Shown here: in pieces, positions 1-64,000 of the stretch | Numbering within the stretch: position 1 is the first letter of the stretch | Layout: the number at the start of each line of letters is the position of its first letter | Source of the DNA: Sinomonas gamaensis | GTDB taxonomy: Bacteria > Actinomycetota > Actinomycetes > Actinomycetales > Micrococcaceae | Assembly (NCBI RefSeq): GCF_005876955.1 | Contig: NZ_SSCL01000005.1 | Coordinates: forward strand, 62,001-126,000 | Reading direction: 5' to 3' | Length of the DNA stretch: 64,000 bases | The notes under the pieces: generated by a model | Told to the model about the DNA's origin: nothing | Seen by the model: the letters and a program-made list of their open reading frames with translations, nothing else | Databases searched by the model: none | Translations under genes and position numbers: made by a program

Positions 1-1
1 C

Positions 2-1186
2 GGCGAGTGCTTCATCGAGCGCTTCCTTGACGCGCCCCGCCACGTCGAGACCCAGTGCCTCGCAGACTCCCACGGCAACGTCGTCGTCGTCTCGACCCGC
101 GACTGCTCGCTGCAGCGCCGCAACCAGAAGCTCGTCGAGGAGGCCCCCGCGCCCTTCCTTACCGAGGAGCAGACCAAGCGGCTCTACGAGTCCTCCAAGG
201 CGATCCTCAAGGAGGCCGGGTACCTCGGCGCGGGGACGTGCGAGTTCCTCGTCGGCCAGGACGGCACCATCAGCTTCCTCGAGGTCAACACGCGCCTCCA
301 GGTGGAGCACTGCGTGTCCGAGGAGGTCACGGGGATCGATCTGGTGCGGGAGCAGTTCCGGCTCGCCCGCGGGGAGGAACTCGGGTACGACGACCCCGAG
401 ATCCGCGGCCACTCGATCGAGTTCCGCATCAACGGCGAGGACCCGGGCCGCAACTTCATGCCCGCGCCCGGCACCGTCGAGACGCTCAAGTACCCAGCCG
501 GCCCCGGTGTGCGCGTGGATTCGGGCATCGAGGCCGGCGAGGTCATCAGCGGCAACTTCGACTCGATGCTCGCCAAGCTGGTCGTCTCGGGTGCGACTCG
601 CGAGCAGGCCCTTCAGCGATCCCGCCGCGCCCTCGACGAACTTGTCATCACCGGCATGCCCACGGTCGTGCCGTTCCACGCAGCCGTAGTGCGCGACCCT
701 GCGTTCGCCCCCGAGTCCGGCCCCTTCCGCGTCCACACGCGGTGGATCGAGACCGAGTTCGTCAATGACATCCCGGCGTGGACCGGGCAGCCCGCCGCTG
801 GCGATGCGACGGACGACGGCGGCGAGCGCCAGAACGTCGTCGTCGAGGTGGGCGGCAAGCGCCTCGAGGTGACGATCCCCGCTGGGCTCGGCGGCGTCGT
901 CGCGAAGCCCGGCAAGGGCAAGTCGAAGAAGGGCCGTGGCTCCCGCGGCGGGGCTGCCGCGGCGGCCGGCGGCAATGCCCTGACCGCGCCCATGCAGGGC
1001 ACCATCGTGAAGGTGGCCGTCTCGAACGGCGACCAGGTCGCGGAGGGCGATCTCGTCGTCGTCCTCGAGGCCATGAAGATGGAGCAGCCGCTCACGGCGC
1101 ACCGCGCGGGCACCATCCACGGCCTGACCGCGGAGCCGGGGCAGACGGTCTCGGCGGGTTCCGTGATCGCCAGCATCGAAGACTGA
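2..1186 (+). CDS. Acetyl/propionyl-CoA carboxylase alpha chain (biotin carboxylase + BCCP), 3' part
   Basis: This is the C-terminal 394 residues of a biotin-dependent acyl-CoA carboxylase alpha subunit; the gene starts before the window. Biotin carboxylase carboxylates biotin with ATP and bicarbonate, and the biotin domain carries the carboxyl group to a separate carboxyltransferase beta subunit. The ATP-grasp signature [17 protein letters not shown] is at about residues 92-108, followed by the biotin carboxylase C-terminal domain. A Gly/Lys/Ala-rich linker (about 300-325) leads to a biotinyl domain whose AMKME motif has the biotin-accepting lysine near residue 359. The fused layout is that of actinobacterial AccA/BccA chains used for fatty-acid precursor or propionyl-CoA metabolism. 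Reading is open from the first in-frame base with no interruption. A strong hairpin follows the stop. Which acyl-CoA is used depends on a beta subunit not in this window. Confidence 0.95.
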
Positions 1187-1200
1187 ACCCCAGGCAGCAG

Positions 1201-1235
1201 AAAGGGAGGCCGGCGCAGAGCGCCGGCCTCCCTTT
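1201..1235 (+). terminator. Rho-independent-type terminator after the carboxylase gene
   Basis: A perfect 15-bp inverted repeat (1201-1215 with 1221-1235) encloses the 5-nt loop CAGAG. It begins 14 nt after the carboxylase stop and runs into CGTTGT, without a long T tract, as is common for actinobacterial terminators. Confidence 0.85.
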
Positions 1236-1242
1236 CGTTGTA

Positions 1243-1378
1243 CCGAGTTCCCCAGTTTCACCGCCGAATTCCCCAACTTTCGGCTTCAGCCCGCGGCGCG
1301 GCGCCCGGAATTCCCGGTGCGTCGAGCCGTCTGCAACTGAAGTTGTGGGGAGCTCGGCGGCAAAGCTGGGGAGCTCGG
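1243..1378. repeat. Long imperfect inverted repeat with internal direct repeats between convergent genes
   Basis: The left arm (1243-1289) and the reverse complement of the right arm (1331-1378) align over about 47 nt with roughly ten differences; the loop is about 41 nt. Each arm itself holds two tandem variants of CCGAGYTCCCCAGYTT, so four copies are present, two per strand. The element fills the space between the convergent carboxylase and MFS genes. It could fold as a large bidirectional terminator, or be a member of a dispersed palindromic repeat family. Confidence 0.7.
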
Positions 1379-1395
1379 CCGGAGCGGACTAGCCG

Positions 1396-2823
1396 TCAGG
1401 CCGAGATGTTGTCCTCGAACTCGCGGTCCTTGGTCTCGCGGGTGAGGAGCAGCGCGACGAGCGTGAGCACCGCGGCGACGGCCAGGTACACGCCGACCCA
1501 CACCGTGCTGCCCTTGCCGAACTGCCAGAGCGCAATCGCCACGAACGAAGCCGGGGCAGCGCCGAGCACCGAGGACAGGTTGTACGCGATCGCCGAGCCC
1601 GTGTAGCGGACGTTCGCGGGGAAGAGCTCGGGGAGGATGGCCGCCATCGGGCCGAACGTGAGCCCCATCAGGGTGAAGCCCACGATCAGGCCCACCATGG
1701 CTGCGGCCGTGCCGGGACCGAACATGAAGCCCCATGCGGCGCCGAACACGAGGATGCCGACCGTGACCCAGATGAGGAACTTGCGGCGGCCGTACCTCTC
1801 GGCGAGCGGGCCGGAGACCACGGTGAAGATGCCGAAGAACACGACGCCGATGATGAGCATCCACAGGAAGAGGCCGCGGTCGATGCCGAGGCCCGGCACG
1901 AACGAGGCGGGATCGAACTTCTGCCCGGCCTTCTGGGCTGCTGCGCGGGCCACGTCGACCTTGTCCGTCGCGGTGCCGTAGGTGAGGGTGAAGCTCGTGG
2001 TCAGGTAGAAGAGCACATAAGTGGCGAGCATGATGAACGTGCCGGCGATGACGGCGCGCCAGTGGTGCTTGAACGTCGCGGCGAGCGGCACCTTGGCGAC
2101 CTTCTCCTCCTTGACGACCTTGCGGAACGACGTGCTCTCCACGAGCTTGAGACGCACGTACAGGCCGAGCGCCACCATGATGATGCTGAAGAGGAACGGG
2201 ATGCGCCAGCCGAAGTCCTCGAACTGCTTCGCGGTGAGGAAGCTGTTCATGATCACGTACATCGTGTTCGCGATGATGAAGCCTATCGGCGCGCCGAGCT
2301 GGGGGAAGGTGCCCCACACGGCGCGCCTGTTCGCGGGCGCGTTCTCCGTGGCGAGCAGCGCCGCGCCGGACCACTCCCCGCCGAGGGCGAGGCCCTGGAG
2401 GAAGCGGAAGACGACGAGCAGGAGCGGCGCGAGCACGACCCAGCCGGGCGTCGCCGCCGGCGGCAGGAGACCGATCAGGAAGGTCGCGACGCCCATGGTC
2501 AGGAGGGACGCGACGAGGGTTCCCTTGCGGCCGAGCTTGTCCCCGAAGTGGCCGAAGATGATCGAGCCGACCGGCCGTGCCACGAACGCGACACCGAAGA
2601 TCGCGAACGAGGACAGGATCGCGTTGATGTCCGACGCGCTCGGGAAGAAGAGCTTGGGGAAGACGAGGACCGACGCGGTCGCATAAGCGTAGAAGTCGAA
2701 GAACTCGATCGTGGTGCCGATCAGGCTCGAGAAGATCACCCGTCCGCGGGTGTTCCCTGCCTGCTGCTGGCCGGAATTCTGCGGATTCTGCGCAGACGGC
2801 TCGGCCACCGCTGGTGTAGCCAT
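1396..2823 (-). CDS. MFS transporter of the metabolite:H+ symporter (MHS) family
   Basis: A 475-residue integral membrane protein of the major facilitator superfamily, MHS branch (ShiA/ProP/KgtP-like), which imports organic acids, betaines or similar solutes with protons across the cytoplasmic membrane. Family signs are the early SSLIGTTIEFFDFYAYA segment, the DKLGRKGTL loop between helices 2 and 3, LGGEWSGAALLATE in helix 5 and AERYGRRK in the central loop. About 12 hydrophobic segments are visible. The chosen ATG has AAAGG 11 nt upstream; another ATG at 2844 would add seven residues. It is transcribed divergently from the nitrate operon and convergently with the carboxylase gene. The substrate cannot be read from the sequence, and nothing ties it to nitrate use except position. 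Confidence 0.85.
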   Translation of the reverse strand: MATPAVAEPSAQNPQNSGQQQAGNTRGRVIFSSLIGTTIEFFDFYAYATASVLVFPKLFFPSASDINAILSSFAIFGVAFVARPVGSIIFGHFGDKLGRKGTLVASLLTMGVATFLIGLLPPAATPGWVVLAPLLLVVFRFLQGLALGGEWSGAALLATENAPANRRAVWGTFPQLGAPIGFIIANTMYVIMNSFLTAKQFEDFGWRIPFLFSIIMVALGLYVRLKLVESTSFRKVVKEEKVAKVPLAATFKHHWRAVIAGTFIMLATYVLFYLTTSFTLTYGTATDKVDVARAAAQKAGQKFDPASFVPGLGIDRGLFLWMLIIGVVFFGIFTVVSGPLAERYGRRKFLIWVTVGILVFGAAWGFMFGPGTAAAMVGLIVGFTLMGLTFGPMAAILPELFPANVRYTGSAIAYNLSSVLGAAPASFVAIALWQFGKGSTVWVGVYLAVAAVLTLVALLLTRETKDREFEDNISA

Positions 2824-2983
2824 GGGTGCTGGTGCCTTTCGCATTCTGGACCCCGCGTTGACAGGCGTCCGAAAGATGAGTACAGGCCACCATAGGCCAG
2901 ATGTCCGATAACTGAACATTCGGTCCGAATGCCGAGACGCGCCTCACGTCTCACAGCCGGAACCAGTGAGGCGAGAGGTCGAT

Positions 2984-3037
2984 GTCACGGAGCGTTTACA
3001 CCTCGCGCCGCTTCCGGAAACGCGCCGTTCCTAGCGT
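2984..3037 (+). promoter_or_regulatory. GlnR-like box array and -10 of the nitrate assimilation operon
   Basis: Five-base boxes recur every 11 bp: GTCAC (2984), TTTAC (2995), a poor CGCCG (3006) and GAAAC (3017). This is the spacing of the actinobacterial GlnR a/b box pattern (GTnAC-n6-GAAAC). Ten bases after the last box is a likely -10, TAGCGT (3032-3037), and the narK start is 45 nt further on. The same register is found at the nirB promoter. GlnR control is inferred. Confidence 0.6.
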
Positions 3038-3081
3038 GGAACCAGATCGAAATTCCCCCACGCACTCACCTAGGAGGGCAC

Positions 3082-4515
3082 ATGAGCACCGACCCCCAAG
3101 CGCCCGCTCGCAGCACGACGGCGCCTGCCTCCCCCGCGATCCAGCTGGACTTTCGCTCTGGTCGCTGGATCGAGCACTGGAATCCCGAGGACACGGCCCA
3201 GTGGGAGCGCGAAGGCCGCCGGATCGCCAAGCGGAATCTGAACTGGTCCATCTTCGCGGAATTCCTCGGCTTCGTCGTCTGGCAGCTCTGGTCGATCGTG
3301 GTCGTCTCGCTCCCGGCGGCGGGCTTCTCGTTCGACACCTCGCAGACGTTCTGGCTGATCTCCATGCCGAGCCTCGTCGGCGCAACGCTCCGCATCCCCT
3401 ACACCTTCACGGTCTCCCGCTTCGGCGGCCGGAACTGGACCATCGTCTCCGCCCTGCTGCTCCTCATCCCCACGATCGGCCTGGCCCTGTGCGTGGCCAA
3501 TCCGGGGACGCCGTTCTGGCTCATGCTCGCCGTCGCCGGACTGGCCGGTCTCGGCGGCGGCAACTTCGCGAGCTCGATGGCGAACATCACCTTCTTCTTC
3601 CCTGCGCGGGAGAAGGGCTGGGCCCTCGGCCTCAACGCGGCCGGCGGCAACCTCGGCGCGGCCATCGCCCAACTCGCCGTTCCGATCGCGGTGAGCCTCA
3701 CGGCCGTCGTCACCACCGGCGCCGCCAGCGCGAAGGGCGGCTCGAGCCTCGCCATCGCGGGCCTCATGTGGGTTCCCCTCATCCTCATCGCGGCGATCGG
3801 CGCCTGGCGCCGCATGGACAACCTCTCGAACGCGAAGGGCGACCTCGCGGGTTCGCTCGCGGCCCTCAAGGAGCCGCACCTGTGGATCGTGGCTTTCCTC
3901 TACATCGGCACGTTCGGCTCGTTCATCGGCTTCTCGGGCGTGTTCCCGAAGCTGATCAAGGACTTCTTCCCGTCGTACTCGTCGTTCGCCATTGGCGCGG
4001 CCGCGCTGTCCCTCGCGTTCCTCGGCCCGCTCGTCGGCTCGCTGTCGCGGCCGTACGGCGGCAAGCTCGCCGACCGGTTCGGCGGCGCGCGGATCACCGT
4101 CATCGCCTTCGCGGTGATGGCCGCCGTGACGCTCACGGTCATCGCGACGCTCCCGCTCAAGAACTTCTGGCTCTTCCTGGCCCTGTTCCTGGCCCTGTTC
4201 GCGGCGAGCGGGATCGGCAACGGCTCCACCTATCGCATGATCCCGGTGATCTTTGCCCGGGCGAGCCGCGCGGCGAAGGCCGGAGCGGCGCCGTCGCACA
4301 CCAACCGCCTCGCCTCGGCGGCACTCGGCCTCGTCTCGGCGATCGGCGCCTACGGAGGGTTCGTGATCCCTCAGCTCCTCGGCGCCTCGAGCAGCGCCAC
4401 GGGTTCCTACGTTCCGGCGTTCTTCTGCTTCGTCGGCGCGTATGCACTCATGCTGATCGTCGCGTGGGCCTGCTACCTGCGCCGCAGCAGCGCGGTCGCA
4501 CAAGCAGGAGCCTGA
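3082..4515 (+). CDS. narK: Nitrate/nitrite transporter, NarK/NasA type (MFS)
   Basis: A 477-residue MFS protein of the nitrate/nitrite porter family that brings nitrate into the cell for the reductase encoded next. Seen in the sequence: RSGRWIEHWNPEDTAQWEREGRRIAKRNL before the first helix, typical of actinobacterial NarK2/NarK proteins, and the glycine-rich nitrate signature GLAGLGGGNFASSMANI (about residues 154-170), with a second glycine-rich match in the C half (ASGIGNGSTYRMIP). The ATG is preceded by a strong AGGAGG six bases upstream, which excludes longer in-frame starts. The next gene begins one base after this stop, so narK, the reductase and its flavoprotein form one operon. Direction (nitrate uptake or nitrate/nitrite exchange) is not decided, but context favours assimilatory import. 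Confidence 0.92.
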   Translation: MSTDPQAPARSTTAPASPAIQLDFRSGRWIEHWNPEDTAQWEREGRRIAKRNLNWSIFAEFLGFVVWQLWSIVVVSLPAAGFSFDTSQTFWLISMPSLVGATLRIPYTFTVSRFGGRNWTIVSALLLLIPTIGLALCVANPGTPFWLMLAVAGLAGLGGGNFASSMANITFFFPAREKGWALGLNAAGGNLGAAIAQLAVPIAVSLTAVVTTGAASAKGGSSLAIAGLMWVPLILIAAIGAWRRMDNLSNAKGDLAGSLAALKEPHLWIVAFLYIGTFGSFIGFSGVFPKLIKDFFPSYSSFAIGAAALSLAFLGPLVGSLSRPYGGKLADRFGGARITVIAFAVMAAVTLTVIATLPLKNFWLFLALFLALFAASGIGNGSTYRMIPVIFARASRAAKAGAAPSHTNRLASAALGLVSAIGAYGGFVIPQLLGASSSATGSYVPAFFCFVGAYALMLIVAWACYLRRSSAVAQAGA

Positions 4516-4516
4516 C

Positions 4517-6715
4517 GTGGCCAGCCCTCTGGATCCCCCTACCGCCACCCACTGCCCGTATTGCGCGCTCCAGTGCGCCATGAGCCTCTCCCCCGTTGAG
4601 AATCACGCCTCGCCCCTTGAGGTCGCGGGCCGGGACTTCCCCACGAACCGGGGTGGACTCTGCCGCAAGGGCTGGACCGCCGCGGAGCTCCTGCGGCACC
4701 CCGATCGGCTCACCGAGCCGTTGGTCCGCGACCAGAGCGGCGTGCTGCGGGCCGCGAGCTGGGACGAGGCACTCGGGCGAGTGGCGGCGGAGATCCAGAG
4801 GGCACAGGCCGCCCATGGGCCGGACGCCGTCGGCGTCTTCGGCGGCGGGGGCCTCACGAACGAGAAGGCCTACCTGCTCGGCAAGTTCGCCCGTGTGGCC
4901 CTCCGGACCTCGCGGATCGACTACAACGGCCGGTTCTGCATGTCCTCCGCTGCGGCTGCGGGCAACCGCGCCTTCGGCCTGGACCGTGGCCTCCCCTTCC
5001 CGCTCGCGGATCTCGATGCCGCGGACACGATCCTGCTGCTCGGGTCGAACGTCGCGGAGACCATGCCCCCGTTCGTCCAGCATCTCGCGGGCGCGCGGGC
5101 GGCGGGCGGCCTCATCGTCGTCGACCCCCGGCGATCGGCGACGGCCCGCCTCACGGACGACGGCGGAGGAACCCACCTCGCTCCCGCCCCGCACACGGAC
5201 CTGATCCTGCTGCTGGGGCTCGCCCATGCAGTCATCAACGATGGCCTCCTCGACTCGCGCTACCTGCGCAAGCGCACCCACGGCCTCGAGGCCGTCATCC
5301 GCTCGGTGGCGCCGTGGTGGCCCGAGCGCGTCCAGGCGGCGACTGGAGTCCCTGCCGACCTCGTGCGCTCGACGGCGCAGCAGCTCGCGCGGGCGGCCCG
5401 CAGCGGCTCGTGCTACATCCTCACGGGCCGGGGCGTCGAGCAGCATGCCGACGGGACGGATACCGTCACCGCTGCGATCAACCTCTCGCTCCTCCTCGGC
5501 CTCCCCGGCTCGGAGCGAGGCGGCTACGGCACCCTCACGGGCCAGGGCAACGGGCAGGGCGGCCGCGAGCACGGCCAGAAGGCGGACCAGCTCCCCGGCT
5601 ATCGCAAGATCACCGATCCCGAGGCGCGCGCCCACCTCGCCCGAGTGTGGGGCGTCTCCGAGGCGAGCATTCCGGGACCGGGGGTGCCCGCCGTCGAGCT
5701 CCTGAGCACCTTGGGAACGGACGACGGCGTGCGCGCCCTCCTGGTCCACGGCGCCAACGTGGTGGTCTCCGCGCCGGACGTGTCCGCGGTCCAAGCCGGT
5801 CTCCGTCGCCTCGACTTCCTCGCGGTGTGCGACTTCTTCCTGTCCGAGACGGCGCGTGAGGCGGACGTCGTCCTCCCGGTGCTGCAATGGGCGGAGGAAG
5901 AGGGCACCATGACAAACCTCGAGGGTCGCGTCCTGCGGCGGCGGCGGGCGATCGAGCCGCCGGCTGGGGCGCGGTCCGAGCTGTGGATCCTGAACCGACT
6001 GGCAGAACTGCTTGACGCGCCGTCGTCGTTCCCGGCCGATCCGGAGACCGTGTTCGAGGAGCTCCGGGAGGCCTCCGCGGGCGGCCTCGCCGATTACTCG
6101 GGCGTCTCCTACCGCCTGCTGGACGCGGGCGCCGAGGCCTACTGGCCGTATCCGAAGGGGTCTCGCGGCACCCCGCGCTTGTTCCGCGACCGCTTCGCCC
6201 ACGAGGACGGGCGTGCGAGGCTCGTGGCAGTCCGCGCCGGAAACCCGGGCTGGGCCGCCGCCAGCCCTGCCCTCGAGGAGTTCCAGCTCGCTACCGGCCG
6301 TCTGCTCGAGCACTACCAGTCGGGGGCCCAGACGCGGCGTGTGGCAGCGTTGGCGGAGTCGCAGCCCGAGCCGCGGCTCCAGCTCCACCCCGCGCCTGCG
6401 GCGCGGCTGAGGATTGCGGACGGGGCGTGGGTGCGGGTGACGCGCTCGAATGGGGCGGAGCAGGCCGAGCCCGAGGTCTTGTGCCGTGCGGAATTGACGC
6501 TCGACATCAGGCCCGACACGGTCTTCCTGCCCTTCCACTTTCCGGGCCTGGCCGCAGCGAACCAGGTGACCGAAGGCCGAACCGATCCGATCTCGGGCAT
6601 GCCCGAGTTCAAGACCACCCGTGTCCTCGTCCAGCCGGCCGATTTTCCCCCAGCAGATGTGCCCCCTGTCGGCAGCAGGCTGGTCTCAGCCGTCCCACGA
6701 GAGGAGCGCCTGTGA
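4517..6715 (+). CDS. nasC: Assimilatory nitrate reductase catalytic subunit (molybdopterin oxidoreductase)
   Basis: A 732-residue cytoplasmic Mo-bisMGD enzyme that reduces nitrate to nitrite. The N-terminal [4Fe-4S] ligands are Cys13, Cys16, Cys20 and Cys49 (CPYCALQC, then GLCRKGW). Molybdopterin oxidoreductase segments follow (YNGRFCMSSAAAAGNRAFG, GSNVAETMPP, VVDPRRSATA, GQGNGQGGREHGQKADQLPGY), and the C-terminal dinucleotide-binding domain holds PFHFPGLAAANQVTE. There is no Tat signal peptide, fitting an assimilatory NasC/NarB enzyme. GQKADQLPGYRKI is typical of the assimilatory branch. The GTG start lies one base after the narK stop with GGAG upstream, and the end overlaps the next gene by GTGA, indicating translational coupling. 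The protein is about as long as NarB/NasC without an extra C-terminal [2Fe-2S] domain; that domain is on the next protein. Confidence 0.93.
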   Translation: MASPLDPPTATHCPYCALQCAMSLSPVENHASPLEVAGRDFPTNRGGLCRKGWTAAELLRHPDRLTEPLVRDQSGVLRAASWDEALGRVAAEIQRAQAAHGPDAVGVFGGGGLTNEKAYLLGKFARVALRTSRIDYNGRFCMSSAAAAGNRAFGLDRGLPFPLADLDAADTILLLGSNVAETMPPFVQHLAGARAAGGLIVVDPRRSATARLTDDGGGTHLAPAPHTDLILLLGLAHAVINDGLLDSRYLRKRTHGLEAVIRSVAPWWPERVQAATGVPADLVRSTAQQLARAARSGSCYILTGRGVEQHADGTDTVTAAINLSLLLGLPGSERGGYGTLTGQGNGQGGREHGQKADQLPGYRKITDPEARAHLARVWGVSEASIPGPGVPAVELLSTLGTDDGVRALLVHGANVVVSAPDVSAVQAGLRRLDFLAVCDFFLSETAREADVVLPVLQWAEEEGTMTNLEGRVLRRRRAIEPPAGARSELWILNRLAELLDAPSSFPADPETVFEELREASAGGLADYSGVSYRLLDAGAEAYWPYPKGSRGTPRLFRDRFAHEDGRARLVAVRAGNPGWAAASPALEEFQLATGRLLEHYQSGAQTRRVAALAESQPEPRLQLHPAPAARLRIADGAWVRVTRSNGAEQAEPEVLCRAELTLDIRPDTVFLPFHFPGLAAANQVTEGRTDPISGMPEFKTTRVLVQPADFPPADVPPVGSRLVSAVPREERL

Positions 6716-8310
6716 GCGCGAGCTCTGTCCCTTTCCCGCCCCCTGCACGCGGTGTGACGACAACGCCGGAGAGGATCGTCGTCGTCGGCTACGGCCCTGT
6801 CGCGGCGCGCTTCGTGGACGAGCTGCGACCAGCCGCCGCTGCGGGCGCTGCCCAGGTGACGGTGGTCGGCGAGGAGGAGCACGCTGCCTACAACCGCGTG
6901 CTCGTGGCGGATCTCGGGGTCGGTCGCACCTCGCACGCCGCCATGCAGCTCTCCGATCCGGAGGAGCTGGCCCTCGACGGCGTCCGCGTCCTGGTCGGGA
7001 CACGCGCCGCGCGCTTCGACCGCAGCCGCCGCCTGCTGCACCTCTCAGACGGCGAGGCGCTCCCGTACGACCGCCTTGTCCTCGCAACCGGCGCGCGCGC
7101 GGCGATCCCGAATCTCACGGGACTCAACCCGGACCCGCTGCACCCCGTGCTCCCCCAGGGAGTGACGTCGATGCGCGACCTCGCCGACGCGGAACGGCTC
7201 GGCGAGGCAGTGCGAGGTCGACGGCGGATCGTGGTCCTTGGCGGCGGGGTCCTCGGCCTTGAGGCCGCGCTAGCTGCCGTCGAGGAGGGGGCAACGGTCA
7301 CCCTCGTGCACCACGGCGACCGGCCGCTGGGCCGGCAGATCGACCGCGGCGCCGGCTCCACGCTCTCAGCAGCTCTGCGCCGGCAAGGCCTGCGGCTCGC
7401 CCCCAACGCGCGCGCGACCGGCATCGAGACGGGGACGGACGGCGCCTTCCGCGCCCTCCTGCTCGACGACGGGTCCGCGGTCGACGGCGATCTCCTCGTC
7501 CTGGCGTGCGGGGCGCGCCCGCGCCGCGAGCTCGCCGAAGGCGGCGGGCTCGCCGTCGATACCGGCATCCTGGTGGACCACACCCTCGCCGCGCTCCACA
7601 CCGAGCACGTCTTCGCGATCGGCGACTGCGCCGAGGTCCGCTGCGCAGACTCATCGTGCCCGGCGTGCCGCCGCAGCACCGGACCCAGCGGGCTCATCGC
7701 CCCGGGATGGCGGCAGGCAGACTGGCTGGCCGCGGCGTTCCGCGCGCGCCTGCTCGGTGAGGCGGCCCCAGCGCCCCTTCCCGAAGAGCGCCCCGGCGTC
7801 ATCCTCCTCAAGGCTCGGGGCATCAATCTGGCCGCAGCGGGCGATGTCCAGACGGATCCCTGGGACGCCGTCGCCTGGGATGCGGACAGCGCCGGCCGGG
7901 CGCCCCTCGAGGTCTCGCTGTGGGCAGACCCCGCGCACGGGCGCTATGTCAAGATGTGCACCCGTGACGGTGTACTGGAGGGCTTCGTTGCGCTCGGCAT
8001 GCCCCGCGCGGCGGGCGAGCTCACCCTCCTCTTCGGGAGCGGGGCCGAGCTCCCGGCCGATCGATCGGTGCTCCTGCGGCTCGACGGCCCCGAGAGCTCC
8101 CTCGGCGTGCCCGGCTCCTCCGCAGGACCTGAGTCGACCCTCTGCCGCTGCGCCGGCGTGAGCCGGGGAACCGTCCACGATGCCGTCACGGGGGGCTGCT
8201 CTACGGTCGAAGAGGTCTCGAAGGAGACCAGGGCCGGGACGGGCTGCGGGGGATGCCGTGACACAGTGCGCGAACTCATCGAGGCACATTTTTCTGCTCT
8301 GCCGGCGTAA
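6712..8310 (+). CDS. NasB-like FAD/NAD(P)H oxidoreductase with BFD-type [2Fe-2S] domain, electron donor to nitrate reductase
   Basis: A 532-residue flavoprotein related to the N-terminal half of NirB and to NasB. It probably passes electrons from NAD(P)H to the nitrate reductase encoded upstream. An FAD-binding Rossmann motif VVVGYGPVAARF (about 23-34), the NAD(P)H motif VVLGGGVLGLEAA in the middle, and the second FAD motif HVFAIGDCAEV are all visible. The C-terminus (about 478-525) is a BFD-like [2Fe-2S] domain with LCRCAGVSRG and GTGCGGCRDTV (CxC plus CxxC). An extra cysteine cluster, CADSSCPACRR, sits after the FAD motif. There is no sirohaem domain, so it is not a nitrite reductase. The GTG start overlaps the reductase stop by four bases. 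A nested hairpin region follows the stop and may end the operon. Confidence 0.87.
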   Translation: MSASSVPFPPPARGVTTTPERIVVVGYGPVAARFVDELRPAAAAGAAQVTVVGEEEHAAYNRVLVADLGVGRTSHAAMQLSDPEELALDGVRVLVGTRAARFDRSRRLLHLSDGEALPYDRLVLATGARAAIPNLTGLNPDPLHPVLPQGVTSMRDLADAERLGEAVRGRRRIVVLGGGVLGLEAALAAVEEGATVTLVHHGDRPLGRQIDRGAGSTLSAALRRQGLRLAPNARATGIETGTDGAFRALLLDDGSAVDGDLLVLACGARPRRELAEGGGLAVDTGILVDHTLAALHTEHVFAIGDCAEVRCADSSCPACRRSTGPSGLIAPGWRQADWLAAAFRARLLGEAAPAPLPEERPGVILLKARGINLAAAGDVQTDPWDAVAWDADSAGRAPLEVSLWADPAHGRYVKMCTRDGVLEGFVALGMPRAAGELTLLFGSGAELPADRSVLLRLDGPESSLGVPGSSAGPESTLCRCAGVSRGTVHDAVTGGCSTVEEVSKETRAGTGCGGCRDTVRELIEAHFSALPA

Positions 8311-8339
8311 CCTTTCGGCACCGCCGGACGATCACCTGA

Positions 8340-8443
8340 GTGGAGCCTTCGAGCTGGACTGCCCCCAGCTTCTGGCTCTGCCCCCAGCAGCTGGGTCGGG
8401 CTGGAACCTTCCCCCAGTAAGTTTCAGCCCGACCGGGCTCCAC
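8340..8443. terminator. Nested inverted repeats between convergent genes
   Basis: An inner stem GGTCGGGCTG (8394-8403) pairs with CAGCCCGACC (8425-8434) and extends four further pairs with one G-T. An outer pair, GTGGAGCC (8340-8347) with GGCTCCAC (8436-8443), closes the region, and a small CCCAGC-A-GCTGGG hairpin lies just 5' of the inner stem. Three CCCCCAG copies recur. It lies between the NasB-like gene and the convergent hemerythrin gene and may terminate both. No T tract is seen. Confidence 0.5.
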
Positions 8444-8481
8444 TGCTGCTAAAGATGCCGGCTGCTATACGGAAGCGGCTG

Positions 8482-8949
8482 CTATACAGCGCCGACGACC
8501 TCCTCGAGCCCCTCGACAGCCGCGCCGAACCCCAACTCCGGATCGCCGGCCAGGGCAGGAAACAGCAGGCTGTCCTCCTTGTCAGCGTGCAGGGCGAACG
8601 CCCGCACGATCGACTGCCCCACTGCGGCCGCCCGAACGCCGTCGGACGCCCTGAGCTCCTCGATGAGCGCGGCGATCGCCTCGTGATCGTGCCGGAGGGC
8701 CTCGACCAGAAGTCCCGCGCCGGCTACTCCGTCAGCGAGCCCGTACAGACGCTCCTCCGCCGTGCAATGCGGCACGAGGTCGTCCGCGCACCACTCGATG
8801 AGGTTGCCGCGCTCGTCATACACGGTCGACGCGTCGCCAGCCTCGACCGCAGCCGTGAGGGTCTGCGACAGCGCGCTCGCGCGGTCCAGCATCGACGTGT
8901 GGTGCTGCCTGACGGCGGCGAGGGCTTCCCGATCCGAGAGGTGTGACAT
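8482..8949 (-). CDS. Hemerythrin HHE cation-binding domain protein
   Basis: A roughly 155-residue all-helical protein of the HHE/hemerythrin-like family, whose members bind a di-iron centre and sense or carry O2 or NO, or store iron. Spaced His/Glu residues are in place: VRQHHTSMLDRA near the N-terminus, LVPHCTAEERLY, LRHDHEAIAALIEEL and ALHADKEDSLLFPAL. These fit the H...HxxxE...HxxxE pattern of the family. No signal peptide is visible, so it is cytoplasmic. The start is uncertain: ATGs at 8949 and 8958 are possible and neither has a good ribosome site. Next to nitrate and nitrite genes, nitric oxide or redox handling is a reasonable guess but no more. A 19-bp tandem repeat array lies immediately upstream. 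Confidence 0.8.
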   Translation of the reverse strand: MSHLSDREALAAVRQHHTSMLDRASALSQTLTAAVEAGDASTVYDERGNLIEWCADDLVPHCTAEERLYGLADGVAGAGLLVEALRHDHEAIAALIEELRASDGVRAAAVGQSIVRAFALHADKEDSLLFPALAGDPELGFGAAVEGLEEVVGAV

Positions 8950-9000
8950 GCACGCCATGATGCGCGCCCGGCGCGGGGGCCTCAAGGGTTGGCGCGCTGC

Positions 9001-9095
9001 AGGTGCCTTACGTGTGGACAGGTGCCTTACGTGTGGACAGGTGCCTTACGTGTGGACAGGTGCCTTACGTGTGGACAAGTGCCTTACATGTGGAC
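9001..9095. repeat. Five tandem copies of a 19-bp repeat overlapping the lpdA stop codon
   Basis: Five head-to-tail units begin at 9001, 9020, 9039, 9058 and 9077. The first four are identical (AGGTGCCTTACGTGTGGAC) and the fifth differs at two positions. On the minus strand the fifth unit encodes the last codons and TAA stop of the LpdA-like protein, so the array runs on from the gene end toward the hemerythrin gene. Identical units suggest recent expansion. Confidence 0.95.
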
Positions 9096-10487
9096 GTGCA
9101 GTCGGCGCGCGGCCTCCGAGATCGAGCCGGACAGTGATGGGTACACGGCGTAGGTTCCCGCGACGTCGTCGACATGCAGCTTCTGCTCGACCGCGAGCGC
9201 CAGCCCGAAGATGAGTTCCGAGGCGTTCGAGCCCATGACCACGGCCCCGATCACCGTCCCGGTTCCCTTGCGGGCGATGATCTTGACGAACCCGTCCGTG
9301 GTGTTGCGCATCTTGGCGCGTGCATTGCTCTTGAGCCTGAGCGTCACGACGTCGCCCGCGACCTTGCCGCTCGCAACGTCGGCCTCGGAGACGCCCACCG
9401 AGGCGATCTCCGGCGACGTGAAGATGTTCGAGGCGACGTGGTTCAGGTTGAGGGGGGTCACCTGATCGCCGAGGAAGTGCGCCACGGCGATCCGCCCCTG
9501 CATCGCCGCCACCGAGGCGAGCGCGAGAACTCCCGTGCAGTCGCCCGCGGCGTAGACGTTGATCGCCGTGGTGCGGGAGACGCCGTCGACCTTGATGTGC
9601 CCGCTCTCGGAGAGGGCGATGCCGGCCTCCTCGAGGCCGATGTCCGCCGTGTTCGGGATCGAGCCGACGCACACGAGGCAGTGCGATCCGGTCACCTTGG
9701 TGCCATCTCCGAGGACGACGGCGACCCCGTCGCCCGTGCGTTCGACGGCGGCAGCGCGAGAGCGGGCGAGGACATTGACGCCGCGGCGGGCGAAGACGCG
9801 CTCGAGGAGTTCGGCGCCGTCCTCGTCGTTGCCGGGGAGGACACGGTCGCGCGAGGAGACGAGCGTGACCTGGGAGCCGAGGCCGTTGTACGCGGACGCG
9901 AACTCCGCCCCGGTGACGCCAGAGCCGACCACGATGAGGTGCTCCGGGAGCTCTTCGAGCTTGTAGAGCTGGGTCCAGTTGAGGATCCGCTCGCCGTCGT
10001 AGCGGGCGGTCGGGAGCTCGCGGGGATGCGCGCCCACCGCGAGGATCACGGCGTCGGCCTCGATGCGCTCGACCCCATTCTCCGTAGTTGCCTCGATCGT
10101 GTGAGGTGTGAGGAGCTTGCCCTCCCCCATGATGATCCGCACGCCGAGCTGCTCGAGTCCTGCGCGGATGTCCTCGGACTGCTGGTGGGCCAGGCCGAGG
10201 AGGCGCTCGTTGACGGCTCGGATGTCGGCGCGCTTGATGGCCTTACCGTCGTTCGTGCCGAAGCGCACGCCCAAGGCCGAGGCCTCCTCGACGCGCGTCA
10301 TGAGGTCTGAGGTTGCAATGAGCGTCTTCGAGGGCACCACGTCGGTGAGGACGGCCGAGCCGCCCAGGCCCGCTCGCTCGACGACGGTCACTCGGGCTCC
10401 GAGGGATGCCGCCACCGAGGCCGACTCGTATCCGCCGGGGCCGCCGCCCAGGATCGCAATATGGGGAACGCTGAAGTCCGGGTTCAT
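9084..10487 (-). CDS. lpdA: LpdA-like NAD(P)H:quinone/flavin disulfide-family reductase
   Basis: A 467-residue FAD-dependent pyridine nucleotide-disulfide oxidoreductase family protein. It has the N-terminal FAD motif IAILGGGPGGYESA, a central NAD(P) motif VVGSGVTGAEFA, a second FAD motif INVYAAGDCTGV and a C-terminal dimerisation domain. The usual redox-active CxxxxC after the FAD motif is absent: the equivalent segment reads GLGGSAVLTDVVPSKTL. This is the situation in mycobacterial LpdA (Rv3303c), which acts as an NAD(P)H:quinone reductase rather than a dihydrolipoamide dehydrogenase. The active-site His-Glu pair at the C-terminus is also not obvious. ATG at 10487 is chosen because it begins just before the FAD motif; an upstream start would add eight residues. 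It is divergent from the purine nucleoside phosphorylase gene. Confidence 0.87.
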   Translation of the reverse strand: MNPDFSVPHIAILGGGPGGYESASVAASLGARVTVVERAGLGGSAVLTDVVPSKTLIATSDLMTRVEEASALGVRFGTNDGKAIKRADIRAVNERLLGLAHQQSEDIRAGLEQLGVRIIMGEGKLLTPHTIEATTENGVERIEADAVILAVGAHPRELPTARYDGERILNWTQLYKLEELPEHLIVVGSGVTGAEFASAYNGLGSQVTLVSSRDRVLPGNDEDGAELLERVFARRGVNVLARSRAAAVERTGDGVAVVLGDGTKVTGSHCLVCVGSIPNTADIGLEEAGIALSESGHIKVDGVSRTTAINVYAAGDCTGVLALASVAAMQGRIAVAHFLGDQVTPLNLNHVASNIFTSPEIASVGVSEADVASGKVAGDVVTLRLKSNARAKMRNTTDGFVKIIARKGTGTVIGAVVMGSNASELIFGLALAVEQKLHVDDVAGTYAVYPSLSGSISEAARRLHVHM

Positions 10488-10535
10488 CGTCACGGAAAAA
10501 CATTCTGCCACCCGCGCACAGGTTCCACTCGTTGA

Positions 10536-10541
10536 TAGGTT
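10536..10541 (+). promoter_or_regulatory. Likely -10 box for a leaderless punA transcript
   Basis: TAGGTT lies six bases before the GTG of the nucleoside phosphorylase gene. This is the distance expected for a transcript beginning at the start codon, and no ribosome-binding site is present. A -35 box is not evident. Confidence 0.45.
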
Positions 10542-10547
10542 CTACCT

Positions 10548-11351
10548 GTGACCACTTCCGAGCCTTTCGCGTTGGCACAGGCCGCCGCTGACCACATTGC
10601 CCGGGCCACAGGCGTGCCCTCGCACGAGATCGCGCTGGTCCTGGGGTCCGGCTGGGGCGCTGCCGCGGACCTCATCGGGGAGGTCGTCGCCACGCTCCCG
10701 GCCGACGAGGTCCCCGGGTTCTCCGCCCCCGCGGTCGTGGGCCATGTGGGCACGATCCGGTCGATCCTCACGCGGGACGGCAAGCATGCGCTCGTGCTCG
10801 GCGCCCGCACGCACTACTACGAGGGGAAGGGCGTGCGCGCCGTCGTCCACGGGGTCCGCACGGCGGCGGCTACGGGGTGCCGTGTCCTCGTGCTCACCAA
10901 CGGCTGCGGGGGGCTGAACCCCGACTGGCAGCCAGGGACCCCCGTGCTCATCCGCGACCACATCAACCTCACGGCGGCCTCCCCGCTCGAGGGCGCGACC
11001 TTCGTCGATCTCACGGATCTCTATTCGTCGCGGCTTCGGGATCTGGCGCGAGAAGTGGATCCGAGCCTCGGGGAGGGCGTCTACGCCCAGTTCCCCGGCC
11101 CGCACTACGAGACGCCGGCCGAGGTCCAGTACGCGAAGCGGATCGGTGCCGACCTGATCGGCATGTCGACGGCGCTCGAAGCGATCGCGGCCCGCCACAC
11201 AGGACTCGAAGTGTTCGGCATCTCTCTCGTGACGAACCTTGCCGCGGGCATCAGCCCCACGCCGCTCAGCCACGAGGAAGTCCTCGAGGCCGGCCGCGCC
11301 GCTGGTCCCCGCATCTCGCGCCTCCTCGCGGACATCGTCGCGAAGATCTGA
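10548..11351 (+). CDS. punA: Purine nucleoside phosphorylase
   Basis: A 267-residue trimeric-type (PNP/MTAP family) purine nucleoside phosphorylase that splits purine (deoxy)nucleosides with phosphate into free base and (deoxy)ribose-1-phosphate in purine salvage. Visible motifs are the phosphate loop LVLGSGWGA, GARTHYYEGKG, VLTNGCGGLNPDWQPGTPVLIRDHINL, FPGPHYETPAE and GADLIGMSTALEAIAA, where the glutamate of ALEA corresponds to the family purine/ribose-binding region. The length is normal. The GTG start is supported by a -10 box six bases upstream and the absence of a Shine-Dalgarno sequence. The phosphohexomutase gene starts 15 bases after the stop. The pair can channel ribose-1-phosphate onward, because phosphomutases of the next family can convert it to the 5-phosphate. 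Confidence 0.93.
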   Translation: MTTSEPFALAQAAADHIARATGVPSHEIALVLGSGWGAAADLIGEVVATLPADEVPGFSAPAVVGHVGTIRSILTRDGKHALVLGARTHYYEGKGVRAVVHGVRTAAATGCRVLVLTNGCGGLNPDWQPGTPVLIRDHINLTAASPLEGATFVDLTDLYSSRLRDLAREVDPSLGEGVYAQFPGPHYETPAEVQYAKRIGADLIGMSTALEAIAARHTGLEVFGISLVTNLAAGISPTPLSHEEVLEAGRAAGPRISRLLADIVAKI

Positions 11352-11366
11352 CGACTGGACTCTCCC

Positions 11367-13118
11367 ATGACAACGATTGACGAAGAACTGCGTGCCCGTG
11401 CCGAAGCCTGGGCTGCCTCCGACCCTGACCCTGAAACCGCGGCCCAGCTCCGCGCCGCCGTCGAGCAGGCTGACCACGGCAACGCGGCGGCGGCCCAAGA
11501 GCTTGCGGACTCGTTCCACGGAACGCTCCAGTTCGGAACGGCCGGCCTGCGCGCTCCCCTCGGCCCCGGGCCGAACCGGATGAACCGGGTGGTCGTCCGG
11601 AGGGCCGCGGCGGGAGTAGCGGCCTTCCTCCTGGGCCGCCTGAGCGGGGCGCCCACGGGCGACCGGCCCCGCGCCGTCGTCGGCTTCGATGCGCGCAAGA
11701 ACTCGCAGGCTTTTGCGCTCGACACCGCGGCCGTCTTCACCGCAGCGGGCGTCGAGACTTTCCTTATGCCGGCTCCCCTGCCGACGCCAGTCCTCGCCTA
11801 TGCCCTCCGCGTGCTCGAGTGCGACGGCGCGGTCATGGTGACCGCGAGCCACAACCCTCCCCAGGACAACGGCTACAAGGTGTACTTGGGCGGAAGGGCG
11901 GTCGACGACGACGGGCGCGGCGCGCAGATCGTCGCTCCCATCGATGCGGAGATCGCCGGTCTCATCGATGCCGCGGGGCCCGTGGGCGACATCCCGCTCG
12001 CCGCCTCGGGGTGGAACCTCCTCTCGCCGAACCTCGCCGCGGACTACCGCGCCGCCGTCGTCCGCCTTGCCCGAGCCGACCTGTTCCCAGCGCGCGACCT
12101 CAAGATCGTCCTCACCCCGCTGCACGGCGTGGGCGGCACCACCGCCGTCGGCGTGCTGCGCGAGGCCGGATTCGCGGACGTCTCGCTGGTGGCCGAACAG
12201 GCCGTCCCCGACCCCGGCTTCCCGACGGTCGCGTTCCCGAACCCCGAGGAGCCCGGCGCGCTGGATCTTGCGCTCGCCGCGGCGCGCGAGGCTGGGGCCG
12301 ACGTCGTCATCGCAAACGATCCGGACGCCGATCGGTGCGCAGTAGCCGTGCCGCAGCCCGAGAGCGGTGAATGGCGGATGCTGAGCGGCGACGAGGTGGG
12401 AGCGCTGCTCGGCGCCCATGTGGTGCGCCGGCTGGGCCTCTCCCCCGCGGAAGGCGCTGGAGATGCCGTGAATGAGGACTGCGTCTTCGCGAACTCGATC
12501 GTCTCGTCGCGGCTGCTCGGTCGTATCGCGGCGGCCGCGGGGATCCGTCATCGGGAGACGCTCACGGGCTTCAAATGGATCTCCCGCGTCCCCGATCTGG
12601 CTTACGGGTATGAGGAAGCCCTCGGGTACTGCGTGGCGCCTGAGCTCGTCAAGGACAAGGACGGCATCTCCGCCGCGCTGCTCGTCGCCGAACTCGCCGC
12701 CGACGCGAAGGCCCAGGGGCAGTCCTTGTTCGACCTGCTCGATGCCCTGCACACGCTTCACGGCGTGCATCTGACCGACCAGCTGAACGTGCGCGTCGCC
12801 GATCTCGGGCTGCTCGAGGCGATGATGCTCCGCCTGCGGGAGAACCCTCCCAGCTCGTTCGCCGGCTCGCCCGTGGAGACGGCCGTGGACCTTTCCGAGG
12901 GCTCGGATGAGCTGCCGCCCACCGAGGGGCTGCTCTGGGTCACGCGCGACGACACACGGGTGATCATCCGCCCGAGCGGCACGGAGCCGAAGCTCAAGTG
13001 CTATCTCGAGGTGATCCGGCCCGTGGACAGCTCGGCGGAGCTCGCCGACGCTCGGCAGGCGGCTCGTCAGACGATGGATGCGGCGCTCGACGACGTCCGC
13101 GAGGCTTTGGGGCTTTAG
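11367..13118 (+). CDS. Phosphohexomutase (phosphoglucomutase/phosphomannomutase family)
   Basis: A 583-residue alpha-D-phosphohexomutase that moves phosphate between C1 and C6 (or C5) of sugar phosphates via a phosphoserine. The active-site loop TASHNPPQDNGYK places the phosphoserine at Ser161. The Mg-binding loop NDPDADRCAV starts near residue 317, the sugar-recognition loop is GYEEALGYC, and the C-terminal phosphate loop is RPSGTEPKLKCYLEV. The length matches PgcA/DeoB-replacing 'phospho-sugar mutase' proteins that also act on (deoxy)ribose-1-phosphate. It probably shares the transcript of the upstream nucleoside phosphorylase, which supports a pentose-phosphate role, but glucose-1-phosphate supply for surface polysaccharide is equally possible. 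Start ATG at 11367 directly follows the intergenic GACTCTCCC; no strong ribosome site is seen. Confidence 0.9.
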   Translation: MTTIDEELRARAEAWAASDPDPETAAQLRAAVEQADHGNAAAAQELADSFHGTLQFGTAGLRAPLGPGPNRMNRVVVRRAAAGVAAFLLGRLSGAPTGDRPRAVVGFDARKNSQAFALDTAAVFTAAGVETFLMPAPLPTPVLAYALRVLECDGAVMVTASHNPPQDNGYKVYLGGRAVDDDGRGAQIVAPIDAEIAGLIDAAGPVGDIPLAASGWNLLSPNLAADYRAAVVRLARADLFPARDLKIVLTPLHGVGGTTAVGVLREAGFADVSLVAEQAVPDPGFPTVAFPNPEEPGALDLALAAAREAGADVVIANDPDADRCAVAVPQPESGEWRMLSGDEVGALLGAHVVRRLGLSPAEGAGDAVNEDCVFANSIVSSRLLGRIAAAAGIRHRETLTGFKWISRVPDLAYGYEEALGYCVAPELVKDKDGISAALLVAELAADAKAQGQSLFDLLDALHTLHGVHLTDQLNVRVADLGLLEAMMLRLRENPPSSFAGSPVETAVDLSEGSDELPPTEGLLWVTRDDTRVIIRPSGTEPKLKCYLEVIRPVDSSAELADARQAARQTMDAALDDVREALGL

Positions 13119-13141
13119 CGCCGCAGGCGCGGCTAGCCCTC

Positions 13142-13597
13142 TTAGCCCTCGAGACGGGACTTCACGTCCTCCGCAACCACCCCGAGCCTGGCGAGAAGCG
13201 CCGCCGCCGGGTCGGGGGTCCGGTTCTCGAGGAGGGCGAGGACCACGTGCCGGCCAGTGATCGTCCGGCTTCGGTCTGCCGCCGCGCGGCGAACGGAGTG
13301 GGCCAAGACGCCCTTCGCTGCAGAGGTCATCGGCAGACGGCCGGCGGCGGGTCGCGGCATGGCGAGCGGCCCTGGCCCGGGATCAACACCCACGGCAGCG
13401 AGAGCCTCCCGATCGAGAGCCTCTTCGGCGGCCCGCGCCGCCTCCAGGCTCACGCCCAGGGTGGCCGCGCTCGACGGATCGTGGAGGAGCCCGAGGAGGA
13501 GATGGTCCGTCCCCACGCGGCGGTCTCCACGCCTCGCCGCCTCCTTCACGCCCTCTGTGACGGTGCAGCGGGCCGTCTCGCTGAAGCGCTCGAACAT
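13142..13597 (-). CDS. Clp N-terminal (repeat) domain protein
   Basis: A 151-residue protein containing a duplicated Clp-N domain. The first repeat begins MFERFSETARCTVTEGVKEAARRGDRRVGTDHLLLGLLHD and the second is MTSAAKGVLAHSVRRAAADRSRTITGRHVVLALLE, the hydrophobic two-repeat fold used by ClpA/ClpC to bind adaptors and substrates. No AAA+ ATPase domain follows, so it is a stand-alone Clp-N protein. In actinobacteria such proteins usually sit beside a small helix-turn-helix protein, as here. The upstream HTH gene ends one base before this ATG, so the two are co-transcribed and probably coupled. The function is not known. It might be a ligand or adaptor module that modulates the HTH protein or a Clp protease. 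Confidence 0.82.
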   Translation of the reverse strand: MFERFSETARCTVTEGVKEAARRGDRRVGTDHLLLGLLHDPSSAATLGVSLEAARAAEEALDREALAAVGVDPGPGPLAMPRPAAGRLPMTSAAKGVLAHSVRRAAADRSRTITGRHVVLALLENRTPDPAAALLARLGVVAEDVKSRLEG

Positions 13598-13598
13598 C

Positions 13599-13808
13599 TC
13601 AGCCGTCCTTTCCGTATTTGGCGTGGACGGACTGGCGCGACACGCCGAGCGCGTCGCCGATCTGCTCCCACGTCCACCCGCGCTCGCGCGCTGCGGCGAC
13701 CGAGCGGGCCTCGGTGAGCTCGGCGAGCCGATGAAGGGCGCCGACGGCACGGAGGCCGACCGCCGGGTCGTCGGCGCGGAGTGCATCGGATAGGTCAGGT
13801 CCATCCAT
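13599..13808 (-). CDS. Small helix-turn-helix DNA-binding protein
   Basis: A 69-residue protein with a C-terminal helix-turn-helix: RSVAAARERGWTWEQIGDALGVSRQSVHAKYGKDG, where IGDALGVSRQSVHAKY is the turn and recognition helix. It is the size of Clp-N-linked HTH regulators in actinobacteria. The ATG is only seven bases after a good -10 (TAGACT), so the mRNA is probably leaderless. The promoter is covered by two 18-bp palindromes (see 13812-13857), which strongly suggests autoregulation. The gene is directly followed by the Clp-N gene with one base between. Confidence 0.82.
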   Translation of the reverse strand: MDGPDLSDALRADDPAVGLRAVGALHRLAELTEARSVAAARERGWTWEQIGDALGVSRQSVHAKYGKDG

Positions 13809-13811
13809 GCC

Positions 13812-13857
13812 TGTCAGTCTAGATTGACAGGAAGATGTCTGTCAATGCAGGCTGACA
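13812..13857 (-). promoter_or_regulatory. Promoter with paired TGTCA-N8-TGACA operators for the HTH/Clp-N operon
   Basis: On the minus strand the promoter reads TTGACA (plus coordinates 13840-13845), an 18-bp spacer and TAGACT (13816-13821). Two palindromes TGTCA-N8-TGACA lie exactly over these boxes: 13840-13857 on the -35 and 13812-13829 on the -10, 28 bp apart. Binding there would block RNA polymerase. The HTH protein encoded 4 bp downstream is the natural candidate repressor. Confidence 0.75.
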
Positions 13858-13971
13858 ACACCCTCCGGATCTGACGGCGCAACGGGAGGAGGCGGCAGAG
13901 GATTGCGCCGCGGACGGGGCCGCGCCACCCTGATCTCGTCAGAATCACGGCACCTTCCCCAGGAGGTCACG

Positions 13972-14343
13972 ATGCTCATTGCAACCATGGTCGTCGCCAC
14001 GATTCCCGTCACCGATCTGGAGAAGGCGAAGCAGTTCTATGGGAAGGTCCTCGGCCTGACTCAACTCTGGGAGAATCCGGCCTCGGTCCGCTACCGCTGC
14101 GGGGAGTACAGCGAACTGTCCGTGTTCAGGCGACCAGCCCTGGAAACGGTCCACACGCTCGCCCACTTCGAAGTCGAGGACATCGAGCAGACGGTGGAGG
14201 ATCTCGAATCCAAGGGCGTCGACTTCCTCGATTACTCGGAAGGGCCGCTCAAGACCACGAAGCACATCGCGCACCTCGGGCCGGCCTTCGGTGCGTGGTT
14301 CAAGGACCCCGACGGCAACACGCTGGGGCTGCGGCAGGGCTGA
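13972..14343 (+). CDS. VOC (glyoxalase/bleomycin resistance) family protein
   Basis: A 123-residue vicinal oxygen chelate fold protein. It has the two beta-alpha-beta-beta-beta modules: TIPVTDLEKAKQFYGKVLGLTQLWE in the first and HFEVEDIEQTVEDLESKGVDFLD, then AWFKDPDGNTLGLRQ, in the second. The metal-binding positions expected in glyoxalase I are partly present (His of AHFEV and the late Asp/Asn region), but enzymatic activity cannot be assigned. The ATG at 13972 has AGGAGG eight bases upstream, which rules out the longer reading frame. It ends 13 bases before the convergent nirD stop. The substrate is unknown; many such proteins are annotated only as dioxygenase-like. Confidence 0.85.
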   Translation: MLIATMVVATIPVTDLEKAKQFYGKVLGLTQLWENPASVRYRCGEYSELSVFRRPALETVHTLAHFEVEDIEQTVEDLESKGVDFLDYSEGPLKTTKHIAHLGPAFGAWFKDPDGNTLGLRQG

Positions 14344-14356
14344 CTGGCGGTCTTCG

Positions 14357-14731
14357 TCAGGCGGCGACCTGGACGATGCCGTCCACGACCCGGGCGGGGA
14401 ACGCGGCGAGCGGGGCGCCGTCGGCGTCGAGCCGCTCGCCCGTACGGAGGTCGTAGACCTGTTTGTGGAGCGGGGAGGCGATCGTCGGGCGATCCCCACG
14501 CGAGCCGACGATGCCGCGGGCCATGACGTGCGCCTCGCTCGCGGGATCCTTCTGATCGACGGCGTAGACCTCCCCGGACGGGAGGAGGAAGAGCGCAATC
14601 TGGCGCCCGCCGACAAGCGCGGCCTCGCCCCAGTTGGGCTCGAGGTCACTCAGGTTGCACACGCTGTGCCACGTCGAGAGGACGGAGGCTTCGAGGGCGT
14701 CCATGTCAGGTGCAGAGGCAGTGATCGTCAT
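14357..14731 (-). CDS. nirD: Nitrite reductase (NADH) small subunit NirD
   Basis: A 124-residue NirD, the Rieske-fold small subunit that partners NirB in reduction of nitrite to ammonium. It keeps the fold landmarks WHSVCNLSDLEPNWGEAALVGGRQIALF, GEVYAVDQKDPASEA and IASPLHKQVYDLRTGE, but lacks the CxH...CxxH ligands, as is normal for NirD. It is unusual in orientation: nirD is transcribed away from nirB, with about 215 bp between the start codons, rather than following it. The GlnR-like array in that gap could serve both. The C-terminus is convergent with the VOC gene. Confidence 0.92.
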   Translation of the reverse strand: MTITASAPDMDALEASVLSTWHSVCNLSDLEPNWGEAALVGGRQIALFLLPSGEVYAVDQKDPASEAHVMARGIVGSRGDRPTIASPLHKQVYDLRTGERLDADGAPLAAFPARVVDGIVQVAA

Positions 14732-14810
14732 GCCTCAACGCTACGAAGTGGTGCGTTTCGCCCGGGTTGAGTCTGTGTCACGCGAAAGTAAAACCGGCCT
14801 CACTGATGCT

Positions 14811-14886
14811 GAAACATGCTCGTGACAGCGAAGTTAATCGGCCGTTACACCGGGGCAACTGACGCGAAATCGCCGATTCCTAGGCT
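14811..14886 (+). promoter_or_regulatory. GlnR-like box array and -10 of nirB
   Basis: Six five-base boxes recur every 11 bp: GAAAC (14811), GTGAC (14822), GTTAA (14833), GTTAC (14844), GCAAC (14855) and GAAAT (14866). They fit the GTnAC-n6-GAAAC scheme of actinobacterial GlnR. Ten bases after the last box lies a -10, TAGGCT (14881-14886), 59 nt before the nirB GTG. Box-to--10 distances (48, 37 and 15 bp) are identical to those at the narK promoter. The array also lies between nirB and the divergent nirD. Confidence 0.68.
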
Positions 14887-14945
14887 GAAGGAAATCCTGC
14901 GCCACCGTTTTCCTGTGGCGCCCCTTTCGACGGAAGGCACTCCCA

Positions 14946-17624
14946 GTGAGCAACTCCCGCGCCACCGAGCCCAGCACTCCCGACCAGCCGCGACGCGTCG
15001 TCGTCATCGGGGGCGGTCCCGCCGCCCACCGCTTCGTCGACGCGATGGTCGCGCGCGGCCTCGACGGCTTCCAGATCACGGTGCTGACCGAGGAAGCACA
15101 CCTCCCCTATGATCGCGTGGCCCTCTCCAAGGCCCTCCTCTCCGACGTCGACCTCACCCTCGGCGAACCGTCGATGTGGGGCACCCGCAACGTCGCCCTG
15201 AGGACCGGAGCGAAGGCGGTGCGCCTCGACACCGAAGCGCGCGTGGTCCACGCGGAGGATGGCAGCACCCACGAGTACGACGAGCTGGTGCTCGCCACCG
15301 GTTCCAACGCGGCCCGTCTCCCTATCCCGGGGGCGGCCAAGTCCTACGTGTACCGCACTCTGGAAGACGTCTGGTTCCTGCGGGCGGAGATCGGCCGCCT
15401 CGCCGAAACGCTCGACCGCAAGCCCCGCGTCGCCGTCATCGGCGGCGGTCTCCTCGGCATCGAGGCTGCTGCTGGCGCCCAGTCGCTGGGTGCCGAGTCC
15501 GTCATCATCGACGGCTCGCCATGGATGATGAACCGGCAGCTCGACGAAGGCGCCGGCCAGGCGCTGGGCCGCCTCATCGCGTCCAAGGGCTTCACCGTCC
15601 ACGGCGGGGTGTTCCCGTCCGAGATTCTCATGACTGAGTTGGAGCCGGGGGCCGATGCCGCGCCAGAGCCCGACGGCGGCACCGTCACCGGAGTCCTCCT
15701 GGCCGACGGGCGCGTGATCGACGCAGACCTCGTCGTGGTCGCGATCGGGGTGCGGCCCCGCGATGAGCTGATCCGGGCCGCGGTCGACGAGGGAGCCCCG
15801 CTGGAGGTCGGCCCGCGCGGCGGCGTGGTGATCGACGAAACCTGCGCCACCGCCGTCGACGGCGTGTGGGCGATCGGCGAGGTGGCCTCGTTCGGTGGCA
15901 TGTGCCTCGGCCTCGTGGCCCCGGCGAATACGATGGCGGAGATCGTCGCCGACCGCCTCCACGGAGGCGAGGCCACCTTCCCCGGCTTCGACACCGCCAC
16001 GAAGCTCAAGCTCTCGGGCGTCGACGTGGCGAGCTTCGGCGACGCGTTCGCCAAGGAGCCCGGCGCGCTCGAGATCGTCTACGCCGACCCGGCCCGCGGC
16101 GTCTACCAGAAGATCGTCACGACCGACGACGCCACGACCCTCCTCGGCGGGATCTTCGTGGGCGACGCGACCCCGTACCAGAGCCTCCGACCGCTCCTCG
16201 GCCGCGAGCTTCCAGCCGAGCCCGGCGCGTACCTCACGGCCGCTGGCGGAGGCGAGGCCCCGGAGACCGAGCTCCCCGACGACGCCATCCTCTGCTCCTG
16301 CAACAGCGTCGCCGCGGGCACCCTCCGCGACGCCGTCAACGCGTGCGGCACGTGTGAAGGCAAGGAACCGGTGCGCGACGTTCCCGGCCTCAAGGCCTGC
16401 ACACGGGCCGGAACGCAGTGCGGCTCGTGCGTGCCCATGATCAAGAAGCTCCTCGAGAAGGAGCTGCAGAAGTCCGGCATCACCGTCTCGAAGGCGCTCT
16501 GCGAGCATTTCGACCTCTCCCGCCAGGAGCTCTTCGACAAGATCCGCATCCTCCAGCTCACCTCGTTCGAGGACATCCTCGCCCGGTTCGGAACCGGCGC
16601 AGGCTGCGACATCTGCAAGCCCACCATCGCGTCGATCCTCGCGTCGCAGCACTCCGCATACGTGCTCGACTCCGGCCGCGGCACGCTCCAGGACACGAAC
16701 GACCGGGCCCTCGCGAACATGCAGAAGGATGGGACCTATTCGGTAGTCCCGCGCATCCCCGGGGGCGAGATCACCCCGGACAAGCTCGCGGTGATCGCCA
16801 GCGTCGCGAAGAAGTACAACCTGTACACGAAGATCACGGGCGGCCAGCGCATCGATATGTTCGGCGCCCGGCTCGAGCAGCTTCCCGAGATCTGGAAGGA
16901 GCTCATCGACGCCGGCATGGAGTCGGGCCAGGCGTACGGCAAGAGCCTGCGGACCGTGAAGAGCTGCGTCGGGTCGACGTGGTGCCGTTACGGCGTGCTC
17001 GACTCCGTGGGGATGGCCATTAAGCTCGAGCTGCGCTATCGCGGTCTGCGCAGCCCGCACAAGCTCAAGCTGGGCGTCTCGGGCTGTGCCCGCGAGTGCG
17101 CGGAGGCCCGGGGCAAGGACGTCGGGGTGATCGCGACCTCGGACGGCTGGAACCTCTACGTCGGCGGCAACGGCGGCGCGAACCCCGCGCACGCGCAGCT
17201 TCTTGCCGGCGGCCTGGACGACGAGACGCTCGTGAAGTACATCGACCGCTACTTCATGTACTACATCCGCACCGCCGACCGCCTTCAGCGCACCGCCCAC
17301 TGGCAGGCTGACCTCGACGGCGGGCTCGACCACGTGCGCCAGGTCGTCGTGGAGGACTCGCTCGGCATCGCCGAGGAGCTCGAGGCCGCCATGGCGGCCC
17401 ACGTGGAGAACTACGAGGACGAATGGGCGGCGACGCTCAAGGACCCCGACCGCCTCCGTCGCTTCCGTTCCTTCGTCAACGCCCCGGATGAGCCCGACGG
17501 TTCGATCGTCCACGTCGCCGAACGCGATCAGATCCGGCCCGCGAGCCCCGCGGAGCGCGAGGAAATCGGCCGCGTTTCGCTCGGCGCCACCATCCCTGTC
17601 CGTTCCCAGCTCGAGGACGCCTAG
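14946..17624 (+). CDS. nirB: Nitrite reductase (NADH) large subunit NirB
   Basis: An 892-residue cytoplasmic nitrite reductase that makes ammonium from nitrite with NADH. Domains in order: FAD/NAD(P)H oxidoreductase (VVVIGGGPAAHRF near 19, VAVIGGGLLGIEAA near 160), a BFD-like [2Fe-2S] domain (CSCNSVAAGTL, then AGTQCGSCVPMIKKLLEKEL), a second iron-sulphur segment (GAGCDICKPTIASIL), the nitrite/sulphite reductase ferredoxin-like half domain, and the [4Fe-4S]-sirohaem domain. The sirohaem cluster cysteines are Cys674, Cys680, Cys714 and Cys718 (CVGSTWC and CARECAEA). GTG is the start, with GGAAGG upstream. The methyltransferase for its sirohaem begins one base after the stop, so the operon supplies the cofactor together with the enzyme. 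Confidence 0.95.
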   Translation: MSNSRATEPSTPDQPRRVVVIGGGPAAHRFVDAMVARGLDGFQITVLTEEAHLPYDRVALSKALLSDVDLTLGEPSMWGTRNVALRTGAKAVRLDTEARVVHAEDGSTHEYDELVLATGSNAARLPIPGAAKSYVYRTLEDVWFLRAEIGRLAETLDRKPRVAVIGGGLLGIEAAAGAQSLGAESVIIDGSPWMMNRQLDEGAGQALGRLIASKGFTVHGGVFPSEILMTELEPGADAAPEPDGGTVTGVLLADGRVIDADLVVVAIGVRPRDELIRAAVDEGAPLEVGPRGGVVIDETCATAVDGVWAIGEVASFGGMCLGLVAPANTMAEIVADRLHGGEATFPGFDTATKLKLSGVDVASFGDAFAKEPGALEIVYADPARGVYQKIVTTDDATTLLGGIFVGDATPYQSLRPLLGRELPAEPGAYLTAAGGGEAPETELPDDAILCSCNSVAAGTLRDAVNACGTCEGKEPVRDVPGLKACTRAGTQCGSCVPMIKKLLEKELQKSGITVSKALCEHFDLSRQELFDKIRILQLTSFEDILARFGTGAGCDICKPTIASILASQHSAYVLDSGRGTLQDTNDRALANMQKDGTYSVVPRIPGGEITPDKLAVIASVAKKYNLYTKITGGQRIDMFGARLEQLPEIWKELIDAGMESGQAYGKSLRTVKSCVGSTWCRYGVLDSVGMAIKLELRYRGLRSPHKLKLGVSGCARECAEARGKDVGVIATSDGWNLYVGGNGGANPAHAQLLAGGLDDETLVKYIDRYFMYYIRTADRLQRTAHWQADLDGGLDHVRQVVVEDSLGIAEELEAAMAAHVENYEDEWAATLKDPDRLRRFRSFVNAPDEPDGSIVHVAERDQIRPASPAEREEIGRVSLGATIPVRSQLEDA

Positions 17625-17625
17625 C

Positions 17626-18702
17626 ATGCAGCTCGACATCTCCCTCAACGGGACCGCCGTGGTCCTGCTCGGCGAGGCGGACGCCACCCGCCAGGCCGCG
17701 CGCCGCTACCGCCGCGCGGGCGCCCGGCTCGCACACTTCGACTCGCCCGCCGCGTTCCGCTCCGCCGTCGCCCTCCCGGCGCGACCGGGGCTCGTCGCCG
17801 TCGTCGGCAAGGCCTCCTCAGGGCGCGGCGCGGACGACGGCGAGTGGGCACCTGTGCTGGAGCACTACCGCAACGCCGGGGTGCCGATCGTGAGGGAGTC
17901 CTCGGCAGGACCCCGCGGGCACGTCACCCTCGTGGGCGGCGGCCCCGGCTCGCGCGGGCTCCTCACCCTCGACGCGATCGAGGCGCTGCGGGACGCGGAC
18001 GTCGTTCTCTTCGACCGCCTCGCACCGTGGCGCGAGCTCGAACAGCTCACGACGGCGCAGCTCATCGATGTCGGCAAGCTCCCCGGGCATCACAAGGTGC
18101 CGCAGGAGGAGATCAACAGGCTGCTGGTCGAGCACGCGAAGGGCGGCGACGGCGGCCGCGGCTGCAACGTGGTGCGGCTCAAGGGCGGAGATCCGTTCGT
18201 GTTCGGCCGCGGCGGCGAGGAGGCGGCGGCCTGCGCGGAGGCCGGCGTTCCCGTGCGGATCGTCTCGGGGATCTCGAGCTCGATCGCGGTTCCGGCCGCG
18301 GCCGGCATCCCGGTGACCCACCGCAACGTGAGCCACTGCTTCACGGTCGTCTCCGGCCATGCCCCGCTCAGCGCGGACGAGCATGAACACCTCGCCGGAC
18401 TCGGCCGGTCGGGCGGCACGATCGTGGTCCTCATGGGCGTCGCGAATCTTCCGCACCTCGCCGCAGGCCTGCGCAGGGCGGGCCTTCCGCTCGAGACGCC
18501 GCTCGCCGTCGTCGAACGCGGCCACCAGGCGGGCCAGCGCACCACGGTGACCGAGCTCGGCCGGGCCGAGAGCGAGACCTCCGCGTGCGGCAACCCGGCG
18601 GTCATCGTGATCGGAGAGGTCGTGCGGCTCATGGACACGGTCAGCGGCAGCAGCGATGACCGCGAGCTCCGGGACCTCGCGGCCTCGTTGCTGGATGCGT
18701 GA
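17626..18702 (+). CDS. Uroporphyrinogen-III C-methyltransferase with degenerate N-terminal Rossmann domain
   Basis: A 358-residue protein. The C-terminal part, from about residue 100, is a complete SUMT: VTLVGGGPGSRGLLTLDAIEAL, YDRL-equivalent LFDRLAPWRE, VGKLPGHHKVPQEEIN, VRLKGGDPFVFGRGGEE, VSGISSSIAVPAAAGIPVTHR and VVLMGVANL. It makes precorrin-2 from uroporphyrinogen III with two SAM, the first step to sirohaem for NirB. The N-terminal 95 residues look like the precorrin-2 dehydrogenase/ferrochelatase domain of CysG (LNGTAVVLLGEADATRQAARRYRRAGARLAHF), but the glycine-rich NAD motif is replaced by GEADAT, so dehydrogenase activity is doubtful. It starts one base after nirB. Confidence 0.88.
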   Translation: MQLDISLNGTAVVLLGEADATRQAARRYRRAGARLAHFDSPAAFRSAVALPARPGLVAVVGKASSGRGADDGEWAPVLEHYRNAGVPIVRESSAGPRGHVTLVGGGPGSRGLLTLDAIEALRDADVVLFDRLAPWRELEQLTTAQLIDVGKLPGHHKVPQEEINRLLVEHAKGGDGGRGCNVVRLKGGDPFVFGRGGEEAAACAEAGVPVRIVSGISSSIAVPAAAGIPVTHRNVSHCFTVVSGHAPLSADEHEHLAGLGRSGGTIVVLMGVANLPHLAAGLRRAGLPLETPLAVVERGHQAGQRTTVTELGRAESETSACGNPAVIVIGEVVRLMDTVSGSSDDRELRDLAASLLDA

Positions 18703-18727
18703 CCATGAGAAGGGGACGGAAGTTCAG

Positions 18728-19894
18728 ATGAACGGAGCAGCAGCCATCATGACCACGGAAGCGAAGCCCGCGCCGGCCGAGCTGGAGACCGCGCTCAAGG
18801 GGTTCCGGGTCGGGGTGACGTCGCACCGCCGAGCGGAGGACCTCATCGAGGCTCTCGAGCGACGCGGCGCGGAGGTGCTCCACGCGCCCGTCCTGACGAT
18901 CGCGCCGGTAGGGCAGGACCTCGGCGTCATCGAGGACACCAGGCGGACCATCGACGCCCGCCCCGACCTCTGCATCGTCACGACGGCCTACGGCATGCGC
19001 CGCTGGCTCGAGGTCGCCGACGCGGCCGGGCTCGGAGAGGACCTCCAAGAGGTGCTCAGCGCCTCCGCCCTCTACGTGCGCGGCCCCAAGGCGCGGGGTG
19101 CGGTGCGCGCCGCCGGACTCGCCGACGTCGGCATCTCCCATGACGAGACGACCGCCACGCTCGTGGACCTCGTCCTCCGCGACGCCGGCGGTCGACTCGA
19201 CGGGAAGCGCGTGGTGATCCAGCTGCACGGGTACACGGATGGGGCGCAGCTCGACCGGCTCCGTACCGCGGGGGCAGAACTCATCACGGTGACGCCGTAC
19301 CGGTGGGTGCGGCCGGAGGGCGAGGACCGGCTCGAGGCCCTCATCGCCGCCGTGTGCGCGGGCGAGCTCGATGTCGTGACGTTCACGAGCGCCCCCGCCG
19401 TCGACGCGCTCTTCAGCGCTGCCCACGAGCTCGGGCTGCACGCGCAGCTCATCGCGGCGTTCCGGCAGCGGGTGGCCACGGCCGCCGTCGGCCCCGTCAC
19501 CGCCGCGCCGCTCGAAGCGGCGGGCCTGCGCCCGTGGGTGCCGGACCGCTTCCGCATGGGCGCGCTCATCAAGCTCGTCACGGACAACCTCTCGCGGCGC
19601 CAGGTGCGCCGGGTCGAGACCCCCGCCGGCCCTATCGAGCTCCGCGGACGGACCATGACACTCGCCGGGGACGAGCTGTGCCTCGCGCCCGCGGCGATGC
19701 TCCTGTTCCGTGCCCTGTTCGATGCCGGCGGGGCAGTGGTGCCACGGGAAGCCCTCGCCCGGCTCCTCTCGCAGAGCGGCTCGAGCCACGCGCTCGACAT
19801 GGCCGTGAACCGCCTCAGGAACGCCCTGCCCTCCCCCGATCTCGTGCAGACGGTGGTGAAACGCGGGTACCGGCTCCGCGTCGAGCGACGCTAG
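18728..19894 (+). CDS. HemD-like uroporphyrinogen-III synthase fused to a winged-helix DNA-binding domain
   Basis: A 388-residue two-domain protein. Residues about 20-275 are a HemD (uroporphyrinogen-III synthase) fold: FRVGVTSHRRAEDLIEALERRGAEVLHAP, VIQLHGYTD, VTPYRW and VVTFTSAPAVDAL. Residues about 290-388 form an OmpR-type winged helix: IELRGRTMTLAGDELCLAPAAMLLFRALFDAGGAVVPREALARLL and ALDMAVNRLRNAL, ending VVKRGYRLRVE. This architecture is common in actinobacteria next to nitrite reductase genes, where related proteins act as regulators; whether this one still makes uroporphyrinogen III is open. It follows the methyltransferase by 25 bases. ATG at 18728 is preceded by a modest GGAAG; the ATG at 18749 is an alternative. 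Confidence 0.83.
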   Translation: MNGAAAIMTTEAKPAPAELETALKGFRVGVTSHRRAEDLIEALERRGAEVLHAPVLTIAPVGQDLGVIEDTRRTIDARPDLCIVTTAYGMRRWLEVADAAGLGEDLQEVLSASALYVRGPKARGAVRAAGLADVGISHDETTATLVDLVLRDAGGRLDGKRVVIQLHGYTDGAQLDRLRTAGAELITVTPYRWVRPEGEDRLEALIAAVCAGELDVVTFTSAPAVDALFSAAHELGLHAQLIAAFRQRVATAAVGPVTAAPLEAAGLRPWVPDRFRMGALIKLVTDNLSRRQVRRVETPAGPIELRGRTMTLAGDELCLAPAAMLLFRALFDAGGAVVPREALARLLSQSGSSHALDMAVNRLRNALPSPDLVQTVVKRGYRLRVERR

Positions 19895-19967
19895 ACATAT
19901 CCGTTTAGCGGAATGTGATCCGGGCAACACCTTCGCGTACTACTCGCTCTAGCGAAGGAAAGCGGCA

Positions 19968-20783
19968 ATGCAAGACGTCCTTGCCGACATTCTCCGGAAT
20001 CTCGCCGACTTCCTCCCGAAGTTCGTCCTGTTCCTTGTCATCCTCATCGTCGGCCTCATCATCGCGGCACTCATCGCGAAGGCCCTTCGGATGCTCTTCA
20101 ACCGCCTCGGCTTCGACCGCCTGATCGACCGCGGCGGCATGCGGAGCTTCCTGGCCAACGCGCGCCTGGACGCGGCCGAACTCATCGTCAAGGTGATCTA
20201 CTACGCGATCGTCCTTCTCGTGCTGCAGTTCGCGTTCGGTGTCTTCGGGCCCAATCCGATCAGCGCGCTCCTGAACACCATCGTGGCCTACCTGCCGAGG
20301 GTCGCGGTCGCGCTCCTCATCATCGTGATCGCGGCGGCCATCGCCGGCGGGGCGCGCAATCTCGTCAACACGGCGCTCGCGGGCACGAGCTACGGGCGGG
20401 CCCTCGGGACGGTCACGTATGCGGGGATCCTCGCGATCGGGATCATCGCGGCGCTCAACCAGGTGGACATCGCCGTGACTGTCACCACCCCGATCCTCAT
20501 CGCGGCCCTCGCGACGCTGGCCGGCATCCTGATCGTCGGCGTCGGCGGCGGTCTGATCGGGCCCATGAGCCGCCGGTGGGAGGGCTACCTCTCGCGGGCG
20601 GAGGACGAGGCTTCGCGCCGGCGAGGTGCTGCCGGGACAGGAGCTCGACGGAGTGCCGTCGGGGCAGACGCCATGAGCTCTCCTGCCGCCACGACGACAA
20701 CCCCATCCACTCCGTCCACGGTCACAGATGAGGAGCTCTCGCGCCGGCGGGCACGCGGCGACGTCCCGCCGACGCAGTACTGA
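19968..20783 (+). CDS. MscS-like membrane protein with conserved TM-helix repeats
   Basis: A 271-residue membrane protein with about five hydrophobic segments: [73 protein letters not shown] and [21 protein letters not shown]. The pattern of a lipid-facing helix followed by [20 protein letters not shown] matches the 'conserved TM helix' family related to MscS channels, but the large cytoplasmic beta domain of MscS is missing. The C-terminal 70 residues are hydrophilic and rich in Ser, Thr and Arg. It follows a GGAAAG ribosome site. A strong GC hairpin ends the unit. A channel or osmotic role is inferred from the family only. Confidence 0.75.
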
Positions 20784-20805
20784 TCCCATCGTTTGAGTCC
20801 GCTTG

Positions 20806-20836
20806 CGGAGGGGCCGGCGCCGCGCCGGCCCCTCCG
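20806..20836 (+). terminator. GC-rich hairpin terminator after the MscS-like gene
   Basis: The sequence 20806-20820 is the exact reverse complement of 20822-20836, a stem of at least 13 bp with a minimal loop, 23 nt past the stop. No T run follows. Confidence 0.75.
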
Positions 20837-20911
20837 ACGTGTTCGGGAGCCGTTCTCCTCCGCCCCACGGGCGTGTGCCAGTATGGGATCACCCGAAGAA
20901 AGGACGCCGCT

Positions 20912-21625
20912 GTGTCATCCGAGCCCGTGTCTTCCAGGCCTGCAGCCCTCAGCCCGACGGACATCGCCGGCTTCATCGACCACACCCTTCTCAAGCCCAC
21001 CGCGAGCGAGGCGGACATCCTGCAGCTGTGCAGCGAGGCTGTGGAATATGGCTTCAAGTCCGTCTGCGTGAACCCCCGCTGGGTCAAGACCGCGACGACG
21101 GCCCTCCGGGGCAGCGGCGTCCTCACCTGCTCGGTGGCCGCGTTCCCCTTCGGGGCGACGCCGACGGATGTCAAGGTGTACGAGGCGCGCGGCGCGACGC
21201 TCGACGGCGCGGACGAGGTGGACGTCGTCATCGACATCGCGGCGGCGCAGGCCGGGGACCGCGGCGCCCTCGTCGACGACCTGACGGCCGTCGCCGAGGC
21301 GGTGCACGGGAGCTCGTCGATCCTCAAGGTCATCATCGAGACTGCCCTGCTGACCGACGCACAGAAGGTGCTCGCCTGCGAGGCCGCCGTGGAGGCCGGA
21401 GCAGACTTCGTCAAGACGTCGACCGGTTTCAACGGGGCCGGGGCGACCGTCGAGGACGTCGCCCTCATGCGGCGGATCGTTGGCCCGGGGATCGGCGTGA
21501 AGGCGTCCGGCGGCGTGCGCACCCTCGAGGATGCGCGGGCTATGATTGCAGCTGGTGCCAACCGGATCGGCGCGAGCTCCGGGGTGGCCATTGTGACCGG
21601 CGGCAGCGGCGCCGGATCGTATTAG
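20912..21625 (+). CDS. deoC: Deoxyribose-phosphate aldolase
   Basis: A 237-residue class I aldolase that splits 2-deoxyribose-5-phosphate into acetaldehyde and glyceraldehyde-3-phosphate, closing deoxynucleoside breakdown. Family signs are [54 protein letters not shown], the Schiff-base lysine in [14 protein letters not shown], and [14 protein letters not shown] with a second active lysine. GTG at 20912 is preferred because AAAGGA sits eight bases upstream and the preceding residues of the longer frame are not family-like. It probably cooperates with the nucleoside phosphorylase and phosphomutase encoded 8-10 kb upstream. A 77-residue membrane protein gene follows after 19 bases. Confidence 0.93.
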
Positions 21626-21644
21626 AAGGATCTAAGGAGAGAGC

Positions 21645-21878
21645 ATGGCCGAGAACGCCAAGAACCGACCGGTCGAGAACGAGAACCCGCTCGTCGGCAA
21701 CGTCATCATCTTCGTGGTGATGATGGCGCTCTTCCTCCTCGGCCTCGTGCTCGTCTCGTGGCTCGACTTCACCACCGTCTGGCCGATGGCCGCCCTGATC
21801 CTCTGCTTCGCGGGCGCCTTCTTCATTCCGATGACGTTCCTCGGCCGCTCGGACTCGGGCGCCGACCACCGCCGCTAA
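21645..21878 (+). CDS. Small two-helix membrane protein
   Basis: A 77-residue protein with two hydrophobic stretches, VGNVIIFVVMMALFLLGLVLVSW and VWPMAALILCFAGAFFIPMTFLG, and charged ends. AAGGAGAG lies just upstream of its ATG, so it is well supported as a gene. It is the last gene of the deoC unit, followed by a 31-bp tandem repeat and a terminator. I do not recognise a function; small proteins of this shape follow deoC in related actinobacteria in my recollection, but that is not verified here. Confidence 0.7.
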   Translation: MAENAKNRPVENENPLVGNVIIFVVMMALFLLGLVLVSWLDFTTVWPMAALILCFAGAFFIPMTFLGRSDSGADHRR

Positions 21879-21889
21879 CCCCTCCCCCG

Positions 21890-21964
21890 TCTCGGGTACA
21901 GATAACTTCGTGCTGAGGCGTTTCGGGTACGGATAACTTCGTGCTGAGGCGTTTCGGGTACGGA
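21890..21964. repeat. Tandem 31-bp repeat, 2.4 copies, containing CGGGTACRGATAAC
   Basis: Units start at 21890, 21921 and 21952 (partial). The first two differ at two positions only. The core YTCGGGTAC is the reverse complement of the GTACCCGA core found on both sides of the AbiEi/DUF559-like gene. Confidence 0.9.
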
Positions 21965-21965
21965 C

Positions 21966-21997
21966 ACGGCCCGGCTGGATCATCCCAGCCGGGCCGT
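21966..21997 (+). terminator. Terminator of the deoC unit
   Basis: A perfect 13-bp stem (ACGGCCCGGCTGG at 21966-21978 with its complement at 21985-21997) with a 6-nt loop is followed by CTTTGT. It overlaps the end of the tandem repeat array. Confidence 0.85.
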
Positions 21998-22015
21998 CTT
22001 TGTCCCTGCACAATC

Positions 22016-22033
22016 AGTTCGTGTACCCGAGAC
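22016..22033 (+). repeat. 18-bp repeat, left copy flanking the AbiEi/DUF559-like gene
   Basis: AGTTCGTGTACCCGAGAC here matches AGTTTGTGTACCCGAGAC at 23076-23093 in the same orientation, with one mismatch. The gene in between begins 56 bp downstream. Confidence 0.85.
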
Positions 22034-22088
22034 CTCTGGGCTGTGGATAACTCCCGGTGGCTCGGCGGGATCTGTGGCTCAATGAGGC

Positions 22089-23045
22089 ATGCCCCCAGAA
22101 CGGTCCTTGCCTCGTGAGCTGCTGACGTCGTCGTTCTCCGTCGAGGAAGCTCTCGCCTTAGGTGTGAGCCCGCGTCGCCTGAAGGCCGCCGATCTCATCC
22201 GGCCCAGCCGAGGAATCCGCACCCCCGAACTTGCCCGCGAGACCCTCCTTCAGCGTGCGCGCCCGTACACGGCCATCCACGATACGACGGTCCTCAGCCA
22301 TCTGAGCGCAGCCATGGTGCACCGGATTCCGTTGCCCTCCTGGGCGCAGGACCCGACGTTGATCGACCTCTCGCGCATCGGTGCCGCCGCCCCTGGGAGC
22401 AAGGAGCGCCTCGGCCAGCCGCGGAGGCCAGAGATCCGCGGCCACAGACTGCGACTCAAAGAGGACGAGGTGGCGGTCCTCGAAGGCTCCAAAGTGACAA
22501 CACCGGCGCGGACCTGGCTCGATCTCTGCGGCAACCGGCGGCTGCGGATGGATGACATCATTGCCGCGGGCGAGTACCTCGTGTCCCAGCACGAGCGGAC
22601 GTTCCATCGGCGGACTGCGATCGTGCCGCTCGCTGACCTGCGGGCCTATGTCGAGAGCCGGCATCGCGTGGTGGGACTGGGCCGGGCGCGCATCGCGCTC
22701 GACCTGCTTGCCGTGGGCGTGGATTCCCCACAGGAGTCGTACCTGCGCCAGATGCTCGAGCGCGCGGGGCTGCCGCGCTTCATCCCCAATTGCCCGGTCG
22801 TGGACCCTTGGGGAGGAGTTATCTGGGTTGACGTGGGCAACGTCGAATACCGGACGGCCCTTGAGTACGAAGGCGAGCACCATTTCACCGAGGAGCAGAT
22901 GGCGCTGGACGCTTGGCGCGACCGACGGACACGGGCTTCGGGCTGGAATCAGGTGAAGATCACCAAGCACGACATGGCCCGCGGCGAACCGTACGTCGTC
23001 AGGCTTGTGGTCGATGCCCTCAGAGACCATGGGTATCGAGGGTGA
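22089..23045 (+). CDS. AbiEi-type/DUF559-like protein with Vsr-like endonuclease fold
   Basis: A 318-residue protein of the actinobacterial family often annotated 'type IV toxin-antitoxin system AbiEi family antitoxin domain-containing' or DUF559. The N-terminal part (SVEEALALGVSPRRLKAADLIRPSRGI) resembles the AbiEi wing-helix. A middle part carries YTAIHDTTVLSHLSAAMVHRIPLP. The C-terminus is a Vsr/PD-(D/E)xK-like domain: SPQESYLRQMLERAGLPRF, WVDVGNVEYRTALEYEGEHHF and DRRTRASGWNQVKI, with the expected E, D and E-G-E-H-H positions. No AbiEii toxin gene is adjacent, so this is an orphan. The gene lies alone between repeat copies, its codon use looks similar to neighbours, and TGCACCCGAAAC follows its stop. 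Function in defence or repair is unproven. Confidence 0.72.
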   Translation: MPPERSLPRELLTSSFSVEEALALGVSPRRLKAADLIRPSRGIRTPELARETLLQRARPYTAIHDTTVLSHLSAAMVHRIPLPSWAQDPTLIDLSRIGAAAPGSKERLGQPRRPEIRGHRLRLKEDEVAVLEGSKVTTPARTWLDLCGNRRLRMDDIIAAGEYLVSQHERTFHRRTAIVPLADLRAYVESRHRVVGLGRARIALDLLAVGVDSPQESYLRQMLERAGLPRFIPNCPVVDPWGGVIWVDVGNVEYRTALEYEGEHHFTEEQMALDAWRDRRTRASGWNQVKITKHDMARGEPYVVRLVVDALRDHGYRG

Positions 23046-23049
23046 GCTG

Positions 23050-23093
23050 GTGCACCCGAAACGCGGTGGGGCGGGAGTTTGTGTACCCGAGAC
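23050..23093. repeat. Right-side repeat copies flanking the AbiEi/DUF559-like gene
   Basis: A degenerate GTGCACCCGAAAC (23050-23062) is followed by the full 18-bp copy AGTTTGTGTACCCGAGAC (23076-23093). The latter ends two bases from the mfd stop codon. Confidence 0.8.
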
Positions 23094-23095
23094 GG

Positions 23096-26000
23096 TTAGT
23101 CGGTGAAGATGGCCGCGACCACTTGGTCGGCCCAGTCGAGGATCTCCTTGTCCTGCAGGTCACGGCCGCCGACGGCCGCCGTCTTGGGCTTGGGGATCAG
23201 CGCGGCGTTGAGGCTCGCCTTGTACTGCGCCCCCTTGTACATGCGGGTGAGCCGCATGACCTTCGACTCCGGCAGATCCGCCGGCGCGAATCTCACCATA
23301 TTGCCTTGGAGGGCGACGTCGGTCAGGCCGGCAGAGCGGGCACGAACCCGGAAACGGGCGACGGCGGCCAGGTTCTGCACGGGGGCGGGGGGCTCGCCAT
23401 AGCGGTCGGTCAGCTCGTCCATGACCTCGGCGATGGCAGCGTCGTCGCTCGCGGCGGCGAGCTTGCGGTACGCCTCGAGGCGCAGCCGCTCCCCCGGCAC
23501 GTAGTCGTGCGGGAGGTGTGCGTTGACCGGCAGCTCGATCTTCATCTCCGCGGTCTTCTCCTCGGACTCCCCGCGGAAGTCCGCGACGGCCTCACCGACG
23601 AGACGGATGTAGAGGTCGAATCCAACGCCCGCGATGTGCCCCGACTGTTCGCCGCCGAGGAGGTTGCCGGCACCGCGGATCTCGAGGTCCTTCATGGCGA
23701 GCTGCATGCCCGCACCGAGCTCGTTGTGCGCGGCGACCGCCTTGAGCCGCTCGAGTGCGACCTCGCCGAGCGGCTTCTCCGAGGGATAGAGGAAGTAGGC
23801 GTACGCCCGCTCGCGGCCGCGGCCAACGCGCCCGCGCAGCTGATGCAGCTGCGAGAGGCCATACGAGTCGGCGCGATCCACGATCAGGGTGTTCGCGTTC
23901 GAGATGTCGAGGCCGGTCTCGATGATCGTGGTGCAGACGAGCACGTCGAACCGCTTCTCCCAGAAGTCCACGATGATCTTCTCGAGCCTGCTCTCGGACA
24001 TCTGCCCGTGCGCCACCTCGACACGTGCCTCGGGAACCAGCTCGCGGATGGACGCGGCGGTCTTCTCGATGGTCGAGACGCGGTTGTGCACGAAGAACAC
24101 CTGGCCTTCGCGCATGAGCTCGCGGCGGATCGCGGCCGAGACCTGCTTGTCCGTGTAGGGCCCCACGTACGTGAGGACGGGATGCCGTTCCTCGGGCGGA
24201 GTCGCCAGGGTGGAGGTCTCGCGGATGCCTGTGAGGGACATCTCGAGCGTGCGCGGGATCGGGGTCGCGGACATCGCGAGGACGTCCACGTTGGTGCGCA
24301 TCTTCTTGAGCGCCTCCTTGTGCTCCACGCCGAAGCGCTGCTCCTCGTCCACGATGACGAGGCCGAGGTCCTTGAACTCGATCTCCTTGGACAGGAGCCG
24401 GTGCGTGCCGATGACCACGTCCACGCTGCCGTTCTTGAGGCCCTCGACCGTCTCCTTCGCCTCGCCGGAGGTCTGGAAACGGCTCAGCGCCTGCACCCGC
24501 ACGGGGAACCCCGAGAACCGCTCGGAGAACGTCTCGTGGTGCTGCTGCGCGAGCAGCGTGGTGGGCACGAGGACCGCGACCTGCTTCCCGTCCTGGACGG
24601 CCTTGAACGCGGCGCGGACGGCGATCTCGGTCTTGCCGTAGCCGACATCGCCGGAGACGAGGCGGTCCATGGGGATGTCCCGCTCCATGTCCGCCTTGAC
24701 CTCGTTGATGGTGGTGAGCTGGTCCGGCGTCTCGATGTAGGGGAAGGCCTCCTCGAGCTCGCGCTGCCACGGCGTGTCCGGCCCGAAGGCGTGACCGCGG
24801 GAGGCCATCCGAGCCGAGTACAGGCGGATGAGCTCGCCTGCGATCTCCTTGACGGCCTTCTTGGCCTTGGACTTCGTCGCGGCCCAGTCCGCGCCGCCCA
24901 TCTTCGAGAGCGCCGGCGTGTCGCCGCCAACGTATCGGGTGACCTGGTCGAGCTGGTCCGTGGGGACGAACAGGCGGTCCCCGGGCGCACCGCGCTTCGA
25001 GGGCGCGTATTCGACCACGAGGTACTCCCGCGTTGCATCGGTGCCGGCTCCCGCACGCCGCTGCACCAGCTCCACGAACTTCCCGATGCCATGCTGCTCG
25101 TGCACCACGAAGTCGCCGGCGTGGAGCTGGAGCGGGTCGACGGCGTTGCGCCGCCGGGAGGGCATCTTGCGCATGTCGCGGGTCCCCGCGGCGCTGGCCC
25201 GCCCGAGCAGGTCGGCCTCGGTGAGCAGCGCCAGCTTGAGCCCGTCGAGCACAAAGCCCTTGCCCGCCGTCGCCGTCGTGATCTCGATGATGCCCGGCTC
25301 GGGCTCGCGCGCGAGGCTGTCGACGCGGCTGCACGGGATGTCGGCGTCATGGAACAGCTCCGCGAGGCGCTGGGCCGGGCCGGGGCCGTCGGTGGCGACC
25401 ACGATGCGCCACTGGTCGGCCACCCGCGAACTGATGAACTGCGTCATCTCCGCGACATCCCCACGGTAGCCGCGCGGCTCACGCGCGGCGATGGTGAGGA
25501 CGTCGATGTCGAGGACGGTCTCCTCGTCGACGCCGAGCGAGGTCACCGACCACCAGGAGATGGAACGGGAAACCGCGGCAGCCCGCGTGTCCGCGAGCGT
25601 CGCGAAGCTCGCGTCCTCAAGCCTGCCCGCGTGCGCCTCCGCCTCTCGGTCCGATGCAGCGCCGGCCACGCTCAGATCCAAGGGCGCGGCGCCGCCATCG
25701 GACGCTGTGGCCCAGGCGGCTGCGAGGAACTCGTCATTCGTGGCGGCAAGGTCGTGGGCGCGGGTCCTCACCTTCTCGGGCTCCATGAGCAGCGCGACCG
25801 ACCCTGAGGGGAGCTCGTTCACGAAGGGGACCATCGCGTCGACGAGAAGCGGCGCGAGGGACTCCATGCCCTCGACCGCAATGCCCCCGGCAATCTTCTC
25901 GAGCATGTCCTCCGCGGCTGGAAGACTGCCCTTGAGCCGGGCGGCCCGGCTCATGACCGACGGCGTGATGAGAAGCTCGCGGCACGGCGCGGCGAGCAGT

Positions 26001-26737
26001 GCGGTCGGATGGTGGATGTGGGGACCCGTGAGCGAGCGCTGGTCGGCGACGGCGAACCATCGCATCTGCTCGATCTCGTCGCCGAAGAACTCGACGCGGA
26101 CGGGGTGGTCCTCAGTGGGCGGGAAGACGTCGATGATGCCGCCGCGGACGGCGAACTCGCCTCGGCGGCTCACCATGTCCACCCGGGCGTAGGCGGCGGC
26201 TGCGAGGCCGCGCACCACCTCGTCGAACGGGCTGTCCTGCCCCACCATGAGCGAGACGGGCGCGAGTTCGCCGAGCCCCGCGACGAGCGGCTGCAGCACC
26301 GCGCGGATCGGGGCGACGACGACGCGCAGCGCCGGGCCGGGCGAAACCTCCGGATGCGCCAGACGCCGGAGGACGGCGAGGCGGCGGCCGACGGTGTCGG
26401 AGCGCGGCGAGAGCCGCTCGTGCGGGAGGGTCTCCCAGCTCGGGAACAGCGCAAAGGTCCCGGCCGGCAGATACGCGGCGAGCGAATCCACGAGGTCCTC
26501 GGCCTCGCGCTCCGTGGCCGTCACGGCAAGGAGGACGCCCTCGTTCTCTGGGAGCGCGTCGAGGATTTCGGCGGCGATGACCGGCCGCATTCCGGGAGGC
26601 GCCGCGACTTGGAGATCCTGACTGCGCCGGTCGGCCGGCTTCGCCGCGTAATCGCGGAGGCGTGCGACGGTCGGGTCCTCGGCCAGGGCGCGACGCAGGC
26701 CTTCGAGGGATGTCGGCGGGAGCACATCGACGGACAC
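23096..26737 (-). CDS. mfd: Transcription-repair coupling factor Mfd
   Basis: A 1213-residue ATP-dependent DNA translocase that removes RNA polymerase stalled at lesions and recruits UvrA. Domains in order: UvrB-like N-terminal region (ALFPSWETLPHERLSPRSDTVGRRLAVL, VDMVSRRGEFAVRGGIIDVFPP), a CarD-like RNA-polymerase interaction domain (GDFVVHEQHGIGKFVELVQR), then RecG-like helicase motifs (RLVSGDVGYGKTEIAVRAAF as Walker A, DEEQRFG as Walker B, SATPIPRTL, TTIIETGLDI and QLRGRVGR). A C-terminal Mfd domain ends with KEILDWADQVVAA. GTG at 26737 has GGAGG five bases upstream and is preferred over an in-frame start 14 codons earlier. It is convergent with the AbiEi-like gene and divergent from vanZ. 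Length is typical of actinobacterial Mfd. Confidence 0.96.
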   Translation of the reverse strand: MSVDVLPPTSLEGLRRALAEDPTVARLRDYAAKPADRRSQDLQVAAPPGMRPVIAAEILDALPENEGVLLAVTATEREAEDLVDSLAAYLPAGTFALFPSWETLPHERLSPRSDTVGRRLAVLRRLAHPEVSPGPALRVVVAPIRAVLQPLVAGLGELAPVSLMVGQDSPFDEVVRGLAAAAYARVDMVSRRGEFAVRGGIIDVFPPTEDHPVRVEFFGDEIEQMRWFAVADQRSLTGPHIHHPTALLAAPCRELLITPSVMSRAARLKGSLPAAEDMLEKIAGGIAVEGMESLAPLLVDAMVPFVNELPSGSVALLMEPEKVRTRAHDLAATNDEFLAAAWATASDGGAAPLDLSVAGAASDREAEAHAGRLEDASFATLADTRAAAVSRSISWWSVTSLGVDEETVLDIDVLTIAAREPRGYRGDVAEMTQFISSRVADQWRIVVATDGPGPAQRLAELFHDADIPCSRVDSLAREPEPGIIEITTATAGKGFVLDGLKLALLTEADLLGRASAAGTRDMRKMPSRRRNAVDPLQLHAGDFVVHEQHGIGKFVELVQRRAGAGTDATREYLVVEYAPSKRGAPGDRLFVPTDQLDQVTRYVGGDTPALSKMGGADWAATKSKAKKAVKEIAGELIRLYSARMASRGHAFGPDTPWQRELEEAFPYIETPDQLTTINEVKADMERDIPMDRLVSGDVGYGKTEIAVRAAFKAVQDGKQVAVLVPTTLLAQQHHETFSERFSGFPVRVQALSRFQTSGEAKETVEGLKNGSVDVVIGTHRLLSKEIEFKDLGLVIVDEEQRFGVEHKEALKKMRTNVDVLAMSATPIPRTLEMSLTGIRETSTLATPPEERHPVLTYVGPYTDKQVSAAIRRELMREGQVFFVHNRVSTIEKTAASIRELVPEARVEVAHGQMSESRLEKIIVDFWEKRFDVLVCTTIIETGLDISNANTLIVDRADSYGLSQLHQLRGRVGRGRERAYAYFLYPSEKPLGEVALERLKAVAAHNELGAGMQLAMKDLEIRGAGNLLGGEQSGHIAGVGFDLYIRLVGEAVADFRGESEEKTAEMKIELPVNAHLPHDYVPGERLRLEAYRKLAAASDDAAIAEVMDELTDRYGEPPAPVQNLAAVARFRVRARSAGLTDVALQGNMVRFAPADLPESKVMRLTRMYKGAQYKASLNAALIPKPKTAAVGGRDLQDKEILDWADQVVAAIFTD

Positions 26738-26848
26738 AGGATCCTCCAGGGCAGCACAGAAAACCCGGAACAGCGCCAAATAACTATGCCAAGTAGCTAT
26801 GCGGCAAGCCCGGGGATTACTCCAAGCCTACAGCGTGGCGTGAACCCC

Positions 26849-26854
26849 TAGGAT
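26849..26854 (+). promoter_or_regulatory. Likely -10 of the vanZ-like gene (leaderless)
   Basis: TAGGAT sits seven bases before ATG 26862 and overlaps the alternative ATG at 26853, which favours the downstream start. The 10-mer CCTAGGATGG recurs at 27292-27301 before the DUF2505 gene. Confidence 0.45.
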
Positions 26855-26861
26855 GGACCCG

Positions 26862-27296
26862 ATGACCGAGATCCCCGTACCCCGGACCCCCGGGCCGGTC
26901 GTGCGCGTGCTCGGGGCGCTCTACCTCGCGTTCATCGCAGGGGTCGTGTTCTGGCCCACCCCGGTGGACCGGCCGGCGTCGAAGACCATTGCCCAGATCT
27001 TCGTGTGGCTCCACCGACACGGCGTTCCGAACTGGATCGGGTACTCCTTGTTCGAATGGCTCTCGAACGTCGCGTTCTTCGTGCCCTTCGGCGTCCTTGC
27101 GGTGCTCGTGACCCGGCGGGTGCTGTGGTCGGTCGCCCTCGGATGCGGGATTTCGACGGCGATCGAGCTCACCCAATGGCTGGTCCTCCCGGAGCGCACC
27201 GGGTCAGTCCTGGATGTCCTCGCAAACACGAGCGGGACGCTCGTTGGCGCGGCGATCGCAGCCCTGTGGCTCCGGAGGCGTCGCGAGGGCACCTAG
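26862..27296 (+). CDS. VanZ family membrane protein
   Basis: A 144-residue VanZ-like protein with four predicted membrane spans: VLGALYLAFIAGVVFWPTPV, LSNVAFFVPFGVLAVLV, VLWSVALGCGISTAIELTQWLVL and LVGAAIAALW. Family residues are visible: the N of WLSNVAFFVPFG, the ELTQ of helix 3 and the RTGSVLDVLANTSGTLVGA loop before the last helix. VanZ-like proteins are widespread in actinobacteria, and outside the teicoplanin resistance cluster their role is unknown. A start at 26862 is chosen from the promoter position; an ATG at 26853 would add three residues. A promoter-like 10-mer overlaps its stop codon and serves the next gene. Confidence 0.85.
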   Translation: MTEIPVPRTPGPVVRVLGALYLAFIAGVVFWPTPVDRPASKTIAQIFVWLHRHGVPNWIGYSLFEWLSNVAFFVPFGVLAVLVTRRVLWSVALGCGISTAIELTQWLVLPERTGSVLDVLANTSGTLVGAAIAALWLRRRREGT

Positions 27297-27301
27297 GATG
27301 G
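27292..27301 (+). promoter_or_regulatory. Likely -10 region of the DUF2505 gene
   Basis: CCTAGGATGG contains TAGGAT at 27294-27299. It is identical to the box before the vanZ-like gene and overlaps the vanZ stop. About 57 nt separate it from the next ATG, which has a GGAAGGA ribosome site. Confidence 0.4.
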
Positions 27302-27356
27302 TCCACGGCGCTCATCCCCGCCGAGCGCCTGAGCCCAGACAGATTGGAAGGACTCC

Positions 27357-27860
27357 ATGGCCCTCGAAGCCACCACTACCCTGAACCACCCGGTCAACCA
27401 GGTTGCCGCAGTGTTCGCCGACGAGGCGTTCCAGCGCCACGTGAGCGAGCTCGTTGGCGGCAAGCTCGAATCGTTCACCGTCGACGGCGACACCGCGAGC
27501 GCCTTCACGGCCACGATCGTCCGGCAGGTCCCCACCGGCCGCCTCCCCGAGCTCGCGAAGAAGTTCGTCGGCGAGCACCTGACCGTCACCCAGGTCGAGA
27601 AGTGGACCGCGCCGGACGCCGACGGCTCGCGGCACTCCGACATCTCGGTCAAGGTCGCCGGCGCCCCCGTGGACGTCACGGCCGTCCAGCGGCTCATCGC
27701 CGAAGGGGCCGGCACGCGCCTCGAGCTCTCGGGCACCGTCTCGAGCTCCATCCCGCTGCTCGGCGGGAAGATCGCCGACGCGGCTGAGCCGTTCGTCGGC
27801 AAGGCCCTCAACATCGAGGCCACCCAGGCCGAGGCCTGGCTCGCGGGCGAGATCCACTGA
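27357..27860 (+). CDS. DUF2505 family protein (START-like fold)
   Basis: A 167-residue cytoplasmic protein of DUF2505, an actinobacterial family with a SRPBCC/START-like ligand-binding fold. Typical segments are LNHPVNQVAAVFADEAFQRHVSELVGG, FTATIVRQVPTGRLPELAKKFVGEHLTVTQVEKW, LSGTVSSSIPLLGGKIADAAEPFVGKAL and the terminal EAWLAGEI. A GGAAGGA site lies seven bases before the ATG. The downstream SCO4848-like gene starts within the stop (TGATG), and this pair is conserved in actinobacteria as far as I recall. The ligand and role are unknown. Confidence 0.85.
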   Translation: MALEATTTLNHPVNQVAAVFADEAFQRHVSELVGGKLESFTVDGDTASAFTATIVRQVPTGRLPELAKKFVGEHLTVTQVEKWTAPDADGSRHSDISVKVAGAPVDVTAVQRLIAEGAGTRLELSGTVSSSIPLLGGKIADAAEPFVGKALNIEATQAEAWLAGEIH

Positions 27861-28081
27861 TGCAGCTGCCCGCCGCCCTCTCGTGGCTCCTCATCGTCGC
27901 CGGCGTCTGGAGCATTGTGGTGTGGCCGCAGTTCCTGCGCCGCGTCATGAAGGATCCCCGCGCGCGTGACGAGTCCGGGCGGCCAACGCGTTTCCTCTCG
28001 GTGCACATCTTCCTCGTGGCCATCTCGGTGACGCTCGGCGTCGCCGTGGCGGTCGTCGGTGTGAGGACCCTGTTCGCCTAG
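27860..28081 (+). CDS. SCO4848-family small membrane protein
   Basis: A 73-residue membrane protein with two spans, LSWLLIVAGVWSIVVWPQFLRRV and LSVHIFLVAISVTLGVAVAVVGVRTLF, joined by a charged loop KDPRARDESGRPTRF. The layout and the W-x-x-F, GRPT and HxxL positions match the SCO4848 family of actinobacteria. Its ATG shares the A of the DUF2505 stop (TGATG), so translation is coupled. A long perfect hairpin follows 32 nt after the stop. Function unknown. Confidence 0.8.
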   Translation: MQLPAALSWLLIVAGVWSIVVWPQFLRRVMKDPRARDESGRPTRFLSVHIFLVAISVTLGVAVAVVGVRTLFA

Positions 28082-28113
28082 GACATCCGTCACCTGAGGA
28101 GCTTGCTCATCGA

Positions 28114-28163
28114 CTGCTCCGTAACTGTCGTTGTGAGGGCTCAGAACGACAGTTACGGAGCAG
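28114..28163. terminator. Perfect 19-bp hairpin between SCO4848-like gene and nhaA
   Basis: CTGCTCCGTAACTGTCGTT (28114-28132) is exactly complementary to 28145-28163, with a 12-nt loop. It is only moderately GC-rich compared with its surroundings and has no T run, so it could be a terminator or a dispersed palindrome. Confidence 0.7.
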
Positions 28164-28244
28164 CGGATCGCTAGACTTGAAGAACTGGTGTGCCGGGAAG
28201 TCTGGTCGGCGTGTTCCTTCGACGTCGACAGCACCAGGAGCCTC

Positions 28245-29525
28245 ATGGTCTTCCCCACGCCACCATCCGCCGAATACCGCCGCATCAGCGAGATCCTCCG
28301 CAAGGAGACGGTCGGCGGCGCCCTCCTTCTCCTCGCGACGGTCGTAGCCCTCGTGTGGGCGAACTCGCCCTGGTCCCCGTCGTATGACTCGCTGCGCGAC
28401 CTCCGCGTGGGCTACGCGCCCTGGCATCTCGACCTCACGCTGGGCGAGTGGGCCGCCGACGGCCTGCTGGCGATCTTCTTCTTCGTGGCCGGCCTCGAGC
28501 TCAAGCGCGAGTTCGTTGCAGGCGATCTCCGCCGCCCCGCCACCGCCGTCGTCCCCGTTGTCGCCGCATGCGGCGGCGTCGTCCTGCCGGCGATCCTGTT
28601 CACCGCGGTCAACCTGACCAGCGGAGGCGATGCCCTCCGCGGCTGGGCGATTCCGACGGCGACCGACATCGCCTTCGCCCTCGCCGTCCTCGCCGTCATC
28701 AGCACCCACCTGCCGGCCGCGCTTCGCACGTTCCTCCTCACCCTCGCCGTGGTGGACGACCTGCTCGCGATCGCCATCATCGCCGTCTTCTACTCCAGCG
28801 GGGTGCATCTTCCGTTCCTCGCGCTCGCCCTCGTCCCGCTCGCCCTGTTCATCTGGCTCGTCCAACGCCGCGTCCGCGCGTGGTACCTCCTCCTCCCGTT
28901 GGCCGCGGCCACGTGGGTCCTCATGCATTCCTCGGGGATCCACGCGACGGTGGCGGGCGTTCTGCTGGGCTTCGCCGTGCCCGTGCTCCGGAGCGAGAAG
29001 GCGGGCGGCCCCGAGGCAGGGCCCGGGCTCGCCGAGCACTTGGAGCATCGTTTCCGTCCCCTGTCGGCGGGCGTTGCCGTACCCGTGTTCGCGTTTTTCT
29101 CGGCGGGGGTAGGAGTCGGGGGCTGGGACGGGATTCGAGGCGCGCTCGCCGATCCGGTCGCCGTCGGCATCGTGGTGGCGCTCGTCGTCGGCAAGACGGT
29201 GGGAGTCTTCGGTGCCACGTGGCTGGTGACGAAGTCCCGGCATGCAGGTCTCGATCCTTCCCTGGCGTGGATCGATGTGCTCGGCCTCGCGCTCCTCGCG
29301 GGCGTCGGCTTCACCGTCTCGCTGCTCCTGGCCGAACTCGGATTCGGTGCGGGTTCAGTGCACGACGACCACGCGAAAGTCGCCATCCTCGCAGGTTCGG
29401 TCATCGCGGCAGTTCTGGCCGCCGTCGTCCTCCGCTCGCGGAACCGCCACTATCGGAAGGCGTCCGCCGAGGAGGAGGCTAGAGCGGCGGGAAGAATTCC
29501 GCCGCGAGGGTCTCCCGCAGAATAG
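28245..29525 (+). CDS. nhaA: Na+/H+ antiporter NhaA
   Basis: A 426-residue NhaA antiporter that exports sodium in exchange for protons across the cytoplasmic membrane for pH and salt homeostasis. Characteristic segments are [61 protein letters not shown], the ion-binding Asp pair in [28 protein letters not shown] and [14 protein letters not shown] at 28245 has AGGAG six bases upstream; longer in-frame starts would add a non-family N-terminus. Its 3' end overlaps, on the opposite strand, a small cysteine-rich gene by 47 bp. Confidence 0.93.
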
Positions 29526-29709
29526 GGCACGGCCAAGGCTGGCCGCACTTGCAGCACGGCTGCCCCACGTATTCGCCGCAGGGCCGATGGGCATCGACGA
29601 GCGGCGCCCAAGTGTCCGCCTCGACCTTCTGCTGCGCCGACCCGCGCTGCTGGACCGCCCGCAGCCGCTCCACGATCTGCTGGTAGAGGGGCTCGGCGCG
29701 ATCCTGCAT
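29479..29709 (-). CDS. Small cysteine-rich (zinc-ribbon-like) protein
   Basis: A 76-residue protein with a helical N-terminal half ([16 protein letters not shown]) and a cysteine-rich C-terminal half: [32 protein letters not shown]. The H/C positions could bind one zinc. Similar short C-x7-CCKCGxxWPC proteins occur in actinobacteria and their phages, in my recollection. A -10, TAATCT, lies six bases upstream of the ATG on the minus strand (29716-29721), consistent with a leaderless mRNA. It overlaps the end of nhaA antisense. No function is assigned. Confidence 0.6.
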
Positions 29710-29766
29710 TGGGTTAGATTAGCCCCTTTGCTCTCGCCTGACAGGCAGCACTCGTCGCGGGCAGCA

Positions 29767-29797
29767 GAACGGGTCGCGCAACCCGCGCGACCCGTTC
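29767..29797 (-). terminator. Terminator of the first sortase/surface-protein module
   Basis: A perfect 13-bp stem (GAACGGGTCGCGC with its complement) and a 5-nt loop AACCC lies 14 nt after the stop of the surface protein on the minus strand. Confidence 0.8.
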
Positions 29798-29810
29798 CAG
29801 AGGGCAACTG

Positions 29811-30569
29811 CTATGCGTGGCGTCCACGACGCGGGCGTGCCGCCTTGGCCCCGACGAGGGACAGGAGCAGGAGCAGTCCTGACGCGAAGAGGGACGTGGA
29901 GACGGTCGAGTCGGCCGCAGGAGCACCAACTCCGGTCTGCGCCTGGATGGTCACCTCGCCGGCCTGCCCGGCACCAGCTCCGGCACCCGCTCCCACAGCA
30001 GCACCGACGCCTCCCGCTGCGACCACGGCGCCCGATGCTGCGGGCGAGGTCGACCCACCGACTCCCGGGACCACCGGAGCGGTAGTGCTCTGCGTGGCGG
30101 TGGGCGTCGGAGTCTTCGTCTCCGTCTTCGTCGGCGTCGGAGTCGGCGTCTTCGTCTCAGTCTTGGTGGGCGTAGGCGTCGGGGTCTTCGTCGGCTTTGG
30201 AGTGGGGCTCGGCTTCGGAACCTTGCAGCCGTTGTCCCAGATGGCCTTGCCAGACGCAGTCCAGTTCAGTCCCGGGAACGAGATGGTCTGGCCCTTGCCA
30301 TTCACGTAGGTGAACGCAGGGATGATGTCCCGCTGGTCCTGGTGCTCCCCGTGGGCCTCTGCGATCGAGGCCTTGTCGACGGTGATGACGACGAACGGAT
30401 TCGTCTCGGAACCCGTGGCGTGGCAGATCGTCACCTTGTGCGAGGTGTCGCCGGACGGCGGGCTGGCGAGCGCCGGACTGGTGGCAACGCCGGCGGCCAT
30501 GAGCCCGAGGGACCCGGCGAGGAGCAGCGAGCTCACTCGGTTCTTCTTGATCGTGGAAATGAGCGGCAT
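29811..30569 (-). CDS. Secreted Thr/Pro-rich surface protein with AQTG-type sorting-like tail (module 1)
   Basis: A 252-residue exported protein. Residues 1-35 are a signal peptide (KKNRVSSLLLAGSLGLMAAGVATSPALA). A compact domain with two cysteines follows (KVTICHATGSETNP to WDNGC, about 45-125). A stalk of TPTPTPTKTETK repeats (about 127-165) and an Ala/Gly-rich stretch come next. The tail carries IQAQTGVGAPAADS, a hydrophobic segment TSLFASGLLLLLSLVGAKA and the positive end RPRRGRHA. This is the layout of a sortase substrate with QAQTG in place of LPxTG. ATG at 30569 has AAGGAGG eight bases upstream. The paralogue at 32437 shares N-terminus, ICH-TGS domain and tail. The preceding gene encodes a sortase, its likely partner. 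Confidence 0.8.
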   Translation of the reverse strand: MPLISTIKKNRVSSLLLAGSLGLMAAGVATSPALASPPSGDTSHKVTICHATGSETNPFVVITVDKASIAEAHGEHQDQRDIIPAFTYVNGKGQTISFPGLNWTASGKAIWDNGCKVPKPSPTPKPTKTPTPTPTKTETKTPTPTPTKTETKTPTPTATQSTTAPVVPGVGGSTSPAASGAVVAAGGVGAAVGAGAGAGAGQAGEVTIQAQTGVGAPAADSTVSTSLFASGLLLLLSLVGAKAARPRRGRHA

Positions 30570-30626
30570 AGCGACCGCCTCCTTTTTCACTGAGCGACAT
30601 TGTTGAAGAGACCAGGGGTGGCATTT

Positions 30627-31352
30627 TCAGGTGCACTGTCCGCATCGGAAGGTGAGGAGGACGATGTCGGCGTCGGGATTCTCCACGCTGCAGGAGAAGA
30701 CGACGACGAGGCAGGGGTCGTTGGGAAAGGTGAAGGCTTTGGACTTATCGGTGATCCTCCGATCTTCGAGGGTGCAGGGAACGGCTGTGCCGCTGGCATC
30801 GGTCAGGGTCGCCGGCTGCCCGGCGGACCAACCCGCGTAGCTGAGCCTGTTGAACGGGAACGTGCTGTCGTTGCAGAGCGGCACCTGCACATGGCAGGTG
30901 TGGGCGGCGAGGACCACGGGTCGCAGGGCCGCCGATTGGCCCGTGCCTTCAAGCCAGTGGCCTACCGGATCGAAGTTGTTCGCATCCAAGGGCGGGTCGA
31001 CGGTCTGGCCCGGCGTCCAGGCCATCGGCACAACGTCCACCGCAAGGCCCGCCGCCGGCCACGCGAAGGCCTTCGGCGGGAGGGCGAGCGGAGGCGGGCT
31101 GGGCGGCGCCTCAGTGGCGGCGATGGCGGACGACGGCGGCGCGGTCACCTGCGGCGGCGAGGAGACGGCCGACGGCGGCGAGCTCGCGAGCTGCTGGGCG
31201 GCGCTCAGCCGGGCCTGGTCACGGGCGCTGGCATCGACCTGATGGACGACTGCCACGAGGGCGAGGGCGAGCGCGAGTACGAGAGGGAGCAGCCTGAGCC
31301 ACCCCCAGTGGATGCGTCCCCGTCTCCGCCGGCGCACGCCGTCCCCCGTCAT
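30627..31352 (-). CDS. Class E/F-type sortase, cysteine-rich variant (module 1)
   Basis: A 241-residue membrane-anchored sortase-like transpeptidase that would join the neighbouring surface protein to the cell wall. The N-terminal anchor is LRLLPLVLALALALVAVVHQV, followed by a Pro/Ser-rich linker. The sortase barrel spans about 95-241: FAWPAAGLAVDVVPMAWTPG, NFDPVGHWLEGTGQSAALRPVVLAAHTCH with the catalytic His, GWSAGQPATLTDASG, and CLVVVFSC...TFRCGQCT. I take Cys of FSC and Arg of TFRC as the catalytic Cys and Arg, with an unusually short loop between. The fold carries seven cysteines, all conserved in the paralogue at 33405, and ends at once after GQCT. ATG at 31352 is preceded by GCGAGG; a TTG eight codons earlier is less likely. 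Confidence 0.77.
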   Translation of the reverse strand: MTGDGVRRRRRGRIHWGWLRLLPLVLALALALVAVVHQVDASARDQARLSAAQQLASSPPSAVSSPPQVTAPPSSAIAATEAPPSPPPLALPPKAFAWPAAGLAVDVVPMAWTPGQTVDPPLDANNFDPVGHWLEGTGQSAALRPVVLAAHTCHVQVPLCNDSTFPFNRLSYAGWSAGQPATLTDASGTAVPCTLEDRRITDKSKAFTFPNDPCLVVVFSCSVENPDADIVLLTFRCGQCT

Positions 31353-31476
31353 CCTCGCTTTCGCGCGCGGTCTCAACTGCTGGAACGCGCGAGCTTTGTG
31401 TCAACAGCGGGTTCAGTTCAGCACTGGTGTGAAAGCGCGAACTAGCACCAGAGAATGTGCAGTTCGGGATGTCGTC

Positions 31477-32349
31477 TCAGCGAATTCCTCTTTTTCCGGA
31501 GGACTTCTTTGGGTGGGAAAACTGCCGGTTGGCGGCCTGTTCCAGCGTCAGCCCGTCGCCGTTGTCCAGCAGGGAGACGAAGAGCGCCAGCGCCGCCGTG
31601 CCCAAGACGGACTCCCTCCGTTCGTGGTCCAGCAGGGGTTCGTCCACGCCGGCAAGGAGACGCACCCCGAGGCCCTCCGAGACCGACTGCAGGATGACGT
31701 TGAGCTGCCACGCGGAGACCCCCGGGCGGAGCGCAAGGTCGAAGGAACCGGCGATCTGCTCGTAGAGCTCGAACCAGGATGCGGTCAGGGAAGAGTACAT
31801 CTGCTTGATGGACCGCGAGACCCCAGGGTCCGCGGCGGCCGAGGCAATGGTCAGCAGCTGCAGGCGATAGGCCGGCAGTTCGAGCACGAGCTTTGCTCCC
31901 TCATAGGCAACGCGGTGCACGGCGGTGGCGAAATCAGTCCCGGCCGAGAGCAGCTCCGTCGACCACTCCGCCAGGGCTCGGCGCATGCTCGCGTGGCGGG
32001 CGAAGAGGGCGTACGCGATGAAGTCCTCGAGGAAGTCCTGATGGCCGGCCCAACGGTCGCGGAACTTCGCCTCCGTGGGAACGAGCTCGGGGTAGTCCTC
32101 CCTCGCTCGGCTGAGGACCCGAGGTCGCGAGAGGTAGGCGAGCGTCGGCGGAACAGACTCGGCAGGGTCACCCCCGCCCAGCGAGAACACGTCCTCGGTG
32201 AGGGCGAGACCCGAGTTCAGGAAGGCCCGGGTCAGCTCGGAATTGGCGAGACGTGCCCGGTTCTTCGCCTTGATGCGGTTGAGCTTGGTGACGGTCGCGG
32301 AAAGGTCCTCGTCCTCGATTCCCGGGACGTCAGACTCGGGGCTGGGCAT
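31477..32349 (-). CDS. Putative TetR-like regulator between the two sortase modules
   Basis: A 290-residue soluble, mainly helical protein. The N-terminal portion (DLSATVTKLNRIKAKNRARLANSELTRAFLNSGLALTEDVF, later LAYLSRPRVLSRAREDYPELVPTEAKFRDRW) could contain a helix-turn-helix, and the rest resembles a TetR-type helical ligand-binding domain (AVHRVAYEGAKLVLELPAYRLQLLTIASAAA, WQLNVILQSVSEGLGVRLLAGVDEPL). The assignment is weak: the first third does not show a textbook TetR HTH. ATG at 32349 has GAGGAGG eight bases upstream. It sits between a terminator and the module 1 sortase gene, 124 bp away, so it may head that unit. Control of the two surface modules is an inference from position. Confidence 0.5.
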   Translation of the reverse strand: MPSPESDVPGIEDEDLSATVTKLNRIKAKNRARLANSELTRAFLNSGLALTEDVFSLGGGDPAESVPPTLAYLSRPRVLSRAREDYPELVPTEAKFRDRWAGHQDFLEDFIAYALFARHASMRRALAEWSTELLSAGTDFATAVHRVAYEGAKLVLELPAYRLQLLTIASAAADPGVSRSIKQMYSSLTASWFELYEQIAGSFDLALRPGVSAWQLNVILQSVSEGLGVRLLAGVDEPLLDHERRESVLGTAALALFVSLLDNGDGLTLEQAANRQFSHPKKSSGKRGIR

Positions 32350-32371
32350 ACGGCGAACCTCCTCAAACATC

Positions 32372-32414
32372 CGTGCCGTCGTCCCAACGCGGTTGGCGTC
32401 GGGACGACGGCACG
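32372..32414 (-). terminator. Terminator of the second sortase/surface-protein module
   Basis: A perfect 14-bp stem (CGTGCCGTCGTCCC at 32372-32385 with 32401-32414) encloses a 15-nt loop, 22 nt downstream of the surface-protein stop on the minus strand. Confidence 0.8.
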
Positions 32415-32436
32415 CCCCCCAATGGGTCTTCTCTGC

Positions 32437-33372
32437 TTACAGATGACGCCCGCGCCGCCCCTTGGAGAACCGCGGGACCAGGGCGCCGAGGAGCATGAGC
32501 ACTCCCGATGCGAAGAAGGCGTTCGAGGCCGTGGAGTCAGCCGCTGGCGCGGAGGCGGCCGTCTGAGCGCGGAGGCTCACCTCGCCGCCCTGGGCCACTG
32601 CCTGGCCCGCCGCCGCCGGCTGCACAACCGCCTGCTCGCCCCCGACTGGCGCCCCAGAAACGCCAGCCGAGGGACTCGCCGGCGTCGTCGCCGTCGACGA
32701 CGTCACGCTCGTCGAAGGCGCAGGGGCCGACGACGGGCTGTTGCTCACCACCGGAGGCAGAGTCTTCTGCGTCGAGGGAGCGGGAGTCGTGGGCTCAACC
32801 ACCACGGGGTCCGACGTCGGCGTCGAGGGCACAGGTGACGCCGACGTCGGGGCTGTTGTGGGCTCGGAGGTTTGGGTCGGCGGGGTGGTTACCGTCGTCA
32901 CAGTAGGCTCCGTCGGCACAATCGTGGGGACGATGGTGGGAGTCACCGTCGGGATCACTGTGGGAGTCACCGTCGGGATCACTGTGGGAGTCACCGTGGG
33001 GGTGGGAGTGTTGACCGGGGCCACGCAGCCGTTCGCGTAGAGCGCCTGGCCCGCCGCATCCCAGTTCTGCCCGGCTACTTCCTGCGTCTGGCCCTGTGAA
33101 TCGGTGTACGCGAAGGGCGGGAACACGTCATTTGTGTAGAGCGGCCGCGAGTTCACGATCGACGACTTGTTGGTCAAGACAGATACGTACTTGTTCCCCT
33201 GCGACCCAGTCAGGTGGCAGATCGGGATCTGCGGGGAGTCCGCCGCGCCGGGAGCGGCCATGGCAGGGCTCGTGACAACCCCGGCCACGAGGAGCGCTCC
33301 CGCGCCGGCCGCCAACAGGCCGCCGCTGTAATTCTTGGATTGAGGGTTCTTCTTAAGTGCGGGAATCAGCAT
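32437..33372 (-). CDS. Secreted Thr/Pro-rich surface protein with AQTA-type sorting-like tail (module 2)
   Basis: A 311-residue exported protein, paralogous to the one at 29811. The signal peptide ends near MAAPGAA (residues 1-42). A domain with two cysteines (IPICHLTGSQGNK to LYANGC) is followed by a long Thr/Pro/Val/Ser stalk (about 120-245). That stalk starts with VTPTVIPT repeats encoded by a 24-bp tandem repeat at 32936-32997. The tail has LRAQTAASAPAADS, a hydrophobic helix NAFFASGVLMLLGALVP and RFSKGRRGRHL. The sorting-like motif reads RAQTA here against QAQTG in module 1. AAAGGAGG stands 11 bases before the ATG. The sortase gene lies 32 bp upstream, and a hairpin follows the stop. Confidence 0.8.
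   Translation of the reverse strand: MLIPALKKNPQSKNYSGGLLAAGAGALLVAGVVTSPAMAAPGAADSPQIPICHLTGSQGNKYVSVLTNKSSIVNSRPLYTNDVFPPFAYTDSQGQTQEVAGQNWDAAGQALYANGCVAPVNTPTPTVTPTVIPTVTPTVIPTVTPTIVPTIVPTEPTVTTVTTPPTQTSEPTTAPTSASPVPSTPTSDPVVVEPTTPAPSTQKTLPPVVSNSPSSAPAPSTSVTSSTATTPASPSAGVSGAPVGGEQAVVQPAAAGQAVAQGGEVSLRAQTAASAPAADSTASNAFFASGVLMLLGALVPRFSKGRRGRHL
32936..32997. repeat. 24-bp tandem repeat in the surface-protein stalk
   Basis: Two exact 24-bp units (32936-32959, 32960-32983) and a partial third encode VTPTVIPT repeats. Unit number could vary by slippage and change stalk length. Confidence 0.9.
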
Positions 33373-33404
33373 CTTCCTGCCCGCCTCCTTTCAGTCTGGG
33401 ATGG

Positions 33405-34175
33405 TCACGTGCATTGCCCGCAGCGGAATGTCACGAGGACAATCTGGCCGTCGGGATCGTCGTAATTGCAGGAGAAGGCAACCACGTCGCAGGGGTTGTT
33501 CTCGAAGGAAAATGCCTTCGACTTGTCGACGACTTTCCGGTCCACGAGCGAACAATTCACGACCTGTCCCTTCCCATCGGTCAGGGAGGCTGGCTGCCCC
33601 ACTGCCCAGCCCTGATAGCTGAGTCGATTGAAGGGAAAGGTCGCATCGGTGCAGAGCGGCACACCCTGATGGCAGGTGTGCCCGGCGAGCACCACCGGCC
33701 GGACGCTCGATGACTGCCCCGTACCGACGAGCCAGTGGCCCACCGGGTCGAAGCCTTGGGCATCCAGCGGAGGGTCGACGGGCGCCGCCGGGCTCCAGTC
33801 CATCGGAACGACGGCGGCCGTGAGTCCCGCCGCCGGCCAGGAGAACGTCCGAGGCGGCAGGGCCATCTGCGCCAGTTGGAGGGCAGGCTGCGATGGGACG
33901 GCAGGCTCCGACGGGGCGGGAGCTGCCGACCGGACCGGGGCCGGCGGAGTAGCCGTGCCCGGCACTGCCGTGGGAGTCGCCGTGCCAGATGAGGAGAGTG
34001 GGGGCTCCGGAACCGAGGCCGCCAGCTGCTGCGCTGCCTCGGCCCGGAGCTGCTGGCGCGCATCGTCCCCGAGAAGATGCAAGCCCGCGAAGACGGCGAG
34101 CGCGGAGGAAAGGCCGAGGGCCAGAATTCTGACCCACCGCCATTTCTTCACCCGCGCATTTCGCCGCCGCATCAC
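33405..34175 (-). CDS. Class E/F-type sortase, cysteine-rich variant (module 2)
   Basis: A 256-residue sortase-like protein, paralogue of the one at 30627. The anchor is WVRILALGLSSALAVFAGLHLL, then a Pro/Ala/Ser linker. The barrel shows FSWPAAGLTAAVVPMDWSP, FDPVGHWLVGTGQSSSVRPVVLAGHTCH (catalytic His), GWAVGQPASLTDGKG, NNPCDVVAFSC and VLVTFRCGQCT. As in its paralogue, seven cysteines are at matching positions, and the usual 25-40 residues after the catalytic Cys are reduced to a short loop and a final strand. The start is the GTG at 34175 or the adjacent ATG at 34172, after CGGGGGTC. It is transcribed divergently from the glycosyltransferase genes across a 646-bp control region that holds a dyad shared with the polysaccharide operon. 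Confidence 0.77.
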   Translation of the reverse strand: MMRRRNARVKKWRWVRILALGLSSALAVFAGLHLLGDDARQQLRAEAAQQLAASVPEPPLSSSGTATPTAVPGTATPPAPVRSAAPAPSEPAVPSQPALQLAQMALPPRTFSWPAAGLTAAVVPMDWSPAAPVDPPLDAQGFDPVGHWLVGTGQSSSVRPVVLAGHTCHQGVPLCTDATFPFNRLSYQGWAVGQPASLTDGKGQVVNCSLVDRKVVDKSKAFSFENNPCDVVAFSCNYDDPDGQIVLVTFRCGQCT

Positions 34176-34325
34176 GACCCCCGAAATCGTTGTCCCCAGC
34201 TTTGACGGAGTGGTATTCGCCGGAAGGCCCCCGCACCTCCGGAATTTCCCAGCACGCCGGCTGGGCCGACGCGTCCGGCTGAATACCGAACTCCATGTAT
34301 TCCAGTACAGCGGGCGGAATCCCGG

Positions 34326-34348
34326 GGGTCACCAGTAGTCGGTACCCG
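34326..34348. promoter_or_regulatory. Shared dyad element, copy 1
   Basis: GGGTCACC, a 7-nt spacer AGTAGTC and GGTACCCG form an imperfect dyad. The whole 23 nt is identical at 59180-59202 upstream of the polysaccharide operon. GAGTACGC follows 56 bp after its GGTCACC here and 57 bp after it in the other copy. It lies about 150 bp upstream of the module 2 sortase gene. Confidence 0.7.
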
Positions 34349-34821
34349 GCTTCCAGAGGGGCCCTGAAAGGCCACCTCTCAGGAGTACGCGGAATTGGAG
34401 AGAGGGGTACGCAGGTGGACTACGCAGACGGTCCGGGGGTGAGCGCAGATACTTGGAAATCGGCGTCTCGGCTCGAGCGGGAAGCCGCCTTCACGGAGCG
34501 CACCGCACTCACGCCCCACTAGGGCCGTGTGGCCCGTCTTGCTCGGTTCTTCCATGATTTTTCACAGTTTTCCGGCCCTCGCGCATCCCCGTAGTGAGTA
34601 CGCAGGCACGCTCCGGCCCCCTCCGCCGACTACTTGCGGCCCTCGCGGACCCGTACTCGGGGGCTCGCAGCTCAAAACGTTGGCATCACCCGATTCTGGG
34701 GCGGGGAGGACCCGTTTCGTCCCGACCTCCTTGTCCGCCCTCTCCCCCGGTCCCGACCTTAGAAGTCAGGAGCAGCCGCGTGGCAGCTGCGCACCAGACG
34801 GTGACGGGGTTGGAGGGGTGC
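34349..34821. other. Non-coding remainder of the 646-bp control region (34176-34821)
   Basis: No gene is seen in the 646 bp between the divergent sortase and acyltransferase genes. Besides the dyad at 34326 the region holds repeated TACGC(A/G)G motifs (GAGTACGCG at 34383, GGTACGCAGG near 34407, CTACGCAG near 34420, GAGTACGCAGG near 34597), a short GGGCC-GTGT-GGCCC hairpin at 34522-34535, and an AT-richer stretch 34550-34572. A promoter for the acyltransferase operon must lie here but no clear -35/-10 pair is evident. Confidence 0.5.
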
Positions 34822-35427
34822 ATGGTCCGGAACCATCAGACCGCGGAAATCGAAGAAGGAGCCGAGGTAGGCGAGGGAACCGTGGTGTGGCAGCACGCGC
34901 ATATCCGGGCGGGAGCCCAGGTTGGCCAGGAGTGCATCATCGGCCGCGGCGTCTACGTGGGACCCGGTGTTCGCATCGGGAATCGGTGCAAGATCCAGAA
35001 CTACGCGCTCGTCTACGAGCCTGCAGTCGTGGAAGACGGCGCCTTCATCGGTCCCGCCGTGGTCTTCACGAACGACCTGAACCCCAGGGCCGTCAATCCG
35101 GACGGCACGCTGAAGAGCTCCGACGATTGGCTCGCCGTAGGCGTGAGCGTGGGTACCGGGGCGTCGATCGGCGCCCGCGCGGTCTGCGTGGCGCCCGTCC
35201 GCATCGGTGCGTGGGCCACGGTGGCGGCGGGCGCCGTCGTCGTCAAGGACGTCCCCGACTACGCGCTCATGGCGGGAGTGCCCGCCCGGCAGATCGGCTG
35301 GGTCGGCGAAGCCGGCCACCGCCTCAAGGAGGACGTCCGCAACGGCAGCGGCGCCACGTGGCTGTGCCCGGTAACCGGGCGGCGCTACGTAGAGACCGAT
35401 GGACGCCTGTGGAGGGCCGATTCGTGA
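34822..35427 (+). CDS. Hexapeptide-repeat acyltransferase, WbpD-like
   Basis: A 201-residue left-handed beta-helix acyltransferase. Hexapeptide repeats fill most of it: AEIEEGAEVGEGTVVWQHAHIRAGAQVGQECIIGRGVYVGPGVRIGNRCKIQNYALVY, VGTGASIGARAVCVAPVRIGAWATVAAGAVVVKDVPDYALMAGVPARQIGWV. The insertion PAVVFTNDLNPRAVNPDGTL and the C-terminal WLCPVTGRRYVE match WbpD/WlbB, which N-acetylate UDP-2-acetamido-3-amino-2,3-dideoxy-glucuronate. A partner oxidoreductase and aminotransferase (WbpB- and WbpE-like) are encoded in the convergent operon (56350-57540 and 52313-53440). GGAGGGG stands just before the ATG. The stop overlaps the next GTG (GTGA). An amino-sugar route is inferred. Confidence 0.82.
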   Translation: MVRNHQTAEIEEGAEVGEGTVVWQHAHIRAGAQVGQECIIGRGVYVGPGVRIGNRCKIQNYALVYEPAVVEDGAFIGPAVVFTNDLNPRAVNPDGTLKSSDDWLAVGVSVGTGASIGARAVCVAPVRIGAWATVAAGAVVVKDVPDYALMAGVPARQIGWVGEAGHRLKEDVRNGSGATWLCPVTGRRYVETDGRLWRADS

Positions 35428-38018
35428 GCAACCGGGTGACGCTCGGCGGCACTGAGGTGACACTGCTGGACACCGGCGATTCGGTCGACGCGATCCTCGG
35501 GGGGTGCCGGGAGCGCGAGCGGCCGCTCGGCGTGGTCTCGGCCAACCTCGATCACGTGTACCATTTCGGCACCGGCGGGAGGTGGCAGCGTTCGCTCGGG
35601 TCGTCGGACGTCGACTGGCTCACGCTCCTGGATGGCGCTCCACTCGCGGCGGAGGCGGAGCGCCTGACGGGCCGGCCTTGGCCCCGGCTGGCCGGCAGCG
35701 ATCTCATCGGACCCATCCTGGACCGCTGCGAGGCCGAGGGGCTGACGGTCGGCTTCCTGGGTGGGAGCCCCGACGCCCAAGTCCTCCTGCGCGGACGCCT
35801 CGCGGAGAGACGGCCCCGCCTGCGCGTCTCCGGGTTCTGGGCCCCGAGCCGGGGCGAGCTCGAAGATCCGGCGATGTCCGCCGTCGTCGCCCATTCGATC
35901 GCCGCGGCCGGGACCGACGTGCTCGTCGTTGGTCTCGGCAAGCCGCGGCAGGAGCTGTGGATCGCAGAGCATGGGCCGGCAACCGGGGCGCACGTCCTGC
36001 TCGCGTTCGGCGCCGTCGTCGATTTCCTCGCAGAGCGCATCAAGCGGGCCCCTGTCTGGGTTGCCGAGCACGGACTCGAGTGGGCCTGGCGGCTCGCGCT
36101 CGAGCCCGCTCGCCTCTCGGAGCGCTACCTGGTCCAGGGCCCCGAGGCCTACGTGCGGATGCGGCGTCACAGCACTGATTCCGTGGCCAGCGGCCCAGTA
36201 GCGCTCTCAGCCGAAGCCCGCCGCTCCGCCGCCGTCGCCTCGGCCCGGTTCGCGCACCCAGCCGGCCAAGGCCTCTTCGCCCCCTCGGGCGAGCCTGCCG
36301 ACGTCGCGGTGCTCATCCCGACCTACAACAGCGCCGACTCTCTGCCCCAGCTCATCGATTCCCTGCGCAGCGCCGCGCGGAGTCTCCGGCTGCGGGTCGT
36401 GGTCGCGGACAACTCCCCCGACCGCCTCACGCTGGACGCCATCGCACACTGCAAGGACGTCATCGCCTTCCGCACTGGCGGAAACCTGGGCTACGCCGGT
36501 GCCATCAATGCGGCGACCGCCGCGGCCGGCGAGGCCGAGGCGTTCCTCGTGCTCAACCCCGATACCGAAGTGCTCCCCGGCGCCGTCGACGCCCTCCTTG
36601 CCCGCTTGCGGGCCGCCGGCGCCGGGGCCGTCGTCCCCCTTATCCTCGAGGACGACGGCGCCCGCTATCCCTCGCTCCGACGCGAGCCCACCGCCATGCG
36701 AGCCTGGGGCGACGCACTGTTCGGTGCGCACCTCCCGCGGCGCCCCCAGTGGAGCGCCGAGACGGACTACGACGCCGAGAGCTACGCCCACGCCCACACC
36801 GTGGACTGGGCGACGGGCGCCGCGCTCATGGTCTCCGCCGACGCCGCCCGCGTGGTGGGGCCCTGGGACGAGCGCTTCTTCATGTACTCCGAGGAGACGG
36901 ACTACTTCCGGTCGCTGCGGCAGCACGGGTTCGAGATCTGGTTCGAGCCCGCGGCGCGCGTGATGCACTCCGGAGGCGGCTCGGGAACCTCGAGCGCCCT
37001 CGCCGCGCTCATGTCAGTCAACAAGATCCGCTACATGCGCAAGCACCACCCGGGTGCCGCGGCGGCGTTCGCTACCGCCGCCGTCGTCACCCGGGAGGTG
37101 CTTCGCGCGTACGACGGCGATCATCGCCGTACGCTTGCACTCCTCCTCCGCCCCGGGCGGTGGGAGGCACTCCCCCGGCCCACTGCCCATCCTTCGGCGC
37201 AGGAGCACCCGGAGGGGTGCGTGATCATTCCTGCCCACAACGAGGAGGGCGTGATCGGCCGCACCCTCGAAGGGCTGCGCCCGGCGCTCGAGAGCGGGCG
37301 GGTTGAAGTCATCGTCGCGTGCAATGCGTGCACCGACCGGACCGCAGAGATCGCGGCCCACTACTTGGGGGTGCGGGTCCTTGACCTGCCGGAGCCCGGG
37401 AAGGCCCGCGCCCTCAACGCCGCTGACGCCGTCGCGACCCGGTGGCCCCGCGTCTATCTCGACGCGGACATCGAGGTTCCGCCCGCGGCGCTCGCCGGGA
37501 TCCTCGCCGAGCTGTCGCGGGGCGAATACCTGGCCGGGCGGCCCGACTTCCGGTACGACACGTCCGGGTGCGACCCGTTCGTGGCCGCCTACTACCGGGC
37601 GCGCGTGCGGATTCCCTCGAATCGCACCGCGCTCTGGGGCGCCGGGTGCTACGCCATGACGGAGGAGGGGCACCGGCTTATGGGCGCCTTCCCCGAAGGC
37701 GCCGCCGACGACTACTTCGTGGACACCGTGTTCGATCCGGGGCACAAGGTGTTCCTCGACGGCGAGCCGGTGGTGGTGCGACCCCCACGGACCACGTCGT
37801 CCCTCGTCTCCACCCTCCATCGCGTGTACCGCGCCCCCGCCTCCACAGGAGGGGGCACCCCGATGCGGACGTTCCAGGGCCTCGTGGCCTCCGTGCGCGG
37901 ACCGCTCTCCGCCCTCGACGCCGCGGTCTACGCGACGTTCGCCCTGATGGGGCGGCGGCAGTCGCTCCCGTCCACCGGCTCCCAGCTGTGGGAGCGCGAC
38001 GAGAGCAGCCGGCGATGA
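35424..38018 (+). CDS. Triple-domain glycosyltransferase: WecG/TagA/CpsF (GT26) + two GT2 domains
   Basis: An 864-residue fusion of three glycosyltransferase domains. Residues about 1-240 are a GT26 WecG/TagA/CpsF domain (GVVSANLDHVYHF, GSDLIGPILDRCEAEGLTVGFLGGSP, LVVGLGKPRQELWIAEHG, FGAVVDFLAERIKRAPVW). Residues about 290-555 are a GT2 domain of rhamnosyltransferase type (VAVLIPTYNSADSL, VVVADNSPDRLT, LNPDTEVLPGAV, EETDYFRSLRQHGF). Residues about 597-840 are a second GT2 domain (CVIIPAHNEEGVIG, VIVACNACTDRTAEIA, LDADIEVPPAAL, GAGCYAMTEEGHRL). No stop or frame break separates them. GTG at 35424 overlaps the acyltransferase stop and has GGAGGG upstream. It probably adds several sugars of one repeat unit in succession on the cytoplasmic membrane. 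Confidence 0.88.
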   Translation: MSNRVTLGGTEVTLLDTGDSVDAILGGCRERERPLGVVSANLDHVYHFGTGGRWQRSLGSSDVDWLTLLDGAPLAAEAERLTGRPWPRLAGSDLIGPILDRCEAEGLTVGFLGGSPDAQVLLRGRLAERRPRLRVSGFWAPSRGELEDPAMSAVVAHSIAAAGTDVLVVGLGKPRQELWIAEHGPATGAHVLLAFGAVVDFLAERIKRAPVWVAEHGLEWAWRLALEPARLSERYLVQGPEAYVRMRRHSTDSVASGPVALSAEARRSAAVASARFAHPAGQGLFAPSGEPADVAVLIPTYNSADSLPQLIDSLRSAARSLRLRVVVADNSPDRLTLDAIAHCKDVIAFRTGGNLGYAGAINAATAAAGEAEAFLVLNPDTEVLPGAVDALLARLRAAGAGAVVPLILEDDGARYPSLRREPTAMRAWGDALFGAHLPRRPQWSAETDYDAESYAHAHTVDWATGAALMVSADAARVVGPWDERFFMYSEETDYFRSLRQHGFEIWFEPAARVMHSGGGSGTSSALAALMSVNKIRYMRKHHPGAAAAFATAAVVTREVLRAYDGDHRRTLALLLRPGRWEALPRPTAHPSAQEHPEGCVIIPAHNEEGVIGRTLEGLRPALESGRVEVIVACNACTDRTAEIAAHYLGVRVLDLPEPGKARALNAADAVATRWPRVYLDADIEVPPAALAGILAELSRGEYLAGRPDFRYDTSGCDPFVAAYYRARVRIPSNRTALWGAGCYAMTEEGHRLMGAFPEGAADDYFVDTVFDPGHKVFLDGEPVVVRPPRTTSSLVSTLHRVYRAPASTGGGTPMRTFQGLVASVRGPLSALDAAVYATFALMGRRQSLPSTGSQLWERDESSRR

Positions 38019-38103
38019 GGCTTCCGATCAGCCGTGCCGTGACCGAAGTTCCCCAGTCCAAGAGCCCTTCCGAATCAAGAGCCCTTCCTAGCGAGGAGTC
38101 GCC

Positions 38104-41100
38104 GTGGGCCAGCGAGTAGCATCCCGATCCAGCCGCCGTTCCGTGTTCCAAAGCACCCGGCGGCCCCTTGCCGCGTGGGTCTCTGCGCTGCTGTTCGCGG
38201 CAGTCTTCGTCGCGATCGCTCCCCAGACGGCGGCGCCGCCTGCACAGGCGGCCGCCAATCCCTGCGCCGCGCCGGTGGTGAGCGCGGTGGCCTGTGAGAA
38301 CACGCAGACCGGCACGCCCCAGACCGACTGGATGATCTCCGGCGCCGGCGACTCGACCATCCAGGGCTACGCCACGCAGATGAGCGCGAACGTCGGCGAG
38401 ACGGTGACGTTCAAGATCAACACACCGGCAAAGGCCTACCACTTCGACATCCTCCGTCTCGGGTACTACAACGGGGATGGTGCGCGGAAGATCGCCGCGA
38501 ACCTTCTGCCCACCGCGACCCTTCCTCAGACGCAACCCGCATGCCAGACCTTCTCTGACACGGGGCTCATCGATTGCGGAAACTGGGCGGCCTCAGCGTC
38601 TTGGACTGTCCCTGCCAACGCCGTCTCGGGCGTCTACATCGCTCACCTCGTCAGAAACGACACTGGCGGCAGCAGTTGGATCACCTTCGTCGTGCGAAAC
38701 GATGCGTCGACCAGCTCTATCCTCTTCCAGACATCCGACGAAACCTGGCAGGCCTACAACACCTACGGAGGCAACAGCCTCTACCAATGCACCGTCGCCT
38801 GCCCGCCGGGCAACCCGCTCGCCTACAAGTCGGCCTTCAAAGTCTCCTACAACCGTCCGTTCCACACCGCTCTGGACGATCAGGGACGCAGCTGGCTGAC
38901 CCAAACGGAACTCCCCATGATCCGGTTCTTGGAAGCCAACGGCTACGACCTGAGCTACCAAGCCGGAAACGATACGGCAACTCGCGGTTCGCTCCTCCTC
39001 AACCACAAGGCCTTCCTGACCTCAGGACACGACGAATACGTCTCCTATGATCAACGCACCAACATCGAGACCGCCCGCGACAAAGGCGTGAACATCGCCA
39101 TGTTTTCCGGCAACGAGCTCTTCTGGCGGACGCGGTGGGAGCCGAGCCAAGCTGGAACTGCAACTGCCGGGCGCACACTCGTCTGCTACAAGGACACTCA
39201 TTTCAACGCCCCCACAGATCCCGTGACGTGGACCGGAACGTACGCCGATCCGCGCTTCGGAACCGCAAACGGCGCTGGCAACCCCCAGAATTCGCTGACA
39301 GGCCAGTTCTTCAACGTCAATTCCGGTTCCACTGACATCACCGTGCCAGCGAGGTTTGCCGGATTGCGAATTTGGCGGAACACCCAGGTCGCTTCCCTCA
39401 CGGGCAGCCAGACGCTCACCCTCGGCGCCAACCTTGACACCCTCGGCTACGAATGGGACATCAATCCTGACAACGGGTTCAGGCCTGCAGGGCTATTCCC
39501 GCTCTCCTCTACGACCAACACCAGCTCAGAGGTCTTCACGGACTACGGGAGCACAACGACGACCGGGAAGACGGCCACGCACAATCTCACCGAATACCGT
39601 GCTCCAAGCGGCGCGCTGGTCTTCGGCGCCGGCACGGTCCAGTGGTCCTGGGGGCTTGATAACTTCACGACCGGCGCCAAGACGGACGCGAACATGCAAC
39701 AGGCCACCGTCAACCTGCTCGCCGACATGGGGGCACAGCCCGTGACCCTTCTCGCTGGACTCAAGGCCGCCACGGCGTCGACCGACACCACCGCGCCTAC
39801 ATCGACGATCACCGCCCCCGCGGCTAACGCCTCCGTCGCAGACGGCACCGCCATGACGATCTCGGGAACGGCGAGCGATACCGGCGGCGTGGTTGCCGGA
39901 GTCGAGGTCTCGACCGACGGCGGCACCACCTGGCATCCCGCCACCGGCACCACGAGCTGGACGTACTCCTGGGTTGCGCACGGCAATCCGACCACAACCA
40001 TCAAGACTCGCGCAGTCGATGACACCGGCAATCTGGAGAAGCCGGGCGCCGGCATCGTGCTGAGCGTGAACTGCCCATGCTCGCTCTTCGGCACGGGGAC
40101 CAAGCCCGCGAACCCCGATTCGGGAGACCCGAGCTCGGTCGAGGTCGGAGCTCAGTTCTACTCGGACGTGGCCGGAACCATCACCGGCGTCCGCTTCTAC
40201 AAGGCCGGCACGAACACGGGCACCCACGTCGGGAACCTGTGGACCACTTCCGGCACCCTGCTGGCGACTGCGACCTTCTCGGGCGAATCGACCTCCGGGT
40301 GGCAGAGTGTGACGTTCTCCAAGCCTGTCGCCATCACTGCCGGGACGCGGTACATCGTCTCCTACTACGCACCGAAGGGTCACTATTCCGAGGACTCGGG
40401 CTACTTCTACAACAACCCATCACCGCAACCGGCGGGCGGAGGCTCGGTCGACTTCCCGCCTCTTCACTTCACGCGAAGCCTGCCGGGCGCACCCAACGGC
40501 TTCTACGTCTACAACAATGGGTCGGCGTTCCCGAACAACCCGTACAACGCCGAGTACTACTGGGTGGACGCGATCTTCCAGCCGTCGGGGCCCACTCCTC
40601 CGGCAGTCACTTCGACATCGCCGGCATCGGGCGCAACGGGCGTGGCAGTCAACGCTGCCCCTAGCGCAACCTTCAACCAGGCCGTCACGGCCTCGTCAGT
40701 GTCCTTCACCCTCAAGGACGCCAGTGGAGCGACAGTCAACGGCACGACGGCGCTCAACGGAGCAGGCACCACGGCAACCTTCACGCCTTCCTCCTCGCTC
40801 GCGTACAGTACGCAGTACACGGCGACCGTCACCGGCGCGACCAACTCCACAGGGCAGACCATGTCTCCGTATTCGTGGAGCTTCACCACGGTTGCCGCGC
40901 CGCCCGCGCCGACAGTCAGCTCGACCTCGCCTGCTTCCGGCGCGACCGGAGTAGCGGTCAGCGTTACGCCAAGTGCGACCTTCAGCCAAGCCGTCACCAC
41001 GTCCTCAGTGACCTTCACGCTCAAAGACGCGTCCGGGACATCCATCTCCGGCAGCACCTCCCTGAACGCTGCAGGCACGACCGCGACATTCACGCCGTCG

Positions 41101-43443
41101 TCGGCTCTCGCCTACAGCACGCAGTACACGGCGACGGTGAGTGGCGCGACCAACTCCACGGGGCAGACGATGGCCTCCCCGTACACGTGGAGCTTCACGA
41201 CCGCCGCGGCGCCGCCGGCACCGGCAGTGAACTCGACCTCGCCGGCTTCCAATGCCACGGGTGTTGCGATCAGCGTGACGCCGAGCGCAACCTTCAACCA
41301 GGCCGTGACCGGTTCATCTGTGACGTTCACGCTCAAGGACCCTGGCGGTAATGCGGTCAACGGCAGCGCGGCACTCAACAGCGCAAGTACGACGGTGACC
41401 TTCACGCCGACGTCGGCTCTCGCCTACAGCACGCAGTACACGGCGACCGTCAGCGGAGCCACGAACTCCGCAGGTCAGACGATGGCCGCGCCGTACACGT
41501 GGAGCTTCACCACCGCCGCGGCGCCGCCCGCGCCGAACGTGTCCTCCTCCAATCCGGGGCCCGGCGCCACAGGGGTGGCAGTGACGGCAACTGTCAACGC
41601 GACCTTCAGCCAGAACGTGTCCGCATCGTCGATCCAGTTCGTGGTCACGGACCCGACGGGCGCGAGTGTCGGCGGAAGCGTCTCCTACTCGAGCGCCACA
41701 ACAACCGCGACCTTCACGCCTGCTGCCGCTCTCGCCTACGGGACGCAGTACACCGCAACGGTGAGCGGCGCCACGAACTCGACGGGCCAGACGATGTCGC
41801 CCTACAGCTGGAGCTTCACCACTGCAGCGGCACCGCCCGCCCCCAATGTGTCCTCGACGATCCCCGGCCCAGGGGCCACCGGAGTTGCAGTCACTTCTCC
41901 GGTCAGCGCGACCTTCAATCAGAACGTGACGGCATCGTCGGTCCAGTTCGTGCTCAAGGATGCTTCGGGCGCTACGGTAGCCGGCTCGGTTTCCTACTCG
42001 AGCTCGACGACGACGGCGACGTTCACTCCGACGTCAGCGCTCGCGAACAGCACGCAGTACACCGCGACTGTGAGCGGCGCCACAAACTCGACGGGTCAGA
42101 CGATGTCGCCCTACAGCTGGAGCTTCACCACAGCACCGGCCTACACCTGCCCGTGCTCGGTCTTCGCCTCGAGTGCCACGCCCGCAACCGCGAGCGCCAA
42201 TGACACCAGCGGTGTCGAACTCGGGATGAAGTTCCAGACCGACACAGCGGGCCAGGTCACTGGGGTTCGCTTCTACAAGGGTTCGCTCAATACGGGAACG
42301 CACGTCGGAAATCTGTGGTCGGCGAGCGGAACAAAGCTTGCGAGCGTGACCTTCTCCGGCGAATCGGCCTCTGGCTGGCAGCAGGCATCCTTCTCGACGC
42401 CAGTAGCGGTAACGGCCAACACGACCTACGTCATCTCCTACTACGCGCCGAATGGCGGTTACGCCTACACCGGCAACGGCTTCGCGTCTGCCCAGGGATC
42501 CTCGCCGATCTTCGGTCTCTCGAGTGGTTCGTCGGGCGGAAACGGCGTGTTCTCCTACGGCTCGGCCTCGACCTTCCCGACCGGATCGTTCAACGCCACG
42601 AATTACTGGGTCGACGCGGTATTCAATGCCGGCTCGACCTCAGCGCCGAAGGTCGTGAGCGTTTCCCCGAGCCAAGGGGCAACATCGGTTGCGGCCACGA
42701 CCACTGTGTCCGCCACCTTCGACCAGGCGATTGACACTTCCTCGGCAACCTTCAGCCTCGCCCCGAGCGGCGGGTCCGCGGTTGCCGGGAACACGACGAC
42801 CGCTTCGACCAACGGCACCTACACGTTCACTCCGAGCTCGGCGCTTGCGGCCAACACCACCTACACGGCTACCGTGACGGGCGTGAAGAATGCTACAGGC
42901 CAGGCGATGACTTCCGCCTACAGCTGGAGCTTCACGACGGGATCTGCGTCGTTCACGTGCCCCTGCAGCATCTTCGGCGCCTCGTCCACTCCTGCCACGC
43001 CGAACGTCAACGACGCGAACGCCGTTGAATTGGGTGCCCAGTTCACTGCAGACGTCTCGGGATCGGTGACGGCAATCCGGTTCTACAAGGGAGCGCAGAA
43101 CACGGGAACCCATGTCGGCCACCTATGGACGGCGAGCGGGACCCTGCTGGCAACCGTGACGTTCACCGGTGAAACCTCGAGCGGATGGCAGACTGCGACG
43201 CTCTCGAGTCCGGTCGCAATCAGTGCGAACACGACCTATGTCGTCTCGTACTACGCTCCGAACGGTTTCTACTCGGCGAACGGAGGCTACTTCAACACCG
43301 CGGCTGATGCTCCCCCGCTGCACGGCCTGGCGAGCACGGCAAGTCACCTGAACGGGCTGTACCGGTACGGCGCCTCGGCATTCCCGACGGACAGCTACAA
43401 CGCGACCAATTATTGGGTCGACGTCGTCTTCGCTACACCGTGA
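38104..43443 (+). CDS. Giant secreted multidomain protein: dimethylformamidase-beta-like domain, three DUF4082, six Big_5 repeats
   Basis: A 1779-residue exported protein. After a long signal peptide (hydrophobic core WVSALLFAAVFVAIAPQ) comes a region of about 500 residues resembling the N,N-dimethylformamidase beta-subunit-like domain (FDILRLGYYNGDGARKI, LFQTSDETWQAYNTYGGNSLY, KAFLTSGHDEYVSYDQRTNIE, NIAMFSGNELFWRTRWEPS). An Ig-like segment follows, then DUF4082 (656-825), five tandem Big_5 Ig-like repeats of about 103 residues (829-1344), DUF4082 (1347-1509), a sixth Big_5 (1514-1614) and DUF4082 (1617-1779). Each DUF4082 begins CPCS-(L/V/I)-F. No anchor or sorting tail is visible. GTG at 38104 has AGGAG six bases upstream. 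The stop overlaps the GH30-like gene (GTGA). It probably binds or modifies the cell-surface polysaccharide. Confidence 0.85.
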   Translation: MGQRVASRSSRRSVFQSTRRPLAAWVSALLFAAVFVAIAPQTAAPPAQAAANPCAAPVVSAVACENTQTGTPQTDWMISGAGDSTIQGYATQMSANVGETVTFKINTPAKAYHFDILRLGYYNGDGARKIAANLLPTATLPQTQPACQTFSDTGLIDCGNWAASASWTVPANAVSGVYIAHLVRNDTGGSSWITFVVRNDASTSSILFQTSDETWQAYNTYGGNSLYQCTVACPPGNPLAYKSAFKVSYNRPFHTALDDQGRSWLTQTELPMIRFLEANGYDLSYQAGNDTATRGSLLLNHKAFLTSGHDEYVSYDQRTNIETARDKGVNIAMFSGNELFWRTRWEPSQAGTATAGRTLVCYKDTHFNAPTDPVTWTGTYADPRFGTANGAGNPQNSLTGQFFNVNSGSTDITVPARFAGLRIWRNTQVASLTGSQTLTLGANLDTLGYEWDINPDNGFRPAGLFPLSSTTNTSSEVFTDYGSTTTTGKTATHNLTEYRAPSGALVFGAGTVQWSWGLDNFTTGAKTDANMQQATVNLLADMGAQPVTLLAGLKAATASTDTTAPTSTITAPAANASVADGTAMTISGTASDTGGVVAGVEVSTDGGTTWHPATGTTSWTYSWVAHGNPTTTIKTRAVDDTGNLEKPGAGIVLSVNCPCSLFGTGTKPANPDSGDPSSVEVGAQFYSDVAGTITGVRFYKAGTNTGTHVGNLWTTSGTLLATATFSGESTSGWQSVTFSKPVAITAGTRYIVSYYAPKGHYSEDSGYFYNNPSPQPAGGGSVDFPPLHFTRSLPGAPNGFYVYNNGSAFPNNPYNAEYYWVDAIFQPSGPTPPAVTSTSPASGATGVAVNAAPSATFNQAVTASSVSFTLKDASGATVNGTTALNGAGTTATFTPSSSLAYSTQYTATVTGATNSTGQTMSPYSWSFTTVAAPPAPTVSSTSPASGATGVAVSVTPSATFSQAVTTSSVTFTLKDASGTSISGSTSLNAAGTTATFTPSSALAYSTQYTATVSGATNSTGQTMASPYTWSFTTAAAPPAPAVNSTSPASNATGVAISVTPSATFNQAVTGSSVTFTLKDPGGNAVNGSAALNSASTTVTFTPTSALAYSTQYTATVSGATNSAGQTMAAPYTWSFTTAAAPPAPNVSSSNPGPGATGVAVTATVNATFSQNVSASSIQFVVTDPTGASVGGSVSYSSATTTATFTPAAALAYGTQYTATVSGATNSTGQTMSPYSWSFTTAAAPPAPNVSSTIPGPGATGVAVTSPVSATFNQNVTASSVQFVLKDASGATVAGSVSYSSSTTTATFTPTSALANSTQYTATVSGATNSTGQTMSPYSWSFTTAPAYTCPCSVFASSATPATASANDTSGVELGMKFQTDTAGQVTGVRFYKGSLNTGTHVGNLWSASGTKLASVTFSGESASGWQQASFSTPVAVTANTTYVISYYAPNGGYAYTGNGFASAQGSSPIFGLSSGSSGGNGVFSYGSASTFPTGSFNATNYWVDAVFNAGSTSAPKVVSVSPSQGATSVAATTTVSATFDQAIDTSSATFSLAPSGGSAVAGNTTTASTNGTYTFTPSSALAANTTYTATVTGVKNATGQAMTSAYSWSFTTGSASFTCPCSIFGASSTPATPNVNDANAVELGAQFTADVSGSVTAIRFYKGAQNTGTHVGHLWTASGTLLATVTFTGETSSGWQTATLSSPVAISANTTYVVSYYAPNGFYSANGGYFNTAADAPPLHGLASTASHLNGLYRYGASAFPTDSYNATNYWVDVVFATP
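40591..42136. repeat. Five tandem approx. 310-bp repeats encoding Big_5 domains
   Basis: Five consecutive units of about 306-312 bp begin near 40591, 40906, 41215, 41521 and 41830. Each encodes a domain ending in PY(S/T)WSFTT followed by AAPPAP linkers. Units 1-3 are closest to each other, as are units 4-5 (SNPGPGATGVAVT / STIPGPGATGVAVT), indicating stepwise duplication. Confidence 0.85.
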
Positions 43444-44939
43444 GCGGAGTTGCCAAGAGGAGAGCGCGGCGACGGTTGACCGCCGCCGCGCTCGGCCTCA
43501 TCCTCCTGCTGATCGCGGGCTGCGTGGCTCCCGAGCCCGAGACCACCTCCGCGCCGGCCGCGCAGCGCCCCACAGCGGCCCCGCCGATCCTCGATTCAGA
43601 GAACTCCTCTCCGGCATTGCCGCCCGCAGCGGTCACGAGCGGAGCCCTCACGACTGATGAGCTCGTGATCGATGCGGGCAGCAGGCAGCAGATCGTCAGC
43701 GGTTTGGGGATCGACGCGAATGTGCACAGCTGGAAGGGCGGACAGCTCAAACCGGCGATAGATGCCTACTCCGCCTGGGGTCCCCTGACGTGGCGCGTCA
43801 TCATCGAGAAGTCCGATTGGGAGTCCGCCCAAGTGGGTGACCCAAACGCGATCGATTGGGCTTACTACAACTCGGTGCTCACGTCTCCGAAACTCGAAGA
43901 TCTCTGGGACACCATCGCCTACATCGAATCAAAGCCAGGCCAGACGGTCTCGCTGAGCCTCATGGGCGGGGTGCCAGCGTGGATGGGAGGAACGCACATC
44001 CTGCCCGATAAAGAAGACTATTGGGTGCGGATGGTTGCCTCACTCGTGGGCTACGCCCGCGAGAAGCGGGGACTGAAACTGAATCTCCTCAGCCCACTGA
44101 ACGAGCCAGACCTCAACGGAATCGAAGGTCCTAAAGTCGACCCAGACCAGACGGTGCGGTTGTTTGACAAGCTGGGACACCGACTGGAATCGATGGGACT
44201 CGGGGACGTCAAATTCGTTGCACCCGACGCTTCAAGTGTGGAGGGCGCGAAAAGTGCGTACGCGCCCCTTCTGATGGCCGATCCCTATGTACGGTCGAAG
44301 ATCGCGCACCTAGGTGTCCACACCTATTCGGGTGACCTGGCGGACCTCCCCTCCACGCTCAAAGAAGGCGACCCCGACGTGTGGGTCACCGAATTCAACA
44401 CCGCGTGCGACAGCTGCGACAGCGGAGTGAAACCGGACGATTCATGGAATCGCGCGACGTCGACTGCTTCGATTCTGCTCTCCCTGCTTGAACAGGGAGC
44501 CTCCGGGGCCCAGTTGTACGATGCTTGGGACGGCTTCTACGAGCATCACGGGGCGTTCGGCTATTGGGGGGCTTTGGCCTACGACGCCCAGAGCGGCACC
44601 TACATTCGGCGCCAGACCTTTGAGGTCCTCAAGCTCCTCTATAGATACCTGCCCCCTGGCTTCGTTCGAGTGCGATCTCACGGGGCATCTGCCGTCACGG
44701 CAGTGGCCTTTGCCGATCCCCGGTCCGGGGCGCTGACAATCGTCGGTGTCAACGGCACAAGTTCTTCCCAGCGATTCCGCATTTCGGATTCATCAGCTCG
44801 CAGTGCCTTCTCCACCACGGAATTCTCGGCCCTCACGGATGACGGCGTGACGTCATCGCCCCAGCCCCTCTCAGACGCCTCAAGCCTCACCGTATCCGTC
44901 CCGCCCGATTCCGTCTTTGCCGTCAGCGCAAAGCGCTGA
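43440..44939 (+). CDS. GH30-like glycoside hydrolase lipoprotein
   Basis: A 499-residue exported lipoprotein with a lipobox LLLIAGC at about residues 21-27 and a Thr/Ala/Pro linker. It then forms a TIM-barrel hydrolase: IDAGSRQQIVSGLGIDANVHSWKGG, RVIIEKSDWE, LMGGVPAWMGG, LLSPLNEPDLNG with candidate acid/base Glu222, HLGVHTYSG, and DVWVTEFNT with candidate nucleophile Glu318, then a beta-sandwich C-terminal domain (LTIVGVNGTSSSQRFRI). The Glu spacing and NEP/TEF motifs fit clan GH-A, most like GH30. Coupled by GTGA to the giant DUF4082 gene, it likely trims or edits the surface polysaccharide. Its 3' end overlaps the convergent Wzy-like gene by 17 bp. Confidence 0.82.
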   Translation: MSGVAKRRARRRLTAAALGLILLLIAGCVAPEPETTSAPAAQRPTAAPPILDSENSSPALPPAAVTSGALTTDELVIDAGSRQQIVSGLGIDANVHSWKGGQLKPAIDAYSAWGPLTWRVIIEKSDWESAQVGDPNAIDWAYYNSVLTSPKLEDLWDTIAYIESKPGQTVSLSLMGGVPAWMGGTHILPDKEDYWVRMVASLVGYAREKRGLKLNLLSPLNEPDLNGIEGPKVDPDQTVRLFDKLGHRLESMGLGDVKFVAPDASSVEGAKSAYAPLLMADPYVRSKIAHLGVHTYSGDLADLPSTLKEGDPDVWVTEFNTACDSCDSGVKPDDSWNRATSTASILLSLLEQGASGAQLYDAWDGFYEHHGAFGYWGALAYDAQSGTYIRRQTFEVLKLLYRYLPPGFVRVRSHGASAVTAVAFADPRSGALTIVGVNGTSSSQRFRISDSSARSAFSTTEFSALTDDGVTSSPQPLSDASSLTVSVPPDSVFAVSAKR

Positions 44940-46263
44940 CACCATCGGCGGAACGTTGCGACGAATTGATGTCGAGGCCAACGAAGATTCCGCCTCGGGC
45001 TGATGACACGCGGTGGTAGGCGCCAGCCAAGCCGGCGAGAAGGAAGATGAAGGCCGACGAAAGCGGGAAGGACAGCGCGTCGAAGAAGGTGAAGCTCACA
45101 GCACTCGCGCAGACCGCTGCCGCGATCGAGCTCCCGATCTGCCTCTGGAAGGGGGTGCGCGCATGCATGGATGATCGCCAGGCGGCGCCAATTCCCAAGA
45201 CGAACAGGCTGACGACCGCAATCAGTCCCACGAGACCGAGCTCGACGACCACACCGAGGTATTGATTGTCCAAGTAGACATAGCTAGGCAGGAGAGTCCC
45301 GAATCCCCGTCCGAAAATTGGTGTCCGCGCTACCATGCTGAAGGCCACGTCATAACTGTTGACGCGCGAAGCCACGCTGGGGTCGCCCGCGGCCCCGGTG
45401 AACATCCCCACGATGGTTCCCGCAAATCCCGGAACCGAGACGTACACGACGCCGAAGAGCCCCACTCCGAGCATCGAGGCAAAGAGCCTGCGCCTCGGGG
45501 GCCAGGCGGCGAAGAGAACACACACCGCCACGATGGCCGCGACAAGAGCGGAACGCGAAACCGACAGGAGGGTGGCGGCTCCCATCGCTGCAGCCGGCCA
45601 CCAGCGGGAGAGGAGGCTGCGCTCTCGGTCCTCGAGCGCCAGCCCGAGGGCGAGGGGGAGAATTGCGCAGAGGACCAGCCCGTATTCGAGCGGATGTGTT
45701 GCTGTTCCCGCCGCACGGACAAAACCGCCCCTCTGGTCGATTGCGCCCGCAGTGTCACCGGTCATGCCCGGGATGCTGATCCAGCCGAGCAGAGAACTCT
45801 TGGTCACGAACTGCGCCAATCCGAGAAGCGCCATGAGGGCGCCCGCCGTGACGATCCGGCGAACCATGATGATGATGTCGTCCATGCTTCGCAGGCCATC
45901 GTGGACCAGAAGGAAGAGCCCGCACCATCCCACCAAGCGGAGCAGGCCCGTGTCCGCAGGGCTTACCTCTGCAACCGGCAATCCCCTGAACATCGCGGCT
46001 GCATAGCTCGCGAGCACCGCGAGGAAGACCGCAGCAAGCGCCCATCGTACAGGCTGGAAGCGCCACGGCGTCGGTACGTGACGGCGGAGCCGGTCCGCCA
46101 GCCACCACGCGAACATGATGAGAGTCAGCAGCGTGGTGGGGCGCCCCACCGCCCCGATGACGGAGAACGTCAGGTACGAAGGCACGAAGCACAGGATCAG
46201 GAAGATCGACAGCATGGTCTTCGCGTCGAACGTCCTCCGGATCGCGTGTGAGAACGTGCTCAC
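44923..46263 (-). CDS. O-antigen ligase/polymerase (Wzy-like)
   Basis: A 446-residue polytopic membrane protein with about 11-12 hydrophobic segments and the Wzy_C-type central region: GLVLCAILPLALGLALEDRERSLLSRWWPAAAMGAATLLSVSRSALVAAIVAV. The large external loop has TPIFGRGFGTLLPSYVYLDNQYLGVVVELGLVGLIAVV, where RSA and GRGFG...DNQYL are typical. It would polymerise lipid-linked repeat units at the outer face of the membrane. The GTG start overlaps the Wzz-like stop by four bases. It is the last gene of the minus-strand operon. Confidence 0.85.
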   Translation of the reverse strand: MSTFSHAIRRTFDAKTMLSIFLILCFVPSYLTFSVIGAVGRPTTLLTLIMFAWWLADRLRRHVPTPWRFQPVRWALAAVFLAVLASYAAAMFRGLPVAEVSPADTGLLRLVGWCGLFLLVHDGLRSMDDIIIMVRRIVTAGALMALLGLAQFVTKSSLLGWISIPGMTGDTAGAIDQRGGFVRAAGTATHPLEYGLVLCAILPLALGLALEDRERSLLSRWWPAAAMGAATLLSVSRSALVAAIVAVCVLFAAWPPRRRLFASMLGVGLFGVVYVSVPGFAGTIVGMFTGAAGDPSVASRVNSYDVAFSMVARTPIFGRGFGTLLPSYVYLDNQYLGVVVELGLVGLIAVVSLFVLGIGAAWRSSMHARTPFQRQIGSSIAAAVCASAVSFTFFDALSFPLSSAFIFLLAGLAGAYHRVSSARGGIFVGLDINSSQRSADGVSALR

Positions 46264-46922
46264 GCCGTCATCCTCCCCCGACGCGCGAAATTCCTGTGCC
46301 TGATGGATCGGTCCAGAATGGCGATGGCCATGCCGGTCAGGAATACGCCGATGGACACCAGCGAAGCCTCCGCCCTCATCCGTGTGCCAAGGGATGCTCC
46401 ACCGTCGACAACCTCAACCGAGGAGACGGAGGTTGAGATGAAGGCATCGGGTGGGATCGACAATCGTGCCTGAAGCTCAGACGCCGCCGCCGTGATCTCT
46501 TGAATCAAGGAGCTCGCCTTGGCCGCCGCCATTTCTGGTGTCGCGGCGACCGACTCCACTTGCAGTCTGGGCTGGTTGTACTCCACTGACCACTGGCCGC
46601 CCGAATTCGGCAGCACAACGGTGAAGCCGTTCCGGACCCCGGCACCGACGAGCGAGCCTCCGAAGGAAGTGCTTTCCTGGGCCTGCCCGTCGTCAATGGC
46701 CAAACGCACCATGGCCGCGAAATTCACCAGAGCTGCAAGACCGCCGTCGTCCGTCTTGGAGAGTGAGATGGAGCCGGGCCAGAGGAAGGTAACGGATCCC
46801 CGGGCCGAGTAGACGTGCTGCCCTGGCCACAGGAAGACGCAGCTGGCGGCGACCGCCATGAGCATGGCAACGACGGCATACCATCGTCTGCTCATTGCAG
46901 CGAAGAATTCGGCGGGCGTCAT
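46260..46922 (-). CDS. Wzz/Wzc-like chain-length determinant membrane protein 2
   Basis: A 220-residue protein with two membrane helices near the ends (VVAMLMAVAASCVFLWPG and LVSIGVFLTGMAIAILDRSI) and an extracytoplasmic region between, as in Wzz/KpsE-type co-polymerases. There is no tyrosine kinase domain. ARGSVTFLWPGSISLSKTDDGG and ASSLIQEITAAASELQARLSIPP are the periplasmic core, with a possible short helix. It overlaps the preceding Wzz-like gene and the Wzy gene by four bases each. Its small size suggests it forms the regulator together with the 270-residue paralogue encoded upstream. Chain-length control is inferred. Confidence 0.72.
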   Translation of the reverse strand: MTPAEFFAAMSRRWYAVVAMLMAVAASCVFLWPGQHVYSARGSVTFLWPGSISLSKTDDGGLAALVNFAAMVRLAIDDGQAQESTSFGGSLVGAGVRNGFTVVLPNSGGQWSVEYNQPRLQVESVAATPEMAAAKASSLIQEITAAASELQARLSIPPDAFISTSVSSVEVVDGGASLGTRMRAEASLVSIGVFLTGMAIAILDRSIRHRNFARRGRMTA

Positions 46923-47731
46923 CGCGCCGCGCTCGCACTCCGGCTCGGCCTCCGGTGCATCCCCCTTGCCGGCTCCTCAGGGTCCTCCTCAGCCGAGGCA
47001 GTCCGCTGCTGCGCATCGGCGTCGACGTGCGCGGAGACAAGGAGAGCAGCATACGCCGGTTCCGCCGCGTGGCTGGCGGAGCCAGAACGAGCGGCAATCT
47101 TCCGCCCGCCGCCACCCTCCCGACGTCGCTTCTGGCGCAGGAGCAGGCCGTCCAAGAGGGCCGTGAACAGCACCACGAGAACGATCCCTGCCGCGCCGAC
47201 GGCTCCCACTGCCTGGATCTGTCCCTTCGTGTCGGGGACAGGCGGCGACGGGTCGGCAACTGGCATCGACGAAATGCGCGACGTCGCCGGCACGTGCAGC
47301 GAGTCCTGCATTGCCGTGAGCTCGGTGGGGACGTCGGCAAGAATTGCCGCCAGAGCCTGTTCCGCCGTGGCTGAAGATCTCGCCTTCACCGCCACCACAA
47401 GGATTGAGCTTCCCGACGTGACGTCCGGCAGAGCCGTGTACGACATCTTCGGGTACTGCGCCGAGAATTTATCCACCGTCTCGGCGGCCGCCATCCGTCG
47501 AGTGAGCACGTCCATAGCCTGCCCCAGCCCGCCGAGGAAGAGGTAGGGGTTGCCTCCGGATCCCACGCTCTGAGCCGAAGGGAGCAGGACAAGGCTACCG
47601 CTCGCCTTATAGTCGACCGGGACGGAGACATACGCGAGGGCGCACGCCGCACCGACGACGATGAGTCCTGCTAGAGCCGCATACCACCTTCGTACGAGAG
47701 CCCATCCCACCATTCTGAGCTTCATTGTCAC
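46919..47731 (-). CDS. Wzz/Wzc-like chain-length determinant membrane protein 1
   Basis: A 270-residue protein with an N-terminal helix WYAALAGLIVVGAACALAYVSV, an extracytoplasmic domain beginning VDYKASGSLVLLPSAQSVGSGGNPYLFLGGL, and a second helix VGAVGAAGIVLVVLFTALLDGLLL. A basic, disordered cytoplasmic tail of about 70 residues follows (KRRREGGGGRKIAARSG onward). The YKASGSLVLLP segment is typical of Wzz-domain proteins. No Walker motifs are present. The GTG start overlaps the upstream glycosyltransferase stop (GTGA), and its own stop overlaps the next Wzz-like gene. It is likely a co-polymerase that sets polysaccharide length. Confidence 0.75.
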   Translation of the reverse strand: MTMKLRMVGWALVRRWYAALAGLIVVGAACALAYVSVPVDYKASGSLVLLPSAQSVGSGGNPYLFLGGLGQAMDVLTRRMAAAETVDKFSAQYPKMSYTALPDVTSGSSILVVAVKARSSATAEQALAAILADVPTELTAMQDSLHVPATSRISSMPVADPSPPVPDTKGQIQAVGAVGAAGIVLVVLFTALLDGLLLRQKRRREGGGGRKIAARSGSASHAAEPAYAALLVSAHVDADAQQRTASAEEDPEEPARGMHRRPSRSASAAR

Positions 47732-48630
47732 GCATCCTTACTGGGCGTTGACGCCCCCCGTCTTCCCCGCATCCGGTCCCGAACACGATCTAGCGCCGAC
47801 CGCCCGGCTGTGGCCACAATGACGCGCTTGGCAGCGCCTCGAGCGGCCTCGCGACCCCAGCGAAGAGGGCGCCTGACGGAGGAATCGAACAACCGGTCCA
47901 TTTCAGAAGGCTGGAGCCAGCCGTCCTCAAAGATTCCGGGGAAGAGTGCTGCGTAGGCGCCCGGAGAAACCATCGTGCCGTGCACGCGATTGCTCACATT
48001 GGTGCCATGGATGACCTGCAGCCAGGCCGGTTCGCCCCAACCGAGCTTGACGGGCATGTGCCGATGCAGTTCGTTATGCCAGTCCTTCCAGCACGTCGCA
48101 GCGTCCTCCCAGCTTGAGCTCACGCTGCAGAACGCGTTGACGCGGTCCACGCGCCGGTAGACGAAGGGGACTGCACCGATGAGACCTCGAGCGAGGTAGA
48201 TGGCGGCCGTTGAGCCGTGCTCGGCCAGGCCTTGGATGCGCTCGATGAAGTCGCGGGCTATAGCGTCGTCGTTGTCCAAATTCGTCGTCACCAGAGTCCT
48301 CGTGTGCGCGCCGGAGACGTTCGCCAGGTCGGACAACAGCTCGCCTGCACTGACCTCGGAGCGGAAGATCGGCGTGAGTGGGCTCCTTCCCGCCCACGCC
48401 TCAATTCGCTCTCGCAACCACATCGGACTTGCCGGATCAAAATAGGCGATCCATGAAAAGGCCTGAGTCGATTGTGCTGAAACCGTTGGCAGACAATATC
48501 TCTCGAAGAGCGACACCCGCTGCTCGAGCCACCCCTCACGCTCCCGCACTGAACGCTCAAAGCCGGGAGATGGCAGGTTGAATCGCGTCAGGATGACGTG
48601 GTCGACCGCATTCCGCGTTTCAGCGTCCAT
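47728..48630 (-). CDS. Putative rhamnosyltransferase-type glycosyltransferase
   Basis: A 300-residue protein resembling the 'putative rhamnosyl transferase' family (GT-A-like): DHVILTRFNLPSPG, RVSLFERYCLPTVSAQSTQAFSWIAYFDPASP, VTTNLDNDDAIARDFIERIQGLAEH with a DxD-like DNDD, and WLQVIHGTNVSNRVHG. The C-terminus is basic. ATG at 48630 overlaps the stop of the upstream GT4-like gene by 11 bases (ATGGACGCTGA); a GTG five codons earlier is an alternative. It probably transfers one sugar of the repeat unit in the cytoplasm. Donor and acceptor cannot be told. Confidence 0.75.
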   Translation of the reverse strand: MDAETRNAVDHVILTRFNLPSPGFERSVREREGWLEQRVSLFERYCLPTVSAQSTQAFSWIAYFDPASPMWLRERIEAWAGRSPLTPIFRSEVSAGELLSDLANVSGAHTRTLVTTNLDNDDAIARDFIERIQGLAEHGSTAAIYLARGLIGAVPFVYRRVDRVNAFCSVSSSWEDAATCWKDWHNELHRHMPVKLGWGEPAWLQVIHGTNVSNRVHGTMVSPGAYAALFPGIFEDGWLQPSEMDRLFDSSVRRPLRWGREAARGAAKRVIVATAGRSALDRVRDRMRGRRGASTPSKDA

Positions 48631-49804
48631 CAGAGGCCCCCGCACGTCTCAGGCCGATCCCCAGAACCGACGCCACCGCTTCGGCCCGACGATCCCAGCT
48701 GTGGTCTTGGGCCAGGTTTCGCCTCCGTAGGTCGCCGGCGGCATCCCTCCCCAGGGAGAGCAGTCGATCGACCTCACCGACGAACCGATCGGGTTCGGAC
48801 GCGACATGGATGTCCTCCGAGCCGATCCACTCGACCCCCGGAAGCGGTGTGGACACCACGGGGAGGCCAGCCGCGAGGTACTCGAGCGTCTTGAGCGGAA
48901 AGCTCGCCAGGTTGAAGCGGGACCTCGTGTAGGGCACCAGGGCGACTTCTGCTCCGGCCATGTAGGCCGGCAGGCTCTCGAAGGGCCGTGGTCCGACCCA
49001 CTGGACGCCAGGGAGCTTCGCAAGAGCCTCGAAACGAGACCTTTCTGCCCGCTGATGCAATGGCCCCACCAGCAAGAGGCGAATGTCCTCGGAAGCCAGC
49101 CGCTCGAGAATGGTCAGATCGATGCGCTCACCCAAATGGCCCACGAATACTGCGTAGGGGCGTTCCAGCGATACATCCGAGGGGACATCTTCCGTCGCCG
49201 ATCGGGAGAAATGCTCCGCATTGCAGCCGAAAGGCACGAGGTGCGCGTCCCTGCCTCGGCTTCTGAGGGCTGCCGCTACGCGGGGATTAGCGGCAATGAC
49301 AACGTCGGCACTCGCCACGAGCCGTGCGTCCCCCCGCGCATAGGATTCGGCTGCCCCACCGACCAGACCTGCCAATGCCTCAAAATCGTCCTGAGCCCAA
49401 TAAACAGTCCTCGACTCACCGATACCGCCGGAGATGGGTGCGAGGACATTTGCCTCAATTGAAGCGAATGGATCAGCGGCCAGTCGGCGGAGGGCGGCCC
49501 GGACCTCGAAGGCCGAGAGTCGCGCATTGATGTTCGTGATGCCCCTGTGGGAAATGCCGGGGAGGCCCTCGGGCTCGAGACGAGCCAGTCTGGGGCCGAG
49601 AAAAGTCAGCCCTGGGCGGGCCCTCCGTGCAGAGCTCCAGCCGCGCTCGCGGATCCGCGTCGCGGCGGACTGCACTGGATCCACATAGAGCACCGGCATG
49701 AACTGAGACAGACTCGTGGCGAGCTGCTGGTCCGCCATCCACATGTCATCCCACCGGTTGGCCGCGTTGAGGACGATCGTGCGTCCGAAGGGGGCCATGG
49801 TCAT
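48620..49804 (-). CDS. GT4-type glycosyltransferase (GT-B fold)
   Basis: A 394-residue glycosyltransferase of the GT-B type. The N-terminal domain includes VLNAANRWDDMWMADQQLATSLSQFMPVLYVDPV and TVYWAQDDFEAL. The C-terminal donor domain has AVFVGHLGERIDLTILERLASEDIRLLLVGP, VQWVGPRPFESLPAYMAGAEVALVPYTRSRFNLASFPLKTLEYLAAGLPVVSTPLPG, a clear GT4/'glycosyltransferase 1' signature with the conserved Glu of KTLEYLAAG. The ATG shares ATGA with the stop of the GT2 gene upstream. The N-terminus resembles TuaH-like teichuronic acid glycosyltransferases. Confidence 0.85.
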   Translation of the reverse strand: MTMAPFGRTIVLNAANRWDDMWMADQQLATSLSQFMPVLYVDPVQSAATRIRERGWSSARRARPGLTFLGPRLARLEPEGLPGISHRGITNINARLSAFEVRAALRRLAADPFASIEANVLAPISGGIGESRTVYWAQDDFEALAGLVGGAAESYARGDARLVASADVVIAANPRVAAALRSRGRDAHLVPFGCNAEHFSRSATEDVPSDVSLERPYAVFVGHLGERIDLTILERLASEDIRLLLVGPLHQRAERSRFEALAKLPGVQWVGPRPFESLPAYMAGAEVALVPYTRSRFNLASFPLKTLEYLAAGLPVVSTPLPGVEWIGSEDIHVASEPDRFVGEVDRLLSLGRDAAGDLRRRNLAQDHSWDRRAEAVASVLGIGLRRAGASDGR

Positions 49805-50850
49805 GCCACCCCGGTCCTTCGGATTCGGGCCAACTCGGCGGTGGCGGCCATCCGCCGGTGTGCGCGCCCAACGACGGACAACGCCTTCCGCGCGAGGGCC
49901 CTTTCGGCGAACGTCTGGCGCCGCCGAAGCGCAGACCATGCGTCCAAGCCGTCGAGCTCCACCCCCTGTTCGTGGGCAAAGCCGATATACCTCGCAGCCA
50001 ACGGCCCATGACCACGACCCAGATCGTATTCCCGGGCAGCCCGCGCCAGCGCTTCTCGCGCAAGCGCCGTCCGAGCAGAAACGGCTGTCGTGGCAAGTTG
50101 CGGCGACGACAGGAACAACTCGAACATCCGCGACCGTTCTACGAGATCGCTCAAGTCGTCTTCCCCGAGATGCATGTTCCCGCCATGGATTCGGTAATAG
50201 GCCTGCGGGGGTCCTTCGATGCGTCCAACACGACCGAAGGTAGCGGCCTGAAGCCAGAAGTAGAGGTCTGCCGTATGCGGAAGGCGAGCGTCGTAGCCTC
50301 CTGCCCGTTCCACCACTTCCCGGCGGACGATGGCCTCTGGATTGGCGATGACGTTCGTGGCACGGCGGCAGATCCGCTCGATCCACTCGGAGCCACTCCA
50401 TACAGTCCAGGAGACTGGGCGTTTGACGGGGCGCGGAGGCTCCTCCGAGAACGACGGCGCCCTTCCATAGACGAGCGCGAGGCCGGGTCTTGCCTCAAAG
50501 AGGGCTGCCGCACGGGCGAGGGCGCCGGGGGCGAGGAGATCGTCGGCGGACAGCAGGACGACGTAGTCGCCTCTGCACAGCCGCAGGCCGTCGTTGTAGG
50601 TTGCGATATGGCCGGCGTTGACCTCATGCACTACTGCCGTGACCCGCGGATCTGAGGCCGCGATACCTTCTGCCATCCGCGCACTGCCGTCCGGAGAGGC
50701 ATCGTCGACGACGATGACTTGGACATCTACACCTGGCTGCTCGAGAACGCTCTGAACCGCGCGCGGAAGAAAGTGGCCGTAGTTGTAGCAAGGGATGACG
50801 ACGGAGACCGTCGGCCGCCCTGTCAGCGGGGTAGGACGCATCCGCCGCAT
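49801..50850 (-). CDS. Family 2 glycosyltransferase
   Basis: A 349-residue GT2 enzyme. The GT-A domain occupies the first 220 residues: VSVVIPCYNYGHFLPRAVQSVLEQ, VIVVDDASPDGSARMA, NAGHIATYNDGLRLCRGDYVVLLSADDLLAPGAL with the metal-binding DD, and GGYDARLPHTADLYFWLQAA as the acceptor region. A helical C-terminal tail ends RRTGVA. ATG at 50850 shares bases with the flippase stop (TGATG), and its stop overlaps the next start (ATGA). A cytoplasmic repeat-unit assembly role is likely. Confidence 0.87.
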   Translation of the reverse strand: MRRMRPTPLTGRPTVSVVIPCYNYGHFLPRAVQSVLEQPGVDVQVIVVDDASPDGSARMAEGIAASDPRVTAVVHEVNAGHIATYNDGLRLCRGDYVVLLSADDLLAPGALARAAALFEARPGLALVYGRAPSFSEEPPRPVKRPVSWTVWSGSEWIERICRRATNVIANPEAIVRREVVERAGGYDARLPHTADLYFWLQAATFGRVGRIEGPPQAYYRIHGGNMHLGEDDLSDLVERSRMFELFLSSPQLATTAVSARTALAREALARAAREYDLGRGHGPLAARYIGFAHEQGVELDGLDAWSALRRRQTFAERALARKALSVVGRAHRRMAATAELARIRRTGVA

Positions 50851-52319
50851 CACATACCTCCAACAGGTGATGGGCGCGGTTGTCTCAGGAGCGCGACCCG
50901 GGCCCGCCAGACGGGCCGTGTGCCGAGTACGTAGATGCCGGCGCCGATCGCCCCTCCGGCGAGAATCCTCAGCCATTCGGGAGAAATGGGGATGGTGACC
51001 GTGAAGGCGACCAAGGAAGCGACGGCGGTTGCTGCGACCGGTCGTCCCAGATCCCGCCACAAACCGCCGAGCGAGCCGGGAACCGCGCGACGGACCAGCA
51101 GAACCTGCACGGGAAGGACGACGCCCAGCAACACCACCACATGGGCCCACGCGACCCCCATGAGGCCAAGAGGACCCAATCCCACGAGCATTCCGGTTGA
51201 CAGGGCAATCAGCCAAATGCACTGGACGAGGAAGGCGGAACCAGTGCGCCCTACTGCCACGAGAAGGTTCGAGAGCATGAGCTCAACGAGCATCGGCACG
51301 CTATACAGCGCGAGCACAGCCACAACGGGTGCCGCGCCGGCCCACGCCGGACCGTAGAGGACAGCGACGATCTCGTGAGCGAAAACGGACGTGAATCCGC
51401 AGAGGGGAAGCGCTATGAGGAATACAGCGCTTCCCCATGACCGGATGCTCGCTCTCAGCCGATCGGAGTCATCGTGGTGATCCGAAAATGCCGGCATCGC
51501 CACTGAGTTCAGCGCTGATGAAAGCACTGAGACCGATAGCGAGGCAACGGAAAAGGCGACTGAATAGATGCCGAGCAGCGCGGGCCCCATCGCACTGCCC
51601 ACAAGGGCAAAATCCGCGTTGAGCAGTGCATAGCCGACCACGTTCGCTCCGGCCAGCGGAAGGCCGAAGCGCAGCAGGAAGTACAGGGCCTTGCCGTCGA
51701 TCCGAGGCCAGATCCAGTGGCGCCCGAGCACGAGCAGGCCGATGCCCGTGATGCTGGCCGTCAGAACCTTTGACCATGCGAAGGACATCGCTCCTGAGCC
51801 GCCCAAGGCCAGGAGCAGGAGCAGCGCGCTCGACGGCACAAATGCGATGGCGCTCGCGGCAAAGAGCGACCGCTGTCGGAAATCCCTTGCGAGGAGGGCG
51901 CCCGGAACGGATGAGAAGCCCGAGGCGACAACGCCGAGCGCGAGTACTCTGATTGCGCTTGCGGCCTCGGGGGCCCCGAGGGCGTGAGCCAAGGGGTCGG
52001 CGGCGAGGACCATGATGAGGGCGAGCAGTCCGGACCATGCCCACGCGATAGCCACGACCGTGGGGCCGTAGTCCTCGACCGAGAGATCGCGGCGGATGAG
52101 CGCAGAGGCAACTCCGAGTTCGCTGATGGACGTTGCAATCGTCCCGACAACGAGGGCAGCGGTAAAGACGCCGAAGTCATGGGGCGAGACGAGGCGGACG
52201 GCCAGGACCATGAGGAGGACGTTGGCGACCCGCATGACCAACGTATTGATACCACTCCACAGGGCTCCGGAACCGACGCCGGCTTCGCCAGCCATGCGCC
52301 TCCGCCCGCCTCTCAGCAT
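50850..52319 (-). CDS. Wzx-type polysaccharide flippase (MOP superfamily)
   Basis: A 489-residue membrane protein with about 14 hydrophobic segments, of the lipopolysaccharide/teichuronic acid flippase family (WzxC/TuaB-like). Typical are SGALWSGINTLVMRVANVLLMVLAVRLVSPHDFGVFTAALVVGTIATSISELGVASALIRRD and YGPTVVAIAWAWSGLLALIMV. It would carry undecaprenyl-linked repeat units across the membrane for the Wzy-like polymerase. ATG at 52319 overlaps the aminotransferase stop (ATGCTGA); ATG 52295 (with GGAGG three bases upstream) is possible. The stop shares bases with the GT2 start. Confidence 0.87.
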   Translation of the reverse strand: MLRGGRRRMAGEAGVGSGALWSGINTLVMRVANVLLMVLAVRLVSPHDFGVFTAALVVGTIATSISELGVASALIRRDLSVEDYGPTVVAIAWAWSGLLALIMVLAADPLAHALGAPEAASAIRVLALGVVASGFSSVPGALLARDFRQRSLFAASAIAFVPSSALLLLLALGGSGAMSFAWSKVLTASITGIGLLVLGRHWIWPRIDGKALYFLLRFGLPLAGANVVGYALLNADFALVGSAMGPALLGIYSVAFSVASLSVSVLSSALNSVAMPAFSDHHDDSDRLRASIRSWGSAVFLIALPLCGFTSVFAHEIVAVLYGPAWAGAAPVVAVLALYSVPMLVELMLSNLLVAVGRTGSAFLVQCIWLIALSTGMLVGLGPLGLMGVAWAHVVVLLGVVLPVQVLLVRRAVPGSLGGLWRDLGRPVAATAVASLVAFTVTIPISPEWLRILAGGAIGAGIYVLGTRPVWRARVALLRQPRPSPVGGM

Positions 52320-53440
52320 CCCCTGACCACCTCCGCCACCAACTGCTGCTGCTCAGGCGTGATGTGCGGGAACATGGGCAGGGACAGGATCTGGGCGGAG
52401 GCCTCCTCGGCGACGGGGAAGTCGCCGGAGTGGTACCCCAGGTAGGAGAACGCGTCCGTGAGGTGCACCGGCGTCGGGTAGTGGATCCCGGTTGCGATCC
52501 CGGCGGCCGCGAGGGCGGACTGGACGCGGACACGCTGCTCGGCGCGGATGACGTACAGGTGCCATACGTCCTCGTTGCCGGGCTGGCTCTTGGGGGTGCG
52601 CACCCCGGCGATCCCGTCGAGGAGCTCGGCATAGAGCCTTGCCGCCGCCCGCCGTCGTGCGTTCCACTCGGCGAGCCGTTGGAGTTTGGCGCGCAGCACA
52701 ATCGCCTGCATGGCGTCGAGGCGGGAGTTGAAGCCCACGATCTCGTGCACGTACTTGACCACGCTGCCGTGCGCGGCGAGCAGCCGCACCATGTCGGCGA
52801 GCAGCGGGTCGTTGGTGGTGACGGCACCGGCGTCGCCGGCCGCCCCCAGATTCTTGCCGGGATAGAAGCTCGTGGCGGCGATGTGCCCGAGCGATCCGGC
52901 TGCCCGACCGTAGCGCCGGGCCCCTTGCGCCTGAGCGGCGTCCTCGACGAGGGCGAGGCCGCGGTGCGCGGCAAGGGGCACGAGCGCCTCGACGGGCGCG
53001 GTCTGCCCGAAAAGGTGGACCGGGACGATGGCCTGAGTCCTAGGCCCCACCGCCCGGCCCACCTTGTTCGTGTCGATGAGCAGTGTGTCGGGGTCGACGT
53101 CCACGATGATGGGACGGGCACCCGCGCGCACCACTGCCTCCGCCGTCGCCACAAACGTGTTGGCAGGGAGGATCACCTCGCCCCCAGGCCCCACGCCCAC
53201 CGCTCGCAGCGCGAGCTCGAGCGCGTCGGTGCCGTTCGCGACGCCGATGCAGGCGCGCACCCCGATGAATTCCGCGTACTCCTCTTCGAATGCCGTGACG
53301 TGCGGTCCGCCGATGAAAGCCCCCGTATCGAGGGTGCGCACGACTTCCGGCACCACGTCTGCGCTGACTTCCTGCTGCTGTGCCACGAGGTCCACAAAGG
53401 GGACCCGCTGCACGCGTCCTGCCTGCGCCTCTGCCGTCAT
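52313..53440 (-). CDS. DegT/DnrJ/EryC1 aminotransferase, WbpE-like
   Basis: A 375-residue PLP-dependent sugar aminotransferase. Motifs include VPFVDLVAQQQEVSADVVPEVVRTLDTGAFIGGPHVTAFEEEYAEFIG, GVANGTDALELALRAVGVGPGGEVILPANTFVATAEAV, DPDTLLID, LVEDAAQAQGARRYGRAAGSLG and SFYPGKNLGAAGDAGAVTTND with the PLP lysine in PGKN. The overall pattern resembles WbpE/VioA-type enzymes that make 3-amino (or 4-amino) UDP/dTDP sugars. Paired with the Gfo/Idh/MocA enzyme (56350) and the WbpD-like acyltransferase (34822), it suggests a 2,3-diamino sugar acid. Its ATG overlaps the PglD-like stop (ATGA). Confidence 0.87.
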   Translation of the reverse strand: MTAEAQAGRVQRVPFVDLVAQQQEVSADVVPEVVRTLDTGAFIGGPHVTAFEEEYAEFIGVRACIGVANGTDALELALRAVGVGPGGEVILPANTFVATAEAVVRAGARPIIVDVDPDTLLIDTNKVGRAVGPRTQAIVPVHLFGQTAPVEALVPLAAHRGLALVEDAAQAQGARRYGRAAGSLGHIAATSFYPGKNLGAAGDAGAVTTNDPLLADMVRLLAAHGSVVKYVHEIVGFNSRLDAMQAIVLRAKLQRLAEWNARRRAAARLYAELLDGIAGVRTPKSQPGNEDVWHLYVIRAEQRVRVQSALAAAGIATGIHYPTPVHLTDAFSYLGYHSGDFPVAEEASAQILSLPMFPHITPEQQQLVAEVVRGC

Positions 53441-54102
53441 GACTCCACCCCCCGATCCCCGCCATTGGTTGCTGACGACATGGGCCGGGCGGGGACACCG
53501 ACCCATGTCTGCCCTTCGGGCACATCGCTGACAACCGCGGCGCCCATTCCGACGACGGCCCGCGCACCCACTCGGGTGCGCTGCCGAATACTGCTGTTCA
53601 TTCCCACATACGCGGCGCGGCCGACGACGACGGAGCCGCCGAGCGTCGCACCGGCGGCGAACGTCGCGTAGTCGTCGGCGACGTCGCCGTGCGTGAACAC
53701 CACGCCTGGCATGACCACAACGTGCCTCCCGAGGGAGACCGCCGCCGTCAGGACGACGTTGGCGAGCAAGATGCTCCCCTCCCCCACCGTGCAGCCCTCC
53801 GGGAGCGAGACGCTCGGATGCACGATGGTGGCAAACCGGCCGGGCGGGAGCCCGAGGGTACCCAGCCGGCGCACGATGTCGGCGCGGATGGCACCACTCC
53901 CCACGCACACCACGACGCGTGCACCCGGGTGCTTCCGCACCTCGGTGAGGGGCCCGAGCACGTGCGCGCCGTCGAGGACGCTCCCGACTCGGATGGGGTC
54001 GTCATCGAGGATGCCGAGCAGGTCGTAGTCGTCACCGGCGCGGACGAGCGCCATGACCTCGCGGGCCAGCCCGCTCGCCGCAACGATGAGCAACTCCGTC
54101 AC
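53437..54102 (-). CDS. PglD/NeuD-type sugar O/N-acyltransferase
   Basis: A 221-residue protein with an N-terminal Rossmann-like PglD domain (LLIVAASGLAREVMALVRAGDDYDLLGILDDDP, GARVVVCVGSGAIRADIV) and a C-terminal left-handed beta-helix (SVSLPEGCTVGEGSILLANVVLTAAVSLGRHVVVMPGVVFTHGDVADDYATFAAGATLGGSVVVGRAAYVGMNSSIRQRTRVGARAVVGMGAAVVSDVPEGQTWVGVPARP). PglD-type enzymes acetylate the 4-amino group made by a PglE-type aminotransferase, and such a gene lies directly upstream. GTG at 54102 shares GTGA with that gene's stop. Confidence 0.87.
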   Translation of the reverse strand: MTELLIVAASGLAREVMALVRAGDDYDLLGILDDDPIRVGSVLDGAHVLGPLTEVRKHPGARVVVCVGSGAIRADIVRRLGTLGLPPGRFATIVHPSVSLPEGCTVGEGSILLANVVLTAAVSLGRHVVVMPGVVFTHGDVADDYATFAAGATLGGSVVVGRAAYVGMNSSIRQRTRVGARAVVGMGAAVVSDVPEGQTWVGVPARPMSSATNGGDRGVES

Positions 54103-55361
54103 CTGGGGCTCGCTTTCGGCTTCTTGTCCCTGATGGTGTTGTTGTGCCTCATCGCGGCGCTCGGCTTCCTCGATGCACGGACGACGGCGTCCGCCACCCT
54201 CTCGACGCCCTCCTCGCTGAGCTCGTGGTACAGCGGGAAGATGAGGGTGCGGGCGTTGAGCCGTTCGGTCACCGGAAGCGGTACCCGCAGCGGCCGGTCG
54301 GCGAAGGCCGGCTCGAGGTGGGAGGCCATGATCCCGGAGCGGGCGGAGATGCCGTCCTCCGCGAGTTCGTCGAGCAATTCGTCCCGGGTCAGCGGGAATC
54401 CTTCCCCCACCTCGGCCCAGAACGACTGGAAGTTCGATTCCCCCTGCGGCGGGTCCTCGACGAAGCGGAGTCCGGGGACGCCGTCGAGCATTTCGCGATA
54501 GAGCGCGGCGAGCGCGCGGCGCCGCTCGACCATCGCGGGGAGCCTCCGCAGCTGGACGATGCCGATCGCGGCCTGGAGGTCCGTCATCCGGAAGTTGAAG
54601 CCAAGCTCGGTGTACGCCTCGGCTGGGGCCCGGACGGCCTCGTGCCGCTCGGCCGCGGACACGCTGGCCGCGTGCTGGCGCAGGCGCTTCGCCCGGGCGG
54701 CCCAGTCGTCGCGATCCGTAGTGAGCATGCCGCCCTCGCCCGTCGTGAGGAGCTTGCGCGGGTGGAACGACCACGCGGCGACATCCGCGCCGACGCCAAC
54801 TGGCTTTCCGCGGTAGCGCGAGCCGGCCGCGCAGGCGGCGTCCTCGATCAACCGGATGCCCCGCTGCTCGCAGAGCTCCGCGATGGGGCTGACATCAGCG
54901 GGCAGGCCTCCCTGGTCGACGACGATGACCGCCGTGGTGCGCGGGCTGATGACCTGGGCGACCGTCTCAGCCGTGATGTTCCCGGTCATCGGGTCCACGT
55001 CGGCGAATACGGGCTCGGCGCCGACGTACAGCGGAGCATTGGCCGTCGCCACGAAGGAGAACGACGGCACCACGACCTCGTCGCCGGGCTTGACCCCGGC
55101 AACCAGCAGTGCGAGGTGCAGCGCCGTGGTGCAGCTCGACGCCGCCACGCCATTGAGGACGCCCTGGGCCTTGGCGAACGCCCGCTCGAACTCCGCGACG
55201 CGCGGTCCCTGCGCGAGCCACCCCGAGGCGATCACATCGGCGAGCGCGTTCGCCTCCTCCGTGCCCACCCACGGCTTCATGACGTTGAGCCGCTCCGTGC
55301 CGGAGGTGCCGCCGGATTGGGGTTCTAGGCCCGAGGCCCGGTCACCGCTCGTGATCGTCAT
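54099..55361 (-). CDS. DegT/DnrJ/EryC1 aminotransferase, PglE/PseC-like
   Basis: A 420-residue PLP aminotransferase: VMKPWVGTEEANALADVIASGWLAQGPRVAEFERAFAKAQG, SSCTTALHLALLVAGVKPGDEVVVPSFSFVATANAPLYVGAEPVFADVD, LIEDAACAAGSRYRGKPVG and SFHPRKLLTTGEGGML with the PLP lysine in HPRK. The HPRKLLTTGEGGM form is that of C4 aminotransferases such as PglE, ArnB and PseC. Together with the downstream PglD-like gene it fits a 4-acetamido-4-deoxy sugar. A UDP-4,6-dehydratase needed for a bacillosamine-type route is not seen in the window. The hydrophilic tail RHNNTIRDKKPKASPR is an extension. ATG shares ATGA with the epimerase stop. Confidence 0.86.
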   Translation of the reverse strand: MTITSGDRASGLEPQSGGTSGTERLNVMKPWVGTEEANALADVIASGWLAQGPRVAEFERAFAKAQGVLNGVAASSCTTALHLALLVAGVKPGDEVVVPSFSFVATANAPLYVGAEPVFADVDPMTGNITAETVAQVISPRTTAVIVVDQGGLPADVSPIAELCEQRGIRLIEDAACAAGSRYRGKPVGVGADVAAWSFHPRKLLTTGEGGMLTTDRDDWAARAKRLRQHAASVSAAERHEAVRAPAEAYTELGFNFRMTDLQAAIGIVQLRRLPAMVERRRALAALYREMLDGVPGLRFVEDPPQGESNFQSFWAEVGEGFPLTRDELLDELAEDGISARSGIMASHLEPAFADRPLRVPLPVTERLNARTLIFPLYHELSEEGVERVADAVVRASRKPSAAMRHNNTIRDKKPKASPR

Positions 55362-56353
55362 GACGCCGCCACCACTCGGGCCGCCGCAATCTCCTCGCGG
55401 AGCGGGCGCCACCAAGCGACAAGCCGGCGCAGCCCCTCGTCGAGCGGCATCTCGGCCCGGAAGCCGAGGTCTCGCGCAGCGGCCCGTGTGTCCGCAAGGC
55501 GCCGGGGTACGCCGTTGACCTTGCGCTCGGGGCCGAATTCCACGGCGAGGTTGGAGTCCATGGCCGCCAGCAGCGAGATTGCGAGCGCGAGCAGGCTCGT
55601 CTCCGTTCCGCTCGCCACGTTGTACACGCCCTCGCGCACCTCGGACTCGGCGGCGTAGACGTTCGCCCGAGCCACGTCCGTGGTGTAGACGAAATCCATG
55701 GTCTGCTCGCCGTTGCCGTAGACGAGCGGCGGCCGTCCGTCGGCGATCCGCTCCATCCAGCGGACCAGGACCTCGGTGTAAAGACCGTGGACGTCCATGC
55801 GGGGTCCGTAGACGTTGAAGTACCGCAGGGCCACGTAGTCCAAGCCGTACATGGCGCGGAAGCTGCGCGCCATACCCTCGTTGAAGCTCTTCGCCGCCCC
55901 GTAGAGGGTGTCGTTGTTGTGGTGGTGGTGCCGCTCGCCGGTCGGGAACTCCTCCGCGGCTCCGTACACGGAGGCACTCGAGGCCAGGACCACCTTGTCG
56001 ACTCCGTGCTGCGACGCTGCCTCGAGGACTGAGAACGTCCCGTCCACGAGGACTTCGAGCGCGAGCCGGGGCTCTTCGGCGCACTGGGTGATGCGGATCG
56101 CGGCCTGGTGGAAGACGAGGTCCTTGCCCACGGTCGCGTCGTGGACGAGGTCTCGGTCGCGGAGGTCGCCGTCGATGAGGCGGACCCGCCCCGTCGCGAG
56201 GGCGTGATCGAGGTTGGCGAGCCTCCCGCGCGTCAGGTTGTCGAGGACGTCGATGTGCTCCACGCCTGCGTCCAGCAACTGGTCCACGATGGTTGATCCA
56301 ATGGTCCCGGCTCCCCCCGTGACGAGCACGCGTGCCCCTGCCAAGACGGTCAT
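55358..56353 (-). CDS. NAD-dependent nucleotide-sugar epimerase (SDR family)
   Basis: A 331-residue extended short-chain dehydrogenase. NAD motif VLVTGGAGTIGSTIVDQLL, DNLTRGRLANLDHA, catalytic SSASVYG and YGAAKSFNE (Tyr/Lys), LRYFNVYGPRMDVHGLYTEVLVRW, and VYNVASGTETSLLALA near the C-terminus. Similar to UDP-glucose 4-epimerase and UDP-GlcNAc(A) 4-epimerases; which sugar is used is undetermined. A His/Asn run (RHHHHNNDTLYG) precedes the catalytic Tyr. ATG shares ATGA with the Gfo/Idh/MocA stop, and its stop overlaps the aminotransferase start. Confidence 0.86.
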   Translation of the reverse strand: MTVLAGARVLVTGGAGTIGSTIVDQLLDAGVEHIDVLDNLTRGRLANLDHALATGRVRLIDGDLRDRDLVHDATVGKDLVFHQAAIRITQCAEEPRLALEVLVDGTFSVLEAASQHGVDKVVLASSASVYGAAEEFPTGERHHHHNNDTLYGAAKSFNEGMARSFRAMYGLDYVALRYFNVYGPRMDVHGLYTEVLVRWMERIADGRPPLVYGNGEQTMDFVYTTDVARANVYAAESEVREGVYNVASGTETSLLALAISLLAAMDSNLAVEFGPERKVNGVPRRLADTRAAARDLGFRAEMPLDEGLRRLVAWWRPLREEIAAARVVAAS

Positions 56354-57540
56354 GCCCCAGCCTCCTGCTTGAGTGCGCCTTCTTCTTGTTCCATGTCCTG
56401 ATCGACGATCTGCCGTGCGTACGCCGAGGCCGCCGGCGCGCCCCCCATCGGTGCCTGCGCTCCCCCGGTCGTCAGGCTTCGCGTCGTGGCCTCGAGAATC
56501 CCCAGCACCCGCAGCGCGGACATCCCGCTCGTGGCCGAGGCCCGTTCGCCGCGGATCGCGGCCGCGAACTCTTCCACCATCTGCCCGAGCGCTTCCCGTT
56601 CGGGGAGTGCGGGCGACCAGGTGTCCCCGAGCCGGTAAGAGATCGCTGCGTCGCGGCGGTCGGCGCCATTGCGGGAACCGCGGCCGCCGTTCGTGGGAAG
56701 CTGGATGCCGCGGTCATAGACACTGAGCCGCTGCTGGGGGTTGAGGTCGTCCCAGACGAGCGTGCGCCGCGTGCCGCCGATGACCATCTGCCGGATCTTG
56801 GTCGGGCTGAGCCAGTTCACGTGGATGTGGGCCATGCCGCCGAACGGAAGGTCGAAGGAGAGATGGCCCACGCAATCGTGGCCTGTCCCGAGCGGGTCCG
56901 CACCATGGGCGGAGACCGCCTCGGGGGTGAGCCCTCCGGGGAGGACGTATTCGAGGATCGACAGGTCATGCGGGGCGAGGTCCCAGAAGACGTCGACGTC
57001 CGGCTGCACAAGCCCGAGGTTGATGCGCACCGAGTCGATGTAGAGGATGTCCCCGAGCTCGCCCTCATGGAGCAGTTCGCGCATCTTCTGCACGGCGGGG
57101 GTGTAGCAGTACGTATGGTCGGCCATCAGCACGAGGCCTTTGGCGTCCGCGACGCTCACCATGTCGGCGCCCTTGTCCCAGCGGTCCGCGAGCGGCTTCT
57201 CGACGAGCACATGCTTGCCCGCGCCGAGCGCCGTGAGCGCCACGCTGTGGTGGGTCCGGGCGGGAGTCGCGATCGCCACGGCGTCGATCTCGACCGTGTC
57301 GAGCGCCTCGTCGAGCGACCCGAACGCCTTCGCGCCGTACTGCCCAGCGAGCCCATCGGCGCGGTCGAGGTCGAGGTCGCACACGGCGCGCAGGTCCCAC
57401 TGCTCTGACCGGTGGAAGTTCCGGGCGAGGTTGGGGCCCCAGTAGCCGGCGCCGACGACTGCGACTCCGAGGGTGCGGTCACGGTGGGCTCCTGAGCGGG
57501 AAGCTCGGAGTTCGGTGAGCGAGTAGGGAAGGTCTGCCAC
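56350..57540 (-). CDS. Gfo/Idh/MocA oxidoreductase, WbpB-like
   Basis: A 396-residue NAD(P)-dependent oxidoreductase. The nucleotide motif VAVVGAGYWGPNLARNF begins near residue 23, then AVCDLDLDRADGLAGQYG, AVAIATPARTHHSVALTALGAGKHVLVEKPLA with the family EKP lysine, DHTYCYTPAVQKM, and WDLAPHDLSILEYVLPG with the active-site HD. WDLAPHD is typical of sugar-nucleotide members such as WbpB/WlbA. It probably oxidises C3 of a UDP-sugar uronate before amination. The GTG at 57540 has AGGAGGAG eight bases upstream. It follows the priming transferase after 50 bp and heads the coupled gene chain. Confidence 0.86.
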   Translation of the reverse strand: MADLPYSLTELRASRSGAHRDRTLGVAVVGAGYWGPNLARNFHRSEQWDLRAVCDLDLDRADGLAGQYGAKAFGSLDEALDTVEIDAVAIATPARTHHSVALTALGAGKHVLVEKPLADRWDKGADMVSVADAKGLVLMADHTYCYTPAVQKMRELLHEGELGDILYIDSVRINLGLVQPDVDVFWDLAPHDLSILEYVLPGGLTPEAVSAHGADPLGTGHDCVGHLSFDLPFGGMAHIHVNWLSPTKIRQMVIGGTRRTLVWDDLNPQQRLSVYDRGIQLPTNGGRGSRNGADRRDAAISYRLGDTWSPALPEREALGQMVEEFAAAIRGERASATSGMSALRVLGILEATTRSLTTGGAQAPMGGAPAASAYARQIVDQDMEQEEGALKQEAGA

Positions 57541-57590
57541 GGTCGCGTCTCCTCCTGGGTGCACGGATTGGTGGCCCGGATTCTCCGGGG

Positions 57591-59099
57591 TCAGTAGGCC
57601 CCGACGGGGGCCAGGACGGCGCGGAAAGTGCGCCACAGGATCATGAGGTCCCCCATGATCGACCAGTTCTCGACGTAGTACAGGTCGAGCCGGACGGAGT
57701 CGTCCCAATCGAGATCCGACCGCCCGCTCACCTGCCACAGTCCGGTGATGCCGGGCTTGATGAGCATCCTCCGGTGCGTGTAGCGCTCGTACTCGCCGAC
57801 TTCCCGCGCGAGCGGGGGCCGCGGCCCGACGAGGCTCATGTCGCCCTTGAGAACGTTGACGAACTGGGGAAGTTCATCGAGGGAGAACCGCCGCATCCAC
57901 CGGCCACACCGGGTGATGCGGGGATCGTCCTTGACCTTGAACAGCACGCCGGCGCCCTGGTTCGCTTCGGCGAGGGCTGCAAGACGAGCCTCGGCGTCCT
58001 GCACCATCGAGCGGAACTTGAGCATGGCGAACGGCCGCCCGTCCTTGCCGATCCGCTCCTGCCGGAACAGGACGGGACCGGGCGAGTCGAAGTGGACCAC
58101 AAGCGCCAGGACGAGGAGCACGGGCGAGAGCACCGCAAGCGCAGTTGCCGCGAGCACGATGTCCATGCCCCGCTTCACCACGTGCTTGGCGCCCGAGTAG
58201 TGCGGCAGGTCCACCTCCATGAGAGGCAGCCCCTGCACGGGGCGCCAGTGGATGCGGGGGCCTGCCACATTGGTGAGCGAGGACGCGAGGACAAGCTCCG
58301 CGTCGTACTGCTCGAGGTTCCAGCCCAGCTCGCGGACGTACTGGTTGCCCCCCGGCACCGGTCCGGCGATGATCACCGCGCCCGCCTTCTTGAGCGCAAC
58401 GGTCCGCACGACGTCGTCCGTCGAGCTGAGCACAGGGAGACGGTTCCCTTCGACGGCGAGGGTCTGCCCTCGCCGACCGCCGGGGAGGATGACTCCCAGG
58501 ACGTTGTACGGCGCGCCGTCGCTCGCCGCGATCCTGCGCACCACGTAGCGGACGTCGTCGGGTTCGCCGACCACGATCGCGGGGGTCAGGTAGAGCCCCA
58601 TCTGCCGCTGCCGGTTGAGCCAGCGCCGGCTCCCCCACCTCGTGGCGAGGAGGGCCAGCAGGCCCGTGCCGAACACGAGGGCGAACACGCGCACCGGAAG
58701 CCAGTCCGAGACGATGAGGGCCGCGATCGCGAGCACAGCGAAGAGGTGGGTAGAGGCCGCGACGACCCGCCGGTACTCCTCGGCTCCGATGCCGAGGACG
58801 GAGGCGTCGCGGCTGCCATAGACGCCAAGGGCTACAGGCCACACCGCGGCGATGAGAACGAGGGCGATGGTCGTCCGCGGACCGGCCTCGCCCAGAACGA
58901 GACCGGCCGTGACGGCCGCGAGGACGATGACGCTGTCGGCGCCGCGCAGGTAGAGCGCGTAGCGCTTCGCCCAGGCCTGCGCCCGGGCGGAACGGGCAAT
59001 GCGCGTCGACGTGGACTCGAACCTCAGGGCCGATCGGAGTCGGAGACCCCGCCACGACGGGACCGAGCGCCTAACTTCCTGCTCTGCGCCTACCGACAT
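57591..59099 (-). CDS. Priming sugar transferase (polyprenyl glycosylphosphotransferase)
   Basis: A 502-residue WbaP/CpsE-type enzyme that loads the first sugar-phosphate onto undecaprenyl phosphate. Four to five membrane helices (VIVLAAVTAGLVLGEAG, IALVLIAAVWPVALGVYG, LFAVLAIAALIVSDWLPVRVFALVFGTGLLALLA) precede a CoA-binding-like middle domain. A further helix, VLAATALAVLSPVLLVLALVVHF, leads into the catalytic domain (KRGMDIVLAATAL, FRQERIGKDGRPFAMLKFRSM, SLDELPQFVNVLKGDMSLVGPRP, KPGITGLWQVSGRSDLDWDD). ATG at 59099 has AGGAG six bases upstream; longer reading frames are not family-like. It is the first gene of the operon, below the shared dyad at 59180. Confidence 0.92.
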   Translation of the reverse strand: MSVGAEQEVRRSVPSWRGLRLRSALRFESTSTRIARSARAQAWAKRYALYLRGADSVIVLAAVTAGLVLGEAGPRTTIALVLIAAVWPVALGVYGSRDASVLGIGAEEYRRVVAASTHLFAVLAIAALIVSDWLPVRVFALVFGTGLLALLATRWGSRRWLNRQRQMGLYLTPAIVVGEPDDVRYVVRRIAASDGAPYNVLGVILPGGRRGQTLAVEGNRLPVLSSTDDVVRTVALKKAGAVIIAGPVPGGNQYVRELGWNLEQYDAELVLASSLTNVAGPRIHWRPVQGLPLMEVDLPHYSGAKHVVKRGMDIVLAATALAVLSPVLLVLALVVHFDSPGPVLFRQERIGKDGRPFAMLKFRSMVQDAEARLAALAEANQGAGVLFKVKDDPRITRCGRWMRRFSLDELPQFVNVLKGDMSLVGPRPPLAREVGEYERYTHRRMLIKPGITGLWQVSGRSDLDWDDSVRLDLYYVENWSIMGDLMILWRTFRAVLAPVGAY

Positions 59100-59179
59100 G
59101 ACCGCTCCTAGGCTTCCCCGCGTGGGCCGGATCCTGTTCCCGGTCCTCCACCTCACCAGTACAGACCCGTGGCTCGCCC

Positions 59180-59202
59180 GGGTCACCAGTAGTCGGTACC
59201 CG
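59180..59202. promoter_or_regulatory. Shared dyad element, copy 2, upstream of the polysaccharide operon
   Basis: The same 23 nt as at 34326-34348 (GGGTCACC, spacer AGTAGTC, GGTACCCG), on the same strand, 81 bp upstream of the priming transferase start. GAGTACGCAGG follows at 59238. Other related bits nearby are GCGTAGTCACCACGG (59276-59290) and CAGTACTCG (59305-59313). No clear -35/-10 pair is evident. The rest of 59100-59384 holds no gene. Confidence 0.7.
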
Positions 59203-59384
59203 AGCTTTCGGAGCCCCCCAAGAGGGCAACCCTTGCCGAGTACGCAGGTAACACTCGGTGGACCACCCGTATGGTGCGTAGTCACCACGGGGTGGGGGCA
59301 GGTCAGTACTCGATGGGGCGCCTGCTAGGGTCGCAAGACCCTGCTTCCGGACAGAAATCCGGGCGCAATCATTTGGGGCGGGGG

Positions 59385-62123
59385 TCAGTCCTCGACGGCG
59401 TCGCGCAGCTCGTCGCGGCTCTTGATGCCGAGCTTCGCGTAGCTGCGGTGCAGGTGGCCCTCGACGGTGCGTACCGACAAGTGGAGGCGGTCCGCGATCT
59501 GCCGGTCGCTCAGGCCGGCGACCGCGAGGTCCACGACGTCCTGCTCGCGGCGGCTCAGGCGCAGCGAGGCGAGGATCGCCTCTTCCTGCTCGCCGGCGTC
59601 GCCCGATCCCGGCAGGCCTTCGCAGGCCCGGGCCGCGGCCCCGGCGTGGCGGGCAGCCGCGCGGTCGCCGTCGGCATCGAAGCACCCGGCGGCGCGCGCA
59701 TACGCCGCCCGCGCCCGCCGGTAGAGCCCGAGCTTCTGGAAGAGCTCGCCCGCGCCCATGTACCCCTCGCCGCTGGCGGCCGCCTCAGCGCGCGCCCACG
59801 CACCCCAGGCTTCCGCCCAGGGGCCTTCGGCCGAACCGGCGAGCAGCGCGCCGCGCCTCGTTGTGTCGGGGGCGCCGAGCTCGAACGCGAGGATCCGGGC
59901 GAGGAGCTCCCATCCGGGCCTCTCCGCCACCCGGTCCTCCTCGGCCAGCTCGTCCAGCGCTTTGAGTCCCGAACCGCGATCGAGGAGCTCGCGCGCCCCC
60001 GCACGGTGCAAAGCGGCGAGATGGCGCATCCCGGCGCTGCCGATCCGGCTGGTCTGCTCGGCCCGCGCGAGATACTGCCGAGCCTCGGCCTCGTCGCCGA
60101 TCGCGGCGAACGCCCAGGCAGCGAGCGCGGTGCCGACTGAGAGGAGCTGGAGTGGATCCATGAGCTCGAGGTTCTCCACGATGTCGCGGAGCATGACGGC
60201 TGCCTCCGCCTCGCGTCCCTGGCGCAGGAGCGCGTAGGCGCGAGCGCAGTAGAGGCCGGGGCCGAACACCACGATCGGCCTCGTGCGCCCGCCGGGGTAG
60301 GAGCCGAGGACCCCATCCACGCTCGACCAATCCCCCGTGAGGAGCGCCCCGGCCAAGTAGCGGACCAGGCCGTGCTCCTCGAGGGGGAAGTGCTCATCCT
60401 CGCCGCTCGCATCCGAGAGGGCGAGGCCCGCGTTCCGGGCAGCCGCCTCGAAGCGCCCGGCTGCCAGCTGTGCCTCCGCGTCCAGAAGCAGCCAGAGGTT
60501 CCGCTCGATGGCGGGGGCCGCCGCGGCCTGCGGAAGACGCCCGTCGTGCTCGAGCGCGGCTGCCACCGCGGCGAAGTCAGCGCGTTCGACGGCGGCCAGG
60601 GCGCGCAGGAGCCGAGCGCGCCGCAGCACGGACTCCTTGGCGCCTGGGCCGAAGGCGAGCATGCCGCCTCCGCTCCGCCCGTCCACGTTGTCGGCAGCAC
60701 GCTCGAGTTCGGCGGCGTCGTCGTCGACCCTCTCGAGCTCGCCCACGGCGGTTCGAGCCGTGAACTTCACGAGCGACCCGGCGAGGAGGTCGCGGAGGTC
60801 CGAGGGCACGGCGGGGGCCGCGGAGAGCGCCGCGAGCGCGGACTCCGGGTCGCCGAGGTTGAGATGCGCGCGGGCGACGACGCCACGCACCAGGGAGCGC
60901 TCGGCCGGGCGGTCGATGAGCGCCGCGGCACGGAGGCCGAGTTCGTTGCGGAAGCGCCGGACCGCGGCCGCGGCTCCGCGGGCGAGTTCGGCCGCAGGGA
61001 GAGTGGCGCCGGTGTCGAGTGCAAGCTCGAGGAGGCGCAGCTCGTTCGCGGGATGACGGATCTCCTCGCCGCCGAGGGACAGCGCCCGGCGGTAGATGTG
61101 CAGCCGGCGAGTGGCCGTCGTCATCCGACGCACAGCGTCGGCCTCGAGCTGGTAGCGGATGCGCAGGCCGTCGCCGCTCGCGTCCGCGAACCAGCCCAGG
61201 TCGGTGAGTCTGTCGAGGACGTCGCGATCCACGAGGGCGCGTGCCGCGGCCCGGGGCAGCGGCTCGGTGAGGGCCACCAGCATGAGCGCCTCGCGCTCCG
61301 TGGCGGAGAGGGACTCCATGCTGCTGCGCACGGGGTCGGCGAGCGCCTCGCCCCGGCTCGCGAAGCCACTCGTGAGAAGCCAGATCCCCCGCTTGCACAC
61401 CAGCGTCCCGGCGTTGAGGGCCTCGTCGATCAGCGCGAGCAGATGCAGCGGGTTCCCTCCGCTGAGCCCGTGCAGCACGTTGGCCGCCGTCACTGACAGG
61501 CTTCCGCCCAGACGCTTCTCGGCAGTCTCGCGGCTCTCGTCCAGGCTCAGCGGCGCGAGCTCGATCCGCTCGGCGATGCCGTCGTGCCACATGTCCAGGA
61601 AGTCCCGGGGCACGCCGTGCCGGGAGGTCGCCGCCACGAGCAGGCGCACCCATGAGGACGCAACCGCCTCCGCGATGAGGCCGGCCGAGCCGTCATCGAG
61701 GTCCTGCGCGTCGTCGACGACCAGGACGATCGGGCGTCCGGCCTCTCCGGCGATCCTGTGGAGTTCGGCCCACAGCGCACGCAGGACGCCAATGCGGTCC
61801 TGGACGTCGTCGGGGGCAAGCTTGGGGAGGCGCTCGATCAGCGCGGCGTACGTCACCGAGCGCAGGCTGCGCCCCGTGTGGATGGCCATCACTTCGACCT
61901 CGTCGCCGAGCTCGCGGACCACGGCGTCGAGCAGGTGGGTCTTGCCTGACCCGCTCTCCCCCACGACGAGGACGGCACCCGGTCCCTCGCGGCGCAGCAC
62001 GTCGGCAGCCGACGCCGCGACATCACGCCGTGTCGCCTCCGCGATGGATGGAGTCCCCGCCAACTTCACCCCTATGCTCGTCACGCTGGACGTGCTCTCT
62101 GTCACGTCAGACCGGATCACCAC
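59385..62123 (-). CDS. Large LuxR-family regulator with AAA ATPase domain (LAL/MalT type)
   Basis: A roughly 912-residue regulator. Walker A is VLVVGESGSGKTHLLDAV near the N-terminus and Walker B is RPIVLVVDDAQDLDDGSAG, in an AAA ATPase domain. A long alpha-helical, TPR-like middle region follows. The C-terminus has a LuxR helix-turn-helix: LRLSRREQDVVDLAVAGLSDRQIADRLHLSVRTVEGHLHRSYAKLG. This is the LAL (large ATP-binding LuxR) architecture, which usually controls secondary metabolism or sugar use. The start is uncertain: paired GTGs at 62123 and 62120 lie two to five bases after the stop of the upstream LuxR gene, and later starts are possible. It lies 285 bp upstream of the polysaccharide operon, same strand, and may control it. 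Confidence 0.85.
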   Translation of the reverse strand: MVIRSDVTESTSSVTSIGVKLAGTPSIAEATRRDVAASAADVLRREGPGAVLVVGESGSGKTHLLDAVVRELGDEVEVMAIHTGRSLRSVTYAALIERLPKLAPDDVQDRIGVLRALWAELHRIAGEAGRPIVLVVDDAQDLDDGSAGLIAEAVASSWVRLLVAATSRHGVPRDFLDMWHDGIAERIELAPLSLDESRETAEKRLGGSLSVTAANVLHGLSGGNPLHLLALIDEALNAGTLVCKRGIWLLTSGFASRGEALADPVRSSMESLSATEREALMLVALTEPLPRAAARALVDRDVLDRLTDLGWFADASGDGLRIRYQLEADAVRRMTTATRRLHIYRRALSLGGEEIRHPANELRLLELALDTGATLPAAELARGAAAAVRRFRNELGLRAAALIDRPAERSLVRGVVARAHLNLGDPESALAALSAAPAVPSDLRDLLAGSLVKFTARTAVGELERVDDDAAELERAADNVDGRSGGGMLAFGPGAKESVLRRARLLRALAAVERADFAAVAAALEHDGRLPQAAAAPAIERNLWLLLDAEAQLAAGRFEAAARNAGLALSDASGEDEHFPLEEHGLVRYLAGALLTGDWSSVDGVLGSYPGGRTRPIVVFGPGLYCARAYALLRQGREAEAAVMLRDIVENLELMDPLQLLSVGTALAAWAFAAIGDEAEARQYLARAEQTSRIGSAGMRHLAALHRAGARELLDRGSGLKALDELAEEDRVAERPGWELLARILAFELGAPDTTRRGALLAGSAEGPWAEAWGAWARAEAAASGEGYMGAGELFQKLGLYRRARAAYARAAGCFDADGDRAAARHAGAAARACEGLPGSGDAGEQEEAILASLRLSRREQDVVDLAVAGLSDRQIADRLHLSVRTVEGHLHRSYAKLGIKSRDELRDAVED

Positions 62124-62124
62124 C

Positions 62125-64000
62125 TTAGACCAGCCCGTCCAGTCCGCTCCGCGACGATACGCCAAGCTTCATGAAAACTTGGTAAAGATGGCCCTCGACC
62201 GTGCGGACGGAGACGCCGATGGCGTCCGCGATGTCGCGGTTCGAAGCTCCCGAGGCGGCCATGACCGCGATCTGCCGCTCGCGTTCCGTGAGGACCGGCG
62301 CGGGCACCTGCGGCAGGAGCGGGAGCATGGGGAGGACCCGCGTGAGCCGGTCCAGCCGGGTCTGCGCACGGCCGGCGGCCGCCGAGTCGCTGCGGTCCCG
62401 CGCGAAGTCCAGGGCGAGCGCGGCGCAGCGCGCCTCCAGCGCGTCGAGCTCCATCCCGTAGGCCACCTCGGCGGCGTCGAGGAGCGCCTCGGCGTCCTTG
62501 CGGCGAGAGCCGACGGCGACCGCGGCCATGAGGTGGGCGAGCGGGCCCTGCCTGCGGTGGGCGAGGCGTTCGATCCACAGGAATTCGCGCTCGGAGCCCG
62601 GGATGCTCGCGCCGAACACCTCGATCCCGGCGGCGGTGACTCGTCCCGCGCTCTCCTCGTCGGCCGCCTTGGCCAGAAGGAACTCGCACGCGCTCGGATC
62701 GCCGAGCCATCGGCGCGCCATGCCCTGGCAGAAGTCTGTGAGGAATTCGAAGAGCCAAGGAGCCGTCGTCGAGAGTGCGACGGATCGCTCGAGGAAACGT
62801 TCTGCCTCGCCGCTGTCGCCGATCTGCGCATAGGCGAAGGCGGTTGCGGCGTATGCGGTGCGCAGGGCGTTGCGGGCCGGGAATTCCTCGAGCTGCGCGA
62901 TCGCGTTCAGTAGGGGGCCCAAGGCGGAGCTGCCGCGGCCGGCCATGACGAGCGCGAGGGCGAGGAAGAGCTCTGCGAGCCCGCCGCGCAGGCTGAGCCG
63001 CCGCCCGCCGCGATCGATGTACCGCTCGAACAGGTCAACGCAGCGCTTCCAGTCGCCGTTGGAAATCCACACGGCGAACGCTGCGGCGACGTAGGCGTCG
63101 TCGTCCAGATGCTGCGGCGAGTTGAGTCCGAAGGAGGCCATGAGCGCGGCCGCGTCCGCCTCCCGGCCGCACGCAGCCCAGCCCTGGGCGAGCAGGAGGG
63201 AGCTCTCCCGGCGGAAGTCCTCGCTGCACCCTGTTCGGCGGGAGGCGGCCTCGAGCGCGTCGAGAACGGCCTTGTAGTCGCCGCGGAACGCGCGCATCCG
63301 GAATTCGGCGAGGTCGAGGATCTCCTCCGCGTCCCGCACTTCCGACGGATCCGCCTCGGTCATGAGGGCCAGGGCGTCCCAAGCCTTGTGGAGCGGCGCC
63401 TGCGCCTCACCGCGCTCGGGGAGCCACGTGAGCAGTTCGGACTTCGCCGCCGCATGGCGTGCGAGGGGCACCGGCGAGAGCGCGGCGAGGGCCTGTTCGG
63501 GCAGGGCGTCAAGGGCGACGAGCGCTTCCTCCCTGCGTTCGAGGAGCGAGAGGGCCGAGGCCCGGTGGAAAGCGGCCTCGACGGTGACCTCGGGCGCGAG
63601 CCGGCCTGCGCTCTCGAGGATGTCGAGCGCCCGCTGGGGTTCGAAGAGCGCGATGGCGGCCCGGGCGGCGTGCACCACGAGCTCCGGCCCCACGGTGCTG
63701 CCGACATCCAGGGACCACTCGACGTAGGAGACGAGGTCTTCCCGGTCGAGCCCGGACTCCTCCGGGGCACCCCCTAGCGAGGTGAGCGACGCGAGCTCGC
63801 GATGCCGGTCCGGCCCAAGCCGCTCGCGCACGAGCTCCGCCATGCGCGGCTCGCGGAGGTACGCGCACCGGTGTTCGCTCGTGTCGACGGCGATGAGGGC
63901 ACGGTCCTCCATGTCGACCAGGACCTCAGAACCAAAAAGCCCGGCGAGCCCCGCGATGGGGACGCGCCGGGCGACCGCGAGGTGCTCGATCACCTCGCGC
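62125..64000 (-). CDS. Large LuxR-family regulator, 5' end beyond window
   Basis: The C-terminal part, at least 620 residues, of a second LAL-type regulator; the frame stays open to the window edge, so the ATPase portion is outside or at the very edge. A helical, repeat-rich region (LFEPQRALDILESAGRLAPEVTVEAAFHRASALSLLERREEALVALDAL and similar) fills the middle. The C-terminal LuxR HTH is LTERERQIAVMAASGASNRDIADAIGVSVRTVEGHLYQVFMKLG. Its sequence differs clearly from the downstream paralogue, so this is an old tandem pair, not a recent duplication. The downstream gene starts about two bases after this stop, so the two are co-transcribed. Confidence 0.85.
   Translation of the reverse strand, partial: REVIEHLAVARRVPIAGLAGLFGSEVLVDMEDRALIAVDTSEHRCAYLREPRMAELVRERLGPDRHRELASLTSLGGAPEESGLDREDLVSYVEWSLDVGSTVGPELVVHAARAAIALFEPQRALDILESAGRLAPEVTVEAAFHRASALSLLERREEALVALDALPEQALAALSPVPLARHAAAKSELLTWLPERGEAQAPLHKAWDALALMTEADPSEVRDAEEILDLAEFRMRAFRGDYKAVLDALEAASRRTGCSEDFRRESSLLLAQGWAACGREADAAALMASFGLNSPQHLDDDAYVAAAFAVWISNGDWKRCVDLFERYIDRGGRRLSLRGGLAELFLALALVMAGRGSSALGPLLNAIAQLEEFPARNALRTAYAATAFAYAQIGDSGEAERFLERSVALSTTAPWLFEFLTDFCQGMARRWLGDPSACEFLLAKAADEESAGRVTAAGIEVFGASIPGSEREFLWIERLAHRRQGPLAHLMAAVAVGSRRKDAEALLDAAEVAYGMELDALEARCAALALDFARDRSDSAAAGRAQTRLDRLTRVLPMLPLLPQVPAPVLTERERQIAVMAASGASNRDIADAIGVSVRTVEGHLYQVFMKLGVSSRSGLDGLV

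Follow-up and report, generated by a model that had tools for sequence, protein, structure and literature searches.

What do two neighbouring pairs of sortase and surface-protein genes do in the actinobacterium Sinomonas gamaensis, and can their enzymes still be transpeptidases? The question is raised by positions 29767-34175 of the window, the 64,000-nucleotide stretch of contig NZ_SSCL01000005.1 that we analyzed. The minus strand of this segment carries two such gene pairs with a regulator-like gene in between, and a hairpin closes each pair. We consider that each module constitutes a self-contained wall-anchoring system, made up of a sortase and the single surface protein encoded downstream, with a probability of about 0.8.

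Organization of the locus

The open reading frames of both modules were found where the initial annotation had placed them, all on the minus strand. Sortase A (33405-34175) consists of an N-terminal membrane anchor, a Pro/Ser-rich linker, and a sortase core with His166, Lys218, Cys236, and six more Cys residues. Surface protein A (32437-33372) has a signal peptide, a two-Cys ICHLTGS domain, and a Thr/Pro stalk, and ends with the sorting tail VSLRAQTAASAPAADS, a hydrophobic helix, and GRRGRH. Directly 3' of it lies a minus-strand hairpin with 19-nt arms of 95% complementarity (32372-32414), which was unmarked by the intrinsic-terminator scan; the promoter and terminator scan gave no result exceeding shuffles. 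Sortase B (30627-31376), a paralogue with 58% identity to sortase A, has an ORF with a TTG start, and its true start may be the in-frame ATG at 31352. Surface protein B (29811-30590), with a likely start at the ATG at 30569, has a signal peptide, a two-Cys ICHATGS domain, and a Thr/Pro stalk, followed by the sorting tail VTIQAQTGVGAPAADS, a hydrophobic helix, and RRGRH. A minus-strand hairpin with perfect 13-nt arms (29767-29797) lies 3' of surface protein B, and the start coordinate of the initial annotation, 29767, is that of this hairpin.

Between the modules lies the 297-aa protein P0005 (31477-32370, minus strand). This gene had previously been overlooked, as had a third sortase and surface-protein module in the same genome, outside this segment. 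Judged from its sequence, P0005 is possibly a TetR-type regulator: TetR_C_6 was matched weakly by two of the five members of its family (best E 0.02), and profile matches to the PDB were insignificant. Its homologues adjoin the sortase module at four of the 12 other loci examined (L008, L080, L082, and L083).

Relationship to class F sortases

The Pfam Sortase model PF04203 matched none of 13 Sinomonas members at E up to 10, and its search of the genome led to one place, the class E sortase. Among the 13 members, NF033748 (class F) gave no match above the curated cut-off, and NF033747 (class E) no profile match. The five window proteins had at most weak, low-complexity-type matches in Pfam and NCBIfam, the Sinomonas sortase and the A4 profile had no significant match in the PDB by sequence, and no relatives were found in the viral contigs searched. 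The conserved Sinomonas sortases are too diverged for the standard family models tried, and represent a family missed by two widely used model libraries (Pfam and NCBIfam).

A profile search bridged the Sinomonas sortases to L028 and L029 (E 1e-8 and 1e-7), which belong to the group referred to here as the NVQ type; profile searches of genomes such as this one scored about 10-20 candidates in each genome, which makes absences in them provisional. With hhalign, the Sinomonas sortases scored 97.3% against the NVQ type (E 2.4e-11), the NVQ type 97.7% against class F, and the Sinomonas sortases 89.5% against class F (E 2e-6, over residues 106-219 only), versus 0.05% for an unrelated control. Of 22 NVQ-type cores, 15 matched Pfam Sortase PF04203 within an E limit of 1, the best with 3.6e-14. 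These 22 came from 42 matches; near-copies (L046 and L052), hits lacking a locus, weaker partial ones, three of the Sinomonas type, the C26 remnant, and L057, for which no ORF was picked, were set aside. The match of L056 was a false positive, which gives 21/22 instead of 22.

The sortase core was modelled alone because the full-length model was poor (pLDDT 50.6). The template-free core model, of modest confidence (pTM 0.66 and pLDDT 64 for the best of five, 45-58 for the others), has eight strands, and sortases made up 50 of the 50 matches listed in a Foldseek search of the PDB. Among the matches listed, the best E was 7.2e-6 and the TM-score 0.5-0.6, and the r.m.s.d. to PDB sortases was mostly 5-6 Å. 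Predicted fold and profile bridges agree with the sortase fold proposed by the initial annotation, and show that the enzymes are sortases from the class F side. The class E part of the former "class E/F-like" assignment was dropped, as no class E profile matched and no LAxTG tail was found at the 14 Sinomonas loci.

Conserved cysteines

Sortases A and B share seven Cys residues, C168, C175, C208, C229, C236, C252, and C255 (P0002 numbering), as had been noticed earlier. In the alignment, 11 of the 12 Sinomonas cores have seven Cys and the twelfth has five, against one in each of the 55 relatives. These 67-row counts omit the near-copies L007, L010, and L016 (seven Cys each) and second copies of used loci, and class F is represented by the 30 best-scoring loci of a capped list rather than by a random draw. 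The six extra Cys residues are limited to Sinomonas among the aligned sortases, a pattern compatible with three disulfides.

The extra Cys residues could instead bind a metal or, through the C-terminal CGQC, act as a redox switch on the active-site Cys. The CxxC pair C252/C255 and the group C168/H169/C175 beside the catalytic His, both found in 11 of 12 rows, are what such a role would call for. We consider it unlikely, however, because L017 retains the sortase/surface-protein pair with C229 replaced by His, C255 lost by a stop, and H169 also lost. C229 and C255 disappeared together in a single event, in one species. A metal site was rejected as the first choice. The extra Cys residues are also even in number, C168 and C175 sit at the two ends of an insertion beside the catalytic His, and structural disulfides are generally favoured in a protein located outside the membrane. 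From the "disulfide or metal" role suggested earlier, disulfide stabilization thus emerges as the likeliest part, whereas metal binding was favoured by no test. The segment after the catalytic Cys, formerly regarded as peculiarly shortened, is normal; in the relatives, too, only one strand follows this Cys.

Pairing and sorting signals

Cysteine-rich sortases occur in 10 of 15 Sinomonas genomes, with 14 full loci; L008 is a fifteenth locus. The 14 sortase loci correspond one-to-one to 14 tails across the 15 genomes, and the tail gene lies directly downstream of the sortase gene at 14/14. These counts take in close relatives such as L015/L016 and exclude tail matches with E 0.06-0.08 in G004 and G010; the tail profile and patterns were built from these same tails, the final pattern with loosened helix and charge thresholds. 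No tail was found at E <0.05 in the five genomes without the sortase. Within the genus we encountered no tail without a sortase, in line with the dedicated enzyme-substrate pairing that the initial annotation had put forward. The third module in the same genome and the recurrence in 10 of 15 genomes, each locus beside a tail protein, indicate that the module is more than a chance arrangement. The sortase core is under purifying selection, with dN/dS of 0.05-0.20 for eight pairs. The weak matches L020/L021 and L131/L132 lacked sortase features and were discarded as four unrelated proteins.

The substrate anatomy described earlier is present in both surface proteins of the window: a signal-peptide-like N terminus (judged by eye), the ICH[AL]TGS motif with exactly two Cys residues per protein, and a Thr/Pro-rich stalk leading to the tails IQAQTGVGAPAADS and LRAQTAASAPAADS, a hydrophobic stretch, and RRGRH. 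By sequence, the ICH domain had no significant match in the PDB. The C-terminal signal, hydrophobic helix, and basic end are retained in 14/14 partner proteins, and the cargo varies while the tail is constant, as in L004 and L018, whose proteins carry the tail without the ICH domain. For the motif, [hydrophobic]-x-A-[QEKD]-T-[AGS] fits better than the AQT[GA] proposed earlier. Three related sortase groups have the tail types GxN[V]QT[AG], GG[VAM]xTG, and LRSNTG, compared with xA[QEKD]T[AGS] in Sinomonas. Each of the four groups adjoins its own tail type with zero cross-matches, and the signal type tracks the sortase clade, supporting the view that signal and enzyme co-vary.

Such a layout might also serve pilus-type polymerization, in which the sortase would link copies of the surface protein together instead of anchoring single ones. 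Pilin-sortase clusters also pair one dedicated sortase with one adjacent substrate, and the separate class E sortase of this genome (L001; NF033747, E 3e-54), away from the modules, could do the housekeeping anchoring. Nevertheless, polymerization is distinctly unlikely: the modules showed no further gene with a sorting tail, and a scan of 12 surface proteins turned up no Pfam pilin domain.

Active site

In 67/67 aligned sortases the catalytic His and Cys correspond to H166 and C236, and Lys218 is found in all of them as well. All 12 Sinomonas rows keep these three residues and the Ser/Thr preceding the catalytic Cys. Of the Lys and the strand-8 Asn, neither of which varies among the 30 class F rows aligned, Sinomonas has the Lys in 12/12 and the Asn in 0/12. 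At the start of strand 8, the position of the canonical catalytic Arg, the alignment places Ile/Val in 12/12 Sinomonas rows and Asn in 55/55 relatives, including 30/30 class F rows, where a shift by one residue is possible and would place Q/A/D/E there in Sinomonas. By alignment, a natural series exists at this position: class E has Arg, class F Asn, and Sinomonas Ile/Val. The Arg of TFRC, initially presumed catalytic, was rejected in that role, because Arg251 aligns with the distal end of strand 8, past the canonical position by 6-7 residues, and is replaced by His in L006.

Sortase activity is uncertain because of the Ile/Val at the canonical Arg position. The accessible text of PMC9520033 counts the sortase Arg among the residues of a ubiquitous triad, and reports that R216A abolished the activity of a class A sortase. 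Together with the very long stem branch of the Sinomonas sortases (4.62 changes per column), the loss of even the Asn kept by all relatives could mean inactive, scaffold-like proteins that only hold or position their partner without catalysis. However, a sortase engineered to carry Ser in place of the Arg was still active on another motif, according to the same part of PMC9520033. The 12 Sinomonas rows retain His, Lys218, Cys, and the adjoining Ser/Thr without exception, dN/dS is low, and all 14 partners bear the complete tail, which makes inactivity improbable. That the proteins are not sortases at all, resembling them by composition or chance, is scarcely credible: direct Pfam, NCBIfam, and PDB sequence matches are missing, but the controlled profile bridge, the 50/50 sortases among the listed PDB matches of the template-free model, and the catalytic residues aligned in 67/67 rows argue against it.

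Proposed mechanism and implications

In a wall-anchoring system, the membrane-bound sortase would have branched off, and diverged strongly, from the class-F-like sortases found in the same order. It would recognize the C-terminal signal [LIMVA]-x-A-[QEKD]-T-[AGS] in the one surface protein whose gene lies just downstream. It would cleave after Thr via a thioester on Cys236, with His166 assisting, and join the surface protein to a presumed peptidoglycan precursor. The surface protein would then display its two-Cys ICHxTGS domain on the Thr/Pro stalk. The six extra Cys residues most likely form three structural disulfides, C168-C175, C229-C255, and C208-C252, the last assigned because these two Cys are left over and from the usual order of strands in sortases; C168-C175 would close the insertion beside the catalytic His. 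We further propose, at slightly less than even odds, that these are active sortases without a third catalytic residue. Class-F-like sortases would have exchanged Arg for Asn, the Sinomonas branch would have lost the Asn too, three disulfides and the Cys-closed loop by the catalytic His would compensate, and a private signal would co-evolve with the single substrate.

If true, and taken together with the signals specific to the three other clades, class-F-like sortases would form one-enzyme, one-substrate pairs with orthogonal signals [VA/S]xT[GAS], a testable signal rule for these enzymes. According to the accessible part of PMC13251363, the physiological function of class F sortases is unknown; in that study, sortase substrates were sought by LPXTG, NPXTG, SPXTG, PPXTG, LPXTA, and LAXTG motifs. 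The pairing supplies concrete candidates for both the signal and the partner protein of class-F-like enzymes. Mutually exclusive signals could be useful as orthogonal protein-ligation tags, and the Arg, Asn, and Ile/Val series offers natural test material for the disputed part that the Arg plays in sortases.

Comparison with known systems

Literature searches on Sinomonas or Micrococcaceae sortases, GG[VA]xTG signals, and the class F Asn/Arg found nothing relevant among the papers listed, and those on NVQTG with sortase returned C. difficile papers. Class B sortases (NPQTN) have a similar x-x-Q-T type signal, and NVQTG is among the peptides compared for C. difficile SrtB in the available part of PMC5118464; the likeness is in the signal alone, as no profile relation was seen. 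Class E sortases are also actinobacterial, and SrtE1 uses an LAXTG signal (PMC5148588, accessible part). The Ala at P3 is shared (xAxT[AGS] versus LAXTG), whereas the Sinomonas tails lack Leu at P4. Class F sortases (NF033748) have Lys, His, and Cys at the same positions as in Sinomonas and an adjacent substrate in 20 of the best 30 loci. They differ in the GG[VAM]xTG signal of their neighbours, the lack of extra Cys residues, and the Asn at strand 8. The nearest relatives by profile are the NVQ-type class-F-like sortases of the same family, which resemble the Sinomonas enzymes in core layout, His/Lys/Cys, a single adjacent substrate, and a QT[AG]-type signal. Unlike in Sinomonas, their cores contain a single Cys, strand 8 bears Asn, the signal reads G-[LMIFYV]-[NA]-[VILA]-[QD]-[TS]-[AG], and the substrate gene is upstream of the sortase, with a cargo that appears coiled-coil-like by eye.

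Organization of the modules

The Sinomonas enzymes are diverged, cysteine-rich, class-F-derived sortases with their own sorting signal. Both modules of the window lie on its minus strand. Module A consists of sortase A (33405-34175) and surface protein A (32437-33372) and ends in a hairpin (32372-32414; 19-nt arms). Next in transcription order come a regulator-like gene, possibly of the TetR type (31477-32370), and then module B, with sortase B (30627-31376), surface protein B (29811-30590), and a closing hairpin (29767-29797; 13-nt arms). The regulator-like gene has homologues beside the module at four of the 12 other loci examined (L008, L080, L082, and L083) and may control module expression. 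The same genome (4.32 Mb in 35 contigs) carries a third module at G000:C23:296943-297677, whose surface protein lacks the two-Cys ICHxTGS domain and ends in the same kind of tail. The third-module surface proteins L004 and L018, without the ICH domain, contain paired CGC or similar Cys pairs within a Gly-rich region, and retain the sorting tail, to which an HRAH end is added. The ICHxTGS domain itself had no match in Pfam or the PDB.

The module site in the window (26853-38018) is conserved in several species (L005, L006, L007, L084, and L085), flanked by a predicted Na+/H+ antiporter gene on one side and glycosyltransferase-like genes on the other. L008, L081, and L082 share a second conserved site.

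Relationship to known sortases

Single-sequence scans with Pfam and NCBIfam assigned no sortase family to any of the 13 Sinomonas-type members scanned, and PF04203 was found at only one place in the window's genome, the class E sortase L001. All four named relatives of the module sortase in public genomes were from Sinomonas. The bridge to sortases is a profile match to L028/L029, members of a second, class-F-like group in the same family, here the NVQ type (E-values of 1e-8 and 1e-7). At E <= 1e-5, the L028/L029 profile matched in 35 of 197 family genomes, a count that takes in Sinomonas-type matches and some weak partial ones, and 15 of the 22 aligned NVQ-type cores matched Pfam Sortase at E <= 1. 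Comparison by hhalign gave 97.3% for the Sinomonas versus the NVQ type, 97.7% for the NVQ type versus class F (NF033748), and 89.5% for Sinomonas versus class F, the last covering residues 106-219 only; the control gave 0.05%.

A template-free model of the core from six input sequences has eight strands (pLDDT of 64, against 45-58 for the other four models; pTM of 0.66). Sortases accounted for all 50 listed PDB matches to it (of 626), with TM-scores of 0.5-0.6. The tree of 67 cores places all Sinomonas rows in one clade (100/100), whose stem measures 4.62 changes per column; support for the exact point near the NVQ type where this clade attaches is weak (80/82), with a long-branch warning. The sortases are under purifying selection, with dN/dS of 0.05-0.20 in eight pairs, rough values since dS was at least 1.0 in five of them.

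Catalytic residues and cysteines

His166, Lys218, and Cys236 (sortase A numbering) are present in all 67 aligned rows, and the Sinomonas sortases keep the Ser/Thr preceding the catalytic Cys, a residue that PMC9520033 links to oxyanion binding in a class A enzyme. The same paper describes the catalytic triad as ubiquitous and reports that its Arg contacts the P4 and P3 carbonyls and that R216A is inactive; in class A sortases this Arg stands where strand 8 begins. In L001, the class E sortase, anchoring on the strand puts Arg at this position, although the loops did not align on their own. Asn occupies the position in all 55 class F, NVQ-type, and F7 rows, F7 being a further group (L094-L096); these rows include the 30 best-scoring class F loci of the order (L101-L130), with Asn in 30/30. 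Lys or Arg immediately precedes this Asn at 21 of the 22 NVQ-type loci (L028-L056). All 12 Sinomonas rows have Ile or Val instead; a one-residue alignment shift would give Gln, Ala, Asp, or Glu, likewise unconserved. Arg251 of TFRCGQC, which the initial annotation had placed in the active site, was rejected as the catalytic Arg; it lies 6-7 residues beyond the position, at the opposite end of the strand, and L006 has His in its place. Because an engineered Arg-to-Ser sortase is described as still active on a different motif (PMC9520033), the loss in Sinomonas is compatible with activity but no proof of it.

Seven Cys residues per core are found in 11 of the 12 Sinomonas rows (and in three near-copies outside these rows), five in L017, and one in each of the 55 relatives. 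C168 and C175 form the ends of an insertion directly after the catalytic His, seven residues long relative to the NVQ type and 5-6 relative to class F. In the core model, C229 precedes strand 7, and C252 and C255 lie at and beyond the end of strand 8, so that the antiparallel hairpin geometry of the two strands would bring C229 and C252/C255 together. The L017 sortase (G008:C3:302935-303675) ends early at TFRCG, with a stop where others have Gln254; it has His at 229, retains C252, and lacks H169, and its partner tail reads AADT. As L017 is without both C229 and C255 and keeps C252, the pattern favours a C229-C255 disulfide, leaving C208-C252.

Distribution and pairing

The genome search found Sinomonas-type sortases in 10 of 15 Sinomonas genomes, with 14 full loci; two weak extra matches (L020/L021) turned out on reading to be unrelated proteins. 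A tail-profile search of the 15 genomes gave 14 strong matches (E < 1e-19), all within the 10 sortase-bearing genomes, directly downstream of the sortase locus and on its strand. The five genomes without the sortase yielded no counted match; weak matches in G004 (E of 0.06) and G010 (E of 0.08) were not counted. Since the profile was made from these same tails, the absence of unlinked tails is the informative part. L008 brings the number of loci to 15; its tail is an AET variant.

Outside Sinomonas, genomes sampled from the family (197), the order (198), and the phylum (246) yielded NVQ-type and F7-type sortases, with one Cys each in those read, two unrelated proteins, and no seven-Cys sortase; about 10-20 candidates were scored per genome, so rarer seven-Cys members may exist outside Sinomonas.

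Sorting signals and comparison with class F

We applied one set of criteria to all four groups, namely a motif followed by a hydrophobic helix and a basic end. The Sinomonas tail, [LIMVA]xA[QEKD]T[AGS] with D[YSA] after it, was present at 14/14 loci, the NVQ-type tail G[LMIFYV][NA][VILA][QD][TS][AG] at 21/22, LRSNTG at all three F7 loci, from another family of the order, and the class F tail G[GA][VAM]xTG at 20 of the 30 best-scoring loci, the ten misses including three loci truncated at contig ends and one with the tail GGADAG. No cross-matches occurred between the four groups; since the tails were known when the patterns were drawn up, it is this lack of cross-matches that carries the value. 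LPxT[GA] and LAxTG tails were absent from the loci of all four.

The NVQ-type partners are helical surface proteins, coiled-coil-like by eye, and their tails are broadly of the GxN[VIA]QT[AG] type. The window's genome holds a broken NVQ-type sortase remnant with in-frame TGA and TAG (G000:C26:1598-1912; L087, L100) on a 4.9 kb contig, overlapping a transposase-like ORF.

Most likely, each sortase anchors its partner surface protein: the membrane-anchored enzyme would bind the tail of its single partner, cleave after Thr via Cys236, and transfer the partner to a wall precursor, giving a stalked surface protein. Our search of the open-access literature returned nothing relevant on Sinomonas sortases, on four GG[VA]xTG spellings, or on Asn replacing the sortase Arg. 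Two features go beyond the routine: the third catalytic residue has been lost in nature, and class-F-like sortases, enzymes with physiological roles that PMC13251363 describes as unknown, follow a pairing rule.

Gene order also sets the groups apart. The substrate gene precedes the sortase at 21/21 NVQ-type loci and 20/20 class F loci with a tail, and L094 of the F7 group is flanked by a partner gene on either side, whereas in Sinomonas the substrate gene follows the sortase at 14/14 loci.
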